DNA of 64,000 nt, from contig JALRAP010000004.1 of assembly GCA_023262505.1 (NCBI GenBank), positions 1 through 64,000 of the forward strand, read 5' to 3'. Made by a program: the position numbers and the translations under genes. Position 1 is the stretch's first letter. Every line of letters starts with the position of its first letter. This document shows, in pieces, positions 1 to 64,000 of the stretch. Below the pieces are notes generated by a model. That model saw nothing but the letters and a program-made list of their open reading frames with translations, had not been told where the DNA came from and searched no databases. Source of the stretch: Bacteroidia bacterium (lineage in GTDB: Bacteria > Bacteroidota > Bacteroidia > AKYH767-A > OLB10).

Positions 1-369
1 TGTATCAATCCCATCAAATACCAAATCAACATGGTCGTACCTGAGTACATTATCATTCACTTGAAAAAAGGTTTCGTATACCCAGGCTTTATCTGCTGCT
101 TGCATTACCTGCTCGCTTGAAATCAGCGCCTCGGTATTTATTATGGAACTGTTAGCGTTTTCATTCAGCAACAAGTCTTTTTGAACAAAACCGGGAACCG
201 AGGCTTTTTCTATTCGAAGTTTTTTGGTAGAAAGGCTGTCGTTAAGTGAAAGCGACCAAACAAAATCGGCGGTTTCCCTTTTGACGGCTTTATTGAAATG
301 GCTGGAACACGAACAAGCCAAAAACAAAATCAATATCAATATCAATATATCAAATCGCCTCAACTGCAT
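1..369 (-). CDS. Beta-mannosidase-like GH2 lipoprotein, N-terminal part (truncated by window edge)
   Basis: Manual reverse translation from ATG at 369: MQLRRFDILILILILFLACSCSSHFNK...KAWVYETFFQVNDNVLRYDHVDLVFDGIDT; lipobox and GH2 beta-mannosidase N-terminal motif; open to the window edge; overlaps the CutC 3' end by 20 bp. Confidence 0.75.
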   Translation of the reverse strand, partial: MQLRRFDILILILILFLACSCSSHFNKAVKRETADFVWSLSLNDSLSTKKLRIEKASVPGFVQKDLLLNENANSSIINTEALISSEQVMQAADKAWVYETFFQVNDNVLRYDHVDLVFDGIDT

Positions 370-1087
370 TTTTGATATTATTGAATTTATCTAGGTCGAA
401 CATCTCAACAGCGAACTCATCTCTATCGGCTGAGCCCATTGATTGTAACTCACGGTTTTGGAAACGCATGGCGCCATCCATGATTTTCTTGCATGTGAAA
501 TGCAGCGCTTGTGCTCCGGTTGATGCCAATATTGCGGCGTTTGATGGAGAAACTCCGGATCCGGCCATTATTTGAATGTTCGATTTTTTCCTTGAGACCA
601 ATTGGCGAATAACCTCCATGCCATCCTTGGCAGTTTGTCGACGACCAGAAGTGAGTAAAACATCAAAGCCAAGTTCTTGAATCATATTGAAACTTCCGTA
701 AGGGTCGGCAGCCATATCGAAAGCTCGATGAAAGACCGTTTTCATACCAACAGCGGAATCCAAAAGCTTTTCACACCTTTCGGTGTCTATCAATCCATCC
801 GCATCAAGCAAACCAAATACCACTCCCTCGGCTCCCAGATCTTTGGCTGCACTGATATCATCTAACATTGTAGCAAAATCATAAGAGGAATAAAGAAAAT
901 CCCCAGCGCGCGGTCGAATCATCACATGAACGGGGCATCTTACAGATTTGCAAACCTGCTCGATGGTGCCCACGCTAGGTGTGATACCACCTTGTGCGAT
1001 TGCTGCGCATAACTCGATTCGCGTAGCACCGGCCTGGTAGGCAGCAACGCTCATTTCCACTCCTTCCGTACAAACTTCAAGAATCAT
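350..1087 (-). CDS. cutC: CutC family protein (TIM barrel, PF03932)
   Basis: ORF 245 aa; MILEVCTEGVEMSVAAYQAGATRIELCAAIAQGGITPSVG...VHVMIRPRAGDFLYS...VVFGLLDADGLID typical of CutC. Confidence 0.93.
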   Translation of the reverse strand: MILEVCTEGVEMSVAAYQAGATRIELCAAIAQGGITPSVGTIEQVCKSVRCPVHVMIRPRAGDFLYSSYDFATMLDDISAAKDLGAEGVVFGLLDADGLIDTERCEKLLDSAVGMKTVFHRAFDMAADPYGSFNMIQELGFDVLLTSGRRQTAKDGMEVIRQLVSRKKSNIQIMAGSGVSPSNAAILASTGAQALHFTCKKIMDGAMRFQNRELQSMGSADRDEFAVEMFDLDKFNNIKNAVEAI

Positions 1088-1093
1088 AATCGT

Positions 1094-3127
1094 TTATTTT
1101 GGGAGTGCGTGATTGAACAACATATTGATTGCATCCACTACCATCAACTCGGCCTCATCAAATGGCCTACGAGCGTTTTGTATGGATGTAGCACCCTGCT
1201 TTGTCCACTCGTCCGTAATCACTTGTCGCCTATCCATAAAATCCAAACACTCCAATCCCAAACTTGAAATTTTATAGAGTTCTTCGGACATCTTTATCCA
1301 GTTAGCTAGTGCAGGAATACCACTTGATGCGACTTTCAATTTTTCATGGTTTTCAATCCATGACTGCAGCATGGCTTTGATTTCTGGCTTCACCGAAAGG
1401 TCGCGTTTCATAACAAGCTGTTCGCAGAGCAATCGGAACTTTCTTGCAACAGGAGCATCCGGAACAGCTATGTCAGGCAATCGCGAAAAAGGCATGTCGG
1501 TGCTGTATGGTATTCCCTGAGCATGCCGCTTATATTCTTTCAATGGCTCAACAACCTCCACCAATTTACCCAGTGGTTCTATATCGCGACCAGGCGCCAA
1601 CCGGCGGAGCATCATATCTCGGTTGCGAATATGTGTGAGCCCAACCTCTTCTAGCCTAATACTAATCGACTCCAATCTTTGGTACATATCTAACACATCG
1701 TTTACCGATGCGTCTGACCATAGCCTTTCGGCGATAGCGGCTGTACGAGGCCATATGCGCGAGTCGATTGTTTCGGGGGTTACCAGTTCCGCCCACATGG
1801 TTGCTTCTCCACCTAAAACCATTCGCTGTTGATCGGGTGTTAAACCTAAAGAGGCAGGCAATGGATCATTGGCATAATGTTGAAAGGTGGGTTGCGATAA
1901 GTCGATATAAAATCCGTTGGAAAGAATGACTTGATGTCCTTTGGTGGCAGCATCTTTGAGTCCTTCCTTACCTCTCCAAGATTGAATGACAGCATCCGAA
2001 GGTAGGCCAGGTTGCAATATCTCATCCCATCCGATGGTTTTTTTGCCATGTTTTTTCAATATGGCCATCACCTTTTTGTTGAAATGGTTTTGAAGCGCAT
2101 GATTGTCTTTGATGCCATGCTTACGCATGAATTCCTGGATCCGAGGATTCTTATCCCATTGCTTGCCATTGTTCTCATCGCCACCGATATGCATATACGG
2201 GTCGGGAAACAGATGAGCCATTTCGCCCAGGAAACAATCAAGTAGCTTGTAGGTGCTTTTCTTGGTAGGGTCGATGGTGGGATCAAATACGCCGAATTTC
2301 CGTTCGATTTGGTGTGGCCCAGGGCCTGATGCCAATTCGGGGTAGCCGGGCATCCAACTACTGGCGTGGCCTGGCATATCGAATTCGGGAACTACACGAA
2401 TACCTCTTTCGGATGCGTAAAGTATGATTCCCCGCATTTGATCTTGAGTGTAGAAATTACCATTGGAGCCCATCTGATGCAACTTGGGCAGCTTCTTGCT
2501 TTCTATTCTGAATCCTTGGTCCTCGGTCAAGTGCAAATGGAGCACATTCATCTTCACCATGCACATTCCATCGATATTGCGTTTAATTACCTCGATGGGT
2601 GACCAATGACGGCATACATCTATAAGCAACCCACGCCAAGGGAAGCGTGGACGATCTTTGATGGAAACACCAGGTATGAAGTAGCCTTGATTATCTGATG
2701 AAACCAACTGCAGGAAAGTTTCCAATCCATAAAGCACACCGATATCCGTTGTTGCCGAAAGTGTGACACGGTCGCCTGTGACATTTAACTCGTATGATTC
2801 GTCTTCGCCTGGCAAAAGATTCCCAACCCGTTGATAGGAGATATCCAGGCTAACACCCTTTACATCACCTGACTTCAGAACCGGATCTATGCGTGTCATC
2901 AAATGCGTACGATCGTTCAATCGCCTTAAAAAACGTACAACAGCCTTGTGCGCCCGTGAATCTGGCGCATCGGAAAGCACTACGTGAAAAGATTGGTCGA
3001 TATTGAAACGTTGGCTACCCCAGGTAATTTGTTGGGGTATGGGCATCAGCTGGTCCTTTGCATTTTGACCTAAGAGACAAAACGGGGAAAAATATAGCAG
3101 GAGCAGAATGGCACTTTTTTTGAACAT
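1094..3127 (-). CDS. Beta-N-acetylhexosaminidase (GH20)
   Basis: ORF 677 aa with signal peptide; GLLIDVCRHWSPIEVIKRNIDGMCMVKMNVLHLHLTEDQGFR and HIGGDE motif. Confidence 0.95.
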   Translation of the reverse strand: MFKKSAILLLLYFSPFCLLGQNAKDQLMPIPQQITWGSQRFNIDQSFHVVLSDAPDSRAHKAVVRFLRRLNDRTHLMTRIDPVLKSGDVKGVSLDISYQRVGNLLPGEDESYELNVTGDRVTLSATTDIGVLYGLETFLQLVSSDNQGYFIPGVSIKDRPRFPWRGLLIDVCRHWSPIEVIKRNIDGMCMVKMNVLHLHLTEDQGFRIESKKLPKLHQMGSNGNFYTQDQMRGIILYASERGIRVVPEFDMPGHASSWMPGYPELASGPGPHQIERKFGVFDPTIDPTKKSTYKLLDCFLGEMAHLFPDPYMHIGGDENNGKQWDKNPRIQEFMRKHGIKDNHALQNHFNKKVMAILKKHGKKTIGWDEILQPGLPSDAVIQSWRGKEGLKDAATKGHQVILSNGFYIDLSQPTFQHYANDPLPASLGLTPDQQRMVLGGEATMWAELVTPETIDSRIWPRTAAIAERLWSDASVNDVLDMYQRLESISIRLEEVGLTHIRNRDMMLRRLAPGRDIEPLGKLVEVVEPLKEYKRHAQGIPYSTDMPFSRLPDIAVPDAPVARKFRLLCEQLVMKRDLSVKPEIKAMLQSWIENHEKLKVASSGIPALANWIKMSEELYKISSLGLECLDFMDRRQVITDEWTKQGATSIQNARRPFDEAELMVVDAINMLFNHALPK

Positions 3128-3190
3128 CAGTTTTGGTTTATGCGATTCGCCAAATTAGGAAATACGGCGCAAGTTGGTTGTATTCAAAGC

Positions 3191-3212
3191 AAAAAGGGGG
3201 CTATTCGCCCCC
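3191..3212 (-). terminator. Intrinsic terminator downstream of hsp20
   Basis: Minus strand GGGGGC-GAATA-GCCCCC followed by TTTTT; immediately 3' of the hsp20 ORF. Confidence 0.7.
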
Positions 3213-3235
3213 TCTCGCAAGTTCCACGATAGAAA

Positions 3236-3667
3236 TCAAGCCACTTCGATTTCGCGAACCTTGGATACGGTAACCGCCTTCTTGGCCACCATTAAGCGCA
3301 ATATGCCGTCTTCGTATTTGGCAGATAGACCGTCTTCCTTCGCATTTTCGGGAAGTGTAAAAGAACGGCTGAATGCGTTGTAGTAGTACTCCTGACGGGT
3401 ATAGTTTTTCTTTTCCTCCTTTTTCTCCTCTTTGCGTTCAGCTGAGATGGTGAGGACACCATTTTCGATTTCGATCTTGAAATCGTCTTTTTTCATGCCA
3501 GGAGCGGCCACTTCGATTTCGTAATTCTTTTCACCTTCCACGATGTTCACTGCGGGGAATTCCTCGCCATCGAAGAAACGGTCTAGGGAAACGCGGTCAT
3601 TGAAGAAATCATTGAATAATGGACGGAAGGACAAATAGCCTCCTTGGTTTTTTTTGATGATTGACAT
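3236..3667 (-). CDS. Hsp20/alpha-crystallin family small heat shock protein
   Basis: ORF 143 aa; YEIEVAAPGMKKDDFKIEIENGVLTISAER...YNAFSRSFTLPENAKEDGLSAKYEDGILRLMVAKK. Confidence 0.95.
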   Translation of the reverse strand: MSIIKKNQGGYLSFRPLFNDFFNDRVSLDRFFDGEEFPAVNIVEGEKNYEIEVAAPGMKKDDFKIEIENGVLTISAERKEEKKEEKKNYTRQEYYYNAFSRSFTLPENAKEDGLSAKYEDGILRLMVAKKAVTVSKVREIEVA

Positions 3668-3818
3668 GTTTTTTGGTTTTAATTGGTTAAAGATTTATTT
3701 AATAAACAATACTGGTATCCATGATTTGGTTGTAGAGTGCTGCGTCATTTACAATTCAAAACTAGATAGGGGGAAATGCCACAGGAATGACCTGTGTCAA
3801 TCAAAAAAATGATTTACG

Positions 3819-5423
3819 TCAATTTCCGTTGCGCTTGTCGGAAGGTATCTCCAACTCCGGTTCTATGGCCCGCAAAAGGGATTCATTGGAGTTATTGATG
3901 GCACGTACCAGATTCAGCAAACTGGGTACGGATATCTCATGGTGGTCCCTATTGGAAAAAAGGCGGTATACATCTTGTGCCGCCAAGCGGTGTACATCGG
4001 CTGCAATGGTTTTCAAACGGACCATTGATTCTTGTCTGTCGAATCCATGCAATTGAAATGCCTCCTCCAAACTGCTATAAAATTCAGACTGGCAGCGGGT
4101 GATGGACTGATAGAATATGAACAACTCATCAGAAGCTGAAGAACGCAATTCTTCGAGGTTGTGCAGGATGTCTTTAACATCTTTGGCGGCTATTGCAGCG
4201 TTGCGTATTGAAGTGAGGGCGTTTTCAAGCGTTTTGGCTTCGCGCTCGGAAAGTTGATTGGCCTGTACCTTTATACCGAAAAGGGCTATTTCATTCTCGT
4301 ATTTCTTCAGGTCGGGATATGAGCGTATGAGTTTGGAAGGTGTGCCATCATCCAAATTGAAGAATTCGCGCAGCAAAGATAGGGTACGTGAGAAAAACTT
4401 GTGCGATTCAGTATCCAATGCCTCGATCGCTGATTGGCTTTCCATTGGATCTGAATCATGGATGCTCACAGACAATGAATCCGCATCGCCCTTGATCCAT
4501 GATTCCATCTTTTTCGAAAACATCTTAATGAAGGGGAGGAATAATAAAATTCCCACCACGTTCATGGAGGTATGAAAGGCGGCGAGGATCACGGTTGAGT
4601 CGAAGAAACTTTCGCAGCCTTTGGATAATGAAACATAAACCGGTAGCATGGTCAATGCCGTTAAGCCTGAGAATACATTGAAAAAAACCTGTGACCATCC
4701 TACCCGTTTCTTTATGGCATTTGCTTTCAAAGTAGCCAATGCGGCTGTTGCGGTTGTGCCCATATCGGCACCAATCACCAGTAACATGGATTGATCGAGT
4801 GTAACGATGCCGGCCGAAAGGGAAGTCAATGCCAGAGCAACCGTTGCGGAGCTTGAATGCAATGCTGCGGCAATGACCAATCCGCATATTACAAACCAGG
4901 CAGATGAATGCCCCTGCAACTGCATTTCGGATGTGTTTGTAGATAAAGTGGAAAAAGAATCCCGCATCATTCCAATGCCAGTGAACATGAGGGCCAATCC
5001 AAAAATCACTCCGGCAACGCCTCGCCACTTCCCCTCCTTGGAAAATACCGTGAGAATTCCGCCAACGGCAAGTAGCGGATAAGCCAAAGACTCCAGGTCA
5101 AACTTAAGGCCTAAGGATGAGACCAGCCAACCGGTAAACGTTGTTCCGATGTTTGCCCCCAAAAGCAATCCTATTCCGGATTGAAGTCCAATAACTCCCG
5201 CTCCCGCGAGAGACATCACCAGCAATGACACCATGGAGCTACTTTGTAAGGCGGCGGTAACAACGGCTCCTGAAAAAATTGAGCGCCAAACCGTTCCGCT
5301 GCTTCGTCTTACAAACAATTTGAATTCGCGACCTGCAAGAGAGCGTAAGCGTCGCTCCATCAATTGCATTCCAAAAAGGAAGGCTCCAATACCTGCCAAA
5401 AGCATTCCCAATTGAAATCCCAT
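3819..5423 (-). CDS. Na/Pi cotransporter family protein with C-terminal PhoU-like region
   Basis: ORF 534 aa; GAFLFGMQLMERRLRSLAG, duplicated QSSSMVSLLVMSLAGAG / HSSSATVALALTSLSAG motifs. Confidence 0.93.
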   Translation of the reverse strand: MGFQLGMLLAGIGAFLFGMQLMERRLRSLAGREFKLFVRRSSGTVWRSIFSGAVVTAALQSSSMVSLLVMSLAGAGVIGLQSGIGLLLGANIGTTFTGWLVSSLGLKFDLESLAYPLLAVGGILTVFSKEGKWRGVAGVIFGLALMFTGIGMMRDSFSTLSTNTSEMQLQGHSSAWFVICGLVIAAALHSSSATVALALTSLSAGIVTLDQSMLLVIGADMGTTATAALATLKANAIKKRVGWSQVFFNVFSGLTALTMLPVYVSLSKGCESFFDSTVILAAFHTSMNVVGILLFLPFIKMFSKKMESWIKGDADSLSVSIHDSDPMESQSAIEALDTESHKFFSRTLSLLREFFNLDDGTPSKLIRSYPDLKKYENEIALFGIKVQANQLSEREAKTLENALTSIRNAAIAAKDVKDILHNLEELRSSASDELFIFYQSITRCQSEFYSSLEEAFQLHGFDRQESMVRLKTIAADVHRLAAQDVYRLFSNRDHHEISVPSLLNLVRAINNSNESLLRAIEPELEIPSDKRNGN

Positions 5424-5434
5424 GACTAGTTATT

Positions 5435-6529
5435 TCAAGCGTTTTTTTGTTCCAATCGAGCTTGTTTCACCAGCATCAGCTCTGCAATGTTCTCCGTATC
5501 GACCACACCTATAGTAGTTCCAGCATCCACCACCAACACCAAGGGTATACGGTTATCGCGAAAGCGGGTAAACAATTCCTCTAGCGGTGTTTTTGCGTCG
5601 GCATAGGAAAGGTCTCTATTGCATACCTCTCCTATTGAAATATGTTCCCCCTTATCACGTAATGCCTTGATGATTCCATCTCTATTGAGGGTGCCTACAT
5701 ACGTACCGTTTTCCGATATCAAAAAAGATTTTGACTCGCTCTGAAGCAACATTGAAACAGCCTCTGAAAGCGGTTTGTAAGACTCTAGCTCCGTCCATTT
5801 TGACATCATCGCATCCGAAGCAGTGAGCCCGGAGGCTAGCTCCTTGTTTCTCACCGATTCAAGTTCGGATTGCGCGCCGAGGATGATGAATACTCCGATG
5901 AAAATCAAAAAAGGGTTATAAAAAAATCCTGCAACTATAAATCCGAGCGACAATAGTTTACCGATGTTAGCGGCAACGGTGGTGGCTTTGAGTCTACTAA
6001 TCCGCATGGCTAAAAGAGCCCTTAGAATACGCCCGCCATCCATTGGAAAAGCGGGGATAAGATTGAACAGCGCAAGCCATAAATTCAGAATGGCCAAGTT
6101 GAGGATGAAGTTTTCAGGGGAGATAATGGAAGATTCAGCACCTATTGGAACAAGCAGATCAAAACCATATATGAAAGGAATCAAAATGGCGACGATAAGT
6201 ACATTTACCAATGGGCCAGCAATTGTAACCAGCAACTCCTGCACGGGTTTTTCTGGAATCCGTTCCAACCTTGCTACTCCACCAATAGGATACATAGTGA
6301 TGTCTTCCGTTTTGATGCCAAACCTTTTGGCGGTTAAGGCATGGCCTAGCTCATGCAGGATTACGCATAAGAACAATGCCAACACGAAAAACACCGCCCA
6401 ACTGATTTGGACAGGGTCTAATCCGGCTCGGGCATTTATGTAAATGATATAGATGATTAGCAAGGAAAAGGTCCAATGCACATAAATTCCTATGCCGGCA
6501 ACCTTAAGAAAAGAAACAGACTTTTTCAT
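5435..6529 (-). CDS. Site-2 protease family (M50) metalloprotease with CBS domains
   Basis: ORF 364 aa; HELGHALTAKRFGI, NLIPAFPMDGGRILRALLA; C-terminal CBS pair. Confidence 0.94.
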   Translation of the reverse strand: MKKSVSFLKVAGIGIYVHWTFSLLIIYIIYINARAGLDPVQISWAVFFVLALFLCVILHELGHALTAKRFGIKTEDITMYPIGGVARLERIPEKPVQELLVTIAGPLVNVLIVAILIPFIYGFDLLVPIGAESSIISPENFILNLAILNLWLALFNLIPAFPMDGGRILRALLAMRISRLKATTVAANIGKLLSLGFIVAGFFYNPFLIFIGVFIILGAQSELESVRNKELASGLTASDAMMSKWTELESYKPLSEAVSMLLQSESKSFLISENGTYVGTLNRDGIIKALRDKGEHISIGEVCNRDLSYADAKTPLEELFTRFRDNRIPLVLVVDAGTTIGVVDTENIAELMLVKQARLEQKNA

Positions 6530-6605
6530 AAGTGATAAGTAAGTGGCTCTGCCCTATGAGCGGGCAAGGATAAGCATTAAATTCAATTGAGGATTATGAT
6601 GAAGG

Positions 6606-6947
6606 TCATGCGATGGGAGTTCCTGGGGGAACGGATTGATCGGGGGCTAACAAAACCACACCCAATTCCGGATCAACTGCTCCTAGAACGAGACATTCCG
6701 ACAGGAAACCGGCTATTCGCCTTGGTGGAATATTAACCAATGCAAGTACCGTTCTTCCGATAAGGTTTTGCGGTAAGTAGTTTCGGGTTATTTGGGCGGA
6801 AGATTTTCGCTGACCAAAGGGTCCGAAATCAATCAAAAGTTTGATTGCTGGAATCCTTGCCTCCGGAAAGGGTTCGGCAGAAATTACCGTTCCGGTTAAA
6901 ATTTGACATTGGTGGAAGGTGGATATTTCGATGGATTGCATATCCAA
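6606..6947 (-). CDS. CsaA-like tRNA-binding protein
   Basis: ORF 113 aa; ISTFHQCQILTGTVISAEPFPEARIPAIKLLIDFGPFGQRKSSAQIT. Confidence 0.9.
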   Translation of the reverse strand: MDMQSIEISTFHQCQILTGTVISAEPFPEARIPAIKLLIDFGPFGQRKSSAQITRNYLPQNLIGRTVLALVNIPPRRIAGFLSECLVLGAVDPELGVVLLAPDQSVPPGTPIA

Positions 6948-7018
6948 ATATAAGCCTTTGAAGCATGCTGAGTCCGTTTACAAGTTGACTGGGTTTTACT
7001 AAATTAGCGGCACTAATC

Positions 7019-7570
7019 ATGAGTACCGACAAGGGATACAAGAAAACCGTTCATAATTTCTATGAGCGTCAGAGCCGTGTGAAATCATGGCCCTATTTTT
7101 TGTCCCTGCTTTTCATCGGAACTACTACCGTCTGGTTTGCATTCAAAATCACGGAGCATAGGCCATTTATTCCATCCACTTTCGGTTATTGGCCCCATAT
7201 GGCTGCCGTTTTCCTGTTTTCTTGTTATTTGTTTTACCGTTTTCATCTTTCGCGTGTAGTAACCGCCATCAACGAACAGGGTGTTTTCGTAAAGCGTACG
7301 CCATTCCAAAAAAACTTCACCATGATGCTGTGGGAGGATATCCGGGAAATCCGCCTAGTGGAATTCAAAGGTTTTACATCCGCCAAGAAGTACAGCCAAG
7401 TCTTCGACCTTGGCACTCCCAATGGCATTGAGCTGTTATCGAGAAGCGGACGCAAAAAATACATTAGTACGCGCAAGACAGACACCTTGCCTCGCATTTT
7501 GGCTCGCATGGCTCCTGGTAGATTCAAGTCGACCGGCATCGGCGAGCAAATGGACCTCAAAGAGGAATGA
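7019..7570 (+). CDS. Hypothetical membrane protein (PH-like, two TM segments)
   Basis: ORF 183 aa with two hydrophobic segments; no confident family. Confidence 0.75.
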   Translation: MSTDKGYKKTVHNFYERQSRVKSWPYFLSLLFIGTTTVWFAFKITEHRPFIPSTFGYWPHMAAVFLFSCYLFYRFHLSRVVTAINEQGVFVKRTPFQKNFTMMLWEDIREIRLVEFKGFTSAKKYSQVFDLGTPNGIELLSRSGRKKYISTRKTDTLPRILARMAPGRFKSTGIGEQMDLKEE

Positions 7571-7583
7571 TTCAAAGATCTCC

Positions 7584-9695
7584 ATGAGCAAGTTGAAATC
7601 GAAACCGGTAAAGCAGGATGCCAAGTTGTTGGACCTTGCAAAACCTCTCCCCTACCTTCATGTGGTTTATTGCGGATTAATTGCAGCGGCAGTGGCCTTC
7701 GCGGTTTATGCCAATACTTTGGGTCATGGATATACGGTGGACGATGACACCGTGATGGCAAAAAACCGTATCACAAAAGGAGGCTTGGATTCTCTAGGCA
7801 CAGTTTTCACAACTGCATATCGTGCGGGATTCTGGGACCGCGATGACAACCTTTACCGACCCCTTTCGGTGGCTATGTTTGCCCTGGAGTGGCACTTTTT
7901 CCCTGAAAATCCTTTGCCCGGACACCTAATGAATGTGGTTCTATTCTCGCTGACTGTTTTTTTGCTGATGTTGTTGATGTCGCAAATGCTGAATGGTTGG
8001 CCTCTGATGTTTCCCTTCTCGATTGCGTTGTTGTTTGCAGTACACCCCATCCACACCGAAGTGGTGGCGAATATCAAAAGTCGGGATGAGATACTTTGCC
8101 TACTCTTTGGAATTGCCAGTTTGTTGATGGTAGGAAAGTATTCCGTAACCCAGAAAATAATACCGCTGATAGTTGCGGGGCTGCTTTATTTCCTTGCCAT
8201 GTTATCAAAAGAAAATGCAATTACCTTATTGGCCATTGCTCCAATGTACGCCTATTTCAGCGGCAAGCTTTCTAACAAACAAATCGCACTGGCGACCATT
8301 CCATTTGCAATTTCAGTCTGCTTGTATCTTTTTATTCGCTGGCAAGTATTAGGAGATCCCGGGAAACCTGAAGCACTTCAGCTTGTAAATAACTCCTTGG
8401 TTGGTGCAACTGATTGGCTAACCCGTTTCGCAAGCGCTGTGGCCATCATCGGTCGCTATTTATGGTTGATGGTGTTTCCACACCCCTTGTCGTTCGATTA
8501 CTCTTTCAACCAGATTCCCTTGGCGAAAATCGGCTCTCCGCAGTTTTTGATTTCTTTCTTGGTGCTAGCTGGGCTCTTTTTTTACGCATTGAGATCGCTT
8601 AAGAGCCGTGAGTTAATCGGTTTCGGCATTCTGTTTTTATTCATCACCTTGTCGTTGGTTTCAAACGTATTCCTACTGATTGAATCCACCATGGCCGAGC
8701 GATTCATGTACATGCCATCAGTAGGATTCCTGATAATGCTATGTGCATTCCTATCCCGCGTTACCAAAGTGCGTCCAAAGAACGAAGCCGTTGAGTTTCT
8801 CGACCATTTCCGATCGAATAAAGTGTTCTTATCCATCGTGCTAGTAATGTCTGTTGCCTATTCAGCAAAAGCTGTTGACCGCAACGCCGATTGGAAAGAC
8901 AACTATACGTTGCTGACGCAGGATGTGAAAACTTGTCCGAAAAGCGCCCGCATACGCTATGCATACGGCAGTGCCATACTTTTCGAGAAAGCTTTGAAAG
9001 AAAAAGATCCGGTTACGAAGTCGAATTATGTTGAACAGGCCATCATTCATTTGTCAAAAGGGGTTGAGATTTTGCCAGATTACTCGGAAGCCTGGCGACA
9101 TTTGGGAATTGCCTATAAGGAGCAAGAGAACTATCCTGCAGCTGTAGCCGCATTGGAAAAAGCACGAAGCTACAAGGAGTTTGATGCAGCCGATATGTTT
9201 GCAACTTCGGGACTATGTTATGGAAAAGTAGGGCGTTATGCAGAAGCGCTACTTGACTTAAATCGAGCGTTACTGATGAATCCTGAAGATCCCGAATCGA
9301 ATAATAACAAAGGGTTGTATCTTTTCGAAAGTGGTATGATTGACAGTTCTATCACCTACTTCGACAGAGCGATTGCCTTGAAACGCGATTTTCACCAAGC
9401 ATACTACAACAAGGGAAACACTTTCGCCAGAAAAGGGGATTATGCGGAAGCCTTACGCCTATATTCAAAAGCCCTTGAGATCAATCCAAGCAGTGTTGAC
9501 GCTTTGATGAACAGCGGCAACTGCTTTGCAGTAATGAACCGGCTGCCTGAAGCATTGGAATATTTCAAACGCGTTGAAAAACTGGAGCCAAATAATCCGA
9601 AAATGCTGATGAACATGGGAATCACTTATAAGAACATGGGACAAGAATCATTGGCAAATGCCTATCTTTCGCGAACCGCTGCGCCAACAAAATGA
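7584..9695 (+). CDS. TMTC-like (DUF1736) glycosyltransferase-type membrane protein with C-terminal TPR repeats
   Basis: ORF listed from 7410 but ATG at 7584 (MSKLKSKPVKQ) avoids the long overlap; VANIKSRDEILCLLFGIASLLM, RNADWKDNYTLLTQDVKTCPKSARIRYAYG; at least six TPR units. Confidence 0.88.
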   Translation: MSKLKSKPVKQDAKLLDLAKPLPYLHVVYCGLIAAAVAFAVYANTLGHGYTVDDDTVMAKNRITKGGLDSLGTVFTTAYRAGFWDRDDNLYRPLSVAMFALEWHFFPENPLPGHLMNVVLFSLTVFLLMLLMSQMLNGWPLMFPFSIALLFAVHPIHTEVVANIKSRDEILCLLFGIASLLMVGKYSVTQKIIPLIVAGLLYFLAMLSKENAITLLAIAPMYAYFSGKLSNKQIALATIPFAISVCLYLFIRWQVLGDPGKPEALQLVNNSLVGATDWLTRFASAVAIIGRYLWLMVFPHPLSFDYSFNQIPLAKIGSPQFLISFLVLAGLFFYALRSLKSRELIGFGILFLFITLSLVSNVFLLIESTMAERFMYMPSVGFLIMLCAFLSRVTKVRPKNEAVEFLDHFRSNKVFLSIVLVMSVAYSAKAVDRNADWKDNYTLLTQDVKTCPKSARIRYAYGSAILFEKALKEKDPVTKSNYVEQAIIHLSKGVEILPDYSEAWRHLGIAYKEQENYPAAVAALEKARSYKEFDAADMFATSGLCYGKVGRYAEALLDLNRALLMNPEDPESNNNKGLYLFESGMIDSSITYFDRAIALKRDFHQAYYNKGNTFARKGDYAEALRLYSKALEINPSSVDALMNSGNCFAVMNRLPEALEYFKRVEKLEPNNPKMLMNMGITYKNMGQESLANAYLSRTAAPTK

Positions 9696-10243
9696 GGAAA
9701 GCCCATCTGATCGTATCAATATTGCTGTTTGTATTCGTATCAAGTTGCGTGGAGCCCATCCGACAGGACTCATCCTACTTCAACTGCAAAAATTACTTTA
9801 TTGCTCTCGCCGACTCTTTACAGCGAAGCAAACTGGGTTTGGATAAAACCATCTTCACCGAGAATGGGAACGAGCAGAAAAAAATTGCTGCCCCTGTTTG
9901 GAAAACAGAACTTTCCCCTTTCATTGAAATCGACATCAACAAGCCTGCGTTAAAAGGAACATATAAAATCCTCGAGGAAAATCGACCTGGTTCGGGATCA
10001 GTTGTTCGATACGAAGCGTTGGAGCAAAACGCAACAGTCCGTAAGTTGCATATTGAATATGACTCCAAAAAAAATGTGACTGGGGTATGGGCCATAACAG
10101 CAACAAGCAATCCTTACCACGCATCCACAGACACACTTGTTTTCCATACGAACGGGAATTATGAGATTCATGCTTCCAGCGATCCTGCCTTGGGTCGCAG
10201 GATCGCATTCGACCTTTATGGCAAGATAACGGCAATTAAATAG
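9692..10243 (+). CDS. Hypothetical lipoprotein
   Basis: ORF 183 aa; MRKAHLIVSILLFVFVSSC lipobox; ATGA overlap with upstream gene. Confidence 0.75.
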   Translation: MRKAHLIVSILLFVFVSSCVEPIRQDSSYFNCKNYFIALADSLQRSKLGLDKTIFTENGNEQKKIAAPVWKTELSPFIEIDINKPALKGTYKILEENRPGSGSVVRYEALEQNATVRKLHIEYDSKKNVTGVWAITATSNPYHASTDTLVFHTNGNYEIHASSDPALGRRIAFDLYGKITAIK

Positions 10244-10252
10244 CATCTTGAT

Positions 10253-11428
10253 ATGATAGGCATCACCACCAACATTAAAATAGCAGTAGGGATTTGGCGC
10301 GCATTCCTAATTACTCCAGGAGGCGAGTTGCCTTTTGTGATGGAAATTTCGAAAAACGATTCTGCCTATGTTTTTCAAATTGCGAACGGCCCTGAAAAGA
10401 TGATGCTTGACGAGGTTCGCATGGAGGGTGATTCCATATTTGTACGCTTTCCCGTTTATGAATCGGAATTGCGGCTGAAGGTTGTAACCACAAACGAGCT
10501 AGAAGGGAATTACATCAATCTCACGCGCACTACCAATGCCGCCATTCCAATGCGTGCCTATTACAATGCCGGACCTCGATTTTATATCCGCAGCAAAGAG
10601 CCTTCGAAGAGTGTTGACGGCAGATGGTCGGTGATGTTTGGAGCCGGCACCAAAGACAGCTCATTTGCCGTTGGCGTGTTTAAGCAAGATGGGGGCATTG
10701 TGAACGGCACATTTTTAACTGCGTCTGGTGATTACCGTTATTTGGAAGGTGTGGTGGATGGAGATAGCCTGTTCCTTTCCGCGTTCGATGGGGTTTTCGT
10801 ATACCTCATCAAAGCGAAAGTACGATCAAATACGATGGAAGGGGTTTTTTACTCGGGGGCACACCGACAAATCGGTTTTACAGGCTTCCGCGATGAGCAG
10901 GCCGCTCTTCCCGACCCCACCAATGTAACCAAGTACAAGCATTACGATAAGGCCTTCGTGTTACGGTTTCCTGATACTGACAGCATCATGGTGGACTTGA
11001 AAGATGAACGATTCAAAGGCAAGCCTGTGATCATTCAGATACTTGGGTCCTGGTGTCCTAATTGTTTGGATGAATCTGAATTCCTACAAAGTTACTACAC
11101 AAGAAACCGCGAGCGTGGCGTAGAAATCATCGGATTGTCTTTCGAAAAAACAGACGACTTTGCACGAGCAGCCAACAACGTAAAGAGATTGAAATCAAGG
11201 CTGGGTATAACCTATCCCATGTTGGTTTGTGCCAATCGCGACAAGTTGCAGTCGGTTTTGCCTGACCTCGACAACTTCCGTGCATTTCCGACAAGCATTT
11301 ACCTTGACAAGAACCATCGTGTCCGTAAAATTTATTCGGGATTTTCAGGCAAAGCCACCGGAGCTGAATTTGAACGTTTCAAGGATGATTTTTCGATGTT
11401 CATGGACAAATTATTGTCGGAGCATTAA
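10253..11428 (+). CDS. TlpA-like thioredoxin-fold protein (AhpC/TSA-type)
   Basis: ORF 391 aa; PVIIQILGSWCPNCLDESEFLQSYYTRNRERGVEIIGLSFEK; no N-terminal signal peptide in the predicted protein. Confidence 0.85.
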   Translation: MIGITTNIKIAVGIWRAFLITPGGELPFVMEISKNDSAYVFQIANGPEKMMLDEVRMEGDSIFVRFPVYESELRLKVVTTNELEGNYINLTRTTNAAIPMRAYYNAGPRFYIRSKEPSKSVDGRWSVMFGAGTKDSSFAVGVFKQDGGIVNGTFLTASGDYRYLEGVVDGDSLFLSAFDGVFVYLIKAKVRSNTMEGVFYSGAHRQIGFTGFRDEQAALPDPTNVTKYKHYDKAFVLRFPDTDSIMVDLKDERFKGKPVIIQILGSWCPNCLDESEFLQSYYTRNRERGVEIIGLSFEKTDDFARAANNVKRLKSRLGITYPMLVCANRDKLQSVLPDLDNFRAFPTSIYLDKNHRVRKIYSGFSGKATGAEFERFKDDFSMFMDKLLSEH

Positions 11429-11497
11429 GCGACCTAAATCGCCCTTGCACGATGTGGGTTTATTTCGTAGGTTTACCCACTACGAACACACAAACCC

Positions 11498-14335
11498 ATG
11501 CTTAAACGATTATTATTCCTAGGAGCTATTTGTCTGCCTTTTACAGGCATGTCACAATGCACCACCACCAACGCCACATCATGCCAATGCCTTACCCCGG
11601 GTTCAACCAATTGCGACCTGCTACCCGATATCATTGCGGCCAGGCCGCCCTTGTTGGTGTCGGGCACTAGTGGAGTTATTGAATATTCTCAAACCGGTAA
11701 TGGAGCTGAAAACGGTCGCTTGAGGATTTCCGTATCGACCCCGAACATAGGTCGTGGTCCATTGGAGATTCGCACAACCTCCACCTATATCTGCGGTACG
11801 GATACCATTACTGGAACGGCTCCAACCACTTGTCCCAATACAGGTCTGCCACCTCGTCAACTCATCAAGCAGCGCGTTTATCATAAAACGGGCAGTGCGA
11901 TGACCTACTATGATCGTGATGCAGGCTCTATGACCTATCATCCCACACATGGACATATGCACGTGGATGATTGGGGCGTTTTCACATTGCGCACGCAGTC
12001 GAACGACCCGAATCCGCTGAATTGGCCTATCGTTGGCAACGGAGCCAAGCTGGCATTTTGCCTTATGGACTATGGTTCATGCTCCACTTACAATGGGCAT
12101 TGTGTTGATTCTTTAGGCAACACCCTTACCAGCACCAACTTCCCCAATTTCGGTCTGGGAGGCGGCTCCTACAATTGCTCTCCAACCGTGCAAGGTATAT
12201 CATCCGGTTATACCGATATTTATTACCAAGGCTTGGACGGCATGTATATCACCATTCCTCCAGGCACTTGCAATGGGCAATATTACATAGTGGTACAATT
12301 GGACCCGTACAACTATTTCCTCGAAGAGAAAGAATCGAACAATGTGATTGTGGTACCATATACTTTGACCCAGCAAGGCGGTGTTATTCCAACAGTGACC
12401 GCATCAGGCAGTACTACGATTTGCACGGGTGGCAGCGTTACGCTTACATCCTCAACGGCATCCACATACTTATGGTCTACAGGCGCCACCACCCAATCCA
12501 TCAATGTTTCGCAGCAGGGTGTTTACACGGTTACCACTAATCCAACCTCGGCTTGTCCGATGGCATCTACTCCTATGACCGTTACAGAACTGCAGATGCC
12601 TGTTACGGCATCGGTTACCGATTCGGTGATTTGTTCGGGAGAAACTGTTTCCTTGAATGCTTCAGTCACCAATCCGCCAACAACTGTGGTACAAGCCACT
12701 TTCTCCAACAATAACACATATGCCATCCCCGATAATAACCCGAATGGCGTTTACTCCCCCATCACGGTAAGTGGCATCAACCCGACCACATTAAGTACGG
12801 GCATTGTGGTTTCGGCTAGAGTGAACATCACCCACACGTATGACGGCGACTTGGTATTATACTTGATTTCGCCATCTGGAACATCTGTAATGCTCAGTAA
12901 CCGCCGTGGAGGAAGCGGAGACAATTTCACCAACACGGTATTCACTATGTCGGCCTCTACAGCCATAAGCTCCGGTACTGCTCCGTTCAACGGAAGTTTC
13001 ATACCTGATGGAAGTATTTCGAATTTCACAGGAAACGCCAATGGTACATGGCAGTTGCGCGCAGTGGATGCAGCTGGTAGCGATGTGGGTAATATCACCT
13101 CCTGGACTTTGACATTGAAAAACACCATACCATCATCATTGCAATACATCTGGGGATCGAACCCATCAGGTTTTACCGCAAACACTGCAGCTGCAAGTTT
13201 AACCCCTGCCGTATCCGGCACATACACCGTGAATGTTACCGATGCCGCCAACGGTTGTTCCGGTTCGGATTCGGTATTTGTACAAGTAGACGCCACTCCA
13301 TCCGCCCCCTATCCTCTCAATGGCCCCGCATTGGCTTGCGTTGGAACAACACTGAATTATTATGTGAACAACAACCCGAATATCAATTACTACAATTGGA
13401 CTGTGCCTGCTGGAACCACGATCGTATCAGGACAAGGAACTAATTCGATACAAGTCAGTTTTTCATCGAGTTTCACATCGGGTGATGTTTGTGTAACGGC
13501 TAAACGAGGAGACTGTGTATCGCCTCCTAGGTGCAAAACGGTAACCAAACATACAGCTGTCAGACCGGGTTTGATACAAGGAGAGCTGAGTGGACATTGC
13601 ATGACAACTTCCGCAGCGTTAAGTGTGGCCCCAGTTAGTTACGCGGTTTCTTACCAATGGACTCCACCTTCGGGTTTGACAGTCACCTCCGGACAAGGAA
13701 CAAATGCCATCACATTCTCTACCGCTTCTGGATTCACTTCCGGCTCGCTTTGTGTGACTTCCAACAATGGTTGTATGAACAGCACATCGCGTTGCTCAAC
13801 CGTATACGCCACACCAGCAAAACCAACTATAAGCGGGCCGGTGAGTGTTTGTTCTAACCAGACCAGTGTTGCATACACCGCAACAACAAGCGCAGGCGCC
13901 ACATATTACAAATGGACAGGACCGAGTGGATCATCTGTTTCTAGCGGCCAAGGCACTACGGCTGCTGTTTTGAATTTCGGTACCAATGCGGGCAATGTTT
14001 CCTGTGCAGCGAAAAACGCTTGTGGCATTCGAGGAACCACCTATTATGCGGTATCTATGCCCTGCCGCATAGAAGAATCGGTTACTCCTTTAGAAGTTGA
14101 TGTGCAACCAAATCCAACATCGGGAATCACCGTATTGGAGTTGACTGGTGGAGCATTATTGAAAACGCGTGTGACCTTGTATGACCTTCTGGGACGCGAG
14201 AAAATGCAAAAAGAGATGGAACCGAGTTTAAGTCGTCAAGTGTCACTTGATCTGACTTCTTTCCCAAAAGGTATTTACCTGCTGGAGTTGATCAATGGAG
14301 CTGAAATCAAAAGCCTTCGAATAGTAGTGGAATGA
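11498..14335 (+). CDS. Secreted lysyl-oxidase-like protein with P-domain, PKD/Ig-like repeats and T9SS type A sorting domain
   Basis: ORF 945 aa; MTYHPTHGHMHVDDWGVFTLR...KLAFCLMDYGSC...YTDIYYQGLDGMYITIPPGTCNGQYYIVVQLDPYNYFLEEKESNNVIVVPY; VSARVNITHTYDGDLVLYLISPSGTSVMLSNRRGGSGDNF (P-domain); VQPNPTSGITVLEL...GIYLLELINGAEIKSLRIVVE C-terminus. Confidence 0.88.
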   Translation: MLKRLLFLGAICLPFTGMSQCTTTNATSCQCLTPGSTNCDLLPDIIAARPPLLVSGTSGVIEYSQTGNGAENGRLRISVSTPNIGRGPLEIRTTSTYICGTDTITGTAPTTCPNTGLPPRQLIKQRVYHKTGSAMTYYDRDAGSMTYHPTHGHMHVDDWGVFTLRTQSNDPNPLNWPIVGNGAKLAFCLMDYGSCSTYNGHCVDSLGNTLTSTNFPNFGLGGGSYNCSPTVQGISSGYTDIYYQGLDGMYITIPPGTCNGQYYIVVQLDPYNYFLEEKESNNVIVVPYTLTQQGGVIPTVTASGSTTICTGGSVTLTSSTASTYLWSTGATTQSINVSQQGVYTVTTNPTSACPMASTPMTVTELQMPVTASVTDSVICSGETVSLNASVTNPPTTVVQATFSNNNTYAIPDNNPNGVYSPITVSGINPTTLSTGIVVSARVNITHTYDGDLVLYLISPSGTSVMLSNRRGGSGDNFTNTVFTMSASTAISSGTAPFNGSFIPDGSISNFTGNANGTWQLRAVDAAGSDVGNITSWTLTLKNTIPSSLQYIWGSNPSGFTANTAAASLTPAVSGTYTVNVTDAANGCSGSDSVFVQVDATPSAPYPLNGPALACVGTTLNYYVNNNPNINYYNWTVPAGTTIVSGQGTNSIQVSFSSSFTSGDVCVTAKRGDCVSPPRCKTVTKHTAVRPGLIQGELSGHCMTTSAALSVAPVSYAVSYQWTPPSGLTVTSGQGTNAITFSTASGFTSGSLCVTSNNGCMNSTSRCSTVYATPAKPTISGPVSVCSNQTSVAYTATTSAGATYYKWTGPSGSSVSSGQGTTAAVLNFGTNAGNVSCAAKNACGIRGTTYYAVSMPCRIEESVTPLEVDVQPNPTSGITVLELTGGALLKTRVTLYDLLGREKMQKEMEPSLSRQVSLDLTSFPKGIYLLELINGAEIKSLRIVVE

Positions 14336-15573
14336 TAAAGCTTCGCATTTTCATAATTGCATGTTGGCTGTTAACTGCCACTACAGGCATATCGCAGCAG
14401 GCATGGACCTTTTTCAATACTGCTAATTCGCCACTACCTGAGAATTCGGTGCGCTGCATTGCATCAACTCCTAGTGGCATCGTGTGGATTGGAACCGATT
14501 ACGGACTAGCTTCCTATGATGGTAGCATTTGGACTGTTTACAACACGATGAATTCAGGCATACCTGACAACTCGATACGGTCTCTATTGATTGACGGCAA
14601 TATTGTTTGGGTGGGCACTTTCATGGGTGGTCTGGCGCGTTTCGACGGAACCATATGGAACATTTACAACACAACCAACTCTTTCATACCTGATGATTTC
14701 GTAAGGTCGCTTGCGCGTGACACCGCTGGAAATATCTGGGTAGGGACTATTGGAGGCCTTGGATTTTTCGATGGCACTACTTGGACCATATTCAATATGA
14801 ACAACACGCCATTGCTTTCGAACAACATAAGCGGACTTTGGAGTGACTCTCTCGGCACAATCGTAGGCACCATCAACGGAGGGGTAGGAATTTTTACCAA
14901 TGGAAATTGGCAGCATTTCTCCATTTGGAATTCGAATTTGCCAGACAACTCGAGTCTCGGAGTTGTACGTGATACGGCAGGGGTTCCCTGGTTTTCGACG
15001 CCTGCCAACGGACTAACGGCTTATGTAGGTGGCATCCAGTTTTTGACTTTCAGTACGGCCACATCCGGTATCTCATCCAACAGCACCACAGGCTTGGCAT
15101 ATAGGCCACAAAGCGATGAGATTTGGCTCGGATCAAGCGATGAGGGTCTCATCCGCAAGAGCGGACTTAATTTCACGAGCTATGGAACCACCAATACAAT
15201 ATTGCCTGATGATGTGGTTCAATGTGTGCATGTGGATGCCCAAGGAATTGTGTGGGCGGGCATGCAGACCGGAGGTGTAGTAAGATTGGATCCGGACTTG
15301 CTGATGAACCTGGCTAACATTGAAAGTTCTGAAAAGGTATTTGTGTACCCGAATCCTGCCACAGATTTCTTGCGTATCGACTTTGAATCCATCGAGGCAG
15401 CAGAAGTATCAGTGTTTGACTGCCTTGGTGCAAAAGTTAGGGAGAATCATTTCGAAGGTCCAAACCAACAAATTACCATTGACGTTTCGGGCCTGATGGC
15501 TGGTCGCTATCAAGTATTAATAAGACGCGGCGGACAAACCTACACTGCTGGTTTTATGAAAATGGGTCACTAA
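14332..15573 (+). CDS. Two-component-regulator-type propeller protein with T9SS sorting domain
   Basis: ORF 413 aa; repeated NSPLPENSVRCIASTPSGIVWIGTDYGLASYDG units; VYPNPATDFLRIDF C-terminal sorting domain; 4-nt overlap with upstream gene. Confidence 0.88.
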   Translation: MIKLRIFIIACWLLTATTGISQQAWTFFNTANSPLPENSVRCIASTPSGIVWIGTDYGLASYDGSIWTVYNTMNSGIPDNSIRSLLIDGNIVWVGTFMGGLARFDGTIWNIYNTTNSFIPDDFVRSLARDTAGNIWVGTIGGLGFFDGTTWTIFNMNNTPLLSNNISGLWSDSLGTIVGTINGGVGIFTNGNWQHFSIWNSNLPDNSSLGVVRDTAGVPWFSTPANGLTAYVGGIQFLTFSTATSGISSNSTTGLAYRPQSDEIWLGSSDEGLIRKSGLNFTSYGTTNTILPDDVVQCVHVDAQGIVWAGMQTGGVVRLDPDLLMNLANIESSEKVFVYPNPATDFLRIDFESIEAAEVSVFDCLGAKVRENHFEGPNQQITIDVSGLMAGRYQVLIRRGGQTYTAGFMKMGH

Positions 15574-16964
15574 TTATACCGCTTTTTCCAGAGGTCATTG
15601 AATGACTCGCGAGCGGGCTCTGGCATTTTGCGCAAGCCATTGCTAGATTTGAAAAACAGCTCATCCAAGAAGTATCTGCGCGGCTTCAGTGTTTTCCACT
15701 TAGGGCTATCGCGTTTAATCATGGCATTTCGCCACAAAGTGAAGAAAATCCGCTCAGCGGAAAATGCTGTTTCCTGTTCCGCTTTTTTACGACGGTTGTC
15801 GAGTAATAGCTTATTGAAATTGATATTTACAGGGCACTGTTCCGTATCGGCGCCACTTAGCGTGGATAGGTCGCTGAAGAACCCGTGGCTCTTCATACCG
15901 TTCAAAACGGGTTCTACCACTGTGGCAGGTGGTCCCATGCGTGTGGAATGATAGGTTTGACCACCTATGACTGAGTATACGGGATCGGCGTATTGGCAGG
16001 CACCGCATCGAATACAAGACATTACGCCTCTTTGCACCTCGTCGGCAATCACATCAGTGCGGCCATTATCGATGAGCACCACGATCATCTGTTCGGGTCC
16101 GTCTACCTCATCCGCTCTACGCGGACCCCAAAGTATGGAATTGTATGAAGTGACCTGTTGGCCTGTTCCATAGGTGGCCAGCAAAGGCCACATGGTTTGG
16201 AGGTCTTTGACCGAAGGCAATATTTTATCGATTCCAGCCAAGACGATATGAATCTTGGACCGTGAAGCGGCGAGCATCACATTTCCCTCGTTCTCGGTGA
16301 TGGTAATGGCTCCCTCGTCGGCGAGCAGGAAATTGGCGCCTGTGATGCCAACATCGGGCGCCAGGTACTTTTCGCGGATATGGTCGGCGGCACGCAGCGA
16401 AAGCTCGATGGCTTGTGCCGAATTGGTTTTAATTCCCACTTTATTGAAGAGATAGCGCACCTCTTCCGGGCTTTTGTGGAGTGCAGGCATCACCATATGT
16501 GAAGGCTCCTCCTTAGCGAGTTGAAGTATGAACTGGCCCAGGTCTGTTTCAGTCCAAGTCACTCCAGCCGTTTGCATTGCTTGACCTAGTCCGATTTCAT
16601 CGGCGGTTAGGGATTTGGATTTTACCACCACTTTGGCCTGCGCTTTCTGTATGATGGCATTGATTTCGGCACAAGCCTCGGCCGCGTCGCGGGCCCAAAT
16701 GACCTTGCCACCCGATTTGATGAATGTTGACTCGAATTGGATGAGGTATTTTTCGAGATCGTTGATGGACTTCCAGCGGATATGCGCGGCGCGGCGGCGT
16801 GCCGCCTCTAGATCTGTGAATTGCTTGAGGGCCTCGCCAAACGACTTTTTATAGTTTCGACGAGCATGGTCGATGTGGCCGTGCAGCTCCACATCGTTGA
16901 TACGGGATGCTGTTTCTTTCAGAAAGGTTTCGTAGAAGGCGGTCTCCGACATATTCGAGACCAA
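15570..16964 (-). CDS. LutB/LldF-like lactate utilization protein (LUD domain) with incomplete ferredoxin motifs
   Basis: ORF 464 aa; VVKSKSLTADEIGLGQAMQTAGV...MSCIRCGACQYADPVYSVIGGQTYHS...LSTLSGADTEQCPVNINFNKLLLDNRR. Confidence 0.9.
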   Translation of the reverse strand: MVSNMSETAFYETFLKETASRINDVELHGHIDHARRNYKKSFGEALKQFTDLEAARRRAAHIRWKSINDLEKYLIQFESTFIKSGGKVIWARDAAEACAEINAIIQKAQAKVVVKSKSLTADEIGLGQAMQTAGVTWTETDLGQFILQLAKEEPSHMVMPALHKSPEEVRYLFNKVGIKTNSAQAIELSLRAADHIREKYLAPDVGITGANFLLADEGAITITENEGNVMLAASRSKIHIVLAGIDKILPSVKDLQTMWPLLATYGTGQQVTSYNSILWGPRRADEVDGPEQMIVVLIDNGRTDVIADEVQRGVMSCIRCGACQYADPVYSVIGGQTYHSTRMGPPATVVEPVLNGMKSHGFFSDLSTLSGADTEQCPVNINFNKLLLDNRRKKAEQETAFSAERIFFTLWRNAMIKRDSPKWKTLKPRRYFLDELFFKSSNGLRKMPEPARESFNDLWKKRYN

Positions 16965-17079
16965 AGTTACCTTAATGTTAAAAGGCGACCGAACTAGGTG
17001 GTTGGCTAAGTTTTAACACACATTTCAACAATCCGATGTGCCAATTGAGATGATGTTTAGGGGTAGTGGGAGGCGGTTT

Positions 17080-17238
17080 TCAGTGGCAGTAACAGTGGCA
17101 AGTGGCAAGTGGCAAGTGGCAAGTGACAAGTGACAATAGGAGGCAGCAGAGGGCGGAAGTCCGATTGCTATCGGACCGATAGCTATCGGGCGGGAAGCAG
17201 CCGACAGTACTTGTTACTTATTACTTGTCACATATTAC
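17080..17238. repeat. Heptad repeat element: (GTGRCAA)6 - palindromic core - (TTRTYAC)4
   Basis: gtggcaa x4 + gtgacaa x2 at 17095-17136; CCGATTGCTATCGG and CCGATAGCTATCGG palindromes at 17161-17189; ttgttac ttattac ttgtcac atattac at 17211-17238. Confidence 0.85.
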
Positions 17239-17828
17239 TTCTTTAGCAGAGCGAGCAATTCGGATTGGATGGCTTGTTGTTTGTTCTGGGCATACCAGCG
17301 ATGGAGTTCTTCGGCATAATTATCAGCAGTAACGGGATCGGATTTGAGCTTTTCAACCAACACCTGTGCCTCTTTTGGACGTGGTCCCCATGTGCCCAAA
17401 ACCTTGAAGGCTGAATCCAATTGAATCAATATGGGTATGGAACGACTAACGTCATTGGTCAGATGGGCATCCATGAGGTCGGGATTTTGATCGCGGTAGG
17501 CAAGTCGCAGCTCGATCAGGCCCATGGATGATTCAGCAATTCGGGCAATCAGAGGTAGTGATTGGGAAACATCTCCACACCAAGGCTCCACAATCATCAG
17601 CCATTTAACCGAATGCGGCATCCTGGCAACGGCATGAAGCAAAGTCTCTGTTGGGACAAATTTTTGGTAAAGCCGTGAGTTGCGCTGCAAATTCAGGGGC
17701 AAATATTGGGCATAGGAGCCATAAAGACTATGGGAACCATGCTGCATAGCATATTTAAAATCAGCTAAATACTGTTCAAATCCAATAGCTTTATTGAAAT
17801 GCGATCGATAGTCCTCTGGCGTCATCAT
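17235..17828 (-). CDS. Thioredoxin family protein
   Basis: ORF from MMTPEDYRSHFNKAIGFEQYL; HSVKWLMIVEPWCGDVSQSLPLIARIAE. Confidence 0.88.
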   Translation of the reverse strand: MMTPEDYRSHFNKAIGFEQYLADFKYAMQHGSHSLYGSYAQYLPLNLQRNSRLYQKFVPTETLLHAVARMPHSVKWLMIVEPWCGDVSQSLPLIARIAESSMGLIELRLAYRDQNPDLMDAHLTNDVSRSIPILIQLDSAFKVLGTWGPRPKEAQVLVEKLKSDPVTADNYAEELHRWYAQNKQQAIQSELLALLKK

Positions 17829-17924
17829 GATTGAAAATCGAAGCAAAAATAGGACGGAATTGGGTGTCACTCTCAGACTCGTATTTGCTTCTTATGTTTG
17901 TAATAAATTGTCTAAAGAGAAATT

Positions 17925-19133
17925 TTGATTAAAGAAATGGAGTCCGCCAAACATGAACAAGCCCGTATCCGGCGTTTGCGTGAGTATGCCATTTTAGACA
18001 CCTTACCAGAAGAGGATTTCGATAACATTACTCGGATTGCGTCAGCCATCTGCCAAACACCTATCGCATTGATCAGTTTGGTGGATGTCGACCGCCAATG
18101 GTTCAAATCTGCCGTAGGCTTGTCTGAACGTGAGACTCCTTTGGAGGCTTCGTTTTGTGCCCGAGCCATCCAAGACCCAAGTCATGTGCTCACCGTAGCG
18201 GATGCTACTTTGGATGAGCGGTTTTCGAATACGCCCTTGGTAACAGGAAGTCCGAGTATTCGTTTTTACTCGGGAGTTCCGTTGATTGATGCGGAAGGAT
18301 TTGCATTGGGAACCTTGTGCATAATCGATCAAAAGCCTAGGCAAGCTTTGACAGAAGAGCAAGAGGGCTCTTTAAAGGCTTTGGCGTCTCAAGTCATTCG
18401 ACTGCTGGAATTGCGACTACGCAACAAAGAGATTCAAGCTGTTTCGGAGCGATTGATGGAAAAAAACGATGAACTTCACCAATTCGCTCTGACGCTTTCT
18501 CACGACATCAAATCGCCCCTTGCGGGGATTCAGCAGTTGGCAGAGTTGGTTCAAGAAAATATGCCTAAGGAGGCAAACTCCAAGGTACACACGTCTATTG
18601 AAATGATACGGGCAACAGGATTGAAGTTGCAGGAGATGATTGGAGCTGTATTGGATTATTACCGTCTTGGGGAACATACTGATTCGGAGCCTGAGGTAAT
18701 AGATATCAAATCCTTTTTGAAAGAAAATGCGGCATTGGCCCTTGACTCCCTGCAAGGTAAGTACGAGGTGACGACCGATGTGGAAAAAGTGATCTACAAG
18801 AAAGCCGTTTTGCAATTGGTTTTGTTGAATTTGATTGAAAACGCTTTCCGGCACAACGTGAACGAAGACTTGTTGATTCGTATCATAGCCGAAAAAAGGG
18901 ATAACTTCATTCGGATTGCAGTTCAGGACAACGGTCAAGGCATCGATCCTGAAATGCTGAGCCAGATGAACCGGCTTTTCAATTCTCCCAACAAAGTGGA
19001 TCGTTTTGGAAGGAGGAGTTATGGAATGGGGTTGGTCAAGGTCCGCAAATTGTTGGAGACTGAAGGCTCTGAATTGCAGATAGAATCTGAACCAAGTAAG
19101 GGGTCGGTGTTCTATTTCGATATTCCCGCATGA
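17925..19133 (+). CDS. GAF domain sensor histidine kinase
   Basis: ORF 402 aa; RLREYAILDTLPEEDFDNITRIASAICQTPIALISLVD (GAF), LSHDIKSPLAGIQQL (HisKA), NGQGIDPEMLSQM and SYGMGLVKVRKLLE (HATPase). Confidence 0.94.
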   Translation: MIKEMESAKHEQARIRRLREYAILDTLPEEDFDNITRIASAICQTPIALISLVDVDRQWFKSAVGLSERETPLEASFCARAIQDPSHVLTVADATLDERFSNTPLVTGSPSIRFYSGVPLIDAEGFALGTLCIIDQKPRQALTEEQEGSLKALASQVIRLLELRLRNKEIQAVSERLMEKNDELHQFALTLSHDIKSPLAGIQQLAELVQENMPKEANSKVHTSIEMIRATGLKLQEMIGAVLDYYRLGEHTDSEPEVIDIKSFLKENAALALDSLQGKYEVTTDVEKVIYKKAVLQLVLLNLIENAFRHNVNEDLLIRIIAEKRDNFIRIAVQDNGQGIDPEMLSQMNRLFNSPNKVDRFGRRSYGMGLVKVRKLLETEGSELQIESEPSKGSVFYFDIPA

Positions 19134-19142
19134 ACCTTACTT

Positions 19143-19150
19143 AACTTTGC
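19143..19150 (+). promoter_or_regulatory. Bacteroidota -7 promoter motif (TAACTTTG)
   Basis: TAnnTTTG consensus upstream of the pirin gene. Confidence 0.45.
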
Positions 19151-19195
19151 TTGTGGATATTTGTTTAATACATCCATCATCTAAAACATAACACC

Positions 19196-20164
19196 ATGGA
19201 CAGACGAAGATTCATAAAAGGCTCTGCAATCATTGGAGCCACCGTTGCCGTACCCGAGATTCTGAAATCGGCTTCAGGAATGGAAAACTCGAAAAACGCA
19301 CGTCGGGTGTACCGGTTACTCAATGCCAACAAATCGATGGTGGGCACGCTGCCAGTTCTAAGGGCATTCGCAGGCGACCATAACGATTATGTTTCGCCAT
19401 TTGTGTTCTTCGACGAGTTCGGTCCTGTAAAAGTGAATCCTAACGACAAACCCTTGAAGGTTGAAGCTCATCCGCATGCCGGCATCGCCCCAACCACCTA
19501 TTTCCTGGAAGGCAGTGGCCACCACCGCGATAGCTTGAATTATGATTTCCAGATTTCGAAAGGCGATTTCATGTTGTTCACCGCCGGTAAGGGTGCTATA
19601 CACATGGAGGAGACGGGGGAATCGTTATACAAAGACGGAGGCATATACCATGGTTTCCAGATCTGGCTGAATCTTCCAGCCAAATTCAAATACCTAGACC
19701 CTTCAACCCGACTTTTCAATCCCGGCCAGATGGCCAAGGTGGAGCGCGAGGATTTCACTGCCAATGTGGTGATGGGCGAACTTTTCGGCTCTAAATCTTC
19801 TGTTGACCCCATGTTCCCCGTTTTTTATTTCCATATCAAGATGAAAGCCGGTTGTAAATTGGAAATTCCTGTTGACGCCACACACAATGCATTTACCTAT
19901 GTCATCAACGGAAGTGTTGAAACGGAAGGCCGTGTTAAGGCGGATGCCAACCAGGTCATCCTTTTTGAACGCGACAGCGACCTGATTCGATTGTTCAGCG
20001 CTGAAGATGCGGAGATATTGCTATGTGGTGGACAGCCGCACAATGAACCTGTTTTCGCGTATGGTCCTTTTGTAATGAATAACGAAGAGCAGATCCGCAG
20101 ATGCTTTGCCGATTACCAAGCGGGAAGGATGGGAGATCCGTATAGGGTCAATGGGAATAATTGA
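19196..20164 (+). CDS. Pirin family protein with N-terminal twin-arginine-like leader
   Basis: ORF 322 aa; DRRRFIKGSAIIGATVAVPEILKSAS; DHNDYVSPFVFFDEFGPVKVNPNDKPLKVEAHPHAGIAPTTYFLEGSGHHRDS. Confidence 0.92.
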   Translation: MDRRRFIKGSAIIGATVAVPEILKSASGMENSKNARRVYRLLNANKSMVGTLPVLRAFAGDHNDYVSPFVFFDEFGPVKVNPNDKPLKVEAHPHAGIAPTTYFLEGSGHHRDSLNYDFQISKGDFMLFTAGKGAIHMEETGESLYKDGGIYHGFQIWLNLPAKFKYLDPSTRLFNPGQMAKVEREDFTANVVMGELFGSKSSVDPMFPVFYFHIKMKAGCKLEIPVDATHNAFTYVINGSVETEGRVKADANQVILFERDSDLIRLFSAEDAEILLCGGQPHNEPVFAYGPFVMNNEEQIRRCFADYQAGRMGDPYRVNGNN

Positions 20165-20335
20165 CAAATTACAATTGACGATTGACGATTGACGACGTAC
20201 GATTGACGATTGACGATTGACGATTGACGACGTACGATTGACGACGTACGATTGACGACGTACGATTGACGATTGACGACTTGCCATGAGCTTGTCACTT
20301 GTCACTTGTCACTTGTCACTTGTCACTTAATCCCT
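20161..20335. repeat. Heptad repeat element: 15 tandem ATTGACG/ACGTACG heptamers, hinge, then (TTGTCAC)5
   Basis: 20174-20278 parses exactly as 15 heptamers (11 ATTGACG, 4 ACGTACG); then acttgccatgagc and five ttgtcac units. Confidence 0.92.
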
Positions 20336-20342
20336 AGCAGCA

Positions 20343-21650
20343 CTAGAAAAACTGCAAGTATATCAACAAAAATGCGGCGGCAGTCATAATGAACAGGGCG
20401 GCAAAGCCGAGGATGTTCAATCCTCTTCCATTCACATAATCCCCCATGATTTTCCTGTTATTTGATATATGCAAGATTATGGCGATCAATACGGGTGCTG
20501 TTATGCCATACAGGATTGCGGTATAGAGCAAGGCATTCATTGGGGTAATACCCACGTAATTCATGGCTAGTCCGAGTAGAAGTGAAATGGCGATGATCAC
20601 ATAGAATCCTCGTGCTTCGTGGAATTTCTTGTCGAGTCCTTGCTCCCATCCGAATGTTTCAGAAAAAATATAGGACAATGACCCGCTCAATACCGGAATG
20701 GCAATGAGTCCGGTTCCGATGATGCCGATGGAGAAGAGCAGGTAGGCGGCGTCGCCCACCAATGGCTTTAAAGCAGCTGCGGCTTCCTCAACCGTCTGGA
20801 TATCGTGCAATCCTGCATTGAACAAAACCGTACCTGTGGTCAGAATTATGAAATACATGATCAGACCGGAAAACGCCATGCCTGAATCGACATCCTGCTC
20901 CATATCCTGGATGATTTTCTTGTCGACCAATATTTTTTTCTTGTTGTTACGCATCTCCTCCACTTCCACGGATGCTTGCCAAAAAAACAGATAGGGAGAT
21001 AAGGTGGTACCCAAAATGCCTACCAATACTGCTATGTATTCCTTTGAAAACTCTATGTGAGGAATGAAGGTCGCCTTGAATATTTCATTCAAGTCTTGGT
21101 TTGTCAAAAAAGGCACAAGCAAATAGACCATGATTGCGATACAGATGTATTTCAAAATATCAGCCATCCGCCGGTAAGGCAAGTAAATGATTAGTCCTAA
21201 GAGCAGCAAGGTGAAAAACACGCTGAAGAAAGAAGCATCAACCGAAGGCACAAGCATATTGCCAACGGCACCCATAGCGGCGATGTTGGCTCCAATATTC
21301 ATCACGATGGCGGGAAAGCTGAACAACAACATCAGATACAGCACAGGACGGGGATAGTGCTTTTTCAAAGTCCCTGTGAGGCCCTGCGAGGTAACAATCC
21401 CGATTTTGGCGCACATCTGTTGAATGGCCGCCATCAGTGGAAACGCCACCAATGCGGTCCAAAGTGTGGAAAGTCCGAAAGCAGCTCCCGCCTGCGAATA
21501 GGTGGCTATTCCGGACGGATCATCATCGCTGGCTCCTGTTACCAAACCTGGACCGAGCTTGTTCCAGAAGTTCTTGAGTTTGTTTCGGCCATGCACGAGG
21601 CGAAAATAGGAAAAGGGGTTGGTTTTATTAATGCTTTGCGTCATACCCAT
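20343..21650 (-). CDS. Nramp family divalent metal transporter
   Basis: ORF 435 aa; GPGLVTGASDDDPSGIATYSQAGAAFGLSTLWTAL...PMNALLYTAILYGITAPVLIAIILHISNNRKIMG. Confidence 0.95.
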   Translation of the reverse strand: MGMTQSINKTNPFSYFRLVHGRNKLKNFWNKLGPGLVTGASDDDPSGIATYSQAGAAFGLSTLWTALVAFPLMAAIQQMCAKIGIVTSQGLTGTLKKHYPRPVLYLMLLFSFPAIVMNIGANIAAMGAVGNMLVPSVDASFFSVFFTLLLLGLIIYLPYRRMADILKYICIAIMVYLLVPFLTNQDLNEIFKATFIPHIEFSKEYIAVLVGILGTTLSPYLFFWQASVEVEEMRNNKKKILVDKKIIQDMEQDVDSGMAFSGLIMYFIILTTGTVLFNAGLHDIQTVEEAAAALKPLVGDAAYLLFSIGIIGTGLIAIPVLSGSLSYIFSETFGWEQGLDKKFHEARGFYVIIAISLLLGLAMNYVGITPMNALLYTAILYGITAPVLIAIILHISNNRKIMGDYVNGRGLNILGFAALFIMTAAAFLLIYLQFF

Positions 21651-21743
21651 AAACTTGAATACATGAATAATTAAATGTCGCTGTTGACGGGTGATCCCTA
21701 AATTCTATATTAGCATGATAAATAACAATCTAAAATCAAAACC

Positions 21744-22517
21744 ATGCAAAACAGCTCATCATTCGTTATGCAACCCCTAAGGATCCTTGGCATCTTCTTG
21801 ATGTTGGTTACTGCCATTTCATGTAGCAAGGACGACTCCAGTACACCCAATAACAACAATGGAAACGGTTGTACTCCTCCTGCTACCCCAACTGTAGGCA
21901 GCAATACCCCTGTTAGTATCGGGGGAACCATTAATTTGACTGCTAGTTCTGTAACCGGTGCCACTGGTTATTCGTGGACTGGACCTAACGGATTCAGCTC
22001 ATCGTTGCAAAACCCCACCATTACATCGGCTACATCCTCAAACTCGGGCACCTATACCGTTACGGTAACAGTGGCTGGCGGTTGTACCAGTTCGGCATCC
22101 ACCAATGTGGCCGTAAACGTCACTGCTCCATGTAATCCCACCAACAACCAATATACCTTGGTGGGCATTCCAGCGGTATCATTCACTCCTCTTGCAATCC
22201 AATTCGGCGTAGGAACTTCTGGGAATTATGAAATCACCTGTAATGGATCCAATGGCGACATACATCTTGAATTCGCTATTCCAACCAAACCAACTCCCGG
22301 AATCTACAATGTAACGCAGCTTGGACCGTTGGCCCCTGCTGATGAGGTTAAAATCAGTAACACCACGTTTAATGCATATTGGTCTACATCGAGTGGATTA
22401 CTTTATGTGACCGATGCTGGCAATGGCAAAAACGTTTACACTTATTGCAGTCTCACTTTTTCAAATTCCACTTTCGGTACTTCGGCATCAGGTTCAGGAA
22501 AAATCACTGAGCCTTAA
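21744..22517 (+). CDS. Hypothetical lipoprotein with Ig/PKD-like repeat
   Basis: ORF 257 aa; FLMLVTAISCSKDD lipobox; TGYSWTGPNGFSSSLQNPTITSATSSNSGTYTVTVT. Confidence 0.85.
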   Translation: MQNSSSFVMQPLRILGIFLMLVTAISCSKDDSSTPNNNNGNGCTPPATPTVGSNTPVSIGGTINLTASSVTGATGYSWTGPNGFSSSLQNPTITSATSSNSGTYTVTVTVAGGCTSSASTNVAVNVTAPCNPTNNQYTLVGIPAVSFTPLAIQFGVGTSGNYEITCNGSNGDIHLEFAIPTKPTPGIYNVTQLGPLAPADEVKISNTTFNAYWSTSSGLLYVTDAGNGKNVYTYCSLTFSNSTFGTSASGSGKITEP

Positions 22518-22544
22518 GTCCAAACTCACAAACAACCTATTATT

Positions 22545-22585
22545 CAAAACCCCTTTGTATAAAAACGCAAAGGGGTTTTGCTTTT
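22545..22585. terminator. Bidirectional intrinsic terminator
   Basis: CAAAACCCCTTTG (22545-22557) / CAAAGGGGTTTTG (22568-22580) inverted repeat between convergent genes. Confidence 0.8.
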
Positions 22586-22588
22586 ACG

Positions 22589-23449
22589 TTAAAGCTTGAA
22601 AACGCTTTTGGATATCAGTGTTGCATAATCGGTATAAACCATCACTTCATACTTGCCTTTGGGCCATCCTTTGACATTCAGATCGACTGGTATGGTGTGC
22701 ATCCCCGGTCCCAAGCCTGATTCCTTGGCAAGCACTTTTACCACTTCCCCTGTGCTTGAGCGGATGTTAATTGTAACAATCGAGCTGTTTGGCAGATAAT
22801 AATCAATCTTTCCAATGAGCCGCTCCGCGATGTCGGAAAAAAGCCGCGTGGTGTCTTTCTGATAAGAGAGCATATACCAAGGGACTTGCTCTCCCTTTAA
22901 TTTTGCAACCAATTCCCGCAATGGCCGAACATTCTTCTCGTCTTCATCATAAATTGAGTAGGAAGGCAAGTTGTCGGACAGACACCATACGGCGTGTTGC
23001 GATGCACCTCTAGGATAATCGCCTTCTTTAATGAGAGTTGCCAATTGAATCCATGATTCAGGAGCCATGTAGCCAATGGAGTATTTCGCACCCTCAGCAG
23101 GTCCTCTGTCGTGAACCTGGCAACAAAACCCCAAAAGATCCTCTTCTGCCATACCCAGTGGCACGATGGTGATCATCCGTTCGTCGGCAATAAACCAATC
23201 CTGATAAATGGAATCCTTAGCGATAAACCTTCGTCCGGGTTCAATCCACACTTTTATGGAGTCGGTGGTCTTATTCTCCATCGATACAGCAAGTCCGTTT
23301 TTGAGGCTATGCAGCCGCTCCACTTTGACATCCAAGAGGCCTTGTTGCACAAGCTTACCAATGGATACATATCCATTCTTTTCATCAATCGACCAGGCAG
23401 GCGAGCCTAACAAGGCCATAACCAAGAATAAAACAACCTTTTTGCTCAT
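22589..23449 (-). CDS. Hypothetical secreted protein
   Basis: ORF 286 aa with signal peptide MSKKVVLFLVMALLGSPAWS; C-terminal region resembles a short FlgD/T9SS-like beta fold. Confidence 0.75.
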   Translation of the reverse strand: MSKKVVLFLVMALLGSPAWSIDEKNGYVSIGKLVQQGLLDVKVERLHSLKNGLAVSMENKTTDSIKVWIEPGRRFIAKDSIYQDWFIADERMITIVPLGMAEEDLLGFCCQVHDRGPAEGAKYSIGYMAPESWIQLATLIKEGDYPRGASQHAVWCLSDNLPSYSIYDEDEKNVRPLRELVAKLKGEQVPWYMLSYQKDTTRLFSDIAERLIGKIDYYLPNSSIVTINIRSSTGEVVKVLAKESGLGPGMHTIPVDLNVKGWPKGKYEVMVYTDYATLISKSVFKL

Positions 23450-23632
23450 GGTATCTGGGTTTTAAAGGTTAATTACTGATGCTAAGTCAAAATTGTCCAA
23501 CAGCCTTAATTAACGCATGAATCCTTCAAATATTATATCCCCTTGGTTCGACATCAAAACCAAATCGAACGAGTTCATTAATTTATTGAATTGATTATTT
23601 ATAATTGCTGTGATTAAACATCAAACATCGAA

Positions 23633-24031
23633 ATGAAAACTATATATATAACCTTAATTTGCCTTTTGCCAACGCAACTGATAGGACAAGCTATCTTCGA
23701 CGGGGATTTCCTGAATAAGTCAAGTATGGAGAAATCCGCTGAAATCGGTTTTGTGCAAATTGTGAGATTCAAAAGCACGCTACCTGATTCGATTGTATTC
23801 GGTGTGATTGAGAAGCGCAAGGTTGAATTTCTGAAAGTGCCTGGATTGGTTCAGAAATACTATCTGCGAGATCCTAAAACGATGGAGTTTTGCGGTGTTT
23901 ACCTGTGGGCTTCAGAGCAAGACTTCCTTGAATTCAAAAAAACGGACTTGGCAAAGTCTTCGGCGCAAGCCTACCAAATAGATGGACAAGCCCGGGTGGA
24001 GCTTTACCATATGATTTATCCGCTCAGGTAA
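23633..24031 (+). CDS. Putative YdhR-like (ABM superfamily) protein with signal peptide
   Basis: ORF 132 aa; KVPGLVQKYYLRDPKTMEFCGVYLWASEQDFLEFKKTDLAKSSAQAYQIDGQARVELYHMIYPLR. Confidence 0.6.
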   Translation: MKTIYITLICLLPTQLIGQAIFDGDFLNKSSMEKSAEIGFVQIVRFKSTLPDSIVFGVIEKRKVEFLKVPGLVQKYYLRDPKTMEFCGVYLWASEQDFLEFKKTDLAKSSAQAYQIDGQARVELYHMIYPLR

Positions 24032-24041
24032 GTATTAAAAA

Positions 24042-25133
24042 TTACCGTAAGCGTTTTTCGACCTGCTTCCAAAAACCGATAAAGGATGGAAAGTACCCGT
24101 TCACATCTGGCGCAATCCAGTCGCGAGGCTCTTCTATTCCACGATATCCATTGTTTAGTGGATGCTCTTTGAAATACAATGGAGCATCTGCACATTGCTC
24201 TATCAAAGATTGATACGACCCGACGTATACCTGTAGCCGCGGAATGTTATGAGACAGGCGCAAAACAAAATCCAAACATTTCGGACTGATTGGATAGGCT
24301 GAAAAATGACTGGGCTCAAGGAGCAGGATCCTATTCCCTGGCTCATCCTTGTGCCACAATGGATCCAGGTTGTAATAATTGTAGACGAAGGTTGGGACAT
24401 CAGGTTTAAGCTGAACAGGTTCAACATCCGGAAGCACCGTGCTGGCAGCAAATTCTCGAATAGATGATAATTCGAAAGGTACTTCCATGGTCTCGAGCTT
24501 ATCGTAGGAAATATCCAGGTAGGTGTTTAGTTGAGTGGTATGAGCGTATTTGTTAATGTTCTCCTGATTGGCAAAATACTTCTTGCTGCTATTGGATGCA
24601 GCCACCCATTGCCAACTGCAGGCATTACTCGACCAATCGCCATCCAACAGATGGTAATACATCCATTGGGATGGATTTTTCCAATAGGATTTAGCGACGT
24701 TGCATACTACGGAAGCCGTGTACATCCGGGCATGGTTGTGCATGTAACCTGTATCATAAAGTGATTGAACGGCTTTATCAATTGCTTCTATTCCCGTTTG
24801 ACCTTCCAACACAGCTATTGGTACCCCATGGTTGGCAACACCGAGTTGCGGAAAGCGTACGTCCAAATCTAATTCCTTGTGTTGCCCTACTCTTTGGAAA
24901 TAATCCCGCCAGCAAAGCTCCTTGACGAAGGATTCGATTTCACGAACTTTATATCCCTTTGATAGGATTGTTTCCAATATCTGCCTTGTACTTATGACTC
25001 CCCTAGAAACATAGGGTGACAAATAGGTAACCGCACCGTTCAAATAGTTCCTTGACTTGCCATAAGCCACAGGATCGATTTGGTTAATCCGTTCGAGGAT
25101 GGAGTTAAAATCAGTCGGGAAATCCGGTCGCAT
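24042..25133 (-). CDS. Cryptochrome/photolyase-like FAD-binding domain protein with a C-terminal, not N-terminal, accessory domain
   Basis: ORF 363 aa; SRGVISTRQILE, FVKELCWRDYFQR, HNHARMYTASVVCNVAKSYW, LLDGDWSSNACSWQWVAAS; starts directly at the FAD-binding domain. Confidence 0.85.
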   Translation of the reverse strand: MRPDFPTDFNSILERINQIDPVAYGKSRNYLNGAVTYLSPYVSRGVISTRQILETILSKGYKVREIESFVKELCWRDYFQRVGQHKELDLDVRFPQLGVANHGVPIAVLEGQTGIEAIDKAVQSLYDTGYMHNHARMYTASVVCNVAKSYWKNPSQWMYYHLLDGDWSSNACSWQWVAASNSSKKYFANQENINKYAHTTQLNTYLDISYDKLETMEVPFELSSIREFAASTVLPDVEPVQLKPDVPTFVYNYYNLDPLWHKDEPGNRILLLEPSHFSAYPISPKCLDFVLRLSHNIPRLQVYVGSYQSLIEQCADAPLYFKEHPLNNGYRGIEEPRDWIAPDVNGYFPSFIGFWKQVEKRLR

Positions 25134-25134
25134 A

Positions 25135-25404
25135 TTAGCGTTTGCTGACCTTGTTCATGGAGATGGAGGTTTGCCTGCTGCATTTGAACCGTTCGATATC
25201 GGGATTGCGCTTCTTGGCATGTTTCTGACTCACGCCACTGTTGACCCGCTTGCGCCATAAGTTGAAGCTGCTTCGCTTGAGTTCCCTGCGCATAATTGTA
25301 ATCACTTCAGATTCCGAAACCCCAAATTGTACTTTGATGGCCTCGAAAGGTGTACGATCCTCCCAAGCCATTTCGATGATGCGGTTGAGTTCGTTGGGGT
25401 TCAT
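25135..25404 (-). CDS. TIGR03643/DUF2805 family protein
   Basis: MNPNELNRIIEMAWEDRTPFEAIKVQFGVSESEVITIMRRELKRSSFNLWRKRVNSGVSQKHAKK; start placed at the internal ATG 25404. Confidence 0.85.
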   Translation of the reverse strand: MNPNELNRIIEMAWEDRTPFEAIKVQFGVSESEVITIMRRELKRSSFNLWRKRVNSGVSQKHAKKRNPDIERFKCSRQTSISMNKVSKR

Positions 25405-25784
25405 GATTTTCGGGGAAAACTGGACTTGTTGAACAGACCAATGAAACAACCCAAAAGCGATTGTTGTTTCAACTCAAGTCAAAAAGTGCTGAAATACAAG
25501 TTTGATAATCGTTATTCGAAGTCAAACTGGCATCCAAAGCCAAATTTTAAAGCTAAATAAAACCCTAGGAAAGCCTTATTGGAGTTAAATCTTGGAAATC
25601 GGATATGAAGGGTAATTTTATCGGCAACAGATTCTTATTTTCGTGAGTGGAATGCCTTCGACTTGGTTACCAAATTTCATCAGTTTGACAGTTATTGACA
25701 ATCACGGCATTCTCTACCGCTGACCGTATTAAACAAACCATGCCAAAGCCATTCGCATAACATCCATAAATACCACTTTAATCC

Positions 25785-27332
25785 ATGGAAAATTTCACCA
25801 CACTTTCAATAGCGCTTTTGTTGATAATAAACATCATCACGCTAGCCATGCTATTCCGGAAGCGTTCATCAGCAAATTCCAATATCGAAGATTATTTAAA
25901 GCCACTGCAAGACGAGATCAACCGACTTTCGAATGGATTGAAGGAAGAGTTTCGCATCAGTCGTTCAGAAAATTCCGATGGTGCAAAGTCCAATAGAGAG
26001 GAACTCAATAAGCAGATAGTTTCGTTCAGGTCTGAAACTGCAGAAGCGATACGGATTTTGAATGACAAGAATGTAGATGCTTTGCAAAAGCTCAATGCTA
26101 CAGTGGAACAGCGCATTTTGGCACTCATAGAAAAAACGGATAACAGTTTCAAATCCTTTACCGAAGGAAATGCGAAGCAACTTGAAAAAATAGAAAAGCA
26201 GGTTGAAGTAAGGCTACAAGCCATTAACGAACAATCCAAAACCGATAGCCAACAAATGCGGGAATCCCTTTCTACTGCATTCAAGGATTTCCAAGAGACG
26301 TTCGATAAAAATGTAAAGTCGTTTAATGACTTGCAGCGGGATAAGTTCAACCAACTGGAAACACGCCAGAATGAATTGGTGACTGCCACGGAGAAAAAGC
26401 TGGATAGCATCAGGAACACCGTTGAAGAGAAATTGGAAAAGACCTTGAGTGAGCGTTTGGGTCAGAGTTTTGAGACAGTTGGTAAGCAATTGATAGAGGT
26501 GCAGCGGGGATTGGGAGAAATGCAAACCCTTGCGCAGGACGTTGGCGGTTTGAAGAAAGTTTTGAGTAATGTGAAAATGCGTGGTGGAATCGGCGAAGTG
26601 CAATTATCAATGTTGTTGGAACAGATTCTTGCACCTGAGCAGTACCAAGCGAATGTTAAAACAAAAAAGGGCGAGGATTCGATTGTCGAGTTTGCCGTCA
26701 AGCTCCCCGGCAAGGAATCCAATGAGCCGGTTTGGTTGCCCATTGATGCCAAGTTCCCGCGCGACAAATACGAACAGCTACAGGAAGCTTACGACGCTGG
26801 AGACATTACCCGCATACAGCAAGCACAGAAGTATTTGGAGGATGGAATCCGATTAATGGCCAAAGACATCAGCCAAAAGTATTTGAACCCGCCTTCTACA
26901 ACCGATTTCGGCATCATGTTCCTCCCATTCGAAGGCATCTATGCGGAAGTTGTACGCAAAGCGAGTCTTTTAGAAGATCTTCAAAGAGATTATAAGATCA
27001 TTATTACGGGACCATCTACTTTGGCAGCGATTTTGAACAGCCTACAAATGGGATTCAGAACTTTAGCTATTCAGAAACGAAGTGGCGAAGTTTGGAGGGT
27101 TTTGGGAGCCGTGAAGAAAGAGTTTGAATCATTTGGAGGCTTGCTTAGCAAAGCTCAAAACAAGATACAGTCTGGGTTGAATGATTTAGACGACGTTGTT
27201 GGCGTGAGGACACGTATGATCAACAAGAAACTGAAAGATGTTACTGTATTGGATGATGCCGAAGCCCGGCAAATTCTTCCGGAAATCACTCCGGCCGAGC
27301 TTTTGGATGACGAAGACAAAGGGGAAGAATAG
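25785..27332 (+). CDS. rmuC: DNA recombination protein RmuC
   Basis: ORF 515 aa; N-terminal TM, long coiled coil, GGIGEVQLSMLLEQILAPEQYQANVKTKKG, WLPIDAKFPRDKYEQLQ. Confidence 0.95.
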   Translation: MENFTTLSIALLLIINIITLAMLFRKRSSANSNIEDYLKPLQDEINRLSNGLKEEFRISRSENSDGAKSNREELNKQIVSFRSETAEAIRILNDKNVDALQKLNATVEQRILALIEKTDNSFKSFTEGNAKQLEKIEKQVEVRLQAINEQSKTDSQQMRESLSTAFKDFQETFDKNVKSFNDLQRDKFNQLETRQNELVTATEKKLDSIRNTVEEKLEKTLSERLGQSFETVGKQLIEVQRGLGEMQTLAQDVGGLKKVLSNVKMRGGIGEVQLSMLLEQILAPEQYQANVKTKKGEDSIVEFAVKLPGKESNEPVWLPIDAKFPRDKYEQLQEAYDAGDITRIQQAQKYLEDGIRLMAKDISQKYLNPPSTTDFGIMFLPFEGIYAEVVRKASLLEDLQRDYKIIITGPSTLAAILNSLQMGFRTLAIQKRSGEVWRVLGAVKKEFESFGGLLSKAQNKIQSGLNDLDDVVGVRTRMINKKLKDVTVLDDAEARQILPEITPAELLDDEDKGEE

Positions 27333-27418
27333 CCTCGCTTGTGATTGGATTTTGAGTTTAATCCGCCATCAGAATTGTGTGGCAGGTGAGGCTCCGATTA
27401 ATTTCAATAGCATTTTTC

Positions 27419-27799
27419 TCAAACACCCCACTTGAACGGCTTCGTACAAGGGTCGCAGGTGATTTTGAGAACTTGACCCAAGCACTTGGCCTTGCCTTGC
27501 ACATTCACATGGATGTATGCGAGGTCCAAACGTTTCTCAACCAATTCACCACTAGGGGTAGTGCCTCTCAAAATAACAAAGTAGAAATCCCCTTCCACCC
27601 GGTAATAATTCACAGAAGTCACATCAAGCAACTGTTTGGACTCATCAGAACAACAGGCGCACCATAGTATCACCTGTTTTTCTTTAAGCAAATACTCTGT
27701 TGCTGCCTTGGCATGTTCCTGGCTCAGATACATCAGTTGATCAGCTTTTGCCTCTTGGTAAAGGGTAGCTGCAAATAGTATTAGCAATAGTGCTCTCAT
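27419..27799 (-). CDS. Hypothetical secreted Cys-containing protein
   Basis: ORF 126 aa; signal peptide MRALLLILFAATLYQEAKA; QVILWCACCSDESK. Confidence 0.6.
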   Translation of the reverse strand: MRALLLILFAATLYQEAKADQLMYLSQEHAKAATEYLLKEKQVILWCACCSDESKQLLDVTSVNYYRVEGDFYFVILRGTTPSGELVEKRLDLAYIHVNVQGKAKCLGQVLKITCDPCTKPFKWGV

Positions 27800-27913
27800 G
27801 TGTGATTAGGTTTTTGATTTATTGAAAACGAGAAAGGTACCGGATTATTGCGCCGAGAATCATCCACTTCGATTCTTCAAAAAATTGGATAATCCCCTAA
27901 ACTATTGCTTTCA

Positions 27914-29185
27914 TTACCTCCCCACCTCGCCCACAAAATCGACAATCAGTTTTTTGATGTCTTCGAACTCAGTTAGTGGCAACTGCTGCGGGAGGTCGTT
28001 CACATCGTGGTAGGCTTTGGAGCCTCCATTGGTGTAGAAGAAAAATGCAGGCACCCCTTTTTCACTGAAAAAGTAATGGTCACTATTTTTGGCCGTGCCG
28101 CGCTTGCCGAGTATTTTCAAGTATCCTTTTTCTTTGTTGATGCGATCGAGCATATCGAACTCTTTCGTGTGCAGTTCACCATTCACAACCATCATGCCCT
28201 CGTCACCGTTGCCCATCAAATCCAGATTCAACAAAAAACGGATACGGTCCAATCGGACCATTGGCGATTCAGTGTAAAATTTGGAACCGATCAAACCCGC
28301 CTCTTCGCCGGCGAAGGCGATGAACAGAATCGATTTGGCCGGACGATTTTCGGGTTTGGAAAACCATCGTGCCAGATCGATAATCATGGCTGTGCCACTC
28401 GCATTATCATTTGCACCCGCAAATAGGGCTTTGGGACCCATTCGCCCCAAATGATCGTAGTGCGCCGTAAATACGATGAATGAATCGGCATTGGAGGTGC
28501 CAGGCAGATAGGCCGCCACATTGCGCGCCTTGTGATCGTTTATAAATTTGCTGTCGACACGAATCCGAATTTCGCTCGGTTGCCATTGCAGCGAATCGAT
28601 TTGGATACGCACTGAAGGACGGGGAGCCACTTTTGTAGAAACACTCCAAATGGTCTTTTCGCGTTGGGTTATCAGCAATCCTGCGCAGGCGGGAGGATTT
28701 TTCATGAGCGAATCCATCACGGCAGTGCTCAAAGAATCCAAACCCATTTTATCGAAATGCAAAAAGGTCATACTACAATCGGCATTGGAATCAAATGGGA
28801 TGGTTACGCGTTTGATGGGAAAGGTTCCGTTTACGGGCGGACAACCCGGGTTCACGATGAAATCTTTTCCAGGTTGTAACTTGACTTGGTCGAGGGATAC
28901 CTCAACTTTTCCAGGAAAAGTATTTACGGGAAACGTGAAATCTTGAAAATACTGTCCGTTGATAGGGAAGGCTCCAGCCTTCTTGAACTCCTTTTGGATG
29001 AATGCCGCGGCTTTCCAATCGCCATTTTTGTAATATCCTCTGCCATGCAGTTTGGGTGCGCAGAGTTTCTCTATGAGCTCTCGGTGGTATTGGGCATAGG
29101 TTTCAGGTGCAGTACACGTCACTGTGATAAGCATCGCCAACAGCAAAAACCTTTGAGCTCTGTTTTTCATAACAAAGGAATTCAA
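27914..29185 (-). CDS. M28 family peptidase
   Basis: ORF 423 aa; FTAHYDHLG, GANDNASGTAMIIDLARWF, FIAFAGEEAGLIGSKFY, SDHYFFSEKGVPAFFFYT. Confidence 0.95.
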   Translation of the reverse strand: MNSFVMKNRAQRFLLLAMLITVTCTAPETYAQYHRELIEKLCAPKLHGRGYYKNGDWKAAAFIQKEFKKAGAFPINGQYFQDFTFPVNTFPGKVEVSLDQVKLQPGKDFIVNPGCPPVNGTFPIKRVTIPFDSNADCSMTFLHFDKMGLDSLSTAVMDSLMKNPPACAGLLITQREKTIWSVSTKVAPRPSVRIQIDSLQWQPSEIRIRVDSKFINDHKARNVAAYLPGTSNADSFIVFTAHYDHLGRMGPKALFAGANDNASGTAMIIDLARWFSKPENRPAKSILFIAFAGEEAGLIGSKFYTESPMVRLDRIRFLLNLDLMGNGDEGMMVVNGELHTKEFDMLDRINKEKGYLKILGKRGTAKNSDHYFFSEKGVPAFFFYTNGGSKAYHDVNDLPQQLPLTEFEDIKKLIVDFVGEVGR

Positions 29186-29186
29186 A

Positions 29187-29993
29187 TCAATAGCGACGCT
29201 CTACCAATCCGCGCAATTTCAAAAAAGACTCGCTACGCTGGTCCCAGCCATATTTTGAAGCCAAGGTTTGATTGAGATAGGTTAACGCTTGTGCCTCGTC
29301 AGAAGCGGTGTTGAGCACCTCGATAGATTCGTTGTAAGCATTGATATCGCCTTCGAAAAGCTCGTTGATCAATGCGAATTTTTCATTGATTCCAATGGCT
29401 TTTTTCAAGTCGCCAATGGGATTGCTTTTGATACGCGCTGATATGCTATCGTCTTGCGTGGCTGAAGCAAAGCGGTCATGCAAAGAAGGTGCACTGGTGA
29501 ACTTATCTGCCAAAGTTGGAACGTCCTCATCGAACAAAGTAGCTGACTTTGGCGAAGGTTTGTTTTTTTCCTGTGCCAATGACGCCTGAGGCATCACTTC
29601 TTCGTTTACGATTTGAGCAATGGGGGCCTGTACCGGCGTTTCAACCGAAGCCAGCAGCTCTTCTGGTTGGTGGAAATCGGCAGATGGCTGTTTCTCAACA
29701 ACGATCGGCTGTTCTTCCTTCACAGACAGCAATTCAATCACCATTGGCTCCGGCTCAACTGCAGGTTTTTCCATTGTGGGCGCAACAATGGCGTTCTCAA
29801 CGGTTTTGACATCCGCGGAAGCGTTGATCTTTTCCAACTCCTTCAATGTTTCATAAAGTTTGCGAACGTTCTCCAACAGGATGTCGAGTTCGATCTGGGG
29901 TATTTTTCCTTCGTATGAGAGAACGGTATCCGATTGCTCGCGAATCATTTCCATAAGGTGGCTGGCCTGAGTGGTGACAATCTTGTTTTTCAT
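29187..29993 (-). CDS. Hypothetical protein with conserved C-terminal region
   Basis: ORF 268 aa; Pro/Glu-rich linker and IGDLKKAIGINEKFALINELFEGDINAYNESIEVLN; 1-nt gap to the M28 gene. Confidence 0.8.
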   Translation of the reverse strand: MKNKIVTTQASHLMEMIREQSDTVLSYEGKIPQIELDILLENVRKLYETLKELEKINASADVKTVENAIVAPTMEKPAVEPEPMVIELLSVKEEQPIVVEKQPSADFHQPEELLASVETPVQAPIAQIVNEEVMPQASLAQEKNKPSPKSATLFDEDVPTLADKFTSAPSLHDRFASATQDDSISARIKSNPIGDLKKAIGINEKFALINELFEGDINAYNESIEVLNTASDEAQALTYLNQTLASKYGWDQRSESFLKLRGLVERRY

Positions 29994-30142
29994 GAAGCCA
30001 ATTTCGTAAAAAAACGATATGAATGCTGAATTCGTATCGAAGAGTTATGAATTGTCAACACCTTGTCAAAAAGGCCCAACATCAACTGCTTTGCTGAACC
30101 TAATCAGGCTCTGCTGGGTTTCGATAGTCCTACTTTCGCGCA

Positions 30143-32362
30143 GTGATAAAACGACTGGTCTATACCGCTCTTATCTTGTCCTTTTGCCTGCCAATGCGGG
30201 CCCAGGTGTTGACTATTACCGACATCAACGGAGCGCCTGTGCAACAGGCGGTAGTGACCTTGGAAGGGTCAAGGCCCCTGATTACCGACCAACAGGGAAA
30301 GGTGCGACTACCGGTAGCGCCGGGGGCATCCCCCATCAGGATCCAACACGTAGCCTTTCAGGATTGGTCGGGCGTGATTAAGCCTCCTGTTGATGAAGCC
30401 ATCCGCCTTCAATCCAAAAACGTGTGCATTCCGGAAATCAACATCACTTCCGAACATTCCAACCGAACCGTCAGCGAAAGCATCCATCCCGTCAAGGTTA
30501 TAGGATCAGAGGAAATCCGCCAAACAGGCGCAGCCCACCTTGATCAGCTGCTAGAGCTGCAGCAAGGAATCAAGATCAATAGGGACATGGTGATGGGATC
30601 GGGTATCAGCCTCAATGGCATGGGCGGACAACATGTCAAAGTTTTGATAGATGGAGTACCCGTTATTGGACGATTGGATGGTAACATTGATGCGAGTCAG
30701 CTACCGCTGTCGAACGTGGAGCGGGTAGAGATTGTGAATGGACCGATGTCGGCGAGCTACGGCACCGATGCGGCGGGGGGCGTGATCAACATCATCACCG
30801 ACAAATCGGTGAAAGAACGCTTCACAGCACAGGCTTCGGCCCTGTTCGAAAGTGTAGGAACTTATGATGTGCAAGGCGGAGTTGGTGTGAGAAATGGCCG
30901 TTCTGGTTTGAAGATACTCGCTGGACGAAACTATTTCGATGGATGGTCGCCGAACAATACGGGGCGTGATCAACTTTGGAATCCCAAAGAGCAGTACAAT
31001 GGCCAAATCGCTTATCAGTATGCCGCCAACAGTTGGGTCGGGGGTTATCAGCTTTTGTTTACCGACGACCGTTTGACTGACAAAGGTGCGCCAAGGGTTT
31101 CCCCGTACGAGGCATATGCCTTCGACCAGGTTTACAGCACTCGTCGCATCACCCAACTTATGACGGCTAACACTTGGTTCAAAAACAACAGCCGCCTACA
31201 AGCAACCATTTCGCATGCCTTTTGGAACCGCTTACGCAACACGTACCGCAAAGACCTGGTTACAATGGACCAATTCCCCGTGGCAGGTTTGGAGCAACAA
31301 GACACCAATAGCGTGCAGTCGGTGCGCGGTAGGATCATTTACAACCAATCGTTCGCCGCGCACTCGCTACAAGGGGGTACGGATATCGAGTATGAGTTAG
31401 CTGAAGGAAAGCGCATAGCTGATGGGCTTGCACAAACGCGTGAATACGCAGCATTCGCCAGTTTCGAATATCGCCCACATCCAAAAGTGCAAATCAAACC
31501 CTCGTTGCGCTATGGATACCGCACCGACTTCACCATGCCTATGATTCCATCGCTGGCTTTAAAATATGATGTTTCATCTGCTGTTACCATCCGTACATCC
31601 TACGGTCGCGGATTCAGAGCTCCATCGGTGAAGGAACGTTACTTGTATTTCGTTGATGTGAACCACAATGTACGAGGAAATGCGGCACTGCTGCCTGAGA
31701 AATCGGATAATTTTTATGGAAGCATCCAATGGCAATTGGTCAAGAACCATTCGTTCAGCTTGACTTCCGAATGGAATGGCTTTGCAAATTCGATTCATGA
31801 GGAAATTGTTTTGGCGCGTCCTGATATAACATCGAACTTATACACTTATGTGAACACTGGAAAAAGCCAGGTACATGGCGGTGGTGTAGGTCTTAGCATG
31901 ACGGCTGGCCGCTTCACCGCTTCCGCGGGATGCACGGTAAACGGCAAGCGCCAGGCTTCATTTAGCGATGCTAACGAATTTGATTATTATCCGGAGGCAT
32001 CGGCACAAGCCAGTTACCACATCGAAAAGAAAGGAATAACATTCCATGCCTGGTATAAATACAATGGAGCTTCGCCTGGTTATATTCTGAATGAAGACAA
32101 CTCGGTATCCGCTTATCAAAACCAATCTTATGCGTTGTTGGATGCGGCTGTTGGAAAATCATTTTTGAACCGTATTTGGAATTTGCAGTTGGGTGTACGC
32201 AATCTGCTAAACGTGACCGATGTGAATGCGAGCATACAAGGCTCCGCACACAATGATGGTTCTGGTACAGTTGCCGTAGGAACGGGCAGGACTTTGTATG
32301 TTAAACTTTTTTGGGAGCTTTCATCAGATTCAAAAGCCAAAAAGCGCACAACCAATGGGTAG
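30143..32362 (+). CDS. TonB-dependent receptor (probable heme/siderophore), GTG start
   Basis: ORF 739 aa; VKVIGSEEIRQTGAAHLDQLLELQQGIKINRD...NGPMSASYGTDAAGGVINIIT...SYGRGFRAPSVKERYLYF. Confidence 0.94.
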   Translation: MIKRLVYTALILSFCLPMRAQVLTITDINGAPVQQAVVTLEGSRPLITDQQGKVRLPVAPGASPIRIQHVAFQDWSGVIKPPVDEAIRLQSKNVCIPEINITSEHSNRTVSESIHPVKVIGSEEIRQTGAAHLDQLLELQQGIKINRDMVMGSGISLNGMGGQHVKVLIDGVPVIGRLDGNIDASQLPLSNVERVEIVNGPMSASYGTDAAGGVINIITDKSVKERFTAQASALFESVGTYDVQGGVGVRNGRSGLKILAGRNYFDGWSPNNTGRDQLWNPKEQYNGQIAYQYAANSWVGGYQLLFTDDRLTDKGAPRVSPYEAYAFDQVYSTRRITQLMTANTWFKNNSRLQATISHAFWNRLRNTYRKDLVTMDQFPVAGLEQQDTNSVQSVRGRIIYNQSFAAHSLQGGTDIEYELAEGKRIADGLAQTREYAAFASFEYRPHPKVQIKPSLRYGYRTDFTMPMIPSLALKYDVSSAVTIRTSYGRGFRAPSVKERYLYFVDVNHNVRGNAALLPEKSDNFYGSIQWQLVKNHSFSLTSEWNGFANSIHEEIVLARPDITSNLYTYVNTGKSQVHGGGVGLSMTAGRFTASAGCTVNGKRQASFSDANEFDYYPEASAQASYHIEKKGITFHAWYKYNGASPGYILNEDNSVSAYQNQSYALLDAAVGKSFLNRIWNLQLGVRNLLNVTDVNASIQGSAHNDGSGTVAVGTGRTLYVKLFWELSSDSKAKKRTTNG

Positions 32363-33365
32363 GGTTTTCTGGATTTTGATTTTAGCATTGCCGTTGTTGG
32401 CATCTTGCGAAAAAGAAGAAGAGCCTATTATCCTTCCTGCTCCTGGTAATTTGCAGACCATGGCCGCCAGCATGGGTGTAAATTACGACAACCAGGTGTA
32501 TGTTGATTTCAAAACAGGAACGCAGAAGTCGGTACCTTACCGCAGCTACGATTTGGCATTCGAAGCAAGCGGCGGCGGGTTTCGCATTTACCTCAATACA
32601 GGAAAGTTCATGTTCGTGGCCCTTACTGGCGATACCAATATGGTAGCGGCTGATTCTACTGGTAAAGTATGGCGTACTGAAACGGATCAGTTGTATGATG
32701 ACTCAACCGCTTTCGGCGATTACCGAGATGCTTCAGGTGTTAGCAAGGGTGAAACCTATATTGTTGACCGTGGCCGGACCGAACACTTCGGGTCGGCACG
32801 ATGGAGAAAGTTCAAAGTTGTAGAGGTAACTTCGAATCAATACATCATCCGTTTCTCCAATTACAACAACACCGGCGTTACAGAATTCACCATACCCAAA
32901 GACCCCGAATACTCGCTCATGTATTTTTCATTTGATAACGGGGGGACAATGGTTGATGTGGCACCGAAGAAAGCCGATTGGGATGTGGTATTCACCAAAT
33001 ATACTTTCACCTATTACTCCGAGCCGGTAAACTCGCCATTCCGCTACTATCTGGTTACGGGAGCGTTATTGAACAAATGGTCGGGTTGTGTGAATGAGCA
33101 ATACCGCAAAGACTCCACACAATTATATGTTCCGTTTGAAACATTTGATGCTTCGAAATTGTCTGATGTTAGCTTCAACACGCTTGCAGCCAAGATTGGT
33201 TTCAGTTGGAAGGATTATGATTTCACTTTGGGTTACGTCATCATCCCCGACCGATTCTACCTCGTGCGTGACACGGAAGGATATGTTTACAAAATCAGGT
33301 TCTACGACTTTTATGATGACCTAGGAAATAAAGGGACTGCGAAGTTTGAGTATAAGAGGTTGTAA
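32355..33365 (+). CDS. HmuY family heme-binding-like lipoprotein
   Basis: MGRVFWILILALPLLASCEKEEE lipobox; YRSYDLAFEASGGGFRIYLNTGKFMFVALTGDT and WDVVFTKYTFTYY typical of HmuY-like proteins. Confidence 0.85.
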   Translation: MGRVFWILILALPLLASCEKEEEPIILPAPGNLQTMAASMGVNYDNQVYVDFKTGTQKSVPYRSYDLAFEASGGGFRIYLNTGKFMFVALTGDTNMVAADSTGKVWRTETDQLYDDSTAFGDYRDASGVSKGETYIVDRGRTEHFGSARWRKFKVVEVTSNQYIIRFSNYNNTGVTEFTIPKDPEYSLMYFSFDNGGTMVDVAPKKADWDVVFTKYTFTYYSEPVNSPFRYYLVTGALLNKWSGCVNEQYRKDSTQLYVPFETFDASKLSDVSFNTLAAKIGFSWKDYDFTLGYVIIPDRFYLVRDTEGYVYKIRFYDFYDDLGNKGTAKFEYKRL

Positions 33366-33405
33366 AGTGATAAGTGATAAGTGACAAGTGATAAGTGACA
33401 ATTTA
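33366..33405. repeat. Heptad array (GTGAYAA)5 immediately after the HmuY stop codon
   Basis: gtgataa gtgataa gtgacaa gtgataa gtgacaa at 33367-33401, one nt after TAA (33363-33365). Confidence 0.9.
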
Positions 33406-33486
33406 CGGTTTGGGTGCACTAAAGCGGAATAAGGTGTTTTAAGCATTGTGATTTGAAATAAAAAAATAAATAAAAACCAAAATAAC

Positions 33487-34740
33487 ATGAAACGAATTCT
33501 ATTAACGATTTTAGCTGGCGCTAGTTTGATTCCGGCAATGGCACAACAGGTTTATGACGTAGTGCAGATCAACCCTGGATACACCAACCAGGCCTTCTAC
33601 AGCATGCCCATTGGGGAGGTAAGCAACATCAGCAACACCGATTGGGATCTGGCTTTCCAGATTTCGGGTTTTCAAGCCACGATACAAATCAACGGCAAGA
33701 ACAACGTGCGTTTGTTCAAGTCGGGATTCTCTGCCAATGACTGGTCGAATATCATTCCCTTGGACACAACAGGTCAGTTGACTCCCGCAAACGAACTCTT
33801 CAACCGGGACACAAGTTTATGGGCGGGCGCTTTCAACATTACCGGCGACCCCAATAACCTTTTCGACTTAGGTTGGGGTTTGTATGATTTCGTGACGCAT
33901 GCTGTTACGGGCGATTCCATATTCTTTTTGAAAACATCTGCCGGTTTATGGAAGAAAGTTTGGATCCAGGTGTTACAGAACAGTACTTACACGTTTGTGC
34001 ACGCAAACCTTGATGGCACCAACGAAACCACCGTTAACGTGAACAAGCAGAACTTTCAAGGCAAGAACTTCGGTTATTACTCTTTCGCTACCAACACCGT
34101 ATTTGACCGCGAACCCAATAAATACACTTGGGATTTGGTTTTCGCCCAATACATGTCGTCGATGCCTTTGACTTATAAGGTTACAGGAGTGTTAGCCAAC
34201 GACAGTGTATTTACAGCCAAAGCTTATCCCGTTGACGTGACCACATCTACCCCATGGGGTTTGTCGTTTAACAAATACAGCAACAACATTGGTTATAATT
34301 GGAAATCTTTCGACTTGAACACCAATCAATGGTTGATAGAAGATTCAACGGTTTATTACGTTTACGGTCGTGCCGGTGGTTTGTGGAAGCTGGTGTTCAC
34401 CGGATTCGGAGGAGCATCTACAGGAATATTTGAATTCTACAAGGAGCAGGTTTCGTCAACCGGTGTTGAAGAAAGTGATTCTCCAGTCTTGTTAAGTGCG
34501 TACCCCAATCCCGCCTCCGACATGGTACAGCTTACATTGTTTGTGGAAAATCCAAACAAAGACGACATCATGCTCATAACCGATATGAAAGGTGCTGTAG
34601 TATTACAATCCACTTTGGAAATGCAATCAGGATTGTTCACGAAAACAATATCCATAGACAACCTACCAACGGGCATTTACAACATCCGGGTAATTGCAGG
34701 AGGGAAAGCATCTGACCAACGGATTTCAATCGTAAAGTAA
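33487..34740 (+). CDS. HmuY-like protein with T9SS type A sorting domain
   Basis: ORF 417 aa; NTDWDLAFQISGFQATIQINGKNNVRLFKSG, YTWDLVFAQYMSSMPLTYKVTGVL, LSAYPNPASDMVQLTLFVENP...GIYNIRVIAGGKASDQRISIVK. Confidence 0.88.
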   Translation: MKRILLTILAGASLIPAMAQQVYDVVQINPGYTNQAFYSMPIGEVSNISNTDWDLAFQISGFQATIQINGKNNVRLFKSGFSANDWSNIIPLDTTGQLTPANELFNRDTSLWAGAFNITGDPNNLFDLGWGLYDFVTHAVTGDSIFFLKTSAGLWKKVWIQVLQNSTYTFVHANLDGTNETTVNVNKQNFQGKNFGYYSFATNTVFDREPNKYTWDLVFAQYMSSMPLTYKVTGVLANDSVFTAKAYPVDVTTSTPWGLSFNKYSNNIGYNWKSFDLNTNQWLIEDSTVYYVYGRAGGLWKLVFTGFGGASTGIFEFYKEQVSSTGVEESDSPVLLSAYPNPASDMVQLTLFVENPNKDDIMLITDMKGAVVLQSTLEMQSGLFTKTISIDNLPTGIYNIRVIAGGKASDQRISIVK

Positions 34741-34756
34741 AAAGAGCATAACGAGC

Positions 34757-34806
34757 AAGCGGATTGTGCGGAGTAAACCCGCCCAATCCGCTTTTTCTTT
34801 TTTATT
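34757..34806. terminator. Intrinsic terminator between convergent genes
   Basis: AAGCGGATTG (34757-34766) / CAATCCGCTT (34784-34793) followed by TTTTCTTTTTT. Confidence 0.8.
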
Positions 34807-34811
34807 TTTTC

Positions 34812-35636
34812 TTATTTAGGTTTCCTTCCATAAACCAAGTAGTAAACCAGTCCCACGAAGATTCCGCCTCCTACCAGGTTGCCAGCTATCACGGGAAGTA
34901 GGTTGTGCGCCATCCCCGAAAGGGAAACCACATTGGAGGTATTTAAAAACAATGGATCCTGTTGCAGCATCCATGCTAGGGGTAGTATGAACATGTTGGC
35001 GATGGAGTGCTCGAACCCTGCAGCCACAAACACGGTTATAGGAAGTAGAATGGCTATTAGCTTATCTATAACGGTTCTTCCAGCGAAGGTCATCCAAACC
35101 GCCAGGCATACCAAAACATTACAAAGAATCCCACTGAAAAAAGCCCGGTCGGCCGACAACAGGCATTTGGATTGGGCAGTGGCTATTAACCGCTCCCCCA
35201 CTTTGCCGGATAATAGTTCGCCATGGCCAGACATCCATACCAGCCAGGCCAAAAATATCGCGCCCATTAGATTGGAGAGTAATACAACAATCCAGTTGCG
35301 AAGGAGTAGACGAAAGCTGATGCGTCCATCAACGTAAGCCATCACCACCAGGTTATTGCCTGTGAACAGTTCGGCCCCAGCTACCACCACCAACATCAAT
35401 CCCAAAGAAAAAACAACTCCGCCGAGTATACGTGTGGCCGCAATACTTGTAAGCGGATCGGATAACACCAGGTTGTTGGCCAATGCGCCGAATCCTATGA
35501 AAGCTCCGGCTAGTAAGCCTAACATAACCAACTGTCTTAATGACATATTCGCCTTAAGTACACCCACTTGCTCAACACGTTCTGCGATGGCAGCGGGGGA
35601 AAACGCATCAAAATTGGTTTGGGAGGAAATATTCAT
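34812..35636 (-). CDS. Formate/nitrite transporter family protein
   Basis: ORF 274 aa; GLLAGAFIGFGALANNLVL...GAELFTGNNLVVMAYVDGRISFRLLLRNWIVVLLSNLMGAIFLAWLV. Confidence 0.93.
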   Translation of the reverse strand: MNISSQTNFDAFSPAAIAERVEQVGVLKANMSLRQLVMLGLLAGAFIGFGALANNLVLSDPLTSIAATRILGGVVFSLGLMLVVVAGAELFTGNNLVVMAYVDGRISFRLLLRNWIVVLLSNLMGAIFLAWLVWMSGHGELLSGKVGERLIATAQSKCLLSADRAFFSGILCNVLVCLAVWMTFAGRTVIDKLIAILLPITVFVAAGFEHSIANMFILPLAWMLQQDPLFLNTSNVVSLSGMAHNLLPVIAGNLVGGGIFVGLVYYLVYGRKPK

Positions 35637-35857
35637 CCTACGAAGTACGAATAAATAAATAAGGGGCTAAATGACATTTATCAACATTTTCACACAAACC
35701 CAGGTTGAAATTCGCGAAGTGAATTGGTCAAGGACTGTTTTACGCATTCTGAGGAGTTTATTTAACGACCGATAATGGAAATCTCGAGGTCTAAGACCGA
35801 GAAATTAGAAATTGATTCTTGCAACGTAAAAATCATTAAAACCATTTCTATTCCCAT

Positions 35858-38701
35858 ATGAATCTCAAAATGTATAAGCGGAACACAAAACACATCGAAT
35901 CCCAAGGGGAAGGCGCAACGGATTTGTTGCATGCCCTTTCAGAAATTAACCGCGAGTTTGTTGACCCAAAGAGCAACAAACGTTCCTTGTTCAAGAAAAT
36001 GCTGGAGCATATGTTATCGGTTACAGGAAGCGAGTACGGATTTATTGGGGAAGTACTACATCGTAATGGGGCTCCGATGCTGAAGTCGTACGCCATAACC
36101 GATATATCATGGAACGAAGAGACGGCCGCCTTATACCGTAAATACGAAGAGAAGGGAATGGAGTTCACCAATCTCAACACTTTATTCGGATATACATTGC
36201 GAACAGGGGAAAGTGTGATTTCTAACGACCCTGCTAACGATACAAAAAGGGGTGGGCTTCCTCATGGACACCCTGCCTTGAACCATTATTTAGGAATACC
36301 AATCAAAGATAAGGACCATGTAATGATTGGCATGTTGGGAATAGCCAACAAAAAAGGTGGTTATTCAGAAAATGATATCAAGTTCCTGGAACCTATGATT
36401 TCCATGACATCTGCTTTGATATCTGCGGTGAAAGCCAATGAAGCCAAAGATTTCTTTTCTGGCACACTGGATGCATACAAGAGGGCCATTGATAGTCATG
36501 CCATAGTTTCAGTTACCGATATATATGGTACAATCACCTATGTGAACGATAAGTTCTGTGAGCTATCGAAGTATTCGCGAAGTGAATTGATAGGTAAAAA
36601 CCATGTGATCATCAATTCGGGTTACCATGATAAAGCGTTTTTCAAAAATCTATGGGATACTATCTTATCTGGTGAAACGTGGCGAGGAGAAGTCCGTAAT
36701 CGGGCAAAAGACGGTTCCATATATTGGGTGGATGCCACCATCGTGCCTTTCTTAAATGAAGAAAAAAAGCCATACCAGTTTGTAGCTATTAGAACTGATA
36801 TCACCAAACTGAAAGAGCAGGAGCGCGAGCTCTCCAATTTTTTTAGACTTGCAGTGGATATGCTTTGTATTGCTACACCCGAAGGTGTGATGCTAAAGGT
36901 CAGCGAGTCATTTCCAGCAGCGTTGGGAATGACTGAAGAGGAGTTGCTACAAACTTCATTCATAGAATTAATACATCCCGAAGACCGACAATCCACAACG
37001 AAGCAAATCGAGAAACTGGTAGCAGGGGAAACCACAACAGGATTTGAAAACCGATATCGAAGAAAAGACGGAACCTATATACAGCTATCTTGGAAAGGTT
37101 CGATAAACCGTGAGGACGGATTGATCTACGCCACTGCAACCGACATTACGCATAAAAAAGAATTCGAGGAGAAGATGATCCAATCGCGAATCGAAATGGA
37201 AAAAGCGAAAGCAAAAGATGTTTTCCTCGCCAATATGAGTCACGAGATCCGGACACCATTGAATGCGATTATCGGCTTCAACGACCTACTACGAAAAACC
37301 AATCTCGATCGTGAACAACAAGGTCATGTGGATATTATTTCATCGGCATTGAAGAACTTGAGTGTTATCATCAACGACATATTGGATCTTTCTAAGTTGG
37401 AAAGCGGGAAATTGGAACTAGAAAAAAGTCCATTCAAAATAGAAAGTTTGGTGAAGCAGGTAATTCAGATGCACTTGGCCCGTGCTAAAGCTAAAAACCT
37501 GAAGCTTATACTTGGATTAGATAGCGATATTCCTCAAATGGTAATTGGCGATGAAACGCGATTGTCGCAAATCCTCATCAACTTGTTGTCGAACTCCATA
37601 AAATTCACACAGGAAGGCGGTATCGAATTACGGGTTACAGAAACCGCCCGAACAGATGAGGGAGTAACCGTCAGGTTCGCCGTGAAAGATACCGGTATTG
37701 GCATCGACCCCTCAAAGCTGCAAATGATCTTTGACCGTTTCACTCAAGCAGAGGATTACACCACCCGTATATATGGAGGAACGGGCCTCGGACTGAACAT
37801 TGTGAAATCACTTGTTGAACTATACAGAGGAAAACTGTATGTAGAAAGTTTACCCGGTAAAGGATCTGAGTTTTCTTTTGAAATCAACTTTGCGATTGCT
37901 CCTGAATCAGAAATTGGGCCAAGTCTAGGTCCCTCTAAAGCAGAAGGACCGGTGGACTTGAGCGGACTGCGAATTTTATTAGTGGAAGACAATGAGCACA
38001 ACCAGATTCTTGCAAGAACCTATTTGGAGAAGAATGGAGCCAAAGTCGAAATCGCTGGAAACGGATTGGTTGGTTTGGAAATGCTACGCAAGAACAACTA
38101 CTCGGCTGTTTTGATGGACATCCAGATGCCCGTTATGGATGGTTTGAAAACCACCGAACTGGTGCGCAACGAACTACAGATAAACATACCCATTATCGGA
38201 TGCTCGGCCCATGCACTTACATCAGAGAAAGACCGATGCATAGATGCGGGGATGAATGATTACATCACCAAACCATACACAGAGAAGGATTTGGTGAATG
38301 CATTGGTGAGACAACGATTGACTCTTAATACGATTGAAAAAACAAATTCAGCTACCTCATCAGAATTGGTTAACGATGATTTGGTTTCCATATTCCGACA
38401 TTGGGAAGCCCATTACGGCAGAAGCACAATGGACCTGTTGTTGATAGCCTTGCAAGAGCGCATCCCTAAAGACTTGGACAAAATCAAACAATATCTGGAT
38501 AATGAAGAACATGGCAAGTTGGAGGCATTGGCTCACAATTTAGCGAGCTCATTAGGGGGTCTGCGATTGATACAAGGCTTTGGCATAACCAGGAAACTAG
38601 AGCATGCAGCCAAACGAGGCAATCGCGAATTGATAGAAGTCTATTCAAATGATTTGATGGGATATTTGCAAAATGCACTGGAGGAATCTAGGCTGGTGTG
38701 A
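35858..38701 (+). CDS. Hybrid sensor histidine kinase/response regulator (GAF-PAS-PAS-HisKA-HATPase-REC-HPt)
   Basis: ORF 947 aa; FLANMSHEIRTPLNAIIGFNDLL, GGTGLGLNIVKSL, ILLVEDNEHNQILARTYLE...VLMDIQMPVMDGL, LEALAHNLASSLGGLRL (HPt-like). Confidence 0.95.
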   Translation: MNLKMYKRNTKHIESQGEGATDLLHALSEINREFVDPKSNKRSLFKKMLEHMLSVTGSEYGFIGEVLHRNGAPMLKSYAITDISWNEETAALYRKYEEKGMEFTNLNTLFGYTLRTGESVISNDPANDTKRGGLPHGHPALNHYLGIPIKDKDHVMIGMLGIANKKGGYSENDIKFLEPMISMTSALISAVKANEAKDFFSGTLDAYKRAIDSHAIVSVTDIYGTITYVNDKFCELSKYSRSELIGKNHVIINSGYHDKAFFKNLWDTILSGETWRGEVRNRAKDGSIYWVDATIVPFLNEEKKPYQFVAIRTDITKLKEQERELSNFFRLAVDMLCIATPEGVMLKVSESFPAALGMTEEELLQTSFIELIHPEDRQSTTKQIEKLVAGETTTGFENRYRRKDGTYIQLSWKGSINREDGLIYATATDITHKKEFEEKMIQSRIEMEKAKAKDVFLANMSHEIRTPLNAIIGFNDLLRKTNLDREQQGHVDIISSALKNLSVIINDILDLSKLESGKLELEKSPFKIESLVKQVIQMHLARAKAKNLKLILGLDSDIPQMVIGDETRLSQILINLLSNSIKFTQEGGIELRVTETARTDEGVTVRFAVKDTGIGIDPSKLQMIFDRFTQAEDYTTRIYGGTGLGLNIVKSLVELYRGKLYVESLPGKGSEFSFEINFAIAPESEIGPSLGPSKAEGPVDLSGLRILLVEDNEHNQILARTYLEKNGAKVEIAGNGLVGLEMLRKNNYSAVLMDIQMPVMDGLKTTELVRNELQINIPIIGCSAHALTSEKDRCIDAGMNDYITKPYTEKDLVNALVRQRLTLNTIEKTNSATSSELVNDDLVSIFRHWEAHYGRSTMDLLLIALQERIPKDLDKIKQYLDNEEHGKLEALAHNLASSLGGLRLIQGFGITRKLEHAAKRGNRELIEVYSNDLMGYLQNALEESRLV

Positions 38702-38727
38702 GGGACTGTTTCGCTGGCTTACACCTT

Positions 38728-38762
38728 TCGACAGATAGCTATCGGACCTAAAGCTATCTGAC
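38728..38762. repeat. Inverted repeat CAGATAGCT...AGCTATCTG
   Basis: Perfect 9-bp arms 38732-38740 / 38752-38760; contains the TAGCTATCGG module seen in other intergenic elements of the window. Confidence 0.75.
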
Positions 38763-38844
38763 AAGCGTTCAGTAAAACCTTTGACCTGCTCAGGGAAAAT
38801 AAGCGTAGGACTGGTGAGAGCTGTCCCATCTTTTTTGATACACA

Positions 38845-39460
38845 AATGAAATAATTTAAACGTTTAAGTTCAATCGAAAATTTGCTACTGGACTTTTCAA
38901 AAATTATTTTAGCAGCGGGCCGGGGAACGAAGTTCCCCTTTTTTACCCAATTACACTTTGATAAATTAAACATTTAAGTTCGATCGGAAATTTGTGGCTG
39001 CGATGCTGGAAAATTAAGCTTGCAACGGGGCGGGAACGTTAGTCCCCCGCTATTCACACAATTAAACTTGATTAAATTAAACGTTTAAGATCATTTGAAA
39101 ATTAACAATTAGAAGTTTTGAAAATTAGATTCGCCGCGGGGCGGGGACAGTTGTCCCCCACATTTTTTCATTCAATTTCCAACTTAATCTAAACGTTTAA
39201 TTTCAACTGGTAATTTGGGGCTTTATTTTTTGAGATTTATTTTCGCTTCGGAGCGGAGACAGTGTCCACCGTATATTTTCAAAACTGAATACCATTAACT
39301 GTATATGTTCACATGAAGAATTGCAACCGGACCTTTCAAAAGTTATTTCAGCTATGGGGAGGCCCTTCATCCGATAACTATCGGACCAACCCAGCACAAG
39401 TGAACGAAGTTCCCCGGGTTTAACAGTTAAGCATTAACAAAATTGCAGTAAACGTTTAAT
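38845..39460. repeat. Non-coding tandem array of ~111-bp units with TTAAACGTTTAA palindrome and GC-rich hairpin
   Basis: Palindromes at 38856, 38966, 39077, 39189 (spacing 110, 111, 112), degenerate copy near 39298, further copy at 39449; hairpins begin at 38922, 39032, 39143, 39255, each exactly 66 nt after its palindrome start. Confidence 0.88.
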
Positions 39461-39505
39461 TCCCCTCCTTGACATTTGAAGCATGTAAATAATGTTTCAT
39501 CTAGT

Positions 39506-39513
39506 TACTTTTG
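39506..39513 (+). promoter_or_regulatory. Bacteroidota -7 promoter motif (TACTTTTG)
   Basis: TAnnTTTG consensus 22 nt upstream of the exonuclease start; no clear -33 at canonical spacing. Confidence 0.4.
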
Positions 39514-39535
39514 GTTTATCTAAATCTTAACTATC

Positions 39536-40234
39536 ATGTCGGTTCTTTTCCTCGATATCGAAACCATTCCGCAGCACCCCTCCTTTGAAACCTGCCCAGA
39601 GGAGGTGAAAAAACTATGGTCGCGCAAAGCGGCTAATTTGAAACACGAGCCTGAAGAGTCGGTGGAGGACCTCTACCAGCGCGCCGGTATTTATGCGGAG
39701 TTCGGACAAATCATCTGTATCTCTACCGGTTTTGTACACAAAGTAAACGGTGCTGATACCTTACGCGTGAAATCGTTTTACGGACATGATGAGAAAGCGC
39801 TTTTATCTGAATTCGCAGACTTGTTACGCAACAGCTTCTCGTCGAATGAAAGTCGGCTATGCGCACACAATGGAAAGGAGTTCGACTTCCCTTATATGGC
39901 CAGACGCATGGTGATAAACGGCATCCAACTGCCAACGATACTCGACATCGCCGGAAAAAAACCATGGGAGGTGAATTTTCTGGATACCATGGAGATGTGG
40001 AAGTTCGGTGATTTCAAAAGCTATACGCCTTTGAACCTACTAACACATGTTCTGGGAATACCGAGCCCGAAAGACGATATCGACGGTAGCCAGGTCTGGT
40101 CGGTTTATTGGATTGAAAAAGATTTGGAACGCATCATGCGCTACTGCGAAAAGGATGTGGAGGCTCTCACCAATGTATACCGACGAATGAAAGGTCTGCC
40201 CGTTATCCCAAAAGAGAATATAGTCAGGGCGTGA
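39536..40234 (+). CDS. Predicted 3'-5' exonuclease, PolB-like (PF10108 type)
   Basis: ORF 232 aa; MSVLFLDIETIPQHPSF, LCAHNGKEFDFPYMARRM, YCEKDVEALTNVYRRM (DEDDy-type exonuclease motifs). Confidence 0.92.
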   Translation: MSVLFLDIETIPQHPSFETCPEEVKKLWSRKAANLKHEPEESVEDLYQRAGIYAEFGQIICISTGFVHKVNGADTLRVKSFYGHDEKALLSEFADLLRNSFSSNESRLCAHNGKEFDFPYMARRMVINGIQLPTILDIAGKKPWEVNFLDTMEMWKFGDFKSYTPLNLLTHVLGIPSPKDDIDGSQVWSVYWIEKDLERIMRYCEKDVEALTNVYRRMKGLPVIPKENIVRA

Positions 40235-40237
40235 CAC

Positions 40238-40933
40238 TTACTTGTTGATTTCGATGAATCGCTCGATGTCGCGCACCAATCCGAAAACGATGATGGTATC
40301 CGATTCGATAAGAACGGTTTCGGAATTAGGTACACCTAAGATGTGACACTCCTTCACCACCTCACCGTCTTTGATCACTTCAGTTTCGCGCTTTAGTGTG
40401 ATGAGATTCAGATTGTATTTGCTACGCAGGTTGATGTCGCCCAGGGTGCGATTGGCGATAGATCGCGGTGTTTTCACCTCTACGATTTCGTAGTTGTCGG
40501 GCAACAGAAGCGACGTAAGGATGTTTGGATTGAGCAAGCGCTCGGCAACAGCAAGCCCCACATCGTTTTCAGGCGAAAGGATTTCGGTTACTCCGATCTT
40601 TTCAAGTATCATGCGCTGGTGCTTGCCATTGGCGCGGGCCATGATGCGTTTCACCTTCAATTCCAGCAACTGCACAATACAAAGCATCAATGCCTCGAAA
40701 TCCTCACCGATGGCCACAACCACGGCATCCATCTCATGCACATTGTGAGAACGCAATAGTTTGATATCGGTCGCATCCATACATACGGCATAAGAGACAT
40801 CCTCCTTGATGTCTTCTATGTGCTCCTCACTGCTATCAATGGCTAATACCTCGGCTCCGCGCACAGCCAATGTGCGGGCTATTGCGTTTCCAAACTGACC
40901 GAGACCGATTACTGCGAATTTGTATTGAGACAT
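40238..40933 (-). CDS. TrkA/KtrA family potassium uptake regulator (RCK N and C domains)
   Basis: ORF 231 aa; YKFAVIGLGQFGNAIARTLAVRGAEVLAIDSSEEHIEDI. Confidence 0.95.
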   Translation of the reverse strand: MSQYKFAVIGLGQFGNAIARTLAVRGAEVLAIDSSEEHIEDIKEDVSYAVCMDATDIKLLRSHNVHEMDAVVVAIGEDFEALMLCIVQLLELKVKRIMARANGKHQRMILEKIGVTEILSPENDVGLAVAERLLNPNILTSLLLPDNYEIVEVKTPRSIANRTLGDINLRSKYNLNLITLKRETEVIKDGEVVKECHILGVPNSETVLIESDTIIVFGLVRDIERFIEINK

Positions 40934-40934
40934 T

Positions 40935-41090
40935 TTGATTGACGATTGACAATTGACTATTTACAATTGACGATTTACAATTGACTATTTACAATTAACG
41001 ACTTGCCCTGAGCTTGTTACTTTTCACCCTTCGACAGGCTCAGGGCGGCGCTTATTACTTTTAACTTGTCACTTTCAACTTGTAACTTAT
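40935..41090. repeat. Heptad repeat element filling the KtrA-CGS intergenic gap, with CCTGAGC...GCTCAGG core
   Basis: 40937-41006 parses as ten heptamers (gattgac gattgac aattgac tatttac aattgac gatttac aattgac tatttac aattaac gacttgc); core cctgagcttgttacttttcacccttcgacaggctcaggg; 41052-41086 five heptamers (ttattac ttttaac ttgtcac tttcaac ttgtaac). Confidence 0.9.
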
Positions 41091-42232
41091 TTTACATCTA
41101 AAGCTTGCTTCAAATCCCCTATCAAATCCTCCACATCTTCGATACCTACACTCAGTCGGATGAGAGAATCGGAGACGCCGGATTTTTCACGCTCTGCCTT
41201 GGGGATACTTGCGTGTGTCATGCTCGCAGGATGTCCGATCAGCGATTCCACGCCCCCCAGTGATTCGGCCAATGAGAACACTTTCGTGGATGACGCCATC
41301 CGGAAGGCTTCTTCCATGGAATCACCCTTCATAGTGAATGAAATCATACCTCCGAAATCGCGCATTTGTGATTTTGCGATGGCATGGTTCGGATGGTCTT
41401 CGAATCCAGGCCAATGTACTTTGGCGATGCGAGGATGTTGACGCAAGAAGTGTGCGATCTCTTTGCCGTTTTTGCAGTGCGCCTGCATGCGAACATGTAA
41501 CGTTTTGAGCCCTCGAAGCACTAGAAAGCTATCCATGGGGCCAGGAACCGGACCACATGAATTGGTGATAAAAGCCAACTCCTCGTAAATCTTTTCATCG
41601 TTGGTGCATACGGCACCCATCACCACATCAGAGTGTCCCCCAAGATATTTGGTAGCAGAGTGCATAACCATGGTTGCTCCTAAATCCAATGGATTTTGCA
41701 GGTATGGCGAGGCAAAGGTGTTATCCACCACCAACATCAAACCGCTTTCCTTTGCTATGGATGCGCATGCGCGGACGTCGATGATTTTCATCAACGGGTT
41801 TGTAGGTGTTTCCACCCAAAGCAATTTGGTTTTGGAGTTGATGTGTTTGCGGATGTCCTGCGCATCTTGCATGTTCACGAAGTGGAATACGATGCCGTAG
41901 TGAGCGAACACCTTCGTGAACATCCTGTATGAACCACCATACAAATCATCGGTAGCCACTACCTCGTCGCCGGGACGAAGTAATTTCATGATGGTGTCTT
42001 CAGCACCCTGTCCGGATGAAAAACAAAGAGCATGCTTGGCATTTTCGAGAGATGCGATGCACTTTTCAAGTGCCACACGTGTGGGGTTCTTGCCTCGAGC
42101 ATAAGCATATCCTTTATGCTTGCCCGGAGATTCCTGAACATACGTGGATGTTTGGTAAATGGGGGTCATAATGGCCCCTGTTGCGGGATCGGGCTCTTGC
42201 CCTGCGTGTATCGCGCGTGTGGCGAATTTCAT
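41087..42232 (-). CDS. Cystathionine gamma-synthase family PLP enzyme
   Basis: ORF 381 aa; TRAIHAGQEPDPATGAIMTPIYQTSTYVQ, MHSATKYLGGHSDVVMGAV, FSLAESLGGVESLIGHPASMTH. Confidence 0.95.
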   Translation of the reverse strand: MKFATRAIHAGQEPDPATGAIMTPIYQTSTYVQESPGKHKGYAYARGKNPTRVALEKCIASLENAKHALCFSSGQGAEDTIMKLLRPGDEVVATDDLYGGSYRMFTKVFAHYGIVFHFVNMQDAQDIRKHINSKTKLLWVETPTNPLMKIIDVRACASIAKESGLMLVVDNTFASPYLQNPLDLGATMVMHSATKYLGGHSDVVMGAVCTNDEKIYEELAFITNSCGPVPGPMDSFLVLRGLKTLHVRMQAHCKNGKEIAHFLRQHPRIAKVHWPGFEDHPNHAIAKSQMRDFGGMISFTMKGDSMEEAFRMASSTKVFSLAESLGGVESLIGHPASMTHASIPKAEREKSGVSDSLIRLSVGIEDVEDLIGDLKQALDVK

Positions 42233-42430
42233 ATTGATGGATTAAAAAACACGGCAAAGGTAGAATGAATATGTCCATATGATGAATCATCTTTCACAAT
42301 TATGCACAACGATGGATTCGGTAGCTACATCGAAAATTAGCCTTGGGTATATTAAACTGAAACCAAATGCGTTTTCAGCTTGTTTTATTCGATGGGCTAA
42401 TCGGTAATTACTTTAACTCCCTAAAAATCT

Positions 42431-42438
42431 TAACTTTG
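42431..42438 (+). promoter_or_regulatory. Bacteroidota -7 promoter motif (TAACTTTG)
   Basis: TAnnTTTG about 25 nt upstream of the dxs ATG at 42463. Confidence 0.5.
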
Positions 42439-42462
42439 CGTAAATCACCATTTAACCAGAAC

Positions 42463-44382
42463 ATGGACATCAAGCCGGGGCCTCTGCTTTCCGAAATCAA
42501 CGACCCCAATGATTTGCGATTGCTAAAACCTGAGCAATTGAAGCAGGTTTGTCAAGAGCTACGGCAGTATATCATTGATATTGTGTCTGTTAATGGCGGC
42601 CATTTTGGTGCAAGCCTAGGTGTAGTTGAACTTACAGTTGCCCTCCATTACGCCTTCAATACTCCATACGACCAATTGGTTTGGGATGTAGGTCATCAAG
42701 CCTACGGACACAAAATCCTTACAGGCCGTCGTAAAGTGTTTCACACCAATCGCATTTACAAGGGTATTTCAGGATTCCCAAAGAGGTCCGAAAGTGAATA
42801 CGATACCTTCGGTGTAGGTCACTCCTCCACTTCCATTTCAGCCGCTTTGGGTATGGCTGTTGCATCCCGATTGCAAGGATATAAAGACCGTCAGCATGTT
42901 GCCGTAATTGGCGATGGGGCTATGACGGCGGGTTTGGCTTTCGAAGGACTGAACCATGGAGGAGTGGAAGAATCCAACCTTTTGGTGGTTCTAAACGATA
43001 ACTGTATGAGCATTGACCCTAACGTGGGGGCGCTCAAAGAATACCTCACCGACGTAACCACTTCTCACACTTACAACAAGGTAAAGGATGAAATCTGGAA
43101 CATCCTCGGAAAGATTTCAAAATTCGGCCCCAACGCGCAGTCAATCGCACAGAAAGTCGAGAACGCTGTTAAGTCGGCTGTTCTGAAACATAGTAACCTG
43201 TTCGAATCTCTTCGCTTCCGGTATTTTGGTCCGATAGACGGTCATGACGTAAGCCATTTGGTGAAAGTGATGAACGATTTGCGCGACATACCTGGGCCAA
43301 AGATTCTGCATTGCGTTACAGTAAAAGGCAAAGGCTATGATCTAGCGGAAAAAGATCAAACCAAATGGCATGCGCCTGGCTTGTTTGATAAGGTAACCGG
43401 TGAAATATTCAAGCCTGTAATCGACAAACCACAGCCCCCCAAGTACCAAGATGTTTTCGGACACACTTTAGTGGAGTTGGCTGAAGCCAATGATAAGGTT
43501 GTGGGAATAACACCCGCCATGCCGTCTGGCTCATCCATGAACATCATGATGAAGGCATTTCCCAAGCGATCCTTTGATGTAGGCATCGCCGAGCAGCACG
43601 CAGTGACCTTCTCCGCAGGCATGGCCACACAAGGACTGGTTCCATTCTGCAACATTTATTCGTCGTTCATGCAACGCGCCTATGATCAAGTGGTGCATGA
43701 TGTGGCGCTTCAAAACTTACAGGTTGTCTTCTGTTTGGATCGTGGTGGCTTGGCTGGTGCCGATGGCCCTACTCACCATGGCTCTTTCGACTTTGCATTC
43801 TTCCGATGCATTCCCAACATGATTGTTTCAGCCCCGATGAACGAAGAAGAGCTTCGCAACCTGATGTACACCTCAACATTGCACAAAGGACCTTTCTCCA
43901 TCCGTTATCCAAGGGGTAATGGTGTGATGGTGGAATGGCGCACACCTTTCCAACAGATTCCCGTAGGCAAAGGCAGAAAAATTTGTGATGGCGAAGATGT
44001 CGCGATCTTAACAATTGGCCACCCTGGCAACTTCGCAGTAGAAGCGTGCAGGCAGCTCAATCTGGAAGGATTCCATCCAGCGCATTACGATATGCGATTC
44101 GTAAAACCGTTGGACGAAGAGATGCTGCACGAAGTGTTTGGCAAATTCAGCAAAGTCATTACCGTTGAAGATCATGCGATACAAGGCGGATTTGGAAGTG
44201 CAATAGCGGAATTCATGATTGACCATGGGTACCAAGCCCAGATCACTCGACTGGGAATTCCAGATAGATTCATTGAACATGGCGAACAAAAAGAGCTCTA
44301 TGATGAGTGCGGATTTGATGTGAATGCCATTGTAGCAGCCGTACATCAGTTGGCTTCAAATACTGTTGGCAGCATTATTTAA
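42463..44382 (+). CDS. dxs: 1-deoxy-D-xylulose-5-phosphate synthase
   Basis: MDIKPGPLLSEINDPNDLRLLKPEQLKQVCQELRQYIID...LVWDVGHQAYGHKILTGRR, GDGAMTAGLAFEGLNH, DRGGLAGADGPTHHG; start at 42463 preferred over 42367 because a promoter motif lies between. Confidence 0.96.
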   Translation: MDIKPGPLLSEINDPNDLRLLKPEQLKQVCQELRQYIIDIVSVNGGHFGASLGVVELTVALHYAFNTPYDQLVWDVGHQAYGHKILTGRRKVFHTNRIYKGISGFPKRSESEYDTFGVGHSSTSISAALGMAVASRLQGYKDRQHVAVIGDGAMTAGLAFEGLNHGGVEESNLLVVLNDNCMSIDPNVGALKEYLTDVTTSHTYNKVKDEIWNILGKISKFGPNAQSIAQKVENAVKSAVLKHSNLFESLRFRYFGPIDGHDVSHLVKVMNDLRDIPGPKILHCVTVKGKGYDLAEKDQTKWHAPGLFDKVTGEIFKPVIDKPQPPKYQDVFGHTLVELAEANDKVVGITPAMPSGSSMNIMMKAFPKRSFDVGIAEQHAVTFSAGMATQGLVPFCNIYSSFMQRAYDQVVHDVALQNLQVVFCLDRGGLAGADGPTHHGSFDFAFFRCIPNMIVSAPMNEEELRNLMYTSTLHKGPFSIRYPRGNGVMVEWRTPFQQIPVGKGRKICDGEDVAILTIGHPGNFAVEACRQLNLEGFHPAHYDMRFVKPLDEEMLHEVFGKFSKVITVEDHAIQGGFGSAIAEFMIDHGYQAQITRLGIPDRFIEHGEQKELYDECGFDVNAIVAAVHQLASNTVGSII

Positions 44383-44496
44383 CCACTTAACAATCTAATA
44401 TTCAAATATTTGGATTGCGCTCTCAGTTTAAATTTGCATTGAATTGATTGTAGTATTATCTTTAAGGTTCTGAAAATCATTAAACCACAAATTCAG

Positions 44497-44949
44497 ATGA
44501 AAAAAATCTCCCTTCTATTTGCCTTGGTTGCATTGTTTGCTGCCAGCACGGTATCTGCGCAAAGCGCATCCCGTTTGAACGGCCAAGCCTATTGGTACAT
44601 GATGAAAAATGCCGACGGAACAGGTGAGGAAATCTACGATAACATCCGCTTCACCAACAACGTGATGACGTCTGACCGCGCTGGCGTTGTAACCAACGGT
44701 AAGCCCGCAAAAGTCTCTGAGAAAAAAATCAGTGATCAGTCTACCTCCTTCGTTACCACCATCCAATCCAGCAACGGCGAAGAATTGCGTTACGATTGTA
44801 CCGTAGAAGGTAACATGATGATAGGAACCGTTCAAGTGAAGAAAGCCGACGGAACCATTACCGAAATGGTTTTGCGTGGAATGACACAAGAAGAATATCT
44901 CCGCATCAAAAAGATGAAGGACGATTACCAAAAAAGCAATTCCAAGTAA
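44497..44949 (+). CDS. Hypothetical secreted protein
   Basis: ORF 150 aa; signal peptide MKKISLLFALVALFAASTVSAQ. Confidence 0.8.
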   Translation: MKKISLLFALVALFAASTVSAQSASRLNGQAYWYMMKNADGTGEEIYDNIRFTNNVMTSDRAGVVTNGKPAKVSEKKISDQSTSFVTTIQSSNGEELRYDCTVEGNMMIGTVQVKKADGTITEMVLRGMTQEEYLRIKKMKDDYQKSNSK

Positions 44950-44971
44950 GTCATCTGACTTTCCAATATGC

Positions 44972-45011
44972 CATCAAAAAAGGGATCGCCAACACGATCC
45001 CTTTTTTGATG
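44972..45011 (+). terminator. Intrinsic terminator with 17-bp perfect stem
   Basis: CATCAAAAAAGGGATCG-CCAACA-CGATCCCTTTTTTGATG. Confidence 0.9.
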
Positions 45012-45051
45012 CCTACTTTTTGGGATGGCAAGATTACCTTTGCGCAAGCAA

Positions 45052-47511
45052 ATGCGATTCAGACTGGTCATATTTCTCTGCCTGTTGTGGCAAACCTCGG
45101 CTGCCAAGACCGTGGTTACCGGCAAAGTTTTGGGCGTCGATAAATCACCGCTGCCATTCGCCAGCGTATATGTGAACGGCACAACGCGGGGCACCACTTC
45201 AAATGAAAACGGCCAATACGCCATCGAGATAAACGAGACCGATCGGCAACTGGTGTTCCGATATATCGGATATAAGACACGAGTAGTGGATGTGGTATCT
45301 GATGGCTCCGATAAACTGACATTGGATGTAATGCTCGAACCGGAATCGTTCTCCATCCAGGAAATTGTTGTGAAGGCCACGAGCGAAGATCCCGCTTACG
45401 CCATCATCCGAAAAGCCATTGCCAATCGTAAGAAAAACGCGAACCAAGCCAAGACCTATACGTGCAACGCCTATGTGAAAGGATTGCAACGACTGACCAA
45501 ATACCCAAAAAAATTATTCGGCCAGGAAATTCAGTTGGATGAGTTCATCGATACGGTTTCTGGTATCGTATATCTGTCGGAATCGGTCTCGAAATTGGAA
45601 TTCAAGAAGCCCGACCTTAAAGAAACCATGATTTCCTCCAAGGTAAGTGGCAACAGCCGAGCGTTCTCCTTCAACCAAGCTGCAGAGATGGACATGAATA
45701 TTTACGACAACATCATCACCATCGGAAACCTGAGTCCACGTGGATTCATCTCTCCAATTTCTCCAGGGGCCATGGTTTATTATGATTATCGTTTCGATGG
45801 TTCCTACCTGGAAAACGGGTTCTGGGTGAATCGAATTGAAATCATCCCGAAAAGAAAATCAGACCCGGTGTTTTCTGGTTTCATTTATATTCAAAATGAA
45901 ACTTGGCGTGTACAGGCTTTTGATTTGATGCTCACCAAGGATGCCCAGATTCAGTTTGTGGATACGCTGCGTATAAACCAGATTTACATTCCAACAAATG
46001 CAGAAGCAAAAAATTGGATGCCCGGATCTGTTACTTATAAATTCTCCTTTGGTTTATTCGGTTTCATGGGTAATGGGCGATTTGTTGCGGCCTATTCCGA
46101 ATATGACATGAACCCATCGTTCGATAAAAAACACTTCAGTGGCGAAGTGCTCAAAATCGAAAAAGGTTCCAACGAGAAAGACTCGATCTATTGGGATTCC
46201 ATCAGACCTGTTCCTTTGACGGATGAGGAAGAGCGTGATTACACAGTTCGCGACAGCACACAGAAAATCAAAGAATCGAAAGAATACTTGGATTCACTAG
46301 ATCGGAAATCCAATAAGTTCAAATTCGGAAGCATCCTTACGGGTTATACCTATACGGACCGTTATCGCAAAACACGATTCGAGTTTCCCGGACTTATCGA
46401 AAATCTGCAATACAATACGGTAGAGGGAGCCAATGTGACAGTGTCGATGAACGTGATAAAAAACCCTATCGATAACTACGACCGAGAATCGCGCGTTGCA
46501 ATCCGCTATGGCTTTGCAAACCAGAAGCCAAGCATTACCGCATCCCACCGCAAGGTGTTCAATCCTCATCTGTTTGGCGTTTGGTCGGTTGCAGCAGGAG
46601 ATGACCTGTTGCAGTTCAATGGAGCTGAGCCGATATCCCCCTTGATGAACACCAGCTACACGCTTTTCGATGGACACAACTACATGAAATTATACCGTAA
46701 GCAATTTGCTAAAGCTTCCATTCGCTTGGAACCGATCAACGGCTTGCGACTGAATGTTGGAGTGGAATATGCGATGAGGACATCCGTAAAGAACAATTCA
46801 TTTGAATCATGGTCGCGCAAAGGGGCCGAATCATTTACCGTAAACAATCCACCATTCGAAGGAATCATCGACCAAAGTTTTCCCGTATCTTCTGCATTGG
46901 TAATGAATGCGGGTATTCGCATCCGCTTCAAGCAGCAATATGTAGACCGACCAGATTTGAAATACGTATTGGGCTCCAAGTATCCGTACATCAATATCCA
47001 ATACACAGCGGCTATTCCACACGGCGGCATTCTGGACCCTGATTACAGCATCATCCGAGCTTCTGTGGAAGACCGCATATCGCTCGGAATGGCTGGAACC
47101 TTGGCGTACCAGGCCGTATTCGGTAAATTCCTATATGATAACCAATCATCGTTCATGGACATATTCCATTTCAACGGGAATAGAACCATTTTCTCGGAAT
47201 TCAACAATGAGCGCTTTGATTTGCTCGACTATTACAGCAGCTCCACCAACAACCAATTCATCGCTGGCTATGTGGAACACGCCTTCGGCGGATTGCTGCT
47301 GAATAAAATTCCCATGATACGTAAGTTGAAATTAAACGAAGTAGCTGGGGTTCGCATGCTGCAATTGCCTGGCAAAACGATTTATACCGAATATTCGTTC
47401 GGGTTGGAGAAGCTCGGGCTTTTGAGGGCTGATTTTGTTTTGGCTTTGGATGGCGAGGGCAACAGCAAAACAGGTTTTGTTTTTGGAATCAAACGTTCGC
47501 TGATTCGATAA
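45052..47511 (+). CDS. DUF5686 / carboxypeptidase-like regulatory domain outer membrane protein
   Basis: MRFRLVIFLCLLWQTSAAKTVVTGKVLGVDKSPLPFASVYVNGTTRGTTSNENGQYAIEI; AFDLMLTKDAQIQFVDTLRINQIYIP; start placed at ATG 45052, where a signal peptide begins, downstream of TACCTTTG. Confidence 0.9.
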   Translation: MRFRLVIFLCLLWQTSAAKTVVTGKVLGVDKSPLPFASVYVNGTTRGTTSNENGQYAIEINETDRQLVFRYIGYKTRVVDVVSDGSDKLTLDVMLEPESFSIQEIVVKATSEDPAYAIIRKAIANRKKNANQAKTYTCNAYVKGLQRLTKYPKKLFGQEIQLDEFIDTVSGIVYLSESVSKLEFKKPDLKETMISSKVSGNSRAFSFNQAAEMDMNIYDNIITIGNLSPRGFISPISPGAMVYYDYRFDGSYLENGFWVNRIEIIPKRKSDPVFSGFIYIQNETWRVQAFDLMLTKDAQIQFVDTLRINQIYIPTNAEAKNWMPGSVTYKFSFGLFGFMGNGRFVAAYSEYDMNPSFDKKHFSGEVLKIEKGSNEKDSIYWDSIRPVPLTDEEERDYTVRDSTQKIKESKEYLDSLDRKSNKFKFGSILTGYTYTDRYRKTRFEFPGLIENLQYNTVEGANVTVSMNVIKNPIDNYDRESRVAIRYGFANQKPSITASHRKVFNPHLFGVWSVAAGDDLLQFNGAEPISPLMNTSYTLFDGHNYMKLYRKQFAKASIRLEPINGLRLNVGVEYAMRTSVKNNSFESWSRKGAESFTVNNPPFEGIIDQSFPVSSALVMNAGIRIRFKQQYVDRPDLKYVLGSKYPYINIQYTAAIPHGGILDPDYSIIRASVEDRISLGMAGTLAYQAVFGKFLYDNQSSFMDIFHFNGNRTIFSEFNNERFDLLDYYSSSTNNQFIAGYVEHAFGGLLLNKIPMIRKLKLNEVAGVRMLQLPGKTIYTEYSFGLEKLGLLRADFVLALDGEGNSKTGFVFGIKRSLIR

Positions 47512-47517
47512 CGGAAC

Positions 47518-49170
47518 ATGCCTGGTAAACATATACTGTTTTTATTTTCTTTTTTTTATATCCTATCATCCTGCGTTCGCAAGGATGATACACAAAAACC
47601 CGATGAGCAGGATGCGGCAAAAACACGTTGGATTGAACAGGTAGACAGTGTTCGAATTGCAAAATGTTTAGCGGGCCTTAAAATTTCGCCCGATGCAGCA
47701 GCATCGATTTATCGTATTTATACCGAAAACGATTCACAAGCTATTTGGACAGACAGCATGGGGATGCGACCGCAAGCATCTTTGGCTGCATCATTCTTTT
47801 GGAAATATCTTTCTAATGGCGTTATTGACTCTTCTCTTTTCCTTCCGGGGATGCATGGCCTGTTTGACAATTGCATCGGCAATTTGCATCCGAACTCACA
47901 GTCCATTGATGGGCTTGACGCAGAAGTATTGTTCACATGCCAAGTGGTCGTTTTTTTCGAATCCTTATTGAAAGTACGTAAGCCATCCGAGGTCGGACAA
48001 ATTGAGTGGTACATCCCCTTGCGTAAAAACCAATTGAGTTCGGATTTGAATTGGAATAGCGTATCCGCACCCGAAAAACTACTTGAGGAAAGTCCGGCAC
48101 ACCAACAAGTCGCTTTGCTGTTAAAAGCACTTGATCGACTCACCAGCATAGAGCGGTCAGGTGGATGGCCTTTGATTCCGGCTGTAGACAAAATAATTAC
48201 CCTTGGCGATACTTCTTCGGTGATAGTGGCCGTTAAACGTCGCTTGAGCATAATGGGCGAATACACCAGCGCCGACACTTCCAATCGTTTCAACAAAGCG
48301 TTGGAGGAAGCCATTCGCAAAGCCAGGCGAAGCTTGGGTTTATTCGATACTGCCTTGGTAGATTCGATATTGATCAACCGTTTGAACATCCCCGTTTCAC
48401 AGCGTATTGAAACGGTTAAAATCAATCTCGAGCGATGGAAATGGGTTCCAAGGGATACTGCAAATACAATGATTCATGTGAATATTGCATCTTTTGATTT
48501 GGAAGTGGTTGAGAACCGAAAAACCATAAAACGTATGTCGGTCATAGCTGGCGACACCATGCATCATACAGTGATGTTTTACGATCAGCTGCAACAAATC
48601 GCATTCAGCCCCTATTGGAACATCCCAAAGAGCATCCTGGTGCGAGAGTTGTGGCCTGATATACGACGAGATCGAGGATATCTGAAACGTAAGCACATGG
48701 AAGTGGTGAAAGGCGACAAGGTGATAGATCCATCAAAAGTGAAATGGAGTCGATACAATGCAAACAATTTCCCCTACTTCATCAGGCAAAGGCCGGGGAA
48801 TGACAATCCGCTTGGTGGCGTAAAATTCCTTTTCCCGAATCCATATAGCATTTACTTGCACGATACTCCGAACAAGTCTTTGTTTGATAAACGCATCCGC
48901 TCGTTCAGCCATGGCTGTATTCGCATTGCAGAGCCTTTTTGGCTCGCCTCATACCTCTTGAAGGGCCAACCTGAATGGACTGCTTCAGCCATTGATTCCG
49001 CCATGAATAGCGGTCAAGAGACCTTTATAAATCTGCCTTATCCTGTGCCGGTACACATAACCTATTTTACATCTTGGGTGGATGAAGCAGGTACGCTAAA
49101 CTTCCGTGAGGATGTGTATGGTCACGATTCACGGATGCTGCAAGCTTGGAAGTCAACTCATGAAAAGTAA
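47518..49170 (+). CDS. L,D-transpeptidase (YkuD; YcbB/LdtD-type) lipoprotein
   Basis: ORF 550 aa; SPYWNIPKSILVRELWPDI...IYLHDTPNKSLFDKRIRSFSHGCIRIAEPFWLASYLL. Confidence 0.94.
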   Translation: MPGKHILFLFSFFYILSSCVRKDDTQKPDEQDAAKTRWIEQVDSVRIAKCLAGLKISPDAAASIYRIYTENDSQAIWTDSMGMRPQASLAASFFWKYLSNGVIDSSLFLPGMHGLFDNCIGNLHPNSQSIDGLDAEVLFTCQVVVFFESLLKVRKPSEVGQIEWYIPLRKNQLSSDLNWNSVSAPEKLLEESPAHQQVALLLKALDRLTSIERSGGWPLIPAVDKIITLGDTSSVIVAVKRRLSIMGEYTSADTSNRFNKALEEAIRKARRSLGLFDTALVDSILINRLNIPVSQRIETVKINLERWKWVPRDTANTMIHVNIASFDLEVVENRKTIKRMSVIAGDTMHHTVMFYDQLQQIAFSPYWNIPKSILVRELWPDIRRDRGYLKRKHMEVVKGDKVIDPSKVKWSRYNANNFPYFIRQRPGNDNPLGGVKFLFPNPYSIYLHDTPNKSLFDKRIRSFSHGCIRIAEPFWLASYLLKGQPEWTASAIDSAMNSGQETFINLPYPVPVHITYFTSWVDEAGTLNFREDVYGHDSRMLQAWKSTHEK

Positions 49171-49198
49171 AAAACCACATCCTTTCGAATGTGGTTTT
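49171..49198 (+). terminator. Intrinsic terminator-like hairpin
   Basis: AAAACCACAT-CCTTTCGA-ATGTGGTTTT. Confidence 0.75.
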
Positions 49199-49232
49199 GG
49201 GTTGCCCCTCCAAAATGCCAAGGCATTGGAAG

Positions 49233-49306
49233 TGGGCCTACTTGGGCTCGAACCAAGGACCCACAGATTATGAGTCTGTTGCTCTAACCGACTGAGCTAT
49301 AGGCCC
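49233..49306 (-). tRNA. tRNA with CAT anticodon (Met elongator or Ile2)
   Basis: GGGCCTATAGCTCAGTCGGTTAGAGCAACAGACTCATAATCTGTGGGTCCTTGGTTCGAGCCCAAGTAGGCCCA; cloverleaf closes: acceptor GGGCCTA/TAGGCCC, anticodon stem ACAGA/TCTGT, loop CTCATAA. Confidence 0.93.
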
Positions 49307-49366
49307 CGAAGCGGAAATGCATCCGCGAGTGCGAAATTACGTCTCTGCCAACAATTATCAAAGGGC

Positions 49367-49813
49367 TTAATCCGCCAAAGGGGAAATTCCCGTGAACATG
49401 TCGTTCATGGGCTCAAACACATAGTCCATCCAGCCGGCATAGTGCTTATCCGACTCCTCCTTGGAAGGAAATCCGCCATGTTCGAGCTGTATTTCCGTTC
49501 CTGCGGGATGTGGCTTCAGCAAAATATGGACGAAAGAATCCTGCGCTTTACGATCCCATTCGGCAGGCCTCCAAGTGAACTGCAGAACCCCTTTTAATCG
49601 ATCTGCAATAACCACATTCCCTTTTACCCAGCCATTGAAAAACTCCAAGTTTCCTTGCGGAACAGGCTCCATGAATCCACCACCATCACACCAAGTAGCC
49701 ACAATCTCTTTTTGTGTCAATGCATCGAAAACGCGCTGAGGTTCTGCGTAAAAAACATACGTCATCGACAAAGGAAAAGCGGTTTTAGTGACGGTAACCT
49801 TGTAATCGCTCAT
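49367..49813 (-). CDS. SRPBCC/AHSA1 domain protein
   Basis: ORF 148 aa; YAEPQRVFDALTQKEIVATWCDGGGFMEPVPQGNLEFFNGWVKGNV...LQFTWRPAEWDRKAQDSFVHILLKPHPAGTEIQLEHGGF. Confidence 0.88.
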   Translation of the reverse strand: MSDYKVTVTKTAFPLSMTYVFYAEPQRVFDALTQKEIVATWCDGGGFMEPVPQGNLEFFNGWVKGNVVIADRLKGVLQFTWRPAEWDRKAQDSFVHILLKPHPAGTEIQLEHGGFPSKEESDKHYAGWMDYVFEPMNDMFTGISPLAD

Positions 49814-51900
49814 CGTGTAAATATGATTTTCTCGGTAAGGTTGCCGCCATCCACATTGAAGCGCAAAAAGTATGCTCCGGCATGTATGTTGTCGCCGATG
49901 GAATGCTGATGAACACCAGCGTCCATGTTTCCGTTGGATACTGTTTCCACCAAACGCCCCGCCATATCAAATAGCTGAATGGAAACATCTGCGGATTTTT
50001 CCAATTCAAAACGAATGATCATGTTGGAACTGGATGGGTTTGGGGCGATGTTCAGCGTTGACAAGAATCCAACATCTTGGATGCCAACCGTGGATGTTCC
50101 TGTGATATTGATATCATCTATGTAGATGTTGTTACCGGTATTTTGCGTGTACTGGAACTTGAACCTGACGCTGGGTTTGTTGTTGAAGGATACGCTATTG
50201 ATGTTGACGGTTTCTTCCCGCCACAGCGAAAGGCTGTTCGGTGTGAAGCTTGAAGACAAAATACCTGCCGTGGAAAGGTTCAGTCCGGTTTCGGTGTAGC
50301 GCATAGCCCATAATTCACCACAATTGCTAGAGGCAAATACTTTTAGCTGGTCCGTGGATGTTGTGGAACGAACTGCGAATGCAAGTTTGAATTTCATGGA
50401 AGCATTGGTGATGTTCGTCAAGTTGTAACCTGGCGTGATGAATGCATCCACTTCACCATTGGGATTTCCCGAATGGTTGATCAATCGCATAGCGCGAGTG
50501 CCAGAATATGCCGCTGCCGTTGAAAGCGCCCATGCGTTGCCACCATTGTTCTCCACCATCCAATCGGATCCTGAAGGGAATGATGGAATGTTTTCAAAGT
50601 CCTCGGAATATGGTGCTGCGGTTATTGCAGGCGTCGGGCTCACCACGATATGGGCTTGGCGTGTAAGTGAGTTGCTACCTGCGGAATTGGCGGCTGTAAG
50701 CGTTACATCATAAATGCCGGGTGTGTTGTATTGGACTACCGGGTTTTGATCGGTAGAGGTGGATGGTGTGCCGCCGGGGAAGTTCCACTGCCAAGAGGTT
50801 GCATCGCTGTTCCAAGAAAGGTCGGAGAAGGTCAATGTCGTACCGGCGCAGATATATTTACGAACGCTGCTGAATTCAGCAACAGGTACGCATGTAACCG
50901 GAACATAACCATCATTGGTTCCTGTTGCGATCAGGTTTGCGGGATTCCACAAATTGTTACGAGATCCGATGTTGGCATTGAGTGCCGCATGCATACGGGC
51001 TTTTTGTCCTTCCGTAAACATGTAGTGGCAACTTGCATAGTCCATGTAGTTCTGCACATTGTCGAGCGAGCCACAAGTGACCTGGTTTGTGTCGCAACTG
51101 AAATTGGCCACACCGATGGTGTTGGGTGTGTCTTGAACCAAATCATCGTCGTTGCAGTTGGCTGGCAGCCCAGGGTTGTTGGTGCTTCCCCATGTATGGG
51201 CCAGGTTAAGCCAATGCCCGGCTTCATGAACCAATGACCTGGCAGAATAGTTGCTGCCGTTGCTTGTGCCGATGCTGCCTGTGTAATCATGTCTGATGAC
51301 TACGCCATCGATGTTGCCAACGATTCCCGGATAATAAGCGTAACCTGCAGCACCGCTTGCGATATTGTTCACCACCCAGATGTTGAAATACTTGTTGTAT
51401 GGCCAATCTACAAGGGCCTTAACATTGTCGCCTGCGGAGTAGGTGAGGCTCGAAACGGTACGTGTTATTCCGTCGGTGCAGTTCCCGTTGGGGTCAATTT
51501 GTGCGAGACGGAATTCGATTTCACAATCGGCCATTATGGGTCTGAATGCCGATGCCACCAAAACGCTGTCCGCATACAGTTTCTGGAAGCTCTTGTTGAA
51601 TATATCAACCGCATCCAAGATTTGTGCCTTGGAGATATTCTCTGGTCCGTAATTGTGGATGACGTGGAATACCACGGGTATCACATACTGTACCGTGCCA
51701 TTGGTGCGTTGCGCAGGGTTGTTTCGGATGAAATCGCGGGTGAACTCTTCCAATTGGCGAAGGTTTTCCGAATAGCCGGGGTAAGCCTTCTTGGCCTCGC
51801 GCACCATTTCATCGGTACCGCAAGTGTGGAAGTGGTTTTGTCCGAACGAATACGATTGGGCAAACCAAAACATGGCTACCGCCAACAAACATTTACGCAT
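49810..51900 (-). CDS. M43 family zinc metalloprotease with PKD domain and T9SS sorting domain
   Basis: ORF 696 aa; SLVHEAGHWLNLAHTWG, PKD-like FPGGTPSTSTDQNPVVQYNTPGIYDVTL, LNIAPNPSSSNMIIRFEL C-terminus. Confidence 0.94.
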   Translation of the reverse strand: MRKCLLAVAMFWFAQSYSFGQNHFHTCGTDEMVREAKKAYPGYSENLRQLEEFTRDFIRNNPAQRTNGTVQYVIPVVFHVIHNYGPENISKAQILDAVDIFNKSFQKLYADSVLVASAFRPIMADCEIEFRLAQIDPNGNCTDGITRTVSSLTYSAGDNVKALVDWPYNKYFNIWVVNNIASGAAGYAYYPGIVGNIDGVVIRHDYTGSIGTSNGSNYSARSLVHEAGHWLNLAHTWGSTNNPGLPANCNDDDLVQDTPNTIGVANFSCDTNQVTCGSLDNVQNYMDYASCHYMFTEGQKARMHAALNANIGSRNNLWNPANLIATGTNDGYVPVTCVPVAEFSSVRKYICAGTTLTFSDLSWNSDATSWQWNFPGGTPSTSTDQNPVVQYNTPGIYDVTLTAANSAGSNSLTRQAHIVVSPTPAITAAPYSEDFENIPSFPSGSDWMVENNGGNAWALSTAAAYSGTRAMRLINHSGNPNGEVDAFITPGYNLTNITNASMKFKLAFAVRSTTSTDQLKVFASSNCGELWAMRYTETGLNLSTAGILSSSFTPNSLSLWREETVNINSVSFNNKPSVRFKFQYTQNTGNNIYIDDINITGTSTVGIQDVGFLSTLNIAPNPSSSNMIIRFELEKSADVSIQLFDMAGRLVETVSNGNMDAGVHQHSIGDNIHAGAYFLRFNVDGGNLTEKIIFTR

Positions 51901-51924
51901 AAAGATGCTATTTGAAAAAGATGA

Positions 51925-54084
51925 TTACTTGATGATGGTGATCTTGCGGGATGTCATATATCCATCCACAACCAAACGAACAGAATAAACACCGCCAGCC
52001 AAACCGGAGGGAAGTTCGAACTGGTATTCGCCGGCATCCATGCGGGACTCGGCAACACGGTTCACCACTCGGCCTGTGGCATCTAAAACATCTATGGCGA
52101 TATCGCTGCGATCATCTAACTTGAAATCGATGGTTGCCGAGGAGCTCACAGGATTGGGATAAACGCTGAATCCAAGAGATTCTTCAATTGCCTCGTTCAA
52201 CCCAACCGTACCGTTCAAATTGATGTCATCGATGTACATATTGTTTCCGTTGCCTTGTGTGTATTCGAACTTGAAACGAACATTCGGCTTGTTGCTGTAA
52301 GATGAACTTGAAATGTTAACGGTCTCCTGGCGCCACTGCGTAGCGTTTGGTATGAAGTTGGACGTAACCAATCCTGCTGTGCTTAGCGTTGTGCCAACCT
52401 TGTTGTAACGGATGCTCCAAAGTTGTCCGCAGGTAGTGGATGCATAAACTTTTAGTACGTCGGTGCTGGTCGTTGACCGTGCGGCGAATGCCAACCAGAA
52501 AGTCAGGTTTGCACCTGTTACATTGGTTAGGTCGTATGTTGGTGTGATGAATACATCCGATGAATTTGCGAGGTTGCCGCTGTAGTTATTCAGGAACGCA
52601 GACTTGGAACCTGTCTTTGCAGCTTGCGTGGAAACCACCCAAGTGTTTCCGCCTTCGTTCTGAATCACCCACTCGTTACCGGGAAAGAGTATGGACTCAA
52701 AACCTTCGTTGTACGGCACGCCATATTGGCCAATCGCGGGAACTACAGTAACTGTTCCGGATAGTGTGGTGGAGCTGCTTCCTGCTGAATTGCTCACAGT
52801 AAGTGTTACGTCGTAAGTGCCAGGGGTATTGTATTGAATGGATGGCGCTGCCACATTGGAGGCTGATGGTGTTCCACCGGGGAAATCCCAAGTGTAGGTA
52901 TCAACCGGACCGTTCCATGAACCATCGGCAAAATTGATAGTGGTTCCGGCACATATATAATTCAAGTTGTTGGTGAATGCAGCGATGGGTGCGCATACCG
53001 CTCCTGGTGTTCCTGTGGTTCCGGTAGCGGTTAGGTTGGAAGCCGACCACAAATTACTTCTTCCACTGATTGCAGAACTAAGAGCCGCATTCATACGCGC
53101 AGCTTGTCCGACAGAGAACATGTTTTGACAAGTTCCAACCGTGTAGTCCATGTAGTTCACAAACATGTCGCCATTCACTCCGTTACCAGTACAGTTGGAA
53201 ACCTTTGGAAAGTTTGGACAATTGCTTTGGTTGGCGCCGTAGTGCGTTGGTGTGTCGGTAACGAAGTCGCTGCCGCAAGTGGCATCACCCCAAATATGTC
53301 TTAGGTTGAGCCAATGTCCCACTTCGTGGGTGGCGGTGCGGCCTGCGTTGTTGGAGTTTGCTGCTGTCCCAATGTTGCCTGTGTAATCGTGACGAAGGAC
53401 CACACCATCCGTGGCAGCGTTTCCACCAGGAAATTGCGCGAATCCTAGCACGATTCCGGCAGAACCGCTCAGGTTTTCGATGGTTTTAACAACCCAAATG
53501 TTCAGATACTTGTTGCTTGGCCAATAGCTGATGGCTTTTACGTTGTCGCGTGCATTGTTGGTGAGCGGACTGTTTACACGGACAACCCCATCGGTACAAT
53601 TACCATTGGGGTCCAAGGTTGCCAAACGGAATTCCACTTCAACATCCGCGGCTAGCGCCAAGAAAGGGGCCGGTGTGTTAACCGAATCGGCGTTCAAGTG
53701 TCTGAAATCCGTGTTCAGCAAATCAATTTGATTTTGTAGCTGCGCCCTAGAAATATTCTCGGAGCCACCTTCATGAATCACATGGAAAACCACAGGTATC
53801 ACCCTCACAACAGATGCTCCACGGTTGGCAGCACCATTCGACTTGCGCTGCATGTATTCCTGCGTGTAAATGGCTGTTTCCTCCTCTAGACGGGCTTGAT
53901 TGGCCGCGTATTGTGGGTCATTTGAAATTTGTTGCTCGTAGAGATAGTGAGCCAAACACTTGCTGTGATGGTCTTCAGGGCCCTGAGCCATTGAAACGAA
54001 AGGCAAGCAAAGCAGTGCCAGAGAGAGCGTCCAGTAAATTTTGTTCATGTTGTTTAGGGATGTTTTGATCAAATCAAGGAACAA
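51925..54084 (-). CDS. M43 family zinc metalloprotease with PKD domain and T9SS sorting domain (tandem paralog)
   Basis: ORF 719 aa (signal peptide suggests start at 54048, MNKIYWTLSLALLCLPFVSMAQ); ATHEVGHWLNLRHIWGD, FSVYPNPVSSSATIDFKL. Confidence 0.94.
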   Translation of the reverse strand: MFLDLIKTSLNNMNKIYWTLSLALLCLPFVSMAQGPEDHHSKCLAHYLYEQQISNDPQYAANQARLEEETAIYTQEYMQRKSNGAANRGASVVRVIPVVFHVIHEGGSENISRAQLQNQIDLLNTDFRHLNADSVNTPAPFLALAADVEVEFRLATLDPNGNCTDGVVRVNSPLTNNARDNVKAISYWPSNKYLNIWVVKTIENLSGSAGIVLGFAQFPGGNAATDGVVLRHDYTGNIGTAANSNNAGRTATHEVGHWLNLRHIWGDATCGSDFVTDTPTHYGANQSNCPNFPKVSNCTGNGVNGDMFVNYMDYTVGTCQNMFSVGQAARMNAALSSAISGRSNLWSASNLTATGTTGTPGAVCAPIAAFTNNLNYICAGTTINFADGSWNGPVDTYTWDFPGGTPSASNVAAPSIQYNTPGTYDVTLTVSNSAGSSSTTLSGTVTVVPAIGQYGVPYNEGFESILFPGNEWVIQNEGGNTWVVSTQAAKTGSKSAFLNNYSGNLANSSDVFITPTYDLTNVTGANLTFWLAFAARSTTSTDVLKVYASTTCGQLWSIRYNKVGTTLSTAGLVTSNFIPNATQWRQETVNISSSSYSNKPNVRFKFEYTQGNGNNMYIDDINLNGTVGLNEAIEESLGFSVYPNPVSSSATIDFKLDDRSDIAIDVLDATGRVVNRVAESRMDAGEYQFELPSGLAGGVYSVRLVVDGYMTSRKITIIK

Positions 54085-54213
54085 TCAGCGCCTCAATTGG
54101 GTTTGCAGATGTTCGAGGTTTTCATACTGCTAAAATACAAACAGATAGCCCATTATAAAGGGAAGCCTGTCAGTTCTGAGTAAAAGTATGTAGGACTATT
54201 TATTTTCTGTATA

Positions 54214-54606
54214 TCAGTTAGTTACAAGTAAACTGGCAACTTTTTCGAGGATTGGGATATCGGCTTCGGCCCAATCCACCTCAAAAAGCGATTCAGAATC
54301 AAGCCAACGGAAGTCTTGGTGCTCTTTCAAGATCGGACTTGTTCGATCGGCTTTACAACGCAACGGTATAAGTTCAATTTTGAATTCGTTGTAATCATGC
54401 GTGGTTGAAGGCCACACCTCCACCACTTGAATTTTCATGGCAAGCTCTTCGAGGATTTCACGCACGATGCATTGGCTTGGTGTTTCGCCCAGTTCCAACT
54501 TGCCGCCAGGAAACTCCCACTTGCCTGCCATCATCATGTTAGTGCCTCGCTGCACCGCTAATACCTTGTTGTTTTGGATGATGATGGCGCAGGCAACACG
54601 TAGCAT
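54214..54606 (-). CDS. NUDIX (MutT-like) (deoxy)nucleoside triphosphate pyrophosphohydrolase
   Basis: ORF 130 aa; GKWEFPGGKLELGETPSQCIVREILEEL Nudix box. Confidence 0.94.
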   Translation of the reverse strand: MLRVACAIIIQNNKVLAVQRGTNMMMAGKWEFPGGKLELGETPSQCIVREILEELAMKIQVVEVWPSTTHDYNEFKIELIPLRCKADRTSPILKEHQDFRWLDSESLFEVDWAEADIPILEKVASLLVTN

Positions 54607-54660
54607 GGATAAGGATTGATAAGTTCAAAGATTAACACGGGGTGATCATTGATCGCTGAA

Positions 54661-56241
54661 TCATTTCACGTTTTCAAGAAGCACCTCCACTTCCCAATTT
54701 CCCCTAACAGTTATTTCTGATGGATGGTAATTGATTGGCTCCGGCTGCAAGCTTTTTCGGATGTTGCCCGCGTCCCATTTTCCGTTGCCATTCAAATCGT
54801 TTAAAATGCGCAGCCTGTATTTGCCAGGAGGCAGGGAAAGGAATGTCAAAGTATCGGATGCCGGCAAGCTCCTGACCACGGTTGATTTTTCATTCAATAA
54901 CTCCACTACGAATTTATCATTCGCTGGTGAAGTCCATTTGCAATGGATAGATCCACGCATCTTTTCAGCCGGCACATCGAAAGCGAACGTGCAGGAGTCG
55001 GAGAGCCTTCCATAACAATCCGTAAAAGCACCTGCATCCAATAGCAACTTGTAGCGCCCTTCGGTGGATGGCTTGGTAACAATCCCCGACATGGAATCCG
55101 CGTTGAGCGAAACCTGACCGATTGTAACTTGGACCGAGTCTTGGAAAACACGCATCAGCGATGGATCAATTGCACGCAATGGTACCGTAGCAACTAGTTT
55201 CAGGGGGGCATCAGCTTCAGCATAAATATCTGACAATAATGAAGGCTTGAACGGATCTCGCAACCCGCCTGATTTGCTCTGTGACCGCTGGTTGTATCGT
55301 GCAGTATCCAAAACAGCGCCATTGTTACGCAGCACCAACACAACAGGCAAGGAGTCGGGTGTGGCAGCAAGAAAATGGCTAACAGTGTCGCCACCCTCTG
55401 AAAATCGAATGGCAGTGTTTTGTAATGATGTGTTGAATCCTTCGAAAACCACATTGCGGGCATCGCCATTGAAAGCGGTGACCAATGTTGCAGGTGGCAC
55501 AAGGTTCGCCGACAACATACGCAAAGTACCAGGCGGTTGTGGAGCCGCCCAAACAGTGTATTTGTTTTTTGTTGGCAAATTGACTGTTTCGGTCGAGAAC
55601 CCTGCCAACTCTTCGCGGTCATCGAGTAGATAGTTTTCGGTTTTCTCACTCAATACCATCAGGCGATAAGAACCCTCGGAGGCATTCTCGATACGGAAAA
55701 CACCATTGCTATCACATCTGGCGAAATGGTCTGGCGTTCGCAATACCATCACCGAATCAGGCCATTTGGAATCAAACAACATAGCCATGGCTCCCTTGAG
55801 TGGCTTTCCGGTAGTGATATCAAACGCCACACCTTCTACTTGCAGCGAATCCAAAACCGGACCAGTTGAAAACACAAAACGATATCCCGATAGCGCATTG
55901 CTTTCGTTAACATCCGTGATGGCGTTTCCGAAGCCAATGACATAGGTGGTAGAGTCGGCTAGTTTTTCAAACTCCACCTTTACAGTTTTTCCAACTGCTG
56001 TAATGGTTGGTTTTGGAAATACAGGAGGTGAAACCACTACTTGGCGAGCAGCGTCTTTAAGTTGCACAAACTCATCGAATGCGATAGAGATTTCCTTACC
56101 CTGAAAAGAAAGGGTGCCTTGCTCGGGATTGGCAAGCCTGACCTTTGGAGGATCCATATCCTTTGCACCTCCAGTGGGGGCAACCTTGTTTGCACAAGCC
56201 GACAAAAACAATATTATTGAAATGAAAAATAATTTCCTCAC
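54661..56241 (-). CDS. Ig-like domain (SbsA-type) lipoprotein
   Basis: ORF 526 aa; LFLSACANKVAPTGGAKDMDPPKVRLANPEQGTLSFQGKEISIAFDEFVQL. Confidence 0.9.
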   Translation of the reverse strand: MRKLFFISIILFLSACANKVAPTGGAKDMDPPKVRLANPEQGTLSFQGKEISIAFDEFVQLKDAARQVVVSPPVFPKPTITAVGKTVKVEFEKLADSTTYVIGFGNAITDVNESNALSGYRFVFSTGPVLDSLQVEGVAFDITTGKPLKGAMAMLFDSKWPDSVMVLRTPDHFARCDSNGVFRIENASEGSYRLMVLSEKTENYLLDDREELAGFSTETVNLPTKNKYTVWAAPQPPGTLRMLSANLVPPATLVTAFNGDARNVVFEGFNTSLQNTAIRFSEGGDTVSHFLAATPDSLPVVLVLRNNGAVLDTARYNQRSQSKSGGLRDPFKPSLLSDIYAEADAPLKLVATVPLRAIDPSLMRVFQDSVQVTIGQVSLNADSMSGIVTKPSTEGRYKLLLDAGAFTDCYGRLSDSCTFAFDVPAEKMRGSIHCKWTSPANDKFVVELLNEKSTVVRSLPASDTLTFLSLPPGKYRLRILNDLNGNGKWDAGNIRKSLQPEPINYHPSEITVRGNWEVEVLLENVK

Positions 56242-56720
56242 AGCATTTCAATTATGTGTATTATTTCCATCAAACCCCTTTCGTCTTCTTCGGAAAAGTG
56301 GTTCAGTTCTTCGCTGTCAACATCCATCACCAAAAAAACCTCGCCGTCGCGGAAAGCTGGCAAAACGATTTCGGACCTCGATCTGGAGCTGCATGCAATA
56401 TGACCAGGGAACTGCTCCACATCGGGAACGATGATGTTTCGTCGCTCCAGCCAAGCTGTTCCACAAACCCCTTTTCCCTTCGCAATTCTTGTACAGGCCA
56501 CAGGCCCTTGGAATGGTCCTAGCACCAGCGTATCCTGCTGAACCAAGTAAAAACCGACCCATAAAAACCGGAATGTTTCATGAAGGGCTGCAGCGATGTT
56601 AGCCAAGTTGGCTACCAAATCTTTCTCGCCACCCACCAATGCTTGAACCTGAGGTATTAACTCTTGGTACCGCTGTTGGTGGGAAAGGTTGTAGGCTGGT
56701 ATGCGTAGGTCCTCGGACAT
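56238..56720 (-). CDS. GAF domain protein, free methionine-(R)-sulfoxide reductase type
   Basis: ORF 160 aa; FLWVGFYLVQQDTLVLGPFQGPVACTRIAKGKGVCGTAWLERRNIIVPDVEQFPGHIACSSRSRSEIVLP. Confidence 0.92.
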   Translation of the reverse strand: MSEDLRIPAYNLSHQQRYQELIPQVQALVGGEKDLVANLANIAAALHETFRFLWVGFYLVQQDTLVLGPFQGPVACTRIAKGKGVCGTAWLERRNIIVPDVEQFPGHIACSSRSRSEIVLPAFRDGEVFLVMDVDSEELNHFSEEDERGLMEIIHIIEML

Positions 56721-56749
56721 GGTATTATTTAGTCAAGCAAAAGTAACCA

Positions 56750-57439
56750 TTAGCGGCGTGCATAAGCCATCGCGGCCACGCTAACCCGAACCCCTTGCAA
56801 AGAAAGCAGTGGCAAAGCACAAGCGGTGATAGTGGCTCCTGTGGTAATCACGTCATCAGCTATCAAAAAGTGCCCCGGAAACAACCGAGAATCGTCCGCC
56901 ACGAACGCCCCTTCCACACTTTTGCTGCGCCCTCCTCTTCTTTTTCGGGTCTGTGATCCTGAACGGGAGACCCTTTTGAGCAAATCGGGCATCATTGGCA
57001 CACCCATACTCTCAGAAAGACCTTGTCCGAACACCTCGCTTTGATTGAACCCGCGGGACAACAACTTGGAGGGGTGAAGCGGTACGGGAACAATGGCATC
57101 TATTCCCTTAAACCTTGGAGCCGCGGCCAGCTCCATCCCCAACATACGGCCTGCTAAAAGCCCTGCTGGTTTGTGTCCATGGTATTTCAATTCGTGTATC
57201 ATTCTTTGCACCCGCGAACTCTTGTTGAAAAACCATAAGGGAGCAACCGCTTCCATCTTCACACGTCCGTAAAATGTGCGCTCCGCCTCATTACCATCCA
57301 AAGAGTGGTAGCCCGTTCGAGGCAATACCAAATGGCATTGGGTACATATGATGTGCTCACCTTGTAATAATCCTTGGCGACAGCCAGAACAAACTTCCGG
57401 GAAAAAAAGATGAAGGAGGTCGAGGAGGTGGGTTAGCAT
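56750..57439 (-). CDS. ComF family protein (phosphoribosyltransferase)
   Basis: ORF 229 aa; LFFPEVCSGCRQGLLQGEHIICTQCHLVLP, IDAIVPVPLHPSKLLSRGFNQSEVFGQGL, FLIADDVITTGATITACALPL. Confidence 0.95.
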   Translation of the reverse strand: MLTHLLDLLHLFFPEVCSGCRQGLLQGEHIICTQCHLVLPRTGYHSLDGNEAERTFYGRVKMEAVAPLWFFNKSSRVQRMIHELKYHGHKPAGLLAGRMLGMELAAAPRFKGIDAIVPVPLHPSKLLSRGFNQSEVFGQGLSESMGVPMMPDLLKRVSRSGSQTRKRRGGRSKSVEGAFVADDSRLFPGHFLIADDVITTGATITACALPLLSLQGVRVSVAAMAYARR

Positions 57440-57565
57440 GAAGTGAAAAGTTATGATGGAGTTGAAAGTGGCAGTAGAAGCGGGAGGCGGTGGCGGAAAG
57501 CGGAAATAGTAACAGTAACAATGGCAGTGGCAGTAGCCATAAGCGGGAGTCGGATTGCCATAGGT
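57440..57565. repeat. Degenerate member of the intergenic heptad/palindrome element family
   Basis: gtgaaaagttatgatgg..., gtggcagtag, gtaacagtaacaatggcagtggcag; gcgggagtcggattgccatagg resembles gcggaagtccgattgctatcgg at 17153-17175. Confidence 0.5.
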
Positions 57566-57699
57566 ATTATTCGAAAAACTGAAACGACGGCAAAAATACC
57601 ACGCTAATTGGGGGGATGAAATCCGTTAACTAAACAGTTGCACCACTTTACCTAAAGTAGTACCTTCGCCACGCATTTTTAACAGGTATTCCGGCTTAT

Positions 57700-58635
57700 A
57701 TGGAAGATAACAAATTGCCATACAACGATTTCGAAAAAAAGGAACAACATTCCAAGCGAATGATTGTGCTGGTTGTAATCTCTGTGTTACTAGGTGTTAA
57801 TGGATTGCTTCTTTGGCAGTTTTTCGAAAAAAAGGCCCACTTGGAGGAGGTTAGCACCGAACTGACCAACACCCTTACCGCAAAAGATTCGTTGGAAACC
57901 GAACTGAACCAATTGAAAGCGGTTCTTGAGAAAGCCAACCGCGAAAACCAAAGCCTGCATGGTCGTTTGGCAGAACGCGAGAATGAGATCAAAGCCAAAA
58001 TGGACGAGATACAGCGTTTGCTCAATTCGGGTGATGCCGTACAACTGGAAAGAGCCAAGAAAGAATTGGTGCGTTTGAAACAATTGAACCAAGGTTATCT
58101 GGCACAATTAGACACCTTGAAAATGGAGAATGCCAACCTTTCCGCTTTGAATTCCTCTTTGAGCAACACTATAGCCAACGAAAGGTCAATCAACGAAAGC
58201 CTCAGCAAAGAGAATCAAAAGCTTTCCAACAAGGTGGCTGCAGGAGCTGTGCTGAAAGCGGTTGACCTGAAAGCCATCGGCGTGAAATATAAAAGCACCG
58301 GAAAAGAATCTGAAACATTCCGAGCGGCCGCCACCGATGGCATCAAGACCTGCTTTACATTGTTGGAGAATTATGTAACTGACAAAGGTGCCAAGGATGC
58401 TTTCGTTCGGGTGTTGAGTCCAGACAACGCGGTGATGACCACCAACTCGGAAACCTTCCTTTATAACAACCAACCTACACTTTACACCGTTAAAGAGACT
58501 TTTGATTACGACAACGAATCAACTCCCGTATGTGTGCAGTGGAACAAAGGCTCGGCTTACATCAAAGGCAAATACACGATTGAAGTGTATATCGATGGAA
58601 GCATGGTGGGCTCGACCTCCATCGATTTGAAGTGA
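57700..58635 (+). CDS. Hypothetical membrane-anchored coiled-coil protein
   Basis: ORF 311 aa; TM MIVLVVISVLLGVNGLLLWQFF, heptad coiled coil, C-terminal beta-rich domain. Confidence 0.85.
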   Translation: MEDNKLPYNDFEKKEQHSKRMIVLVVISVLLGVNGLLLWQFFEKKAHLEEVSTELTNTLTAKDSLETELNQLKAVLEKANRENQSLHGRLAERENEIKAKMDEIQRLLNSGDAVQLERAKKELVRLKQLNQGYLAQLDTLKMENANLSALNSSLSNTIANERSINESLSKENQKLSNKVAAGAVLKAVDLKAIGVKYKSTGKESETFRAAATDGIKTCFTLLENYVTDKGAKDAFVRVLSPDNAVMTTNSETFLYNNQPTLYTVKETFDYDNESTPVCVQWNKGSAYIKGKYTIEVYIDGSMVGSTSIDLK

Positions 58636-58639
58636 TTTC

Positions 58640-61600
58640 CTAGAAAAACGCCCTGGCCTGCATCGTACCGGTGTGTATGGTTTTTACAGTCTCCGGTTTT
58701 CTTCCCTCATAGTTGATACTGATCTGCACTGCCTTCGATAAGTTGCGTTGCACTCCAATACTCCAAGTGTAGTTGGTGCCGGCACGCAACCCTTCCAACA
58801 TCTCATAGGCGATTGAAGTGTTCTCCGGCGCGTTGTATGAAATGTTAATTACACTGAACCGCGCAGTGTAAAGTCCTTTGGTAACAGGCGCGAAGCGCAC
58901 TTCGGCTGTACCGGTGTTAAACGCTGATTTTTCACCCAGCACATTTTCGCGGACCTGATATTTGTATGAGGCAGTAACCCGGAAATCAACATTCGGCTGA
59001 ATCGAGAAACGCGGCTCGGCCGAAAGAGACTCGATTCGGTAATCACGGTTTTTGAAAAACTCCGACTCATTGGTCTTTACCCCTTGCTCACAAGCCAACT
59101 GCAAACCATAAACTCTTGTGATGTTCCATCTGGCATTAAGAGCATTATTTTGCAATTGCCGCGACTCGTATCCATTGGACAGAATGGATTTGTTACGATT
59201 GTCGGCATGAGTGATGTCCATACTGAAAACCGTGCTACTCCTATTAAAAAACAGGGTGCTTCTGAGCGTTCTTCCCGTAGCCACCAACACAGAGTCCTTG
59301 ATATTGGCATCAAATGGATACAGGGCTTTAAACACATCATCCAAGATCAAGCGGTTCTCGGCGCGATAAGATGTTTGATTGGCGAATCGACTGATGAATT
59401 TTCCTTTGCCAGGTTTCTTGGCGTACCACGCAGCAGGATTGATGGACATGGAGTGACTGAACTGGTTGTTGCGTGTTCTTACGTATTCGTTGGTAGGCAA
59501 AAACACTTTCACATAGTTTGCCTGGTCTGAAAATGCGGCCACTTCGAATTCATCCAAATCCTTTACGCCGTTGTTATTGTAATCACCTGCATAGGTATAA
59601 ACACCAGTACCTGGTGCAACCTCCAAGAATGCGTATTCCTTTTTGGGCTCCTGACCTGAACCAGCTTCGTAAAAGGTGTTCATCACCAGCAATCCGTCCT
59701 CAAATGTTCCATTGTATTCTATTCGACTAAGGAAGGTCTCTTCCGGTACCTGGGCTGACAACAGAGTGTCGATGATGAAAAGGTTGCGATACATGCTTGA
59801 AAATGACAGCTTGTTGCCTTTGGCCCCATATAAATCCACCCTGCCCGAGAACTCATCCGCCCGAGCGGCCTCACGCAACACATCCGCGGAAGCGGCACGG
59901 TCGAACCTGCGCGCAACATCCCAAGAATAACGGATTCGACCCGAATCAGGCGAAGCCATGAACAACTTGAACACATCGAATGCACGACTCAAAGGCGACA
60001 ATGTATCACTCGTGCCCGAATACTGCAGATTGCGTTCCTGGTCGTAACGGATGCCTCCCGTGAGTTTACCCACCTTGCGGGCCATTTGGTTAGATGATCG
60101 CAGAAATGATGTTTTCAGCATCTTGCTATCACTCAAGAGCCAACTGGCATCGGATGAGAAATTGTACTTGCCCAATAACCATCGCAAATCAGCCATGTTC
60201 ATATAACCGCGGTATTTTTCTGTTCCTTGAAAAGTGCGGACCCGGTAACCGAACGATTTTTCAGAGCGGATAAATCGTACACCAGCGCTCAGTGCCAACT
60301 CGTCAGAAGCAGGTGCGCCGGCTGACAAATTCCAATCGCGCGTGAACTCGACACTGCGATACGACTCCAATGGCTTGAATCGCGCATTCACATGTTCGAA
60401 ACGGAAGTCGGTCATCATTTTCCATCCGCGAAGAGAATCCCGCGTCAGCGGAACTATTTGCTCAACCCCTCCGGCAAGCGCAAAGCCGGTATCGTCTGAT
60501 TTATCAAATTTGGAAAAAAGGTTGATGTCGTTTCGCGACATGGATCCCTCCACAAAAACTTTTCCATAACGGGTTTTGTAATCGGTACCGAACGTGAATA
60601 GCTGCTGTTTCTTCGGTGACACGAGAAGTGTAACAGGCTCGTAAGTGCCTTGTGGCACGCCGTTCACAGGCTCTATCCAACGAAAAACGCGGCCGTTGGC
60701 TCCTGCGGCCACAGGCTCATAGTTCCCCCGGTTTTTTCCGAGCAGCGAAAATCCCAAACGGAATCTTGCCTTGGTTGAATCCGTTGAGTACCTGTAAAAC
60801 ACATAGCCCGCCGAATCGATCTTCTCATACAGCACTTCACTTGAGTTGAATGCCACGCTATCGATGCTCGGATAAACCGCATTGAAAATACTGTCGCCCA
60901 CGGAAGCCAATACTGCCTTCTGCTCATTATCCAAGTCCTGCAGCAGCGGTTGGTTCTTGGAATCCTGCTCTGAAAATATATTGGCCTTCACTTTCCAACG
61001 CTTGTCCTCATATTCCTGGTTGATGAAATACATGGTCCGAGCATAATTCTTGTCGGAGTATTGGAACTCAACCACGATGCGTTTGTCTTTGGTGATGGGC
61101 TGTTTAGGTGTGAACCTGATCTCAGCCGTGTTGTAATCAATCACATAGTCATTCGATTCCCCCCGCACCAACAACTTGCCGTCTATGAATACTTTTTCGG
61201 AGCCCGATAAGATGATGATGAAAGGTTCGTTATCGGCACCGGTGAGTTTGTAAGGACCTTGGTTGCCCTCCAACCCATTGAAAGGTTTGCGTGCATACTT
61301 GCCTTTGGATACAGCCCCGCTTACCGTTGTTCGCATCACTGAGCCATTTTCGAGGCCTGATGGGTATTCGGTGGTGAATATTCCACCTTGCCCTTTCTTG
61401 TAAAGGTTCATGAAATAACTATCAGGCCTTCGCAATTCAAAATCCCCGGCAATCAGCTTGCTTTTGTTTTTGGAAAGCTGGATAAAAACCTTGTCGAAGT
61501 CCTGAATTTGCTGGGTGTTTCCATCCGGTTGTACTGGTATGTTGTTATCGGTAATCGCGGCCAGCACTTCAATGTCGTCACCGATTTTACCCGACATCTG

Positions 61601-62104
61601 TAGGTTGAAAGCCGAGTTCACCACCGCATCTTGGTTATTGCCGAAGGTGATGCCGCGGGCAATACTACCACTCCGTTGAAGCCCGTCGGTTCGGAATGGG
61701 TCGTCGCGCTGCGTTTCACTTGGGTAGGAGAACGGATTGTATTCTCCGCCAAAAGACTTTTCAATAACGGACCTGTCGCGATTGGCCCAATTGCGGGTGA
61801 AAAGCAGAGGGAAGGTTCGGTAGTAGATGCGAACAGTATCGGGCAATGCTTGGGAATTGCGGTTCACCAAGAGCGAAGCAGAGGCATAGTCGATGCGGAT
61901 GGCTGAGGTGTCGGTAAAAGCTGTTCCGTCTAAAAGCTCAAAACGCAAAGAACCTGGTACTACGCTGAGGGTATCAAAAACTATCGTATCGTCGGAGAGG
62001 ACCAAGAATTGCTTGCGCTCATTCAAGACTCTTTGCTGCGCCTTGGATTGAGCTGCAAACAGCAGGATTATCAGGATCGGTATGAGGGCTCGGATATTGA
62101 ACAC
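58640..62104 (-). CDS. Large predicted outer membrane beta-barrel protein
   Basis: ORF 1154 aa; signal peptide; SGSIARGITFGNNQDAVVNSAFNLQMSGKIGDDIEVLAAITDNNIPVQPDGNTQQIQDFDKVFIQL. Confidence 0.88.
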   Translation of the reverse strand: MFNIRALIPILIILLFAAQSKAQQRVLNERKQFLVLSDDTIVFDTLSVVPGSLRFELLDGTAFTDTSAIRIDYASASLLVNRNSQALPDTVRIYYRTFPLLFTRNWANRDRSVIEKSFGGEYNPFSYPSETQRDDPFRTDGLQRSGSIARGITFGNNQDAVVNSAFNLQMSGKIGDDIEVLAAITDNNIPVQPDGNTQQIQDFDKVFIQLSKNKSKLIAGDFELRRPDSYFMNLYKKGQGGIFTTEYPSGLENGSVMRTTVSGAVSKGKYARKPFNGLEGNQGPYKLTGADNEPFIIILSGSEKVFIDGKLLVRGESNDYVIDYNTAEIRFTPKQPITKDKRIVVEFQYSDKNYARTMYFINQEYEDKRWKVKANIFSEQDSKNQPLLQDLDNEQKAVLASVGDSIFNAVYPSIDSVAFNSSEVLYEKIDSAGYVFYRYSTDSTKARFRLGFSLLGKNRGNYEPVAAGANGRVFRWIEPVNGVPQGTYEPVTLLVSPKKQQLFTFGTDYKTRYGKVFVEGSMSRNDINLFSKFDKSDDTGFALAGGVEQIVPLTRDSLRGWKMMTDFRFEHVNARFKPLESYRSVEFTRDWNLSAGAPASDELALSAGVRFIRSEKSFGYRVRTFQGTEKYRGYMNMADLRWLLGKYNFSSDASWLLSDSKMLKTSFLRSSNQMARKVGKLTGGIRYDQERNLQYSGTSDTLSPLSRAFDVFKLFMASPDSGRIRYSWDVARRFDRAASADVLREAARADEFSGRVDLYGAKGNKLSFSSMYRNLFIIDTLLSAQVPEETFLSRIEYNGTFEDGLLVMNTFYEAGSGQEPKKEYAFLEVAPGTGVYTYAGDYNNNGVKDLDEFEVAAFSDQANYVKVFLPTNEYVRTRNNQFSHSMSINPAAWYAKKPGKGKFISRFANQTSYRAENRLILDDVFKALYPFDANIKDSVLVATGRTLRSTLFFNRSSTVFSMDITHADNRNKSILSNGYESRQLQNNALNARWNITRVYGLQLACEQGVKTNESEFFKNRDYRIESLSAEPRFSIQPNVDFRVTASYKYQVRENVLGEKSAFNTGTAEVRFAPVTKGLYTARFSVINISYNAPENTSIAYEMLEGLRAGTNYTWSIGVQRNLSKAVQISINYEGRKPETVKTIHTGTMQARAFF

Positions 62105-62183
62105 GCTTTAACTTAGGCATGGAATAAACAATTCCATGGCCATGTTGATTGTTTGCGTGTGAAAATAATCAAAAGCCGCGGCC

Positions 62184-62921
62184 TCAGCAGGTTCCTCCTT
62201 GCGAGCAAACGTGCCTTACCAGGGTTCGCTTGGCAATGGGGAGCAGGGCTTCTTGGATCGGAAAGGCCATGTCGGACTCTACAACAAAGGTTGCAGGGTT
62301 GGGCAGTTGCTTTCGGTAGCGAATCAGTTCGTACTTGATGTTTTCAAAAGTTTGAAAGGGCGTCGCCGGAAAAGTGCATAGGAATTGGGTATGAATGCCC
62401 CTGTACCGCTCGTCCGGACCCTCAAAAACGGTCAAATGATATTCATAAACCAGTGTGTCGGTATCCGCTGCCGAGCGAAGCAACAGATATCCTTCATCGC
62501 TCTGCAAAGGGACAATCCCTACCGGTGCAATATTGAGATGCGACTCTATGAACTCATAGATTTCTTTCCCTTCACGGATATGTTTTTCAAATTGCGGTAT
62601 GGAATAATGAATGATGTTTCCTATTTCCTCCATCACCTCATCATCAGTCACCAGCTTCTCATAAACCAGCCGTAGTTTGGCCACATCGGCTGTCTTCAAT
62701 TGCTCGGGAAACTGCATCGATAGGAACTGTTTGCCATCGCGGATTGACAGCACATTGCGGTAGTGACGAATCAGGTCGGCCAAAGATGGATACAATCGGG
62801 CCGACTCAAACTGCTCGCTTACCTCCTTCAAATACCCGAGCAACAGGTACTTTTTATATTCAAAATCAATGTGTTTCTCTGTGACCCAGTTAGTGCTCAA
62901 GGTAGCCATAGCGGATTTCAA
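62184..62921 (-). CDS. Hypothetical conserved protein
   Basis: ORF 245 aa; no family recognised by eye. Confidence 0.75.
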   Translation of the reverse strand: MKSAMATLSTNWVTEKHIDFEYKKYLLLGYLKEVSEQFESARLYPSLADLIRHYRNVLSIRDGKQFLSMQFPEQLKTADVAKLRLVYEKLVTDDEVMEEIGNIIHYSIPQFEKHIREGKEIYEFIESHLNIAPVGIVPLQSDEGYLLLRSAADTDTLVYEYHLTVFEGPDERYRGIHTQFLCTFPATPFQTFENIKYELIRYRKQLPNPATFVVESDMAFPIQEALLPIAKRTLVRHVCSQGGTC

Positions 62922-63082
62922 TGGATGGTTTGGATGATCTTTCTTACGTTTAATCAGGCAAACTGTTTCCTAATAACGCGCGGGTTTTTACAAAAAGTGT
63001 GTTGTTGAAAAGTGTACCACATCAACAACTAACGAGGCTGCACAATTACGGAACTTGGTGATTCGTTATAAATCACAAAAAA

Positions 63083-64000
63083 ATGGGAAACAACCGTATT
63101 CTACTGGCAGTTTTTGCAGCATGCCTTACCGCATCGTGCGTGCCTTCAAGAATGTTTGACGAGATGAAAACCAGCAAGCTGCAATGCGATGAGGAGAACG
63201 CCAAACTGAAAGCCGACATGCTTGCAGCCAACACCCGCATCAGCGAATTGGATTCACGCAACAACGAACTCGATCAGCAGAACAAATACCTGCGTAACGA
63301 CACCACTTCGATGGGCGAAGGCACCAGGCGTTTGACCAAATTGTACAACGAGCTGTCGGAATCATATGACAAACTCTCCAAGAACAATGAGAAAATGCTA
63401 GCCAGCGGTCAAAGTGAAAACCGCAAACTCATTAGTCAATTGAATGAGACGCAGGAAGAGTTGCAACGCAAGGAGGATGCATTGGCAGCACGCGAACGCG
63501 AACTGAACGCAACTTCGGCGCAATTGAAATTACGCGAGGCGCGTGTAGCCGAATTGCAACAGATCTTAGACAGCAAAGACAGCGCGGTCAAAGCGCTCAA
63601 GGAAACGGTTACCAAGGCTTTGCTGGGTTTTCAAGGCCAAGGACTGACCGTAGAACAGAAAAACGGCAAGGTTTACGTATCGCTAGAGGAACGCTTGCTG
63701 TTCGCCTCCGGTTCCACGGTAGTGGACCCTAAGGGCGAGGAGGCGCTGAAGGAACTTGGTAACGTGTTGGCCAAAAACACCGACATCAACGTTTTGATCG
63801 AAGGCCATACCGACAATGTTCCAATCAAGGGCGGAGCCATCAAAGACAATTGGGACCTGAGTGTATTGCGTGCCACTTCCGTTGTCCGCATCCTAGAGAA
63901 GAACAAGGGGGTTGCGCCAGTGCGTTTGACACCGGCAGGTCGTGGAGAATTCGTTCCCATCGACAAAGCCAATTCGGCCGATGCACGCAAAAAGAACCGA
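63083..64000 (+). CDS. OmpA family lipoprotein with coiled coil (3' truncated by window edge)
   Basis: Not in the ORF track because it runs off the window. MGNNRILLAVFAACLTASCVPSRMFDEMKTSKLQCDEENAKL...; C-terminal IEGHTDNVPIKGGAIKDNWDLSVLRATSVVRILEKNKGVAPVRLTPAGRGEFVPID; 306 codons open. Confidence 0.93.
   Translation, partial: MGNNRILLAVFAACLTASCVPSRMFDEMKTSKLQCDEENAKLKADMLAANTRISELDSRNNELDQQNKYLRNDTTSMGEGTRRLTKLYNELSESYDKLSKNNEKMLASGQSENRKLISQLNETQEELQRKEDALAARERELNATSAQLKLREARVAELQQILDSKDSAVKALKETVTKALLGFQGQGLTVEQKNGKVYVSLEERLLFASGSTVVDPKGEEALKELGNVLAKNTDINVLIEGHTDNVPIKGGAIKDNWDLSVLRATSVVRILEKNKGVAPVRLTPAGRGEFVPIDKANSADARKKNR

Follow-up and report, generated by a model that had tools for sequence, protein, structure and literature searches.

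The locus and its array

The window, by which we mean the whole 64,000-nucleotide stretch of DNA analyzed, carries a tandem array of four clean units and a decayed fifth, spaced 110–112 bp apart, between a hybrid kinase gene and a PolB-like 3'-5' exonuclease gene. Palindromes had been predicted at 38856, 38966, 39077, and 39189 (spacings 110, 111, and 112), each followed by a hairpin exactly 66 nt after its start; all were confirmed, with the hairpins at 38922, 39032, 39143, and 39255. No credible open reading frame was found in the array, as originally stated, and the decayed copy noted near 39298 is unit 5. The further palindrome proposed at 39449 is a real site but not a unit, standing alone before the exonuclease gene. 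Overlooked in the original prediction were a −33 and a −7 box between palindrome and hairpin. The features are as follows.

38846–39288, + strand: array of four clean promoter–hairpin units (period 110–112 bp), defined by sequence comparison and a unit model
38856–38867, no strand: unit 1 upstream palindrome TTAAACGTTTAA, a putative operator, its center 43.5 nt from the −7 box
38881–38885, + strand: unit 1 −33 element TTTGC
38905–38912, + strand: unit 1 −7 box TATTTTAG
38917–38944, + strand: unit 1 predicted transcript, GGGCC, then hairpin GGGGAAC-GAA-GTTCCCC (38922–38938) and T-run, terminator-like
38966–38977, no strand: unit 2 palindrome TTAAACATTTAA
39015–39022, + strand: unit 2 −7 box TAAGCTTG, with −33 TTTGT at 38991
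39027–39048, + strand: unit 2 predicted start, with the hairpin beginning at 39032
39077–39088, no strand: unit 3 palindrome TTAAACGTTTAA
39126–39133, + strand: unit 3 −7 box TAGATTCG, with a degenerate −33, TTAAC
39138–39168, + strand: unit 3 predicted start and hairpin GGGGAC-AGTT-GTCCCC (39143–39158), then T-run
39189–39200, no strand: unit 4 palindrome CTAAACGTTTAA
39238–39245, + strand: unit 4 −7 box TATTTTCG, with −33 TTTGG at 39214
39250–39271, + strand: unit 4 predicted start and degenerate hairpin
39293–39438, + strand: unit 5, decayed (model match 39293–39372), its hairpin broken up by a small inserted palindrome (CCGATAACTATCGG context)
39449–39458, no strand: lone TAAACGTTTA site upstream of the PolB-like 3'-5' exonuclease gene (39536), with a perfect TACTTTTG box (39506–39513) at a distance of 52.5 nt

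The 87-nt copies in the window are 64–74% identical to unit 1, and TRF did not detect the array. A DNA search of the same genome found arrays on contigs C105 (E 2e-44) and C112 (E 1e-40), which the unit model matched with E-values down to 1e-18, those copies being part of its training set. The 2.44 Mb of the genome contain 20 copies of TTAAACGTTTAA, against about 0.29 expected and 0 in the reversed control. Given this excess and the E-values of the C105 and C112 matches, the array lies beyond chance. Whole-unit RNA folding energy on the + strand was ordinary (z −1.2 to 0.5).

Other repeats lie nearby. The stretch between the kinase gene and the array (38719–38830) contains inverted repeats that are imperfect and include ATAGCTATCGG-type palindromes. 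Microsatellites of heptamers such as ATTGACG and CTTGTCA occupy several intergenic regions of the window (20160–20328, 33365–33398, and 40938–41088) and are found in relatives too.

Unit anatomy and the predicted start

More than 80 units from four lineages, anchored on TAnnTTT(A/G), align nearly gap-free in one layout. From 5' to 3' this comprises AAACG and palindrome motifs, a −33 element (TTG or CCGA), 19–20 nt, the −7 box TAnnTTTR, 4 nt, GGGGCGGGG, a stem-loop and often a T-run. The AAACG motifs recur every 10 bp, the palindrome included. The distance from the −7 box to the first GGG is exactly 4 nt in 10/10 units of this genome, 19/22 of g6 variant 1, 39/46 of G016 and 5/5 of L145. Nearly all relatives' units carry TAnnTTT(A/G) as −7 box, those of this genome mostly TAnnTTCG or TAnnTTAG; the −33 position (−36 to −32) holds TTG in the units of this genome and in g6 variant 2, and CCGA in G016, g6 variant 1, and L145.

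Bacteroidota sigma-A promoters have a −7 box TAnnTTTG at −12 to −5 and a −33 TTTG or TTG about 19–21 nt upstream, and by its sequence the unit −7 box would qualify as one of this class. In Flavobacterium psychrophilum the sigma-A −7 boxes occupy −12 to −5 (PMC9723704), which places the predicted +1 of the unit on the first G of GGGGCGGGG. With its start there, the unit looks like a promoter joined to a tiny hairpin RNA.

Two ideas in the original prediction are altered by this layout. The period of about 110 bp, close to an integer number of helical turns, is not the key regularity, the period in G016 being about 97 bp. Helical phasing appears instead within the unit and in the distances from palindrome to −7 box (about 32–33, 43.5, and 52.5 nt), a series that may reflect a protein bound along a single helical face. 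The choice earlier offered between RNA structure and protein binding was a false one, since the unit has both a promoter-associated palindrome in common with real genes and a hairpin at the predicted start.

The hairpin

The predicted transcripts of 28–33 nt each fold into a single hairpin, with energies of −9.8 to −18.8 kcal/mol. In window units 1 and 3 the GC hairpin is followed by a T-run and resembles a terminator; a terminator hairpin so near a transcription start is unusual. T-runs follow the hairpin in 8/10 units of this genome, 24/44 of G016, and 4/4 of g6 variant 2, and in 0/3 of L145. As they are missing from about half of the G016 units and from L145, termination would not be general.

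Stem variation had been attributed to selection on structure. Covariation is indeed present, with two inner pairs of the G016 hairpin covarying (pair 5 from A-T to C-G, pair 6 from C-G to T-A), but it is modest: 28 of 5000 arm shuffles of the G016 hairpin reach the observed pairing, a count uncorrected for relatedness. The broader claim, a structured element combining a conserved palindrome with a hairpin, is supported; the prediction had staked itself on similar arrays in relatives, and these were found. The unit matched no described family in Rfam.

Several units (L095, L137, L146, L120) carry much the same 24-nt palindrome, TCCCGAGGTTTTCTCGGGATTCGG, between two G-runs, and the decayed units of this genome have other palindromes at the same place.

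Distribution

This genome holds about 20 copies of the unit, in tandem, in pairs and solo. Copies outside the window lie on C105 (three clean, two decayed), C112 (three plus one), C167, C183, and C103, with solo copies on C132 and C142. Among relatives, one genome (G016) has about 55 units and eleven others have 2–20. By model search, genus g2 ranges from the long G016 arrays through 11 units in G001 and 2 in G019 to 0 in G011; all eight g6 genomes tested were positive, with 8–20 units each, and g8 has 2. The unit is restricted in distribution: in the model search it was present in 4 of the 11 genera of the family, and 18 genomes representing other families within the order gave no match. A pattern scan of named genomes found another tandem array in L145, a MAG labeled Sphingobacteriales, and no match in viral contigs.

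A shared motif upstream of DNA-uptake genes

Eight TTAAACGTTTAA palindromes in this genome lie outside units, seven of them between divergent genes, and among the genes that they precede are a second, short ssb, comM (TIGR00368), and comEC (PF03772). A −7 box stands exactly 43.5 nt from the palindrome, the distance found in the array units, at comM (TAATTTTG) and at an LTD-domain gene (TATCTTTG); two such matches would arise by chance in 16 trials with a probability of about 1e-4. At the short ssb this spacing also holds if one mismatch in the −7 box is allowed. Other isolated palindromes in the genome have looser −7 boxes at 42.5 and 44.5 nt and, in one case, a strict box at 33.5 nt; comEC of this genome has no −7 box at 43.5 nt.

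In relatives, where upstream motifs were judged by eye rather than with a scored matrix, the short ssb paralog bears the motif in 11/11 upstream regions from 10 genomes. The housekeeping ssb lacks it in 8/9 regions, the ninth (G016) holding an ambiguous TTAAGCGTTTAA near the start codon. The motif precedes comM in G013, G022, G023, and G025 (TTAAACGTTTGTTGTCGGATA or one mismatch) and in G016 and G019, in weaker form in G005, G018, and G001, and precedes comEC in G016, G019, G005, and G024. At comM and comEC of g2 and g6 species it is often the same variant as in the species' own units. TTAAACGTTTGTTGTCGGATA, allowing up to 3 mismatches, gave 25 matches in g6 and 0 in the reversed control. In genera that have no units, comM showed no sign of the motif, and G011, which has no units, lacks comEC and a full-length comM.

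A cis-site common to ssb, comM, and comEC promoters is the pattern a competence regulon would present, as read from these upstream regions. We rejected dprA as a member, the motif being missing from all 19 of its upstream regions, where a few start codons are uncertain; "competence" may for that reason be a misnomer. A broader regulon is suggested by neighbors of other kinds (photolyase, S1/P1-nuclease-like, subtilisin-like, and GH18).

Two arrangements accompany these genes. The short ssb (113–120 aa), with its own motif-bearing promoter, is present in addition to the housekeeping ssb in most genomes searched (L331–L350), and in G025:C80 (L115:2187–3042) three tandem units lie immediately upstream of comEC.

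Proposed explanation

We consider the array most likely to be a set of tandem promoters that belong to a competence-like regulon, depend on an activator, and produce hairpin RNAs (probability about 0.55). The sequence gives good support to the unit layout with its fixed spacings and to the motif in common with ssDNA-handling genes. Each unit would be a complete small transcription unit, likely transcribed under one shared activator. The activator would bind an upstream site made up of the AAACGTTT palindrome and the 10-bp-phased AAACG motifs; the −33 element and sigma-A −7 box would then direct initiation to the leading G of GGGGCGGGG, and the strong hairpin right after it, often with a T-run, would end or stabilize a predicted RNA of about 28–35 nt. 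The same site would serve as the common cis-motif of a regulon for DNA uptake and ssDNA handling that includes the second short ssb, comM, and comEC. Induction of that regulon would activate all the tandem units at once, giving a pool of tiny hairpin RNAs in a dose set by array length. With the same switch before the DNA-uptake genes, the units probably make their RNAs during the handling of incoming DNA. A more tentative proposal is that the regulon is a previously undescribed one and has such an RNA, some 30 nt long with a hairpin close to the 5' end and encoded by a tandemly amplified multi-copy gene, as an effector whose dose is tuned by array length.

Alternative explanations

A mobile or selfish intergenic repeat of REP, ERIC, or Correia-like type could have captured a regulated promoter and spread both solo and in tandem, its hairpin being a recombination or structural feature of its own and any RNA having no role; we regard this as a serious rival, though a less likely one. 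The units are dispersed and intergenic, lie in all orientations to neighboring genes (which also led us to reject a fixed gene context, such as the terminator or leader of a given gene), and vary between species from 0 to 55 per genome. Orthologous sites differ as well: L120 has three units and L119 one, and a unit-containing segment of about 590 bp at L114 and L117 is missing from L130. Copy-number change without fixed orientation keeps this reading alive. We considered a precise insertion, or one leaving a target duplication, and set it aside, the exact ends not being settable because the filled and empty pairs differ by about 590 bp that includes other repeats. Against mobility, no terminal inverted repeats or target duplications were seen, and no Y1 REP transposase (RAYT, PF01797) was matched in this genome (92.7% complete). 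Moreover, among the TTAAACGTTTGTTGTCGGATA match regions, five g6 species have an orthologous hairpin unit divergent from a TIGR01777–photolyase operon, in which everything from the operator through the −33 and −7 boxes and the hairpin to the T-run is conserved while sequence past the T-run diverges. This pattern speaks for a working transcription unit rather than a neutral repeat.

Integron attC sites were rejected by eye, their core-site layout being a misfit. Elsewhere, a segment of about 217 bp is 82–95% identical across loci and species (L117:1868–2084, L122:1814–2030, L137:6500–6714, L130:3088–3324) and holds a possible 30-aa ORF (MASVYSVFDEGKIALNKFRSSEPVRKSLNL) downstream of units.

The photolyase locus bears also on the identity of the regulon. 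With the motif divergent from that operon in the five g6 species, and a fatty-acid desaturase adjoining one isolated site in this genome, the regulon might respond to light or DNA damage rather than serve competence, the units being its tiny RNAs; this seems improbable, as comM, comEC, and the short ssb recur more consistently from lineage to lineage. An operator decoy array, whose tandem sites titrate the activator and set the regulon threshold with incidental RNA output, would suit a conserved, arrayed motif identical to that at target promoters, yet would not need the −7 box, fixed 4-nt discriminator, and hairpin that are all conserved, and is very improbable.

Comparison with known systems

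Searches of the literature found no existing description of the unit and, among the papers covered, none joining Bacteroidetes, comEC, and a competence regulon. The closest functional parallel to the proposed hairpin-RNA promoters, drawn by analogy, is the set of Cia-dependent csRNAs of Streptococcus, sibling sRNAs under one common regulator, some in tandem, that are linked to competence control (PMC4211561). The units similarly form several homologous small-RNA units, some tandem, with one common regulator, both regulator and expression being putative here; they differ in reaching about 55 copies, in a much shorter predicted RNA, and in belonging to a different phylum with no known sequence relation. 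The closest regulon parallel is the Sxy-dependent CRP-S competence regulon of Pasteurellaceae, in which a common site is found at the ssb, comM, and comEC/rec-2 promoters and dprA is included (PMC5809987). One site is likewise common to ssb, comM, and comEC here, although the motif is different, dprA is excluded, and CRP-S has no hairpin units. We claim membership in neither system. Like REP/BIME, ERIC, and other intergenic repeats, the units are dispersed, vary in copy number, and contain a palindrome or hairpin; they differ in that their arrays are direct and run head to tail, with fixed distances between promoter boxes, and no RAYT was found in this genome.

The motif derived from the array is a candidate regulon site, with the short ssb, comM, and comEC as clear candidate members and the housekeeping ssb as a built-in control. 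If transcribed, the units would be unusually amplified small-RNA genes, with array length as a simple, testable control of dose, and both motif and units belong to an uncultured family of Bacteroidota.
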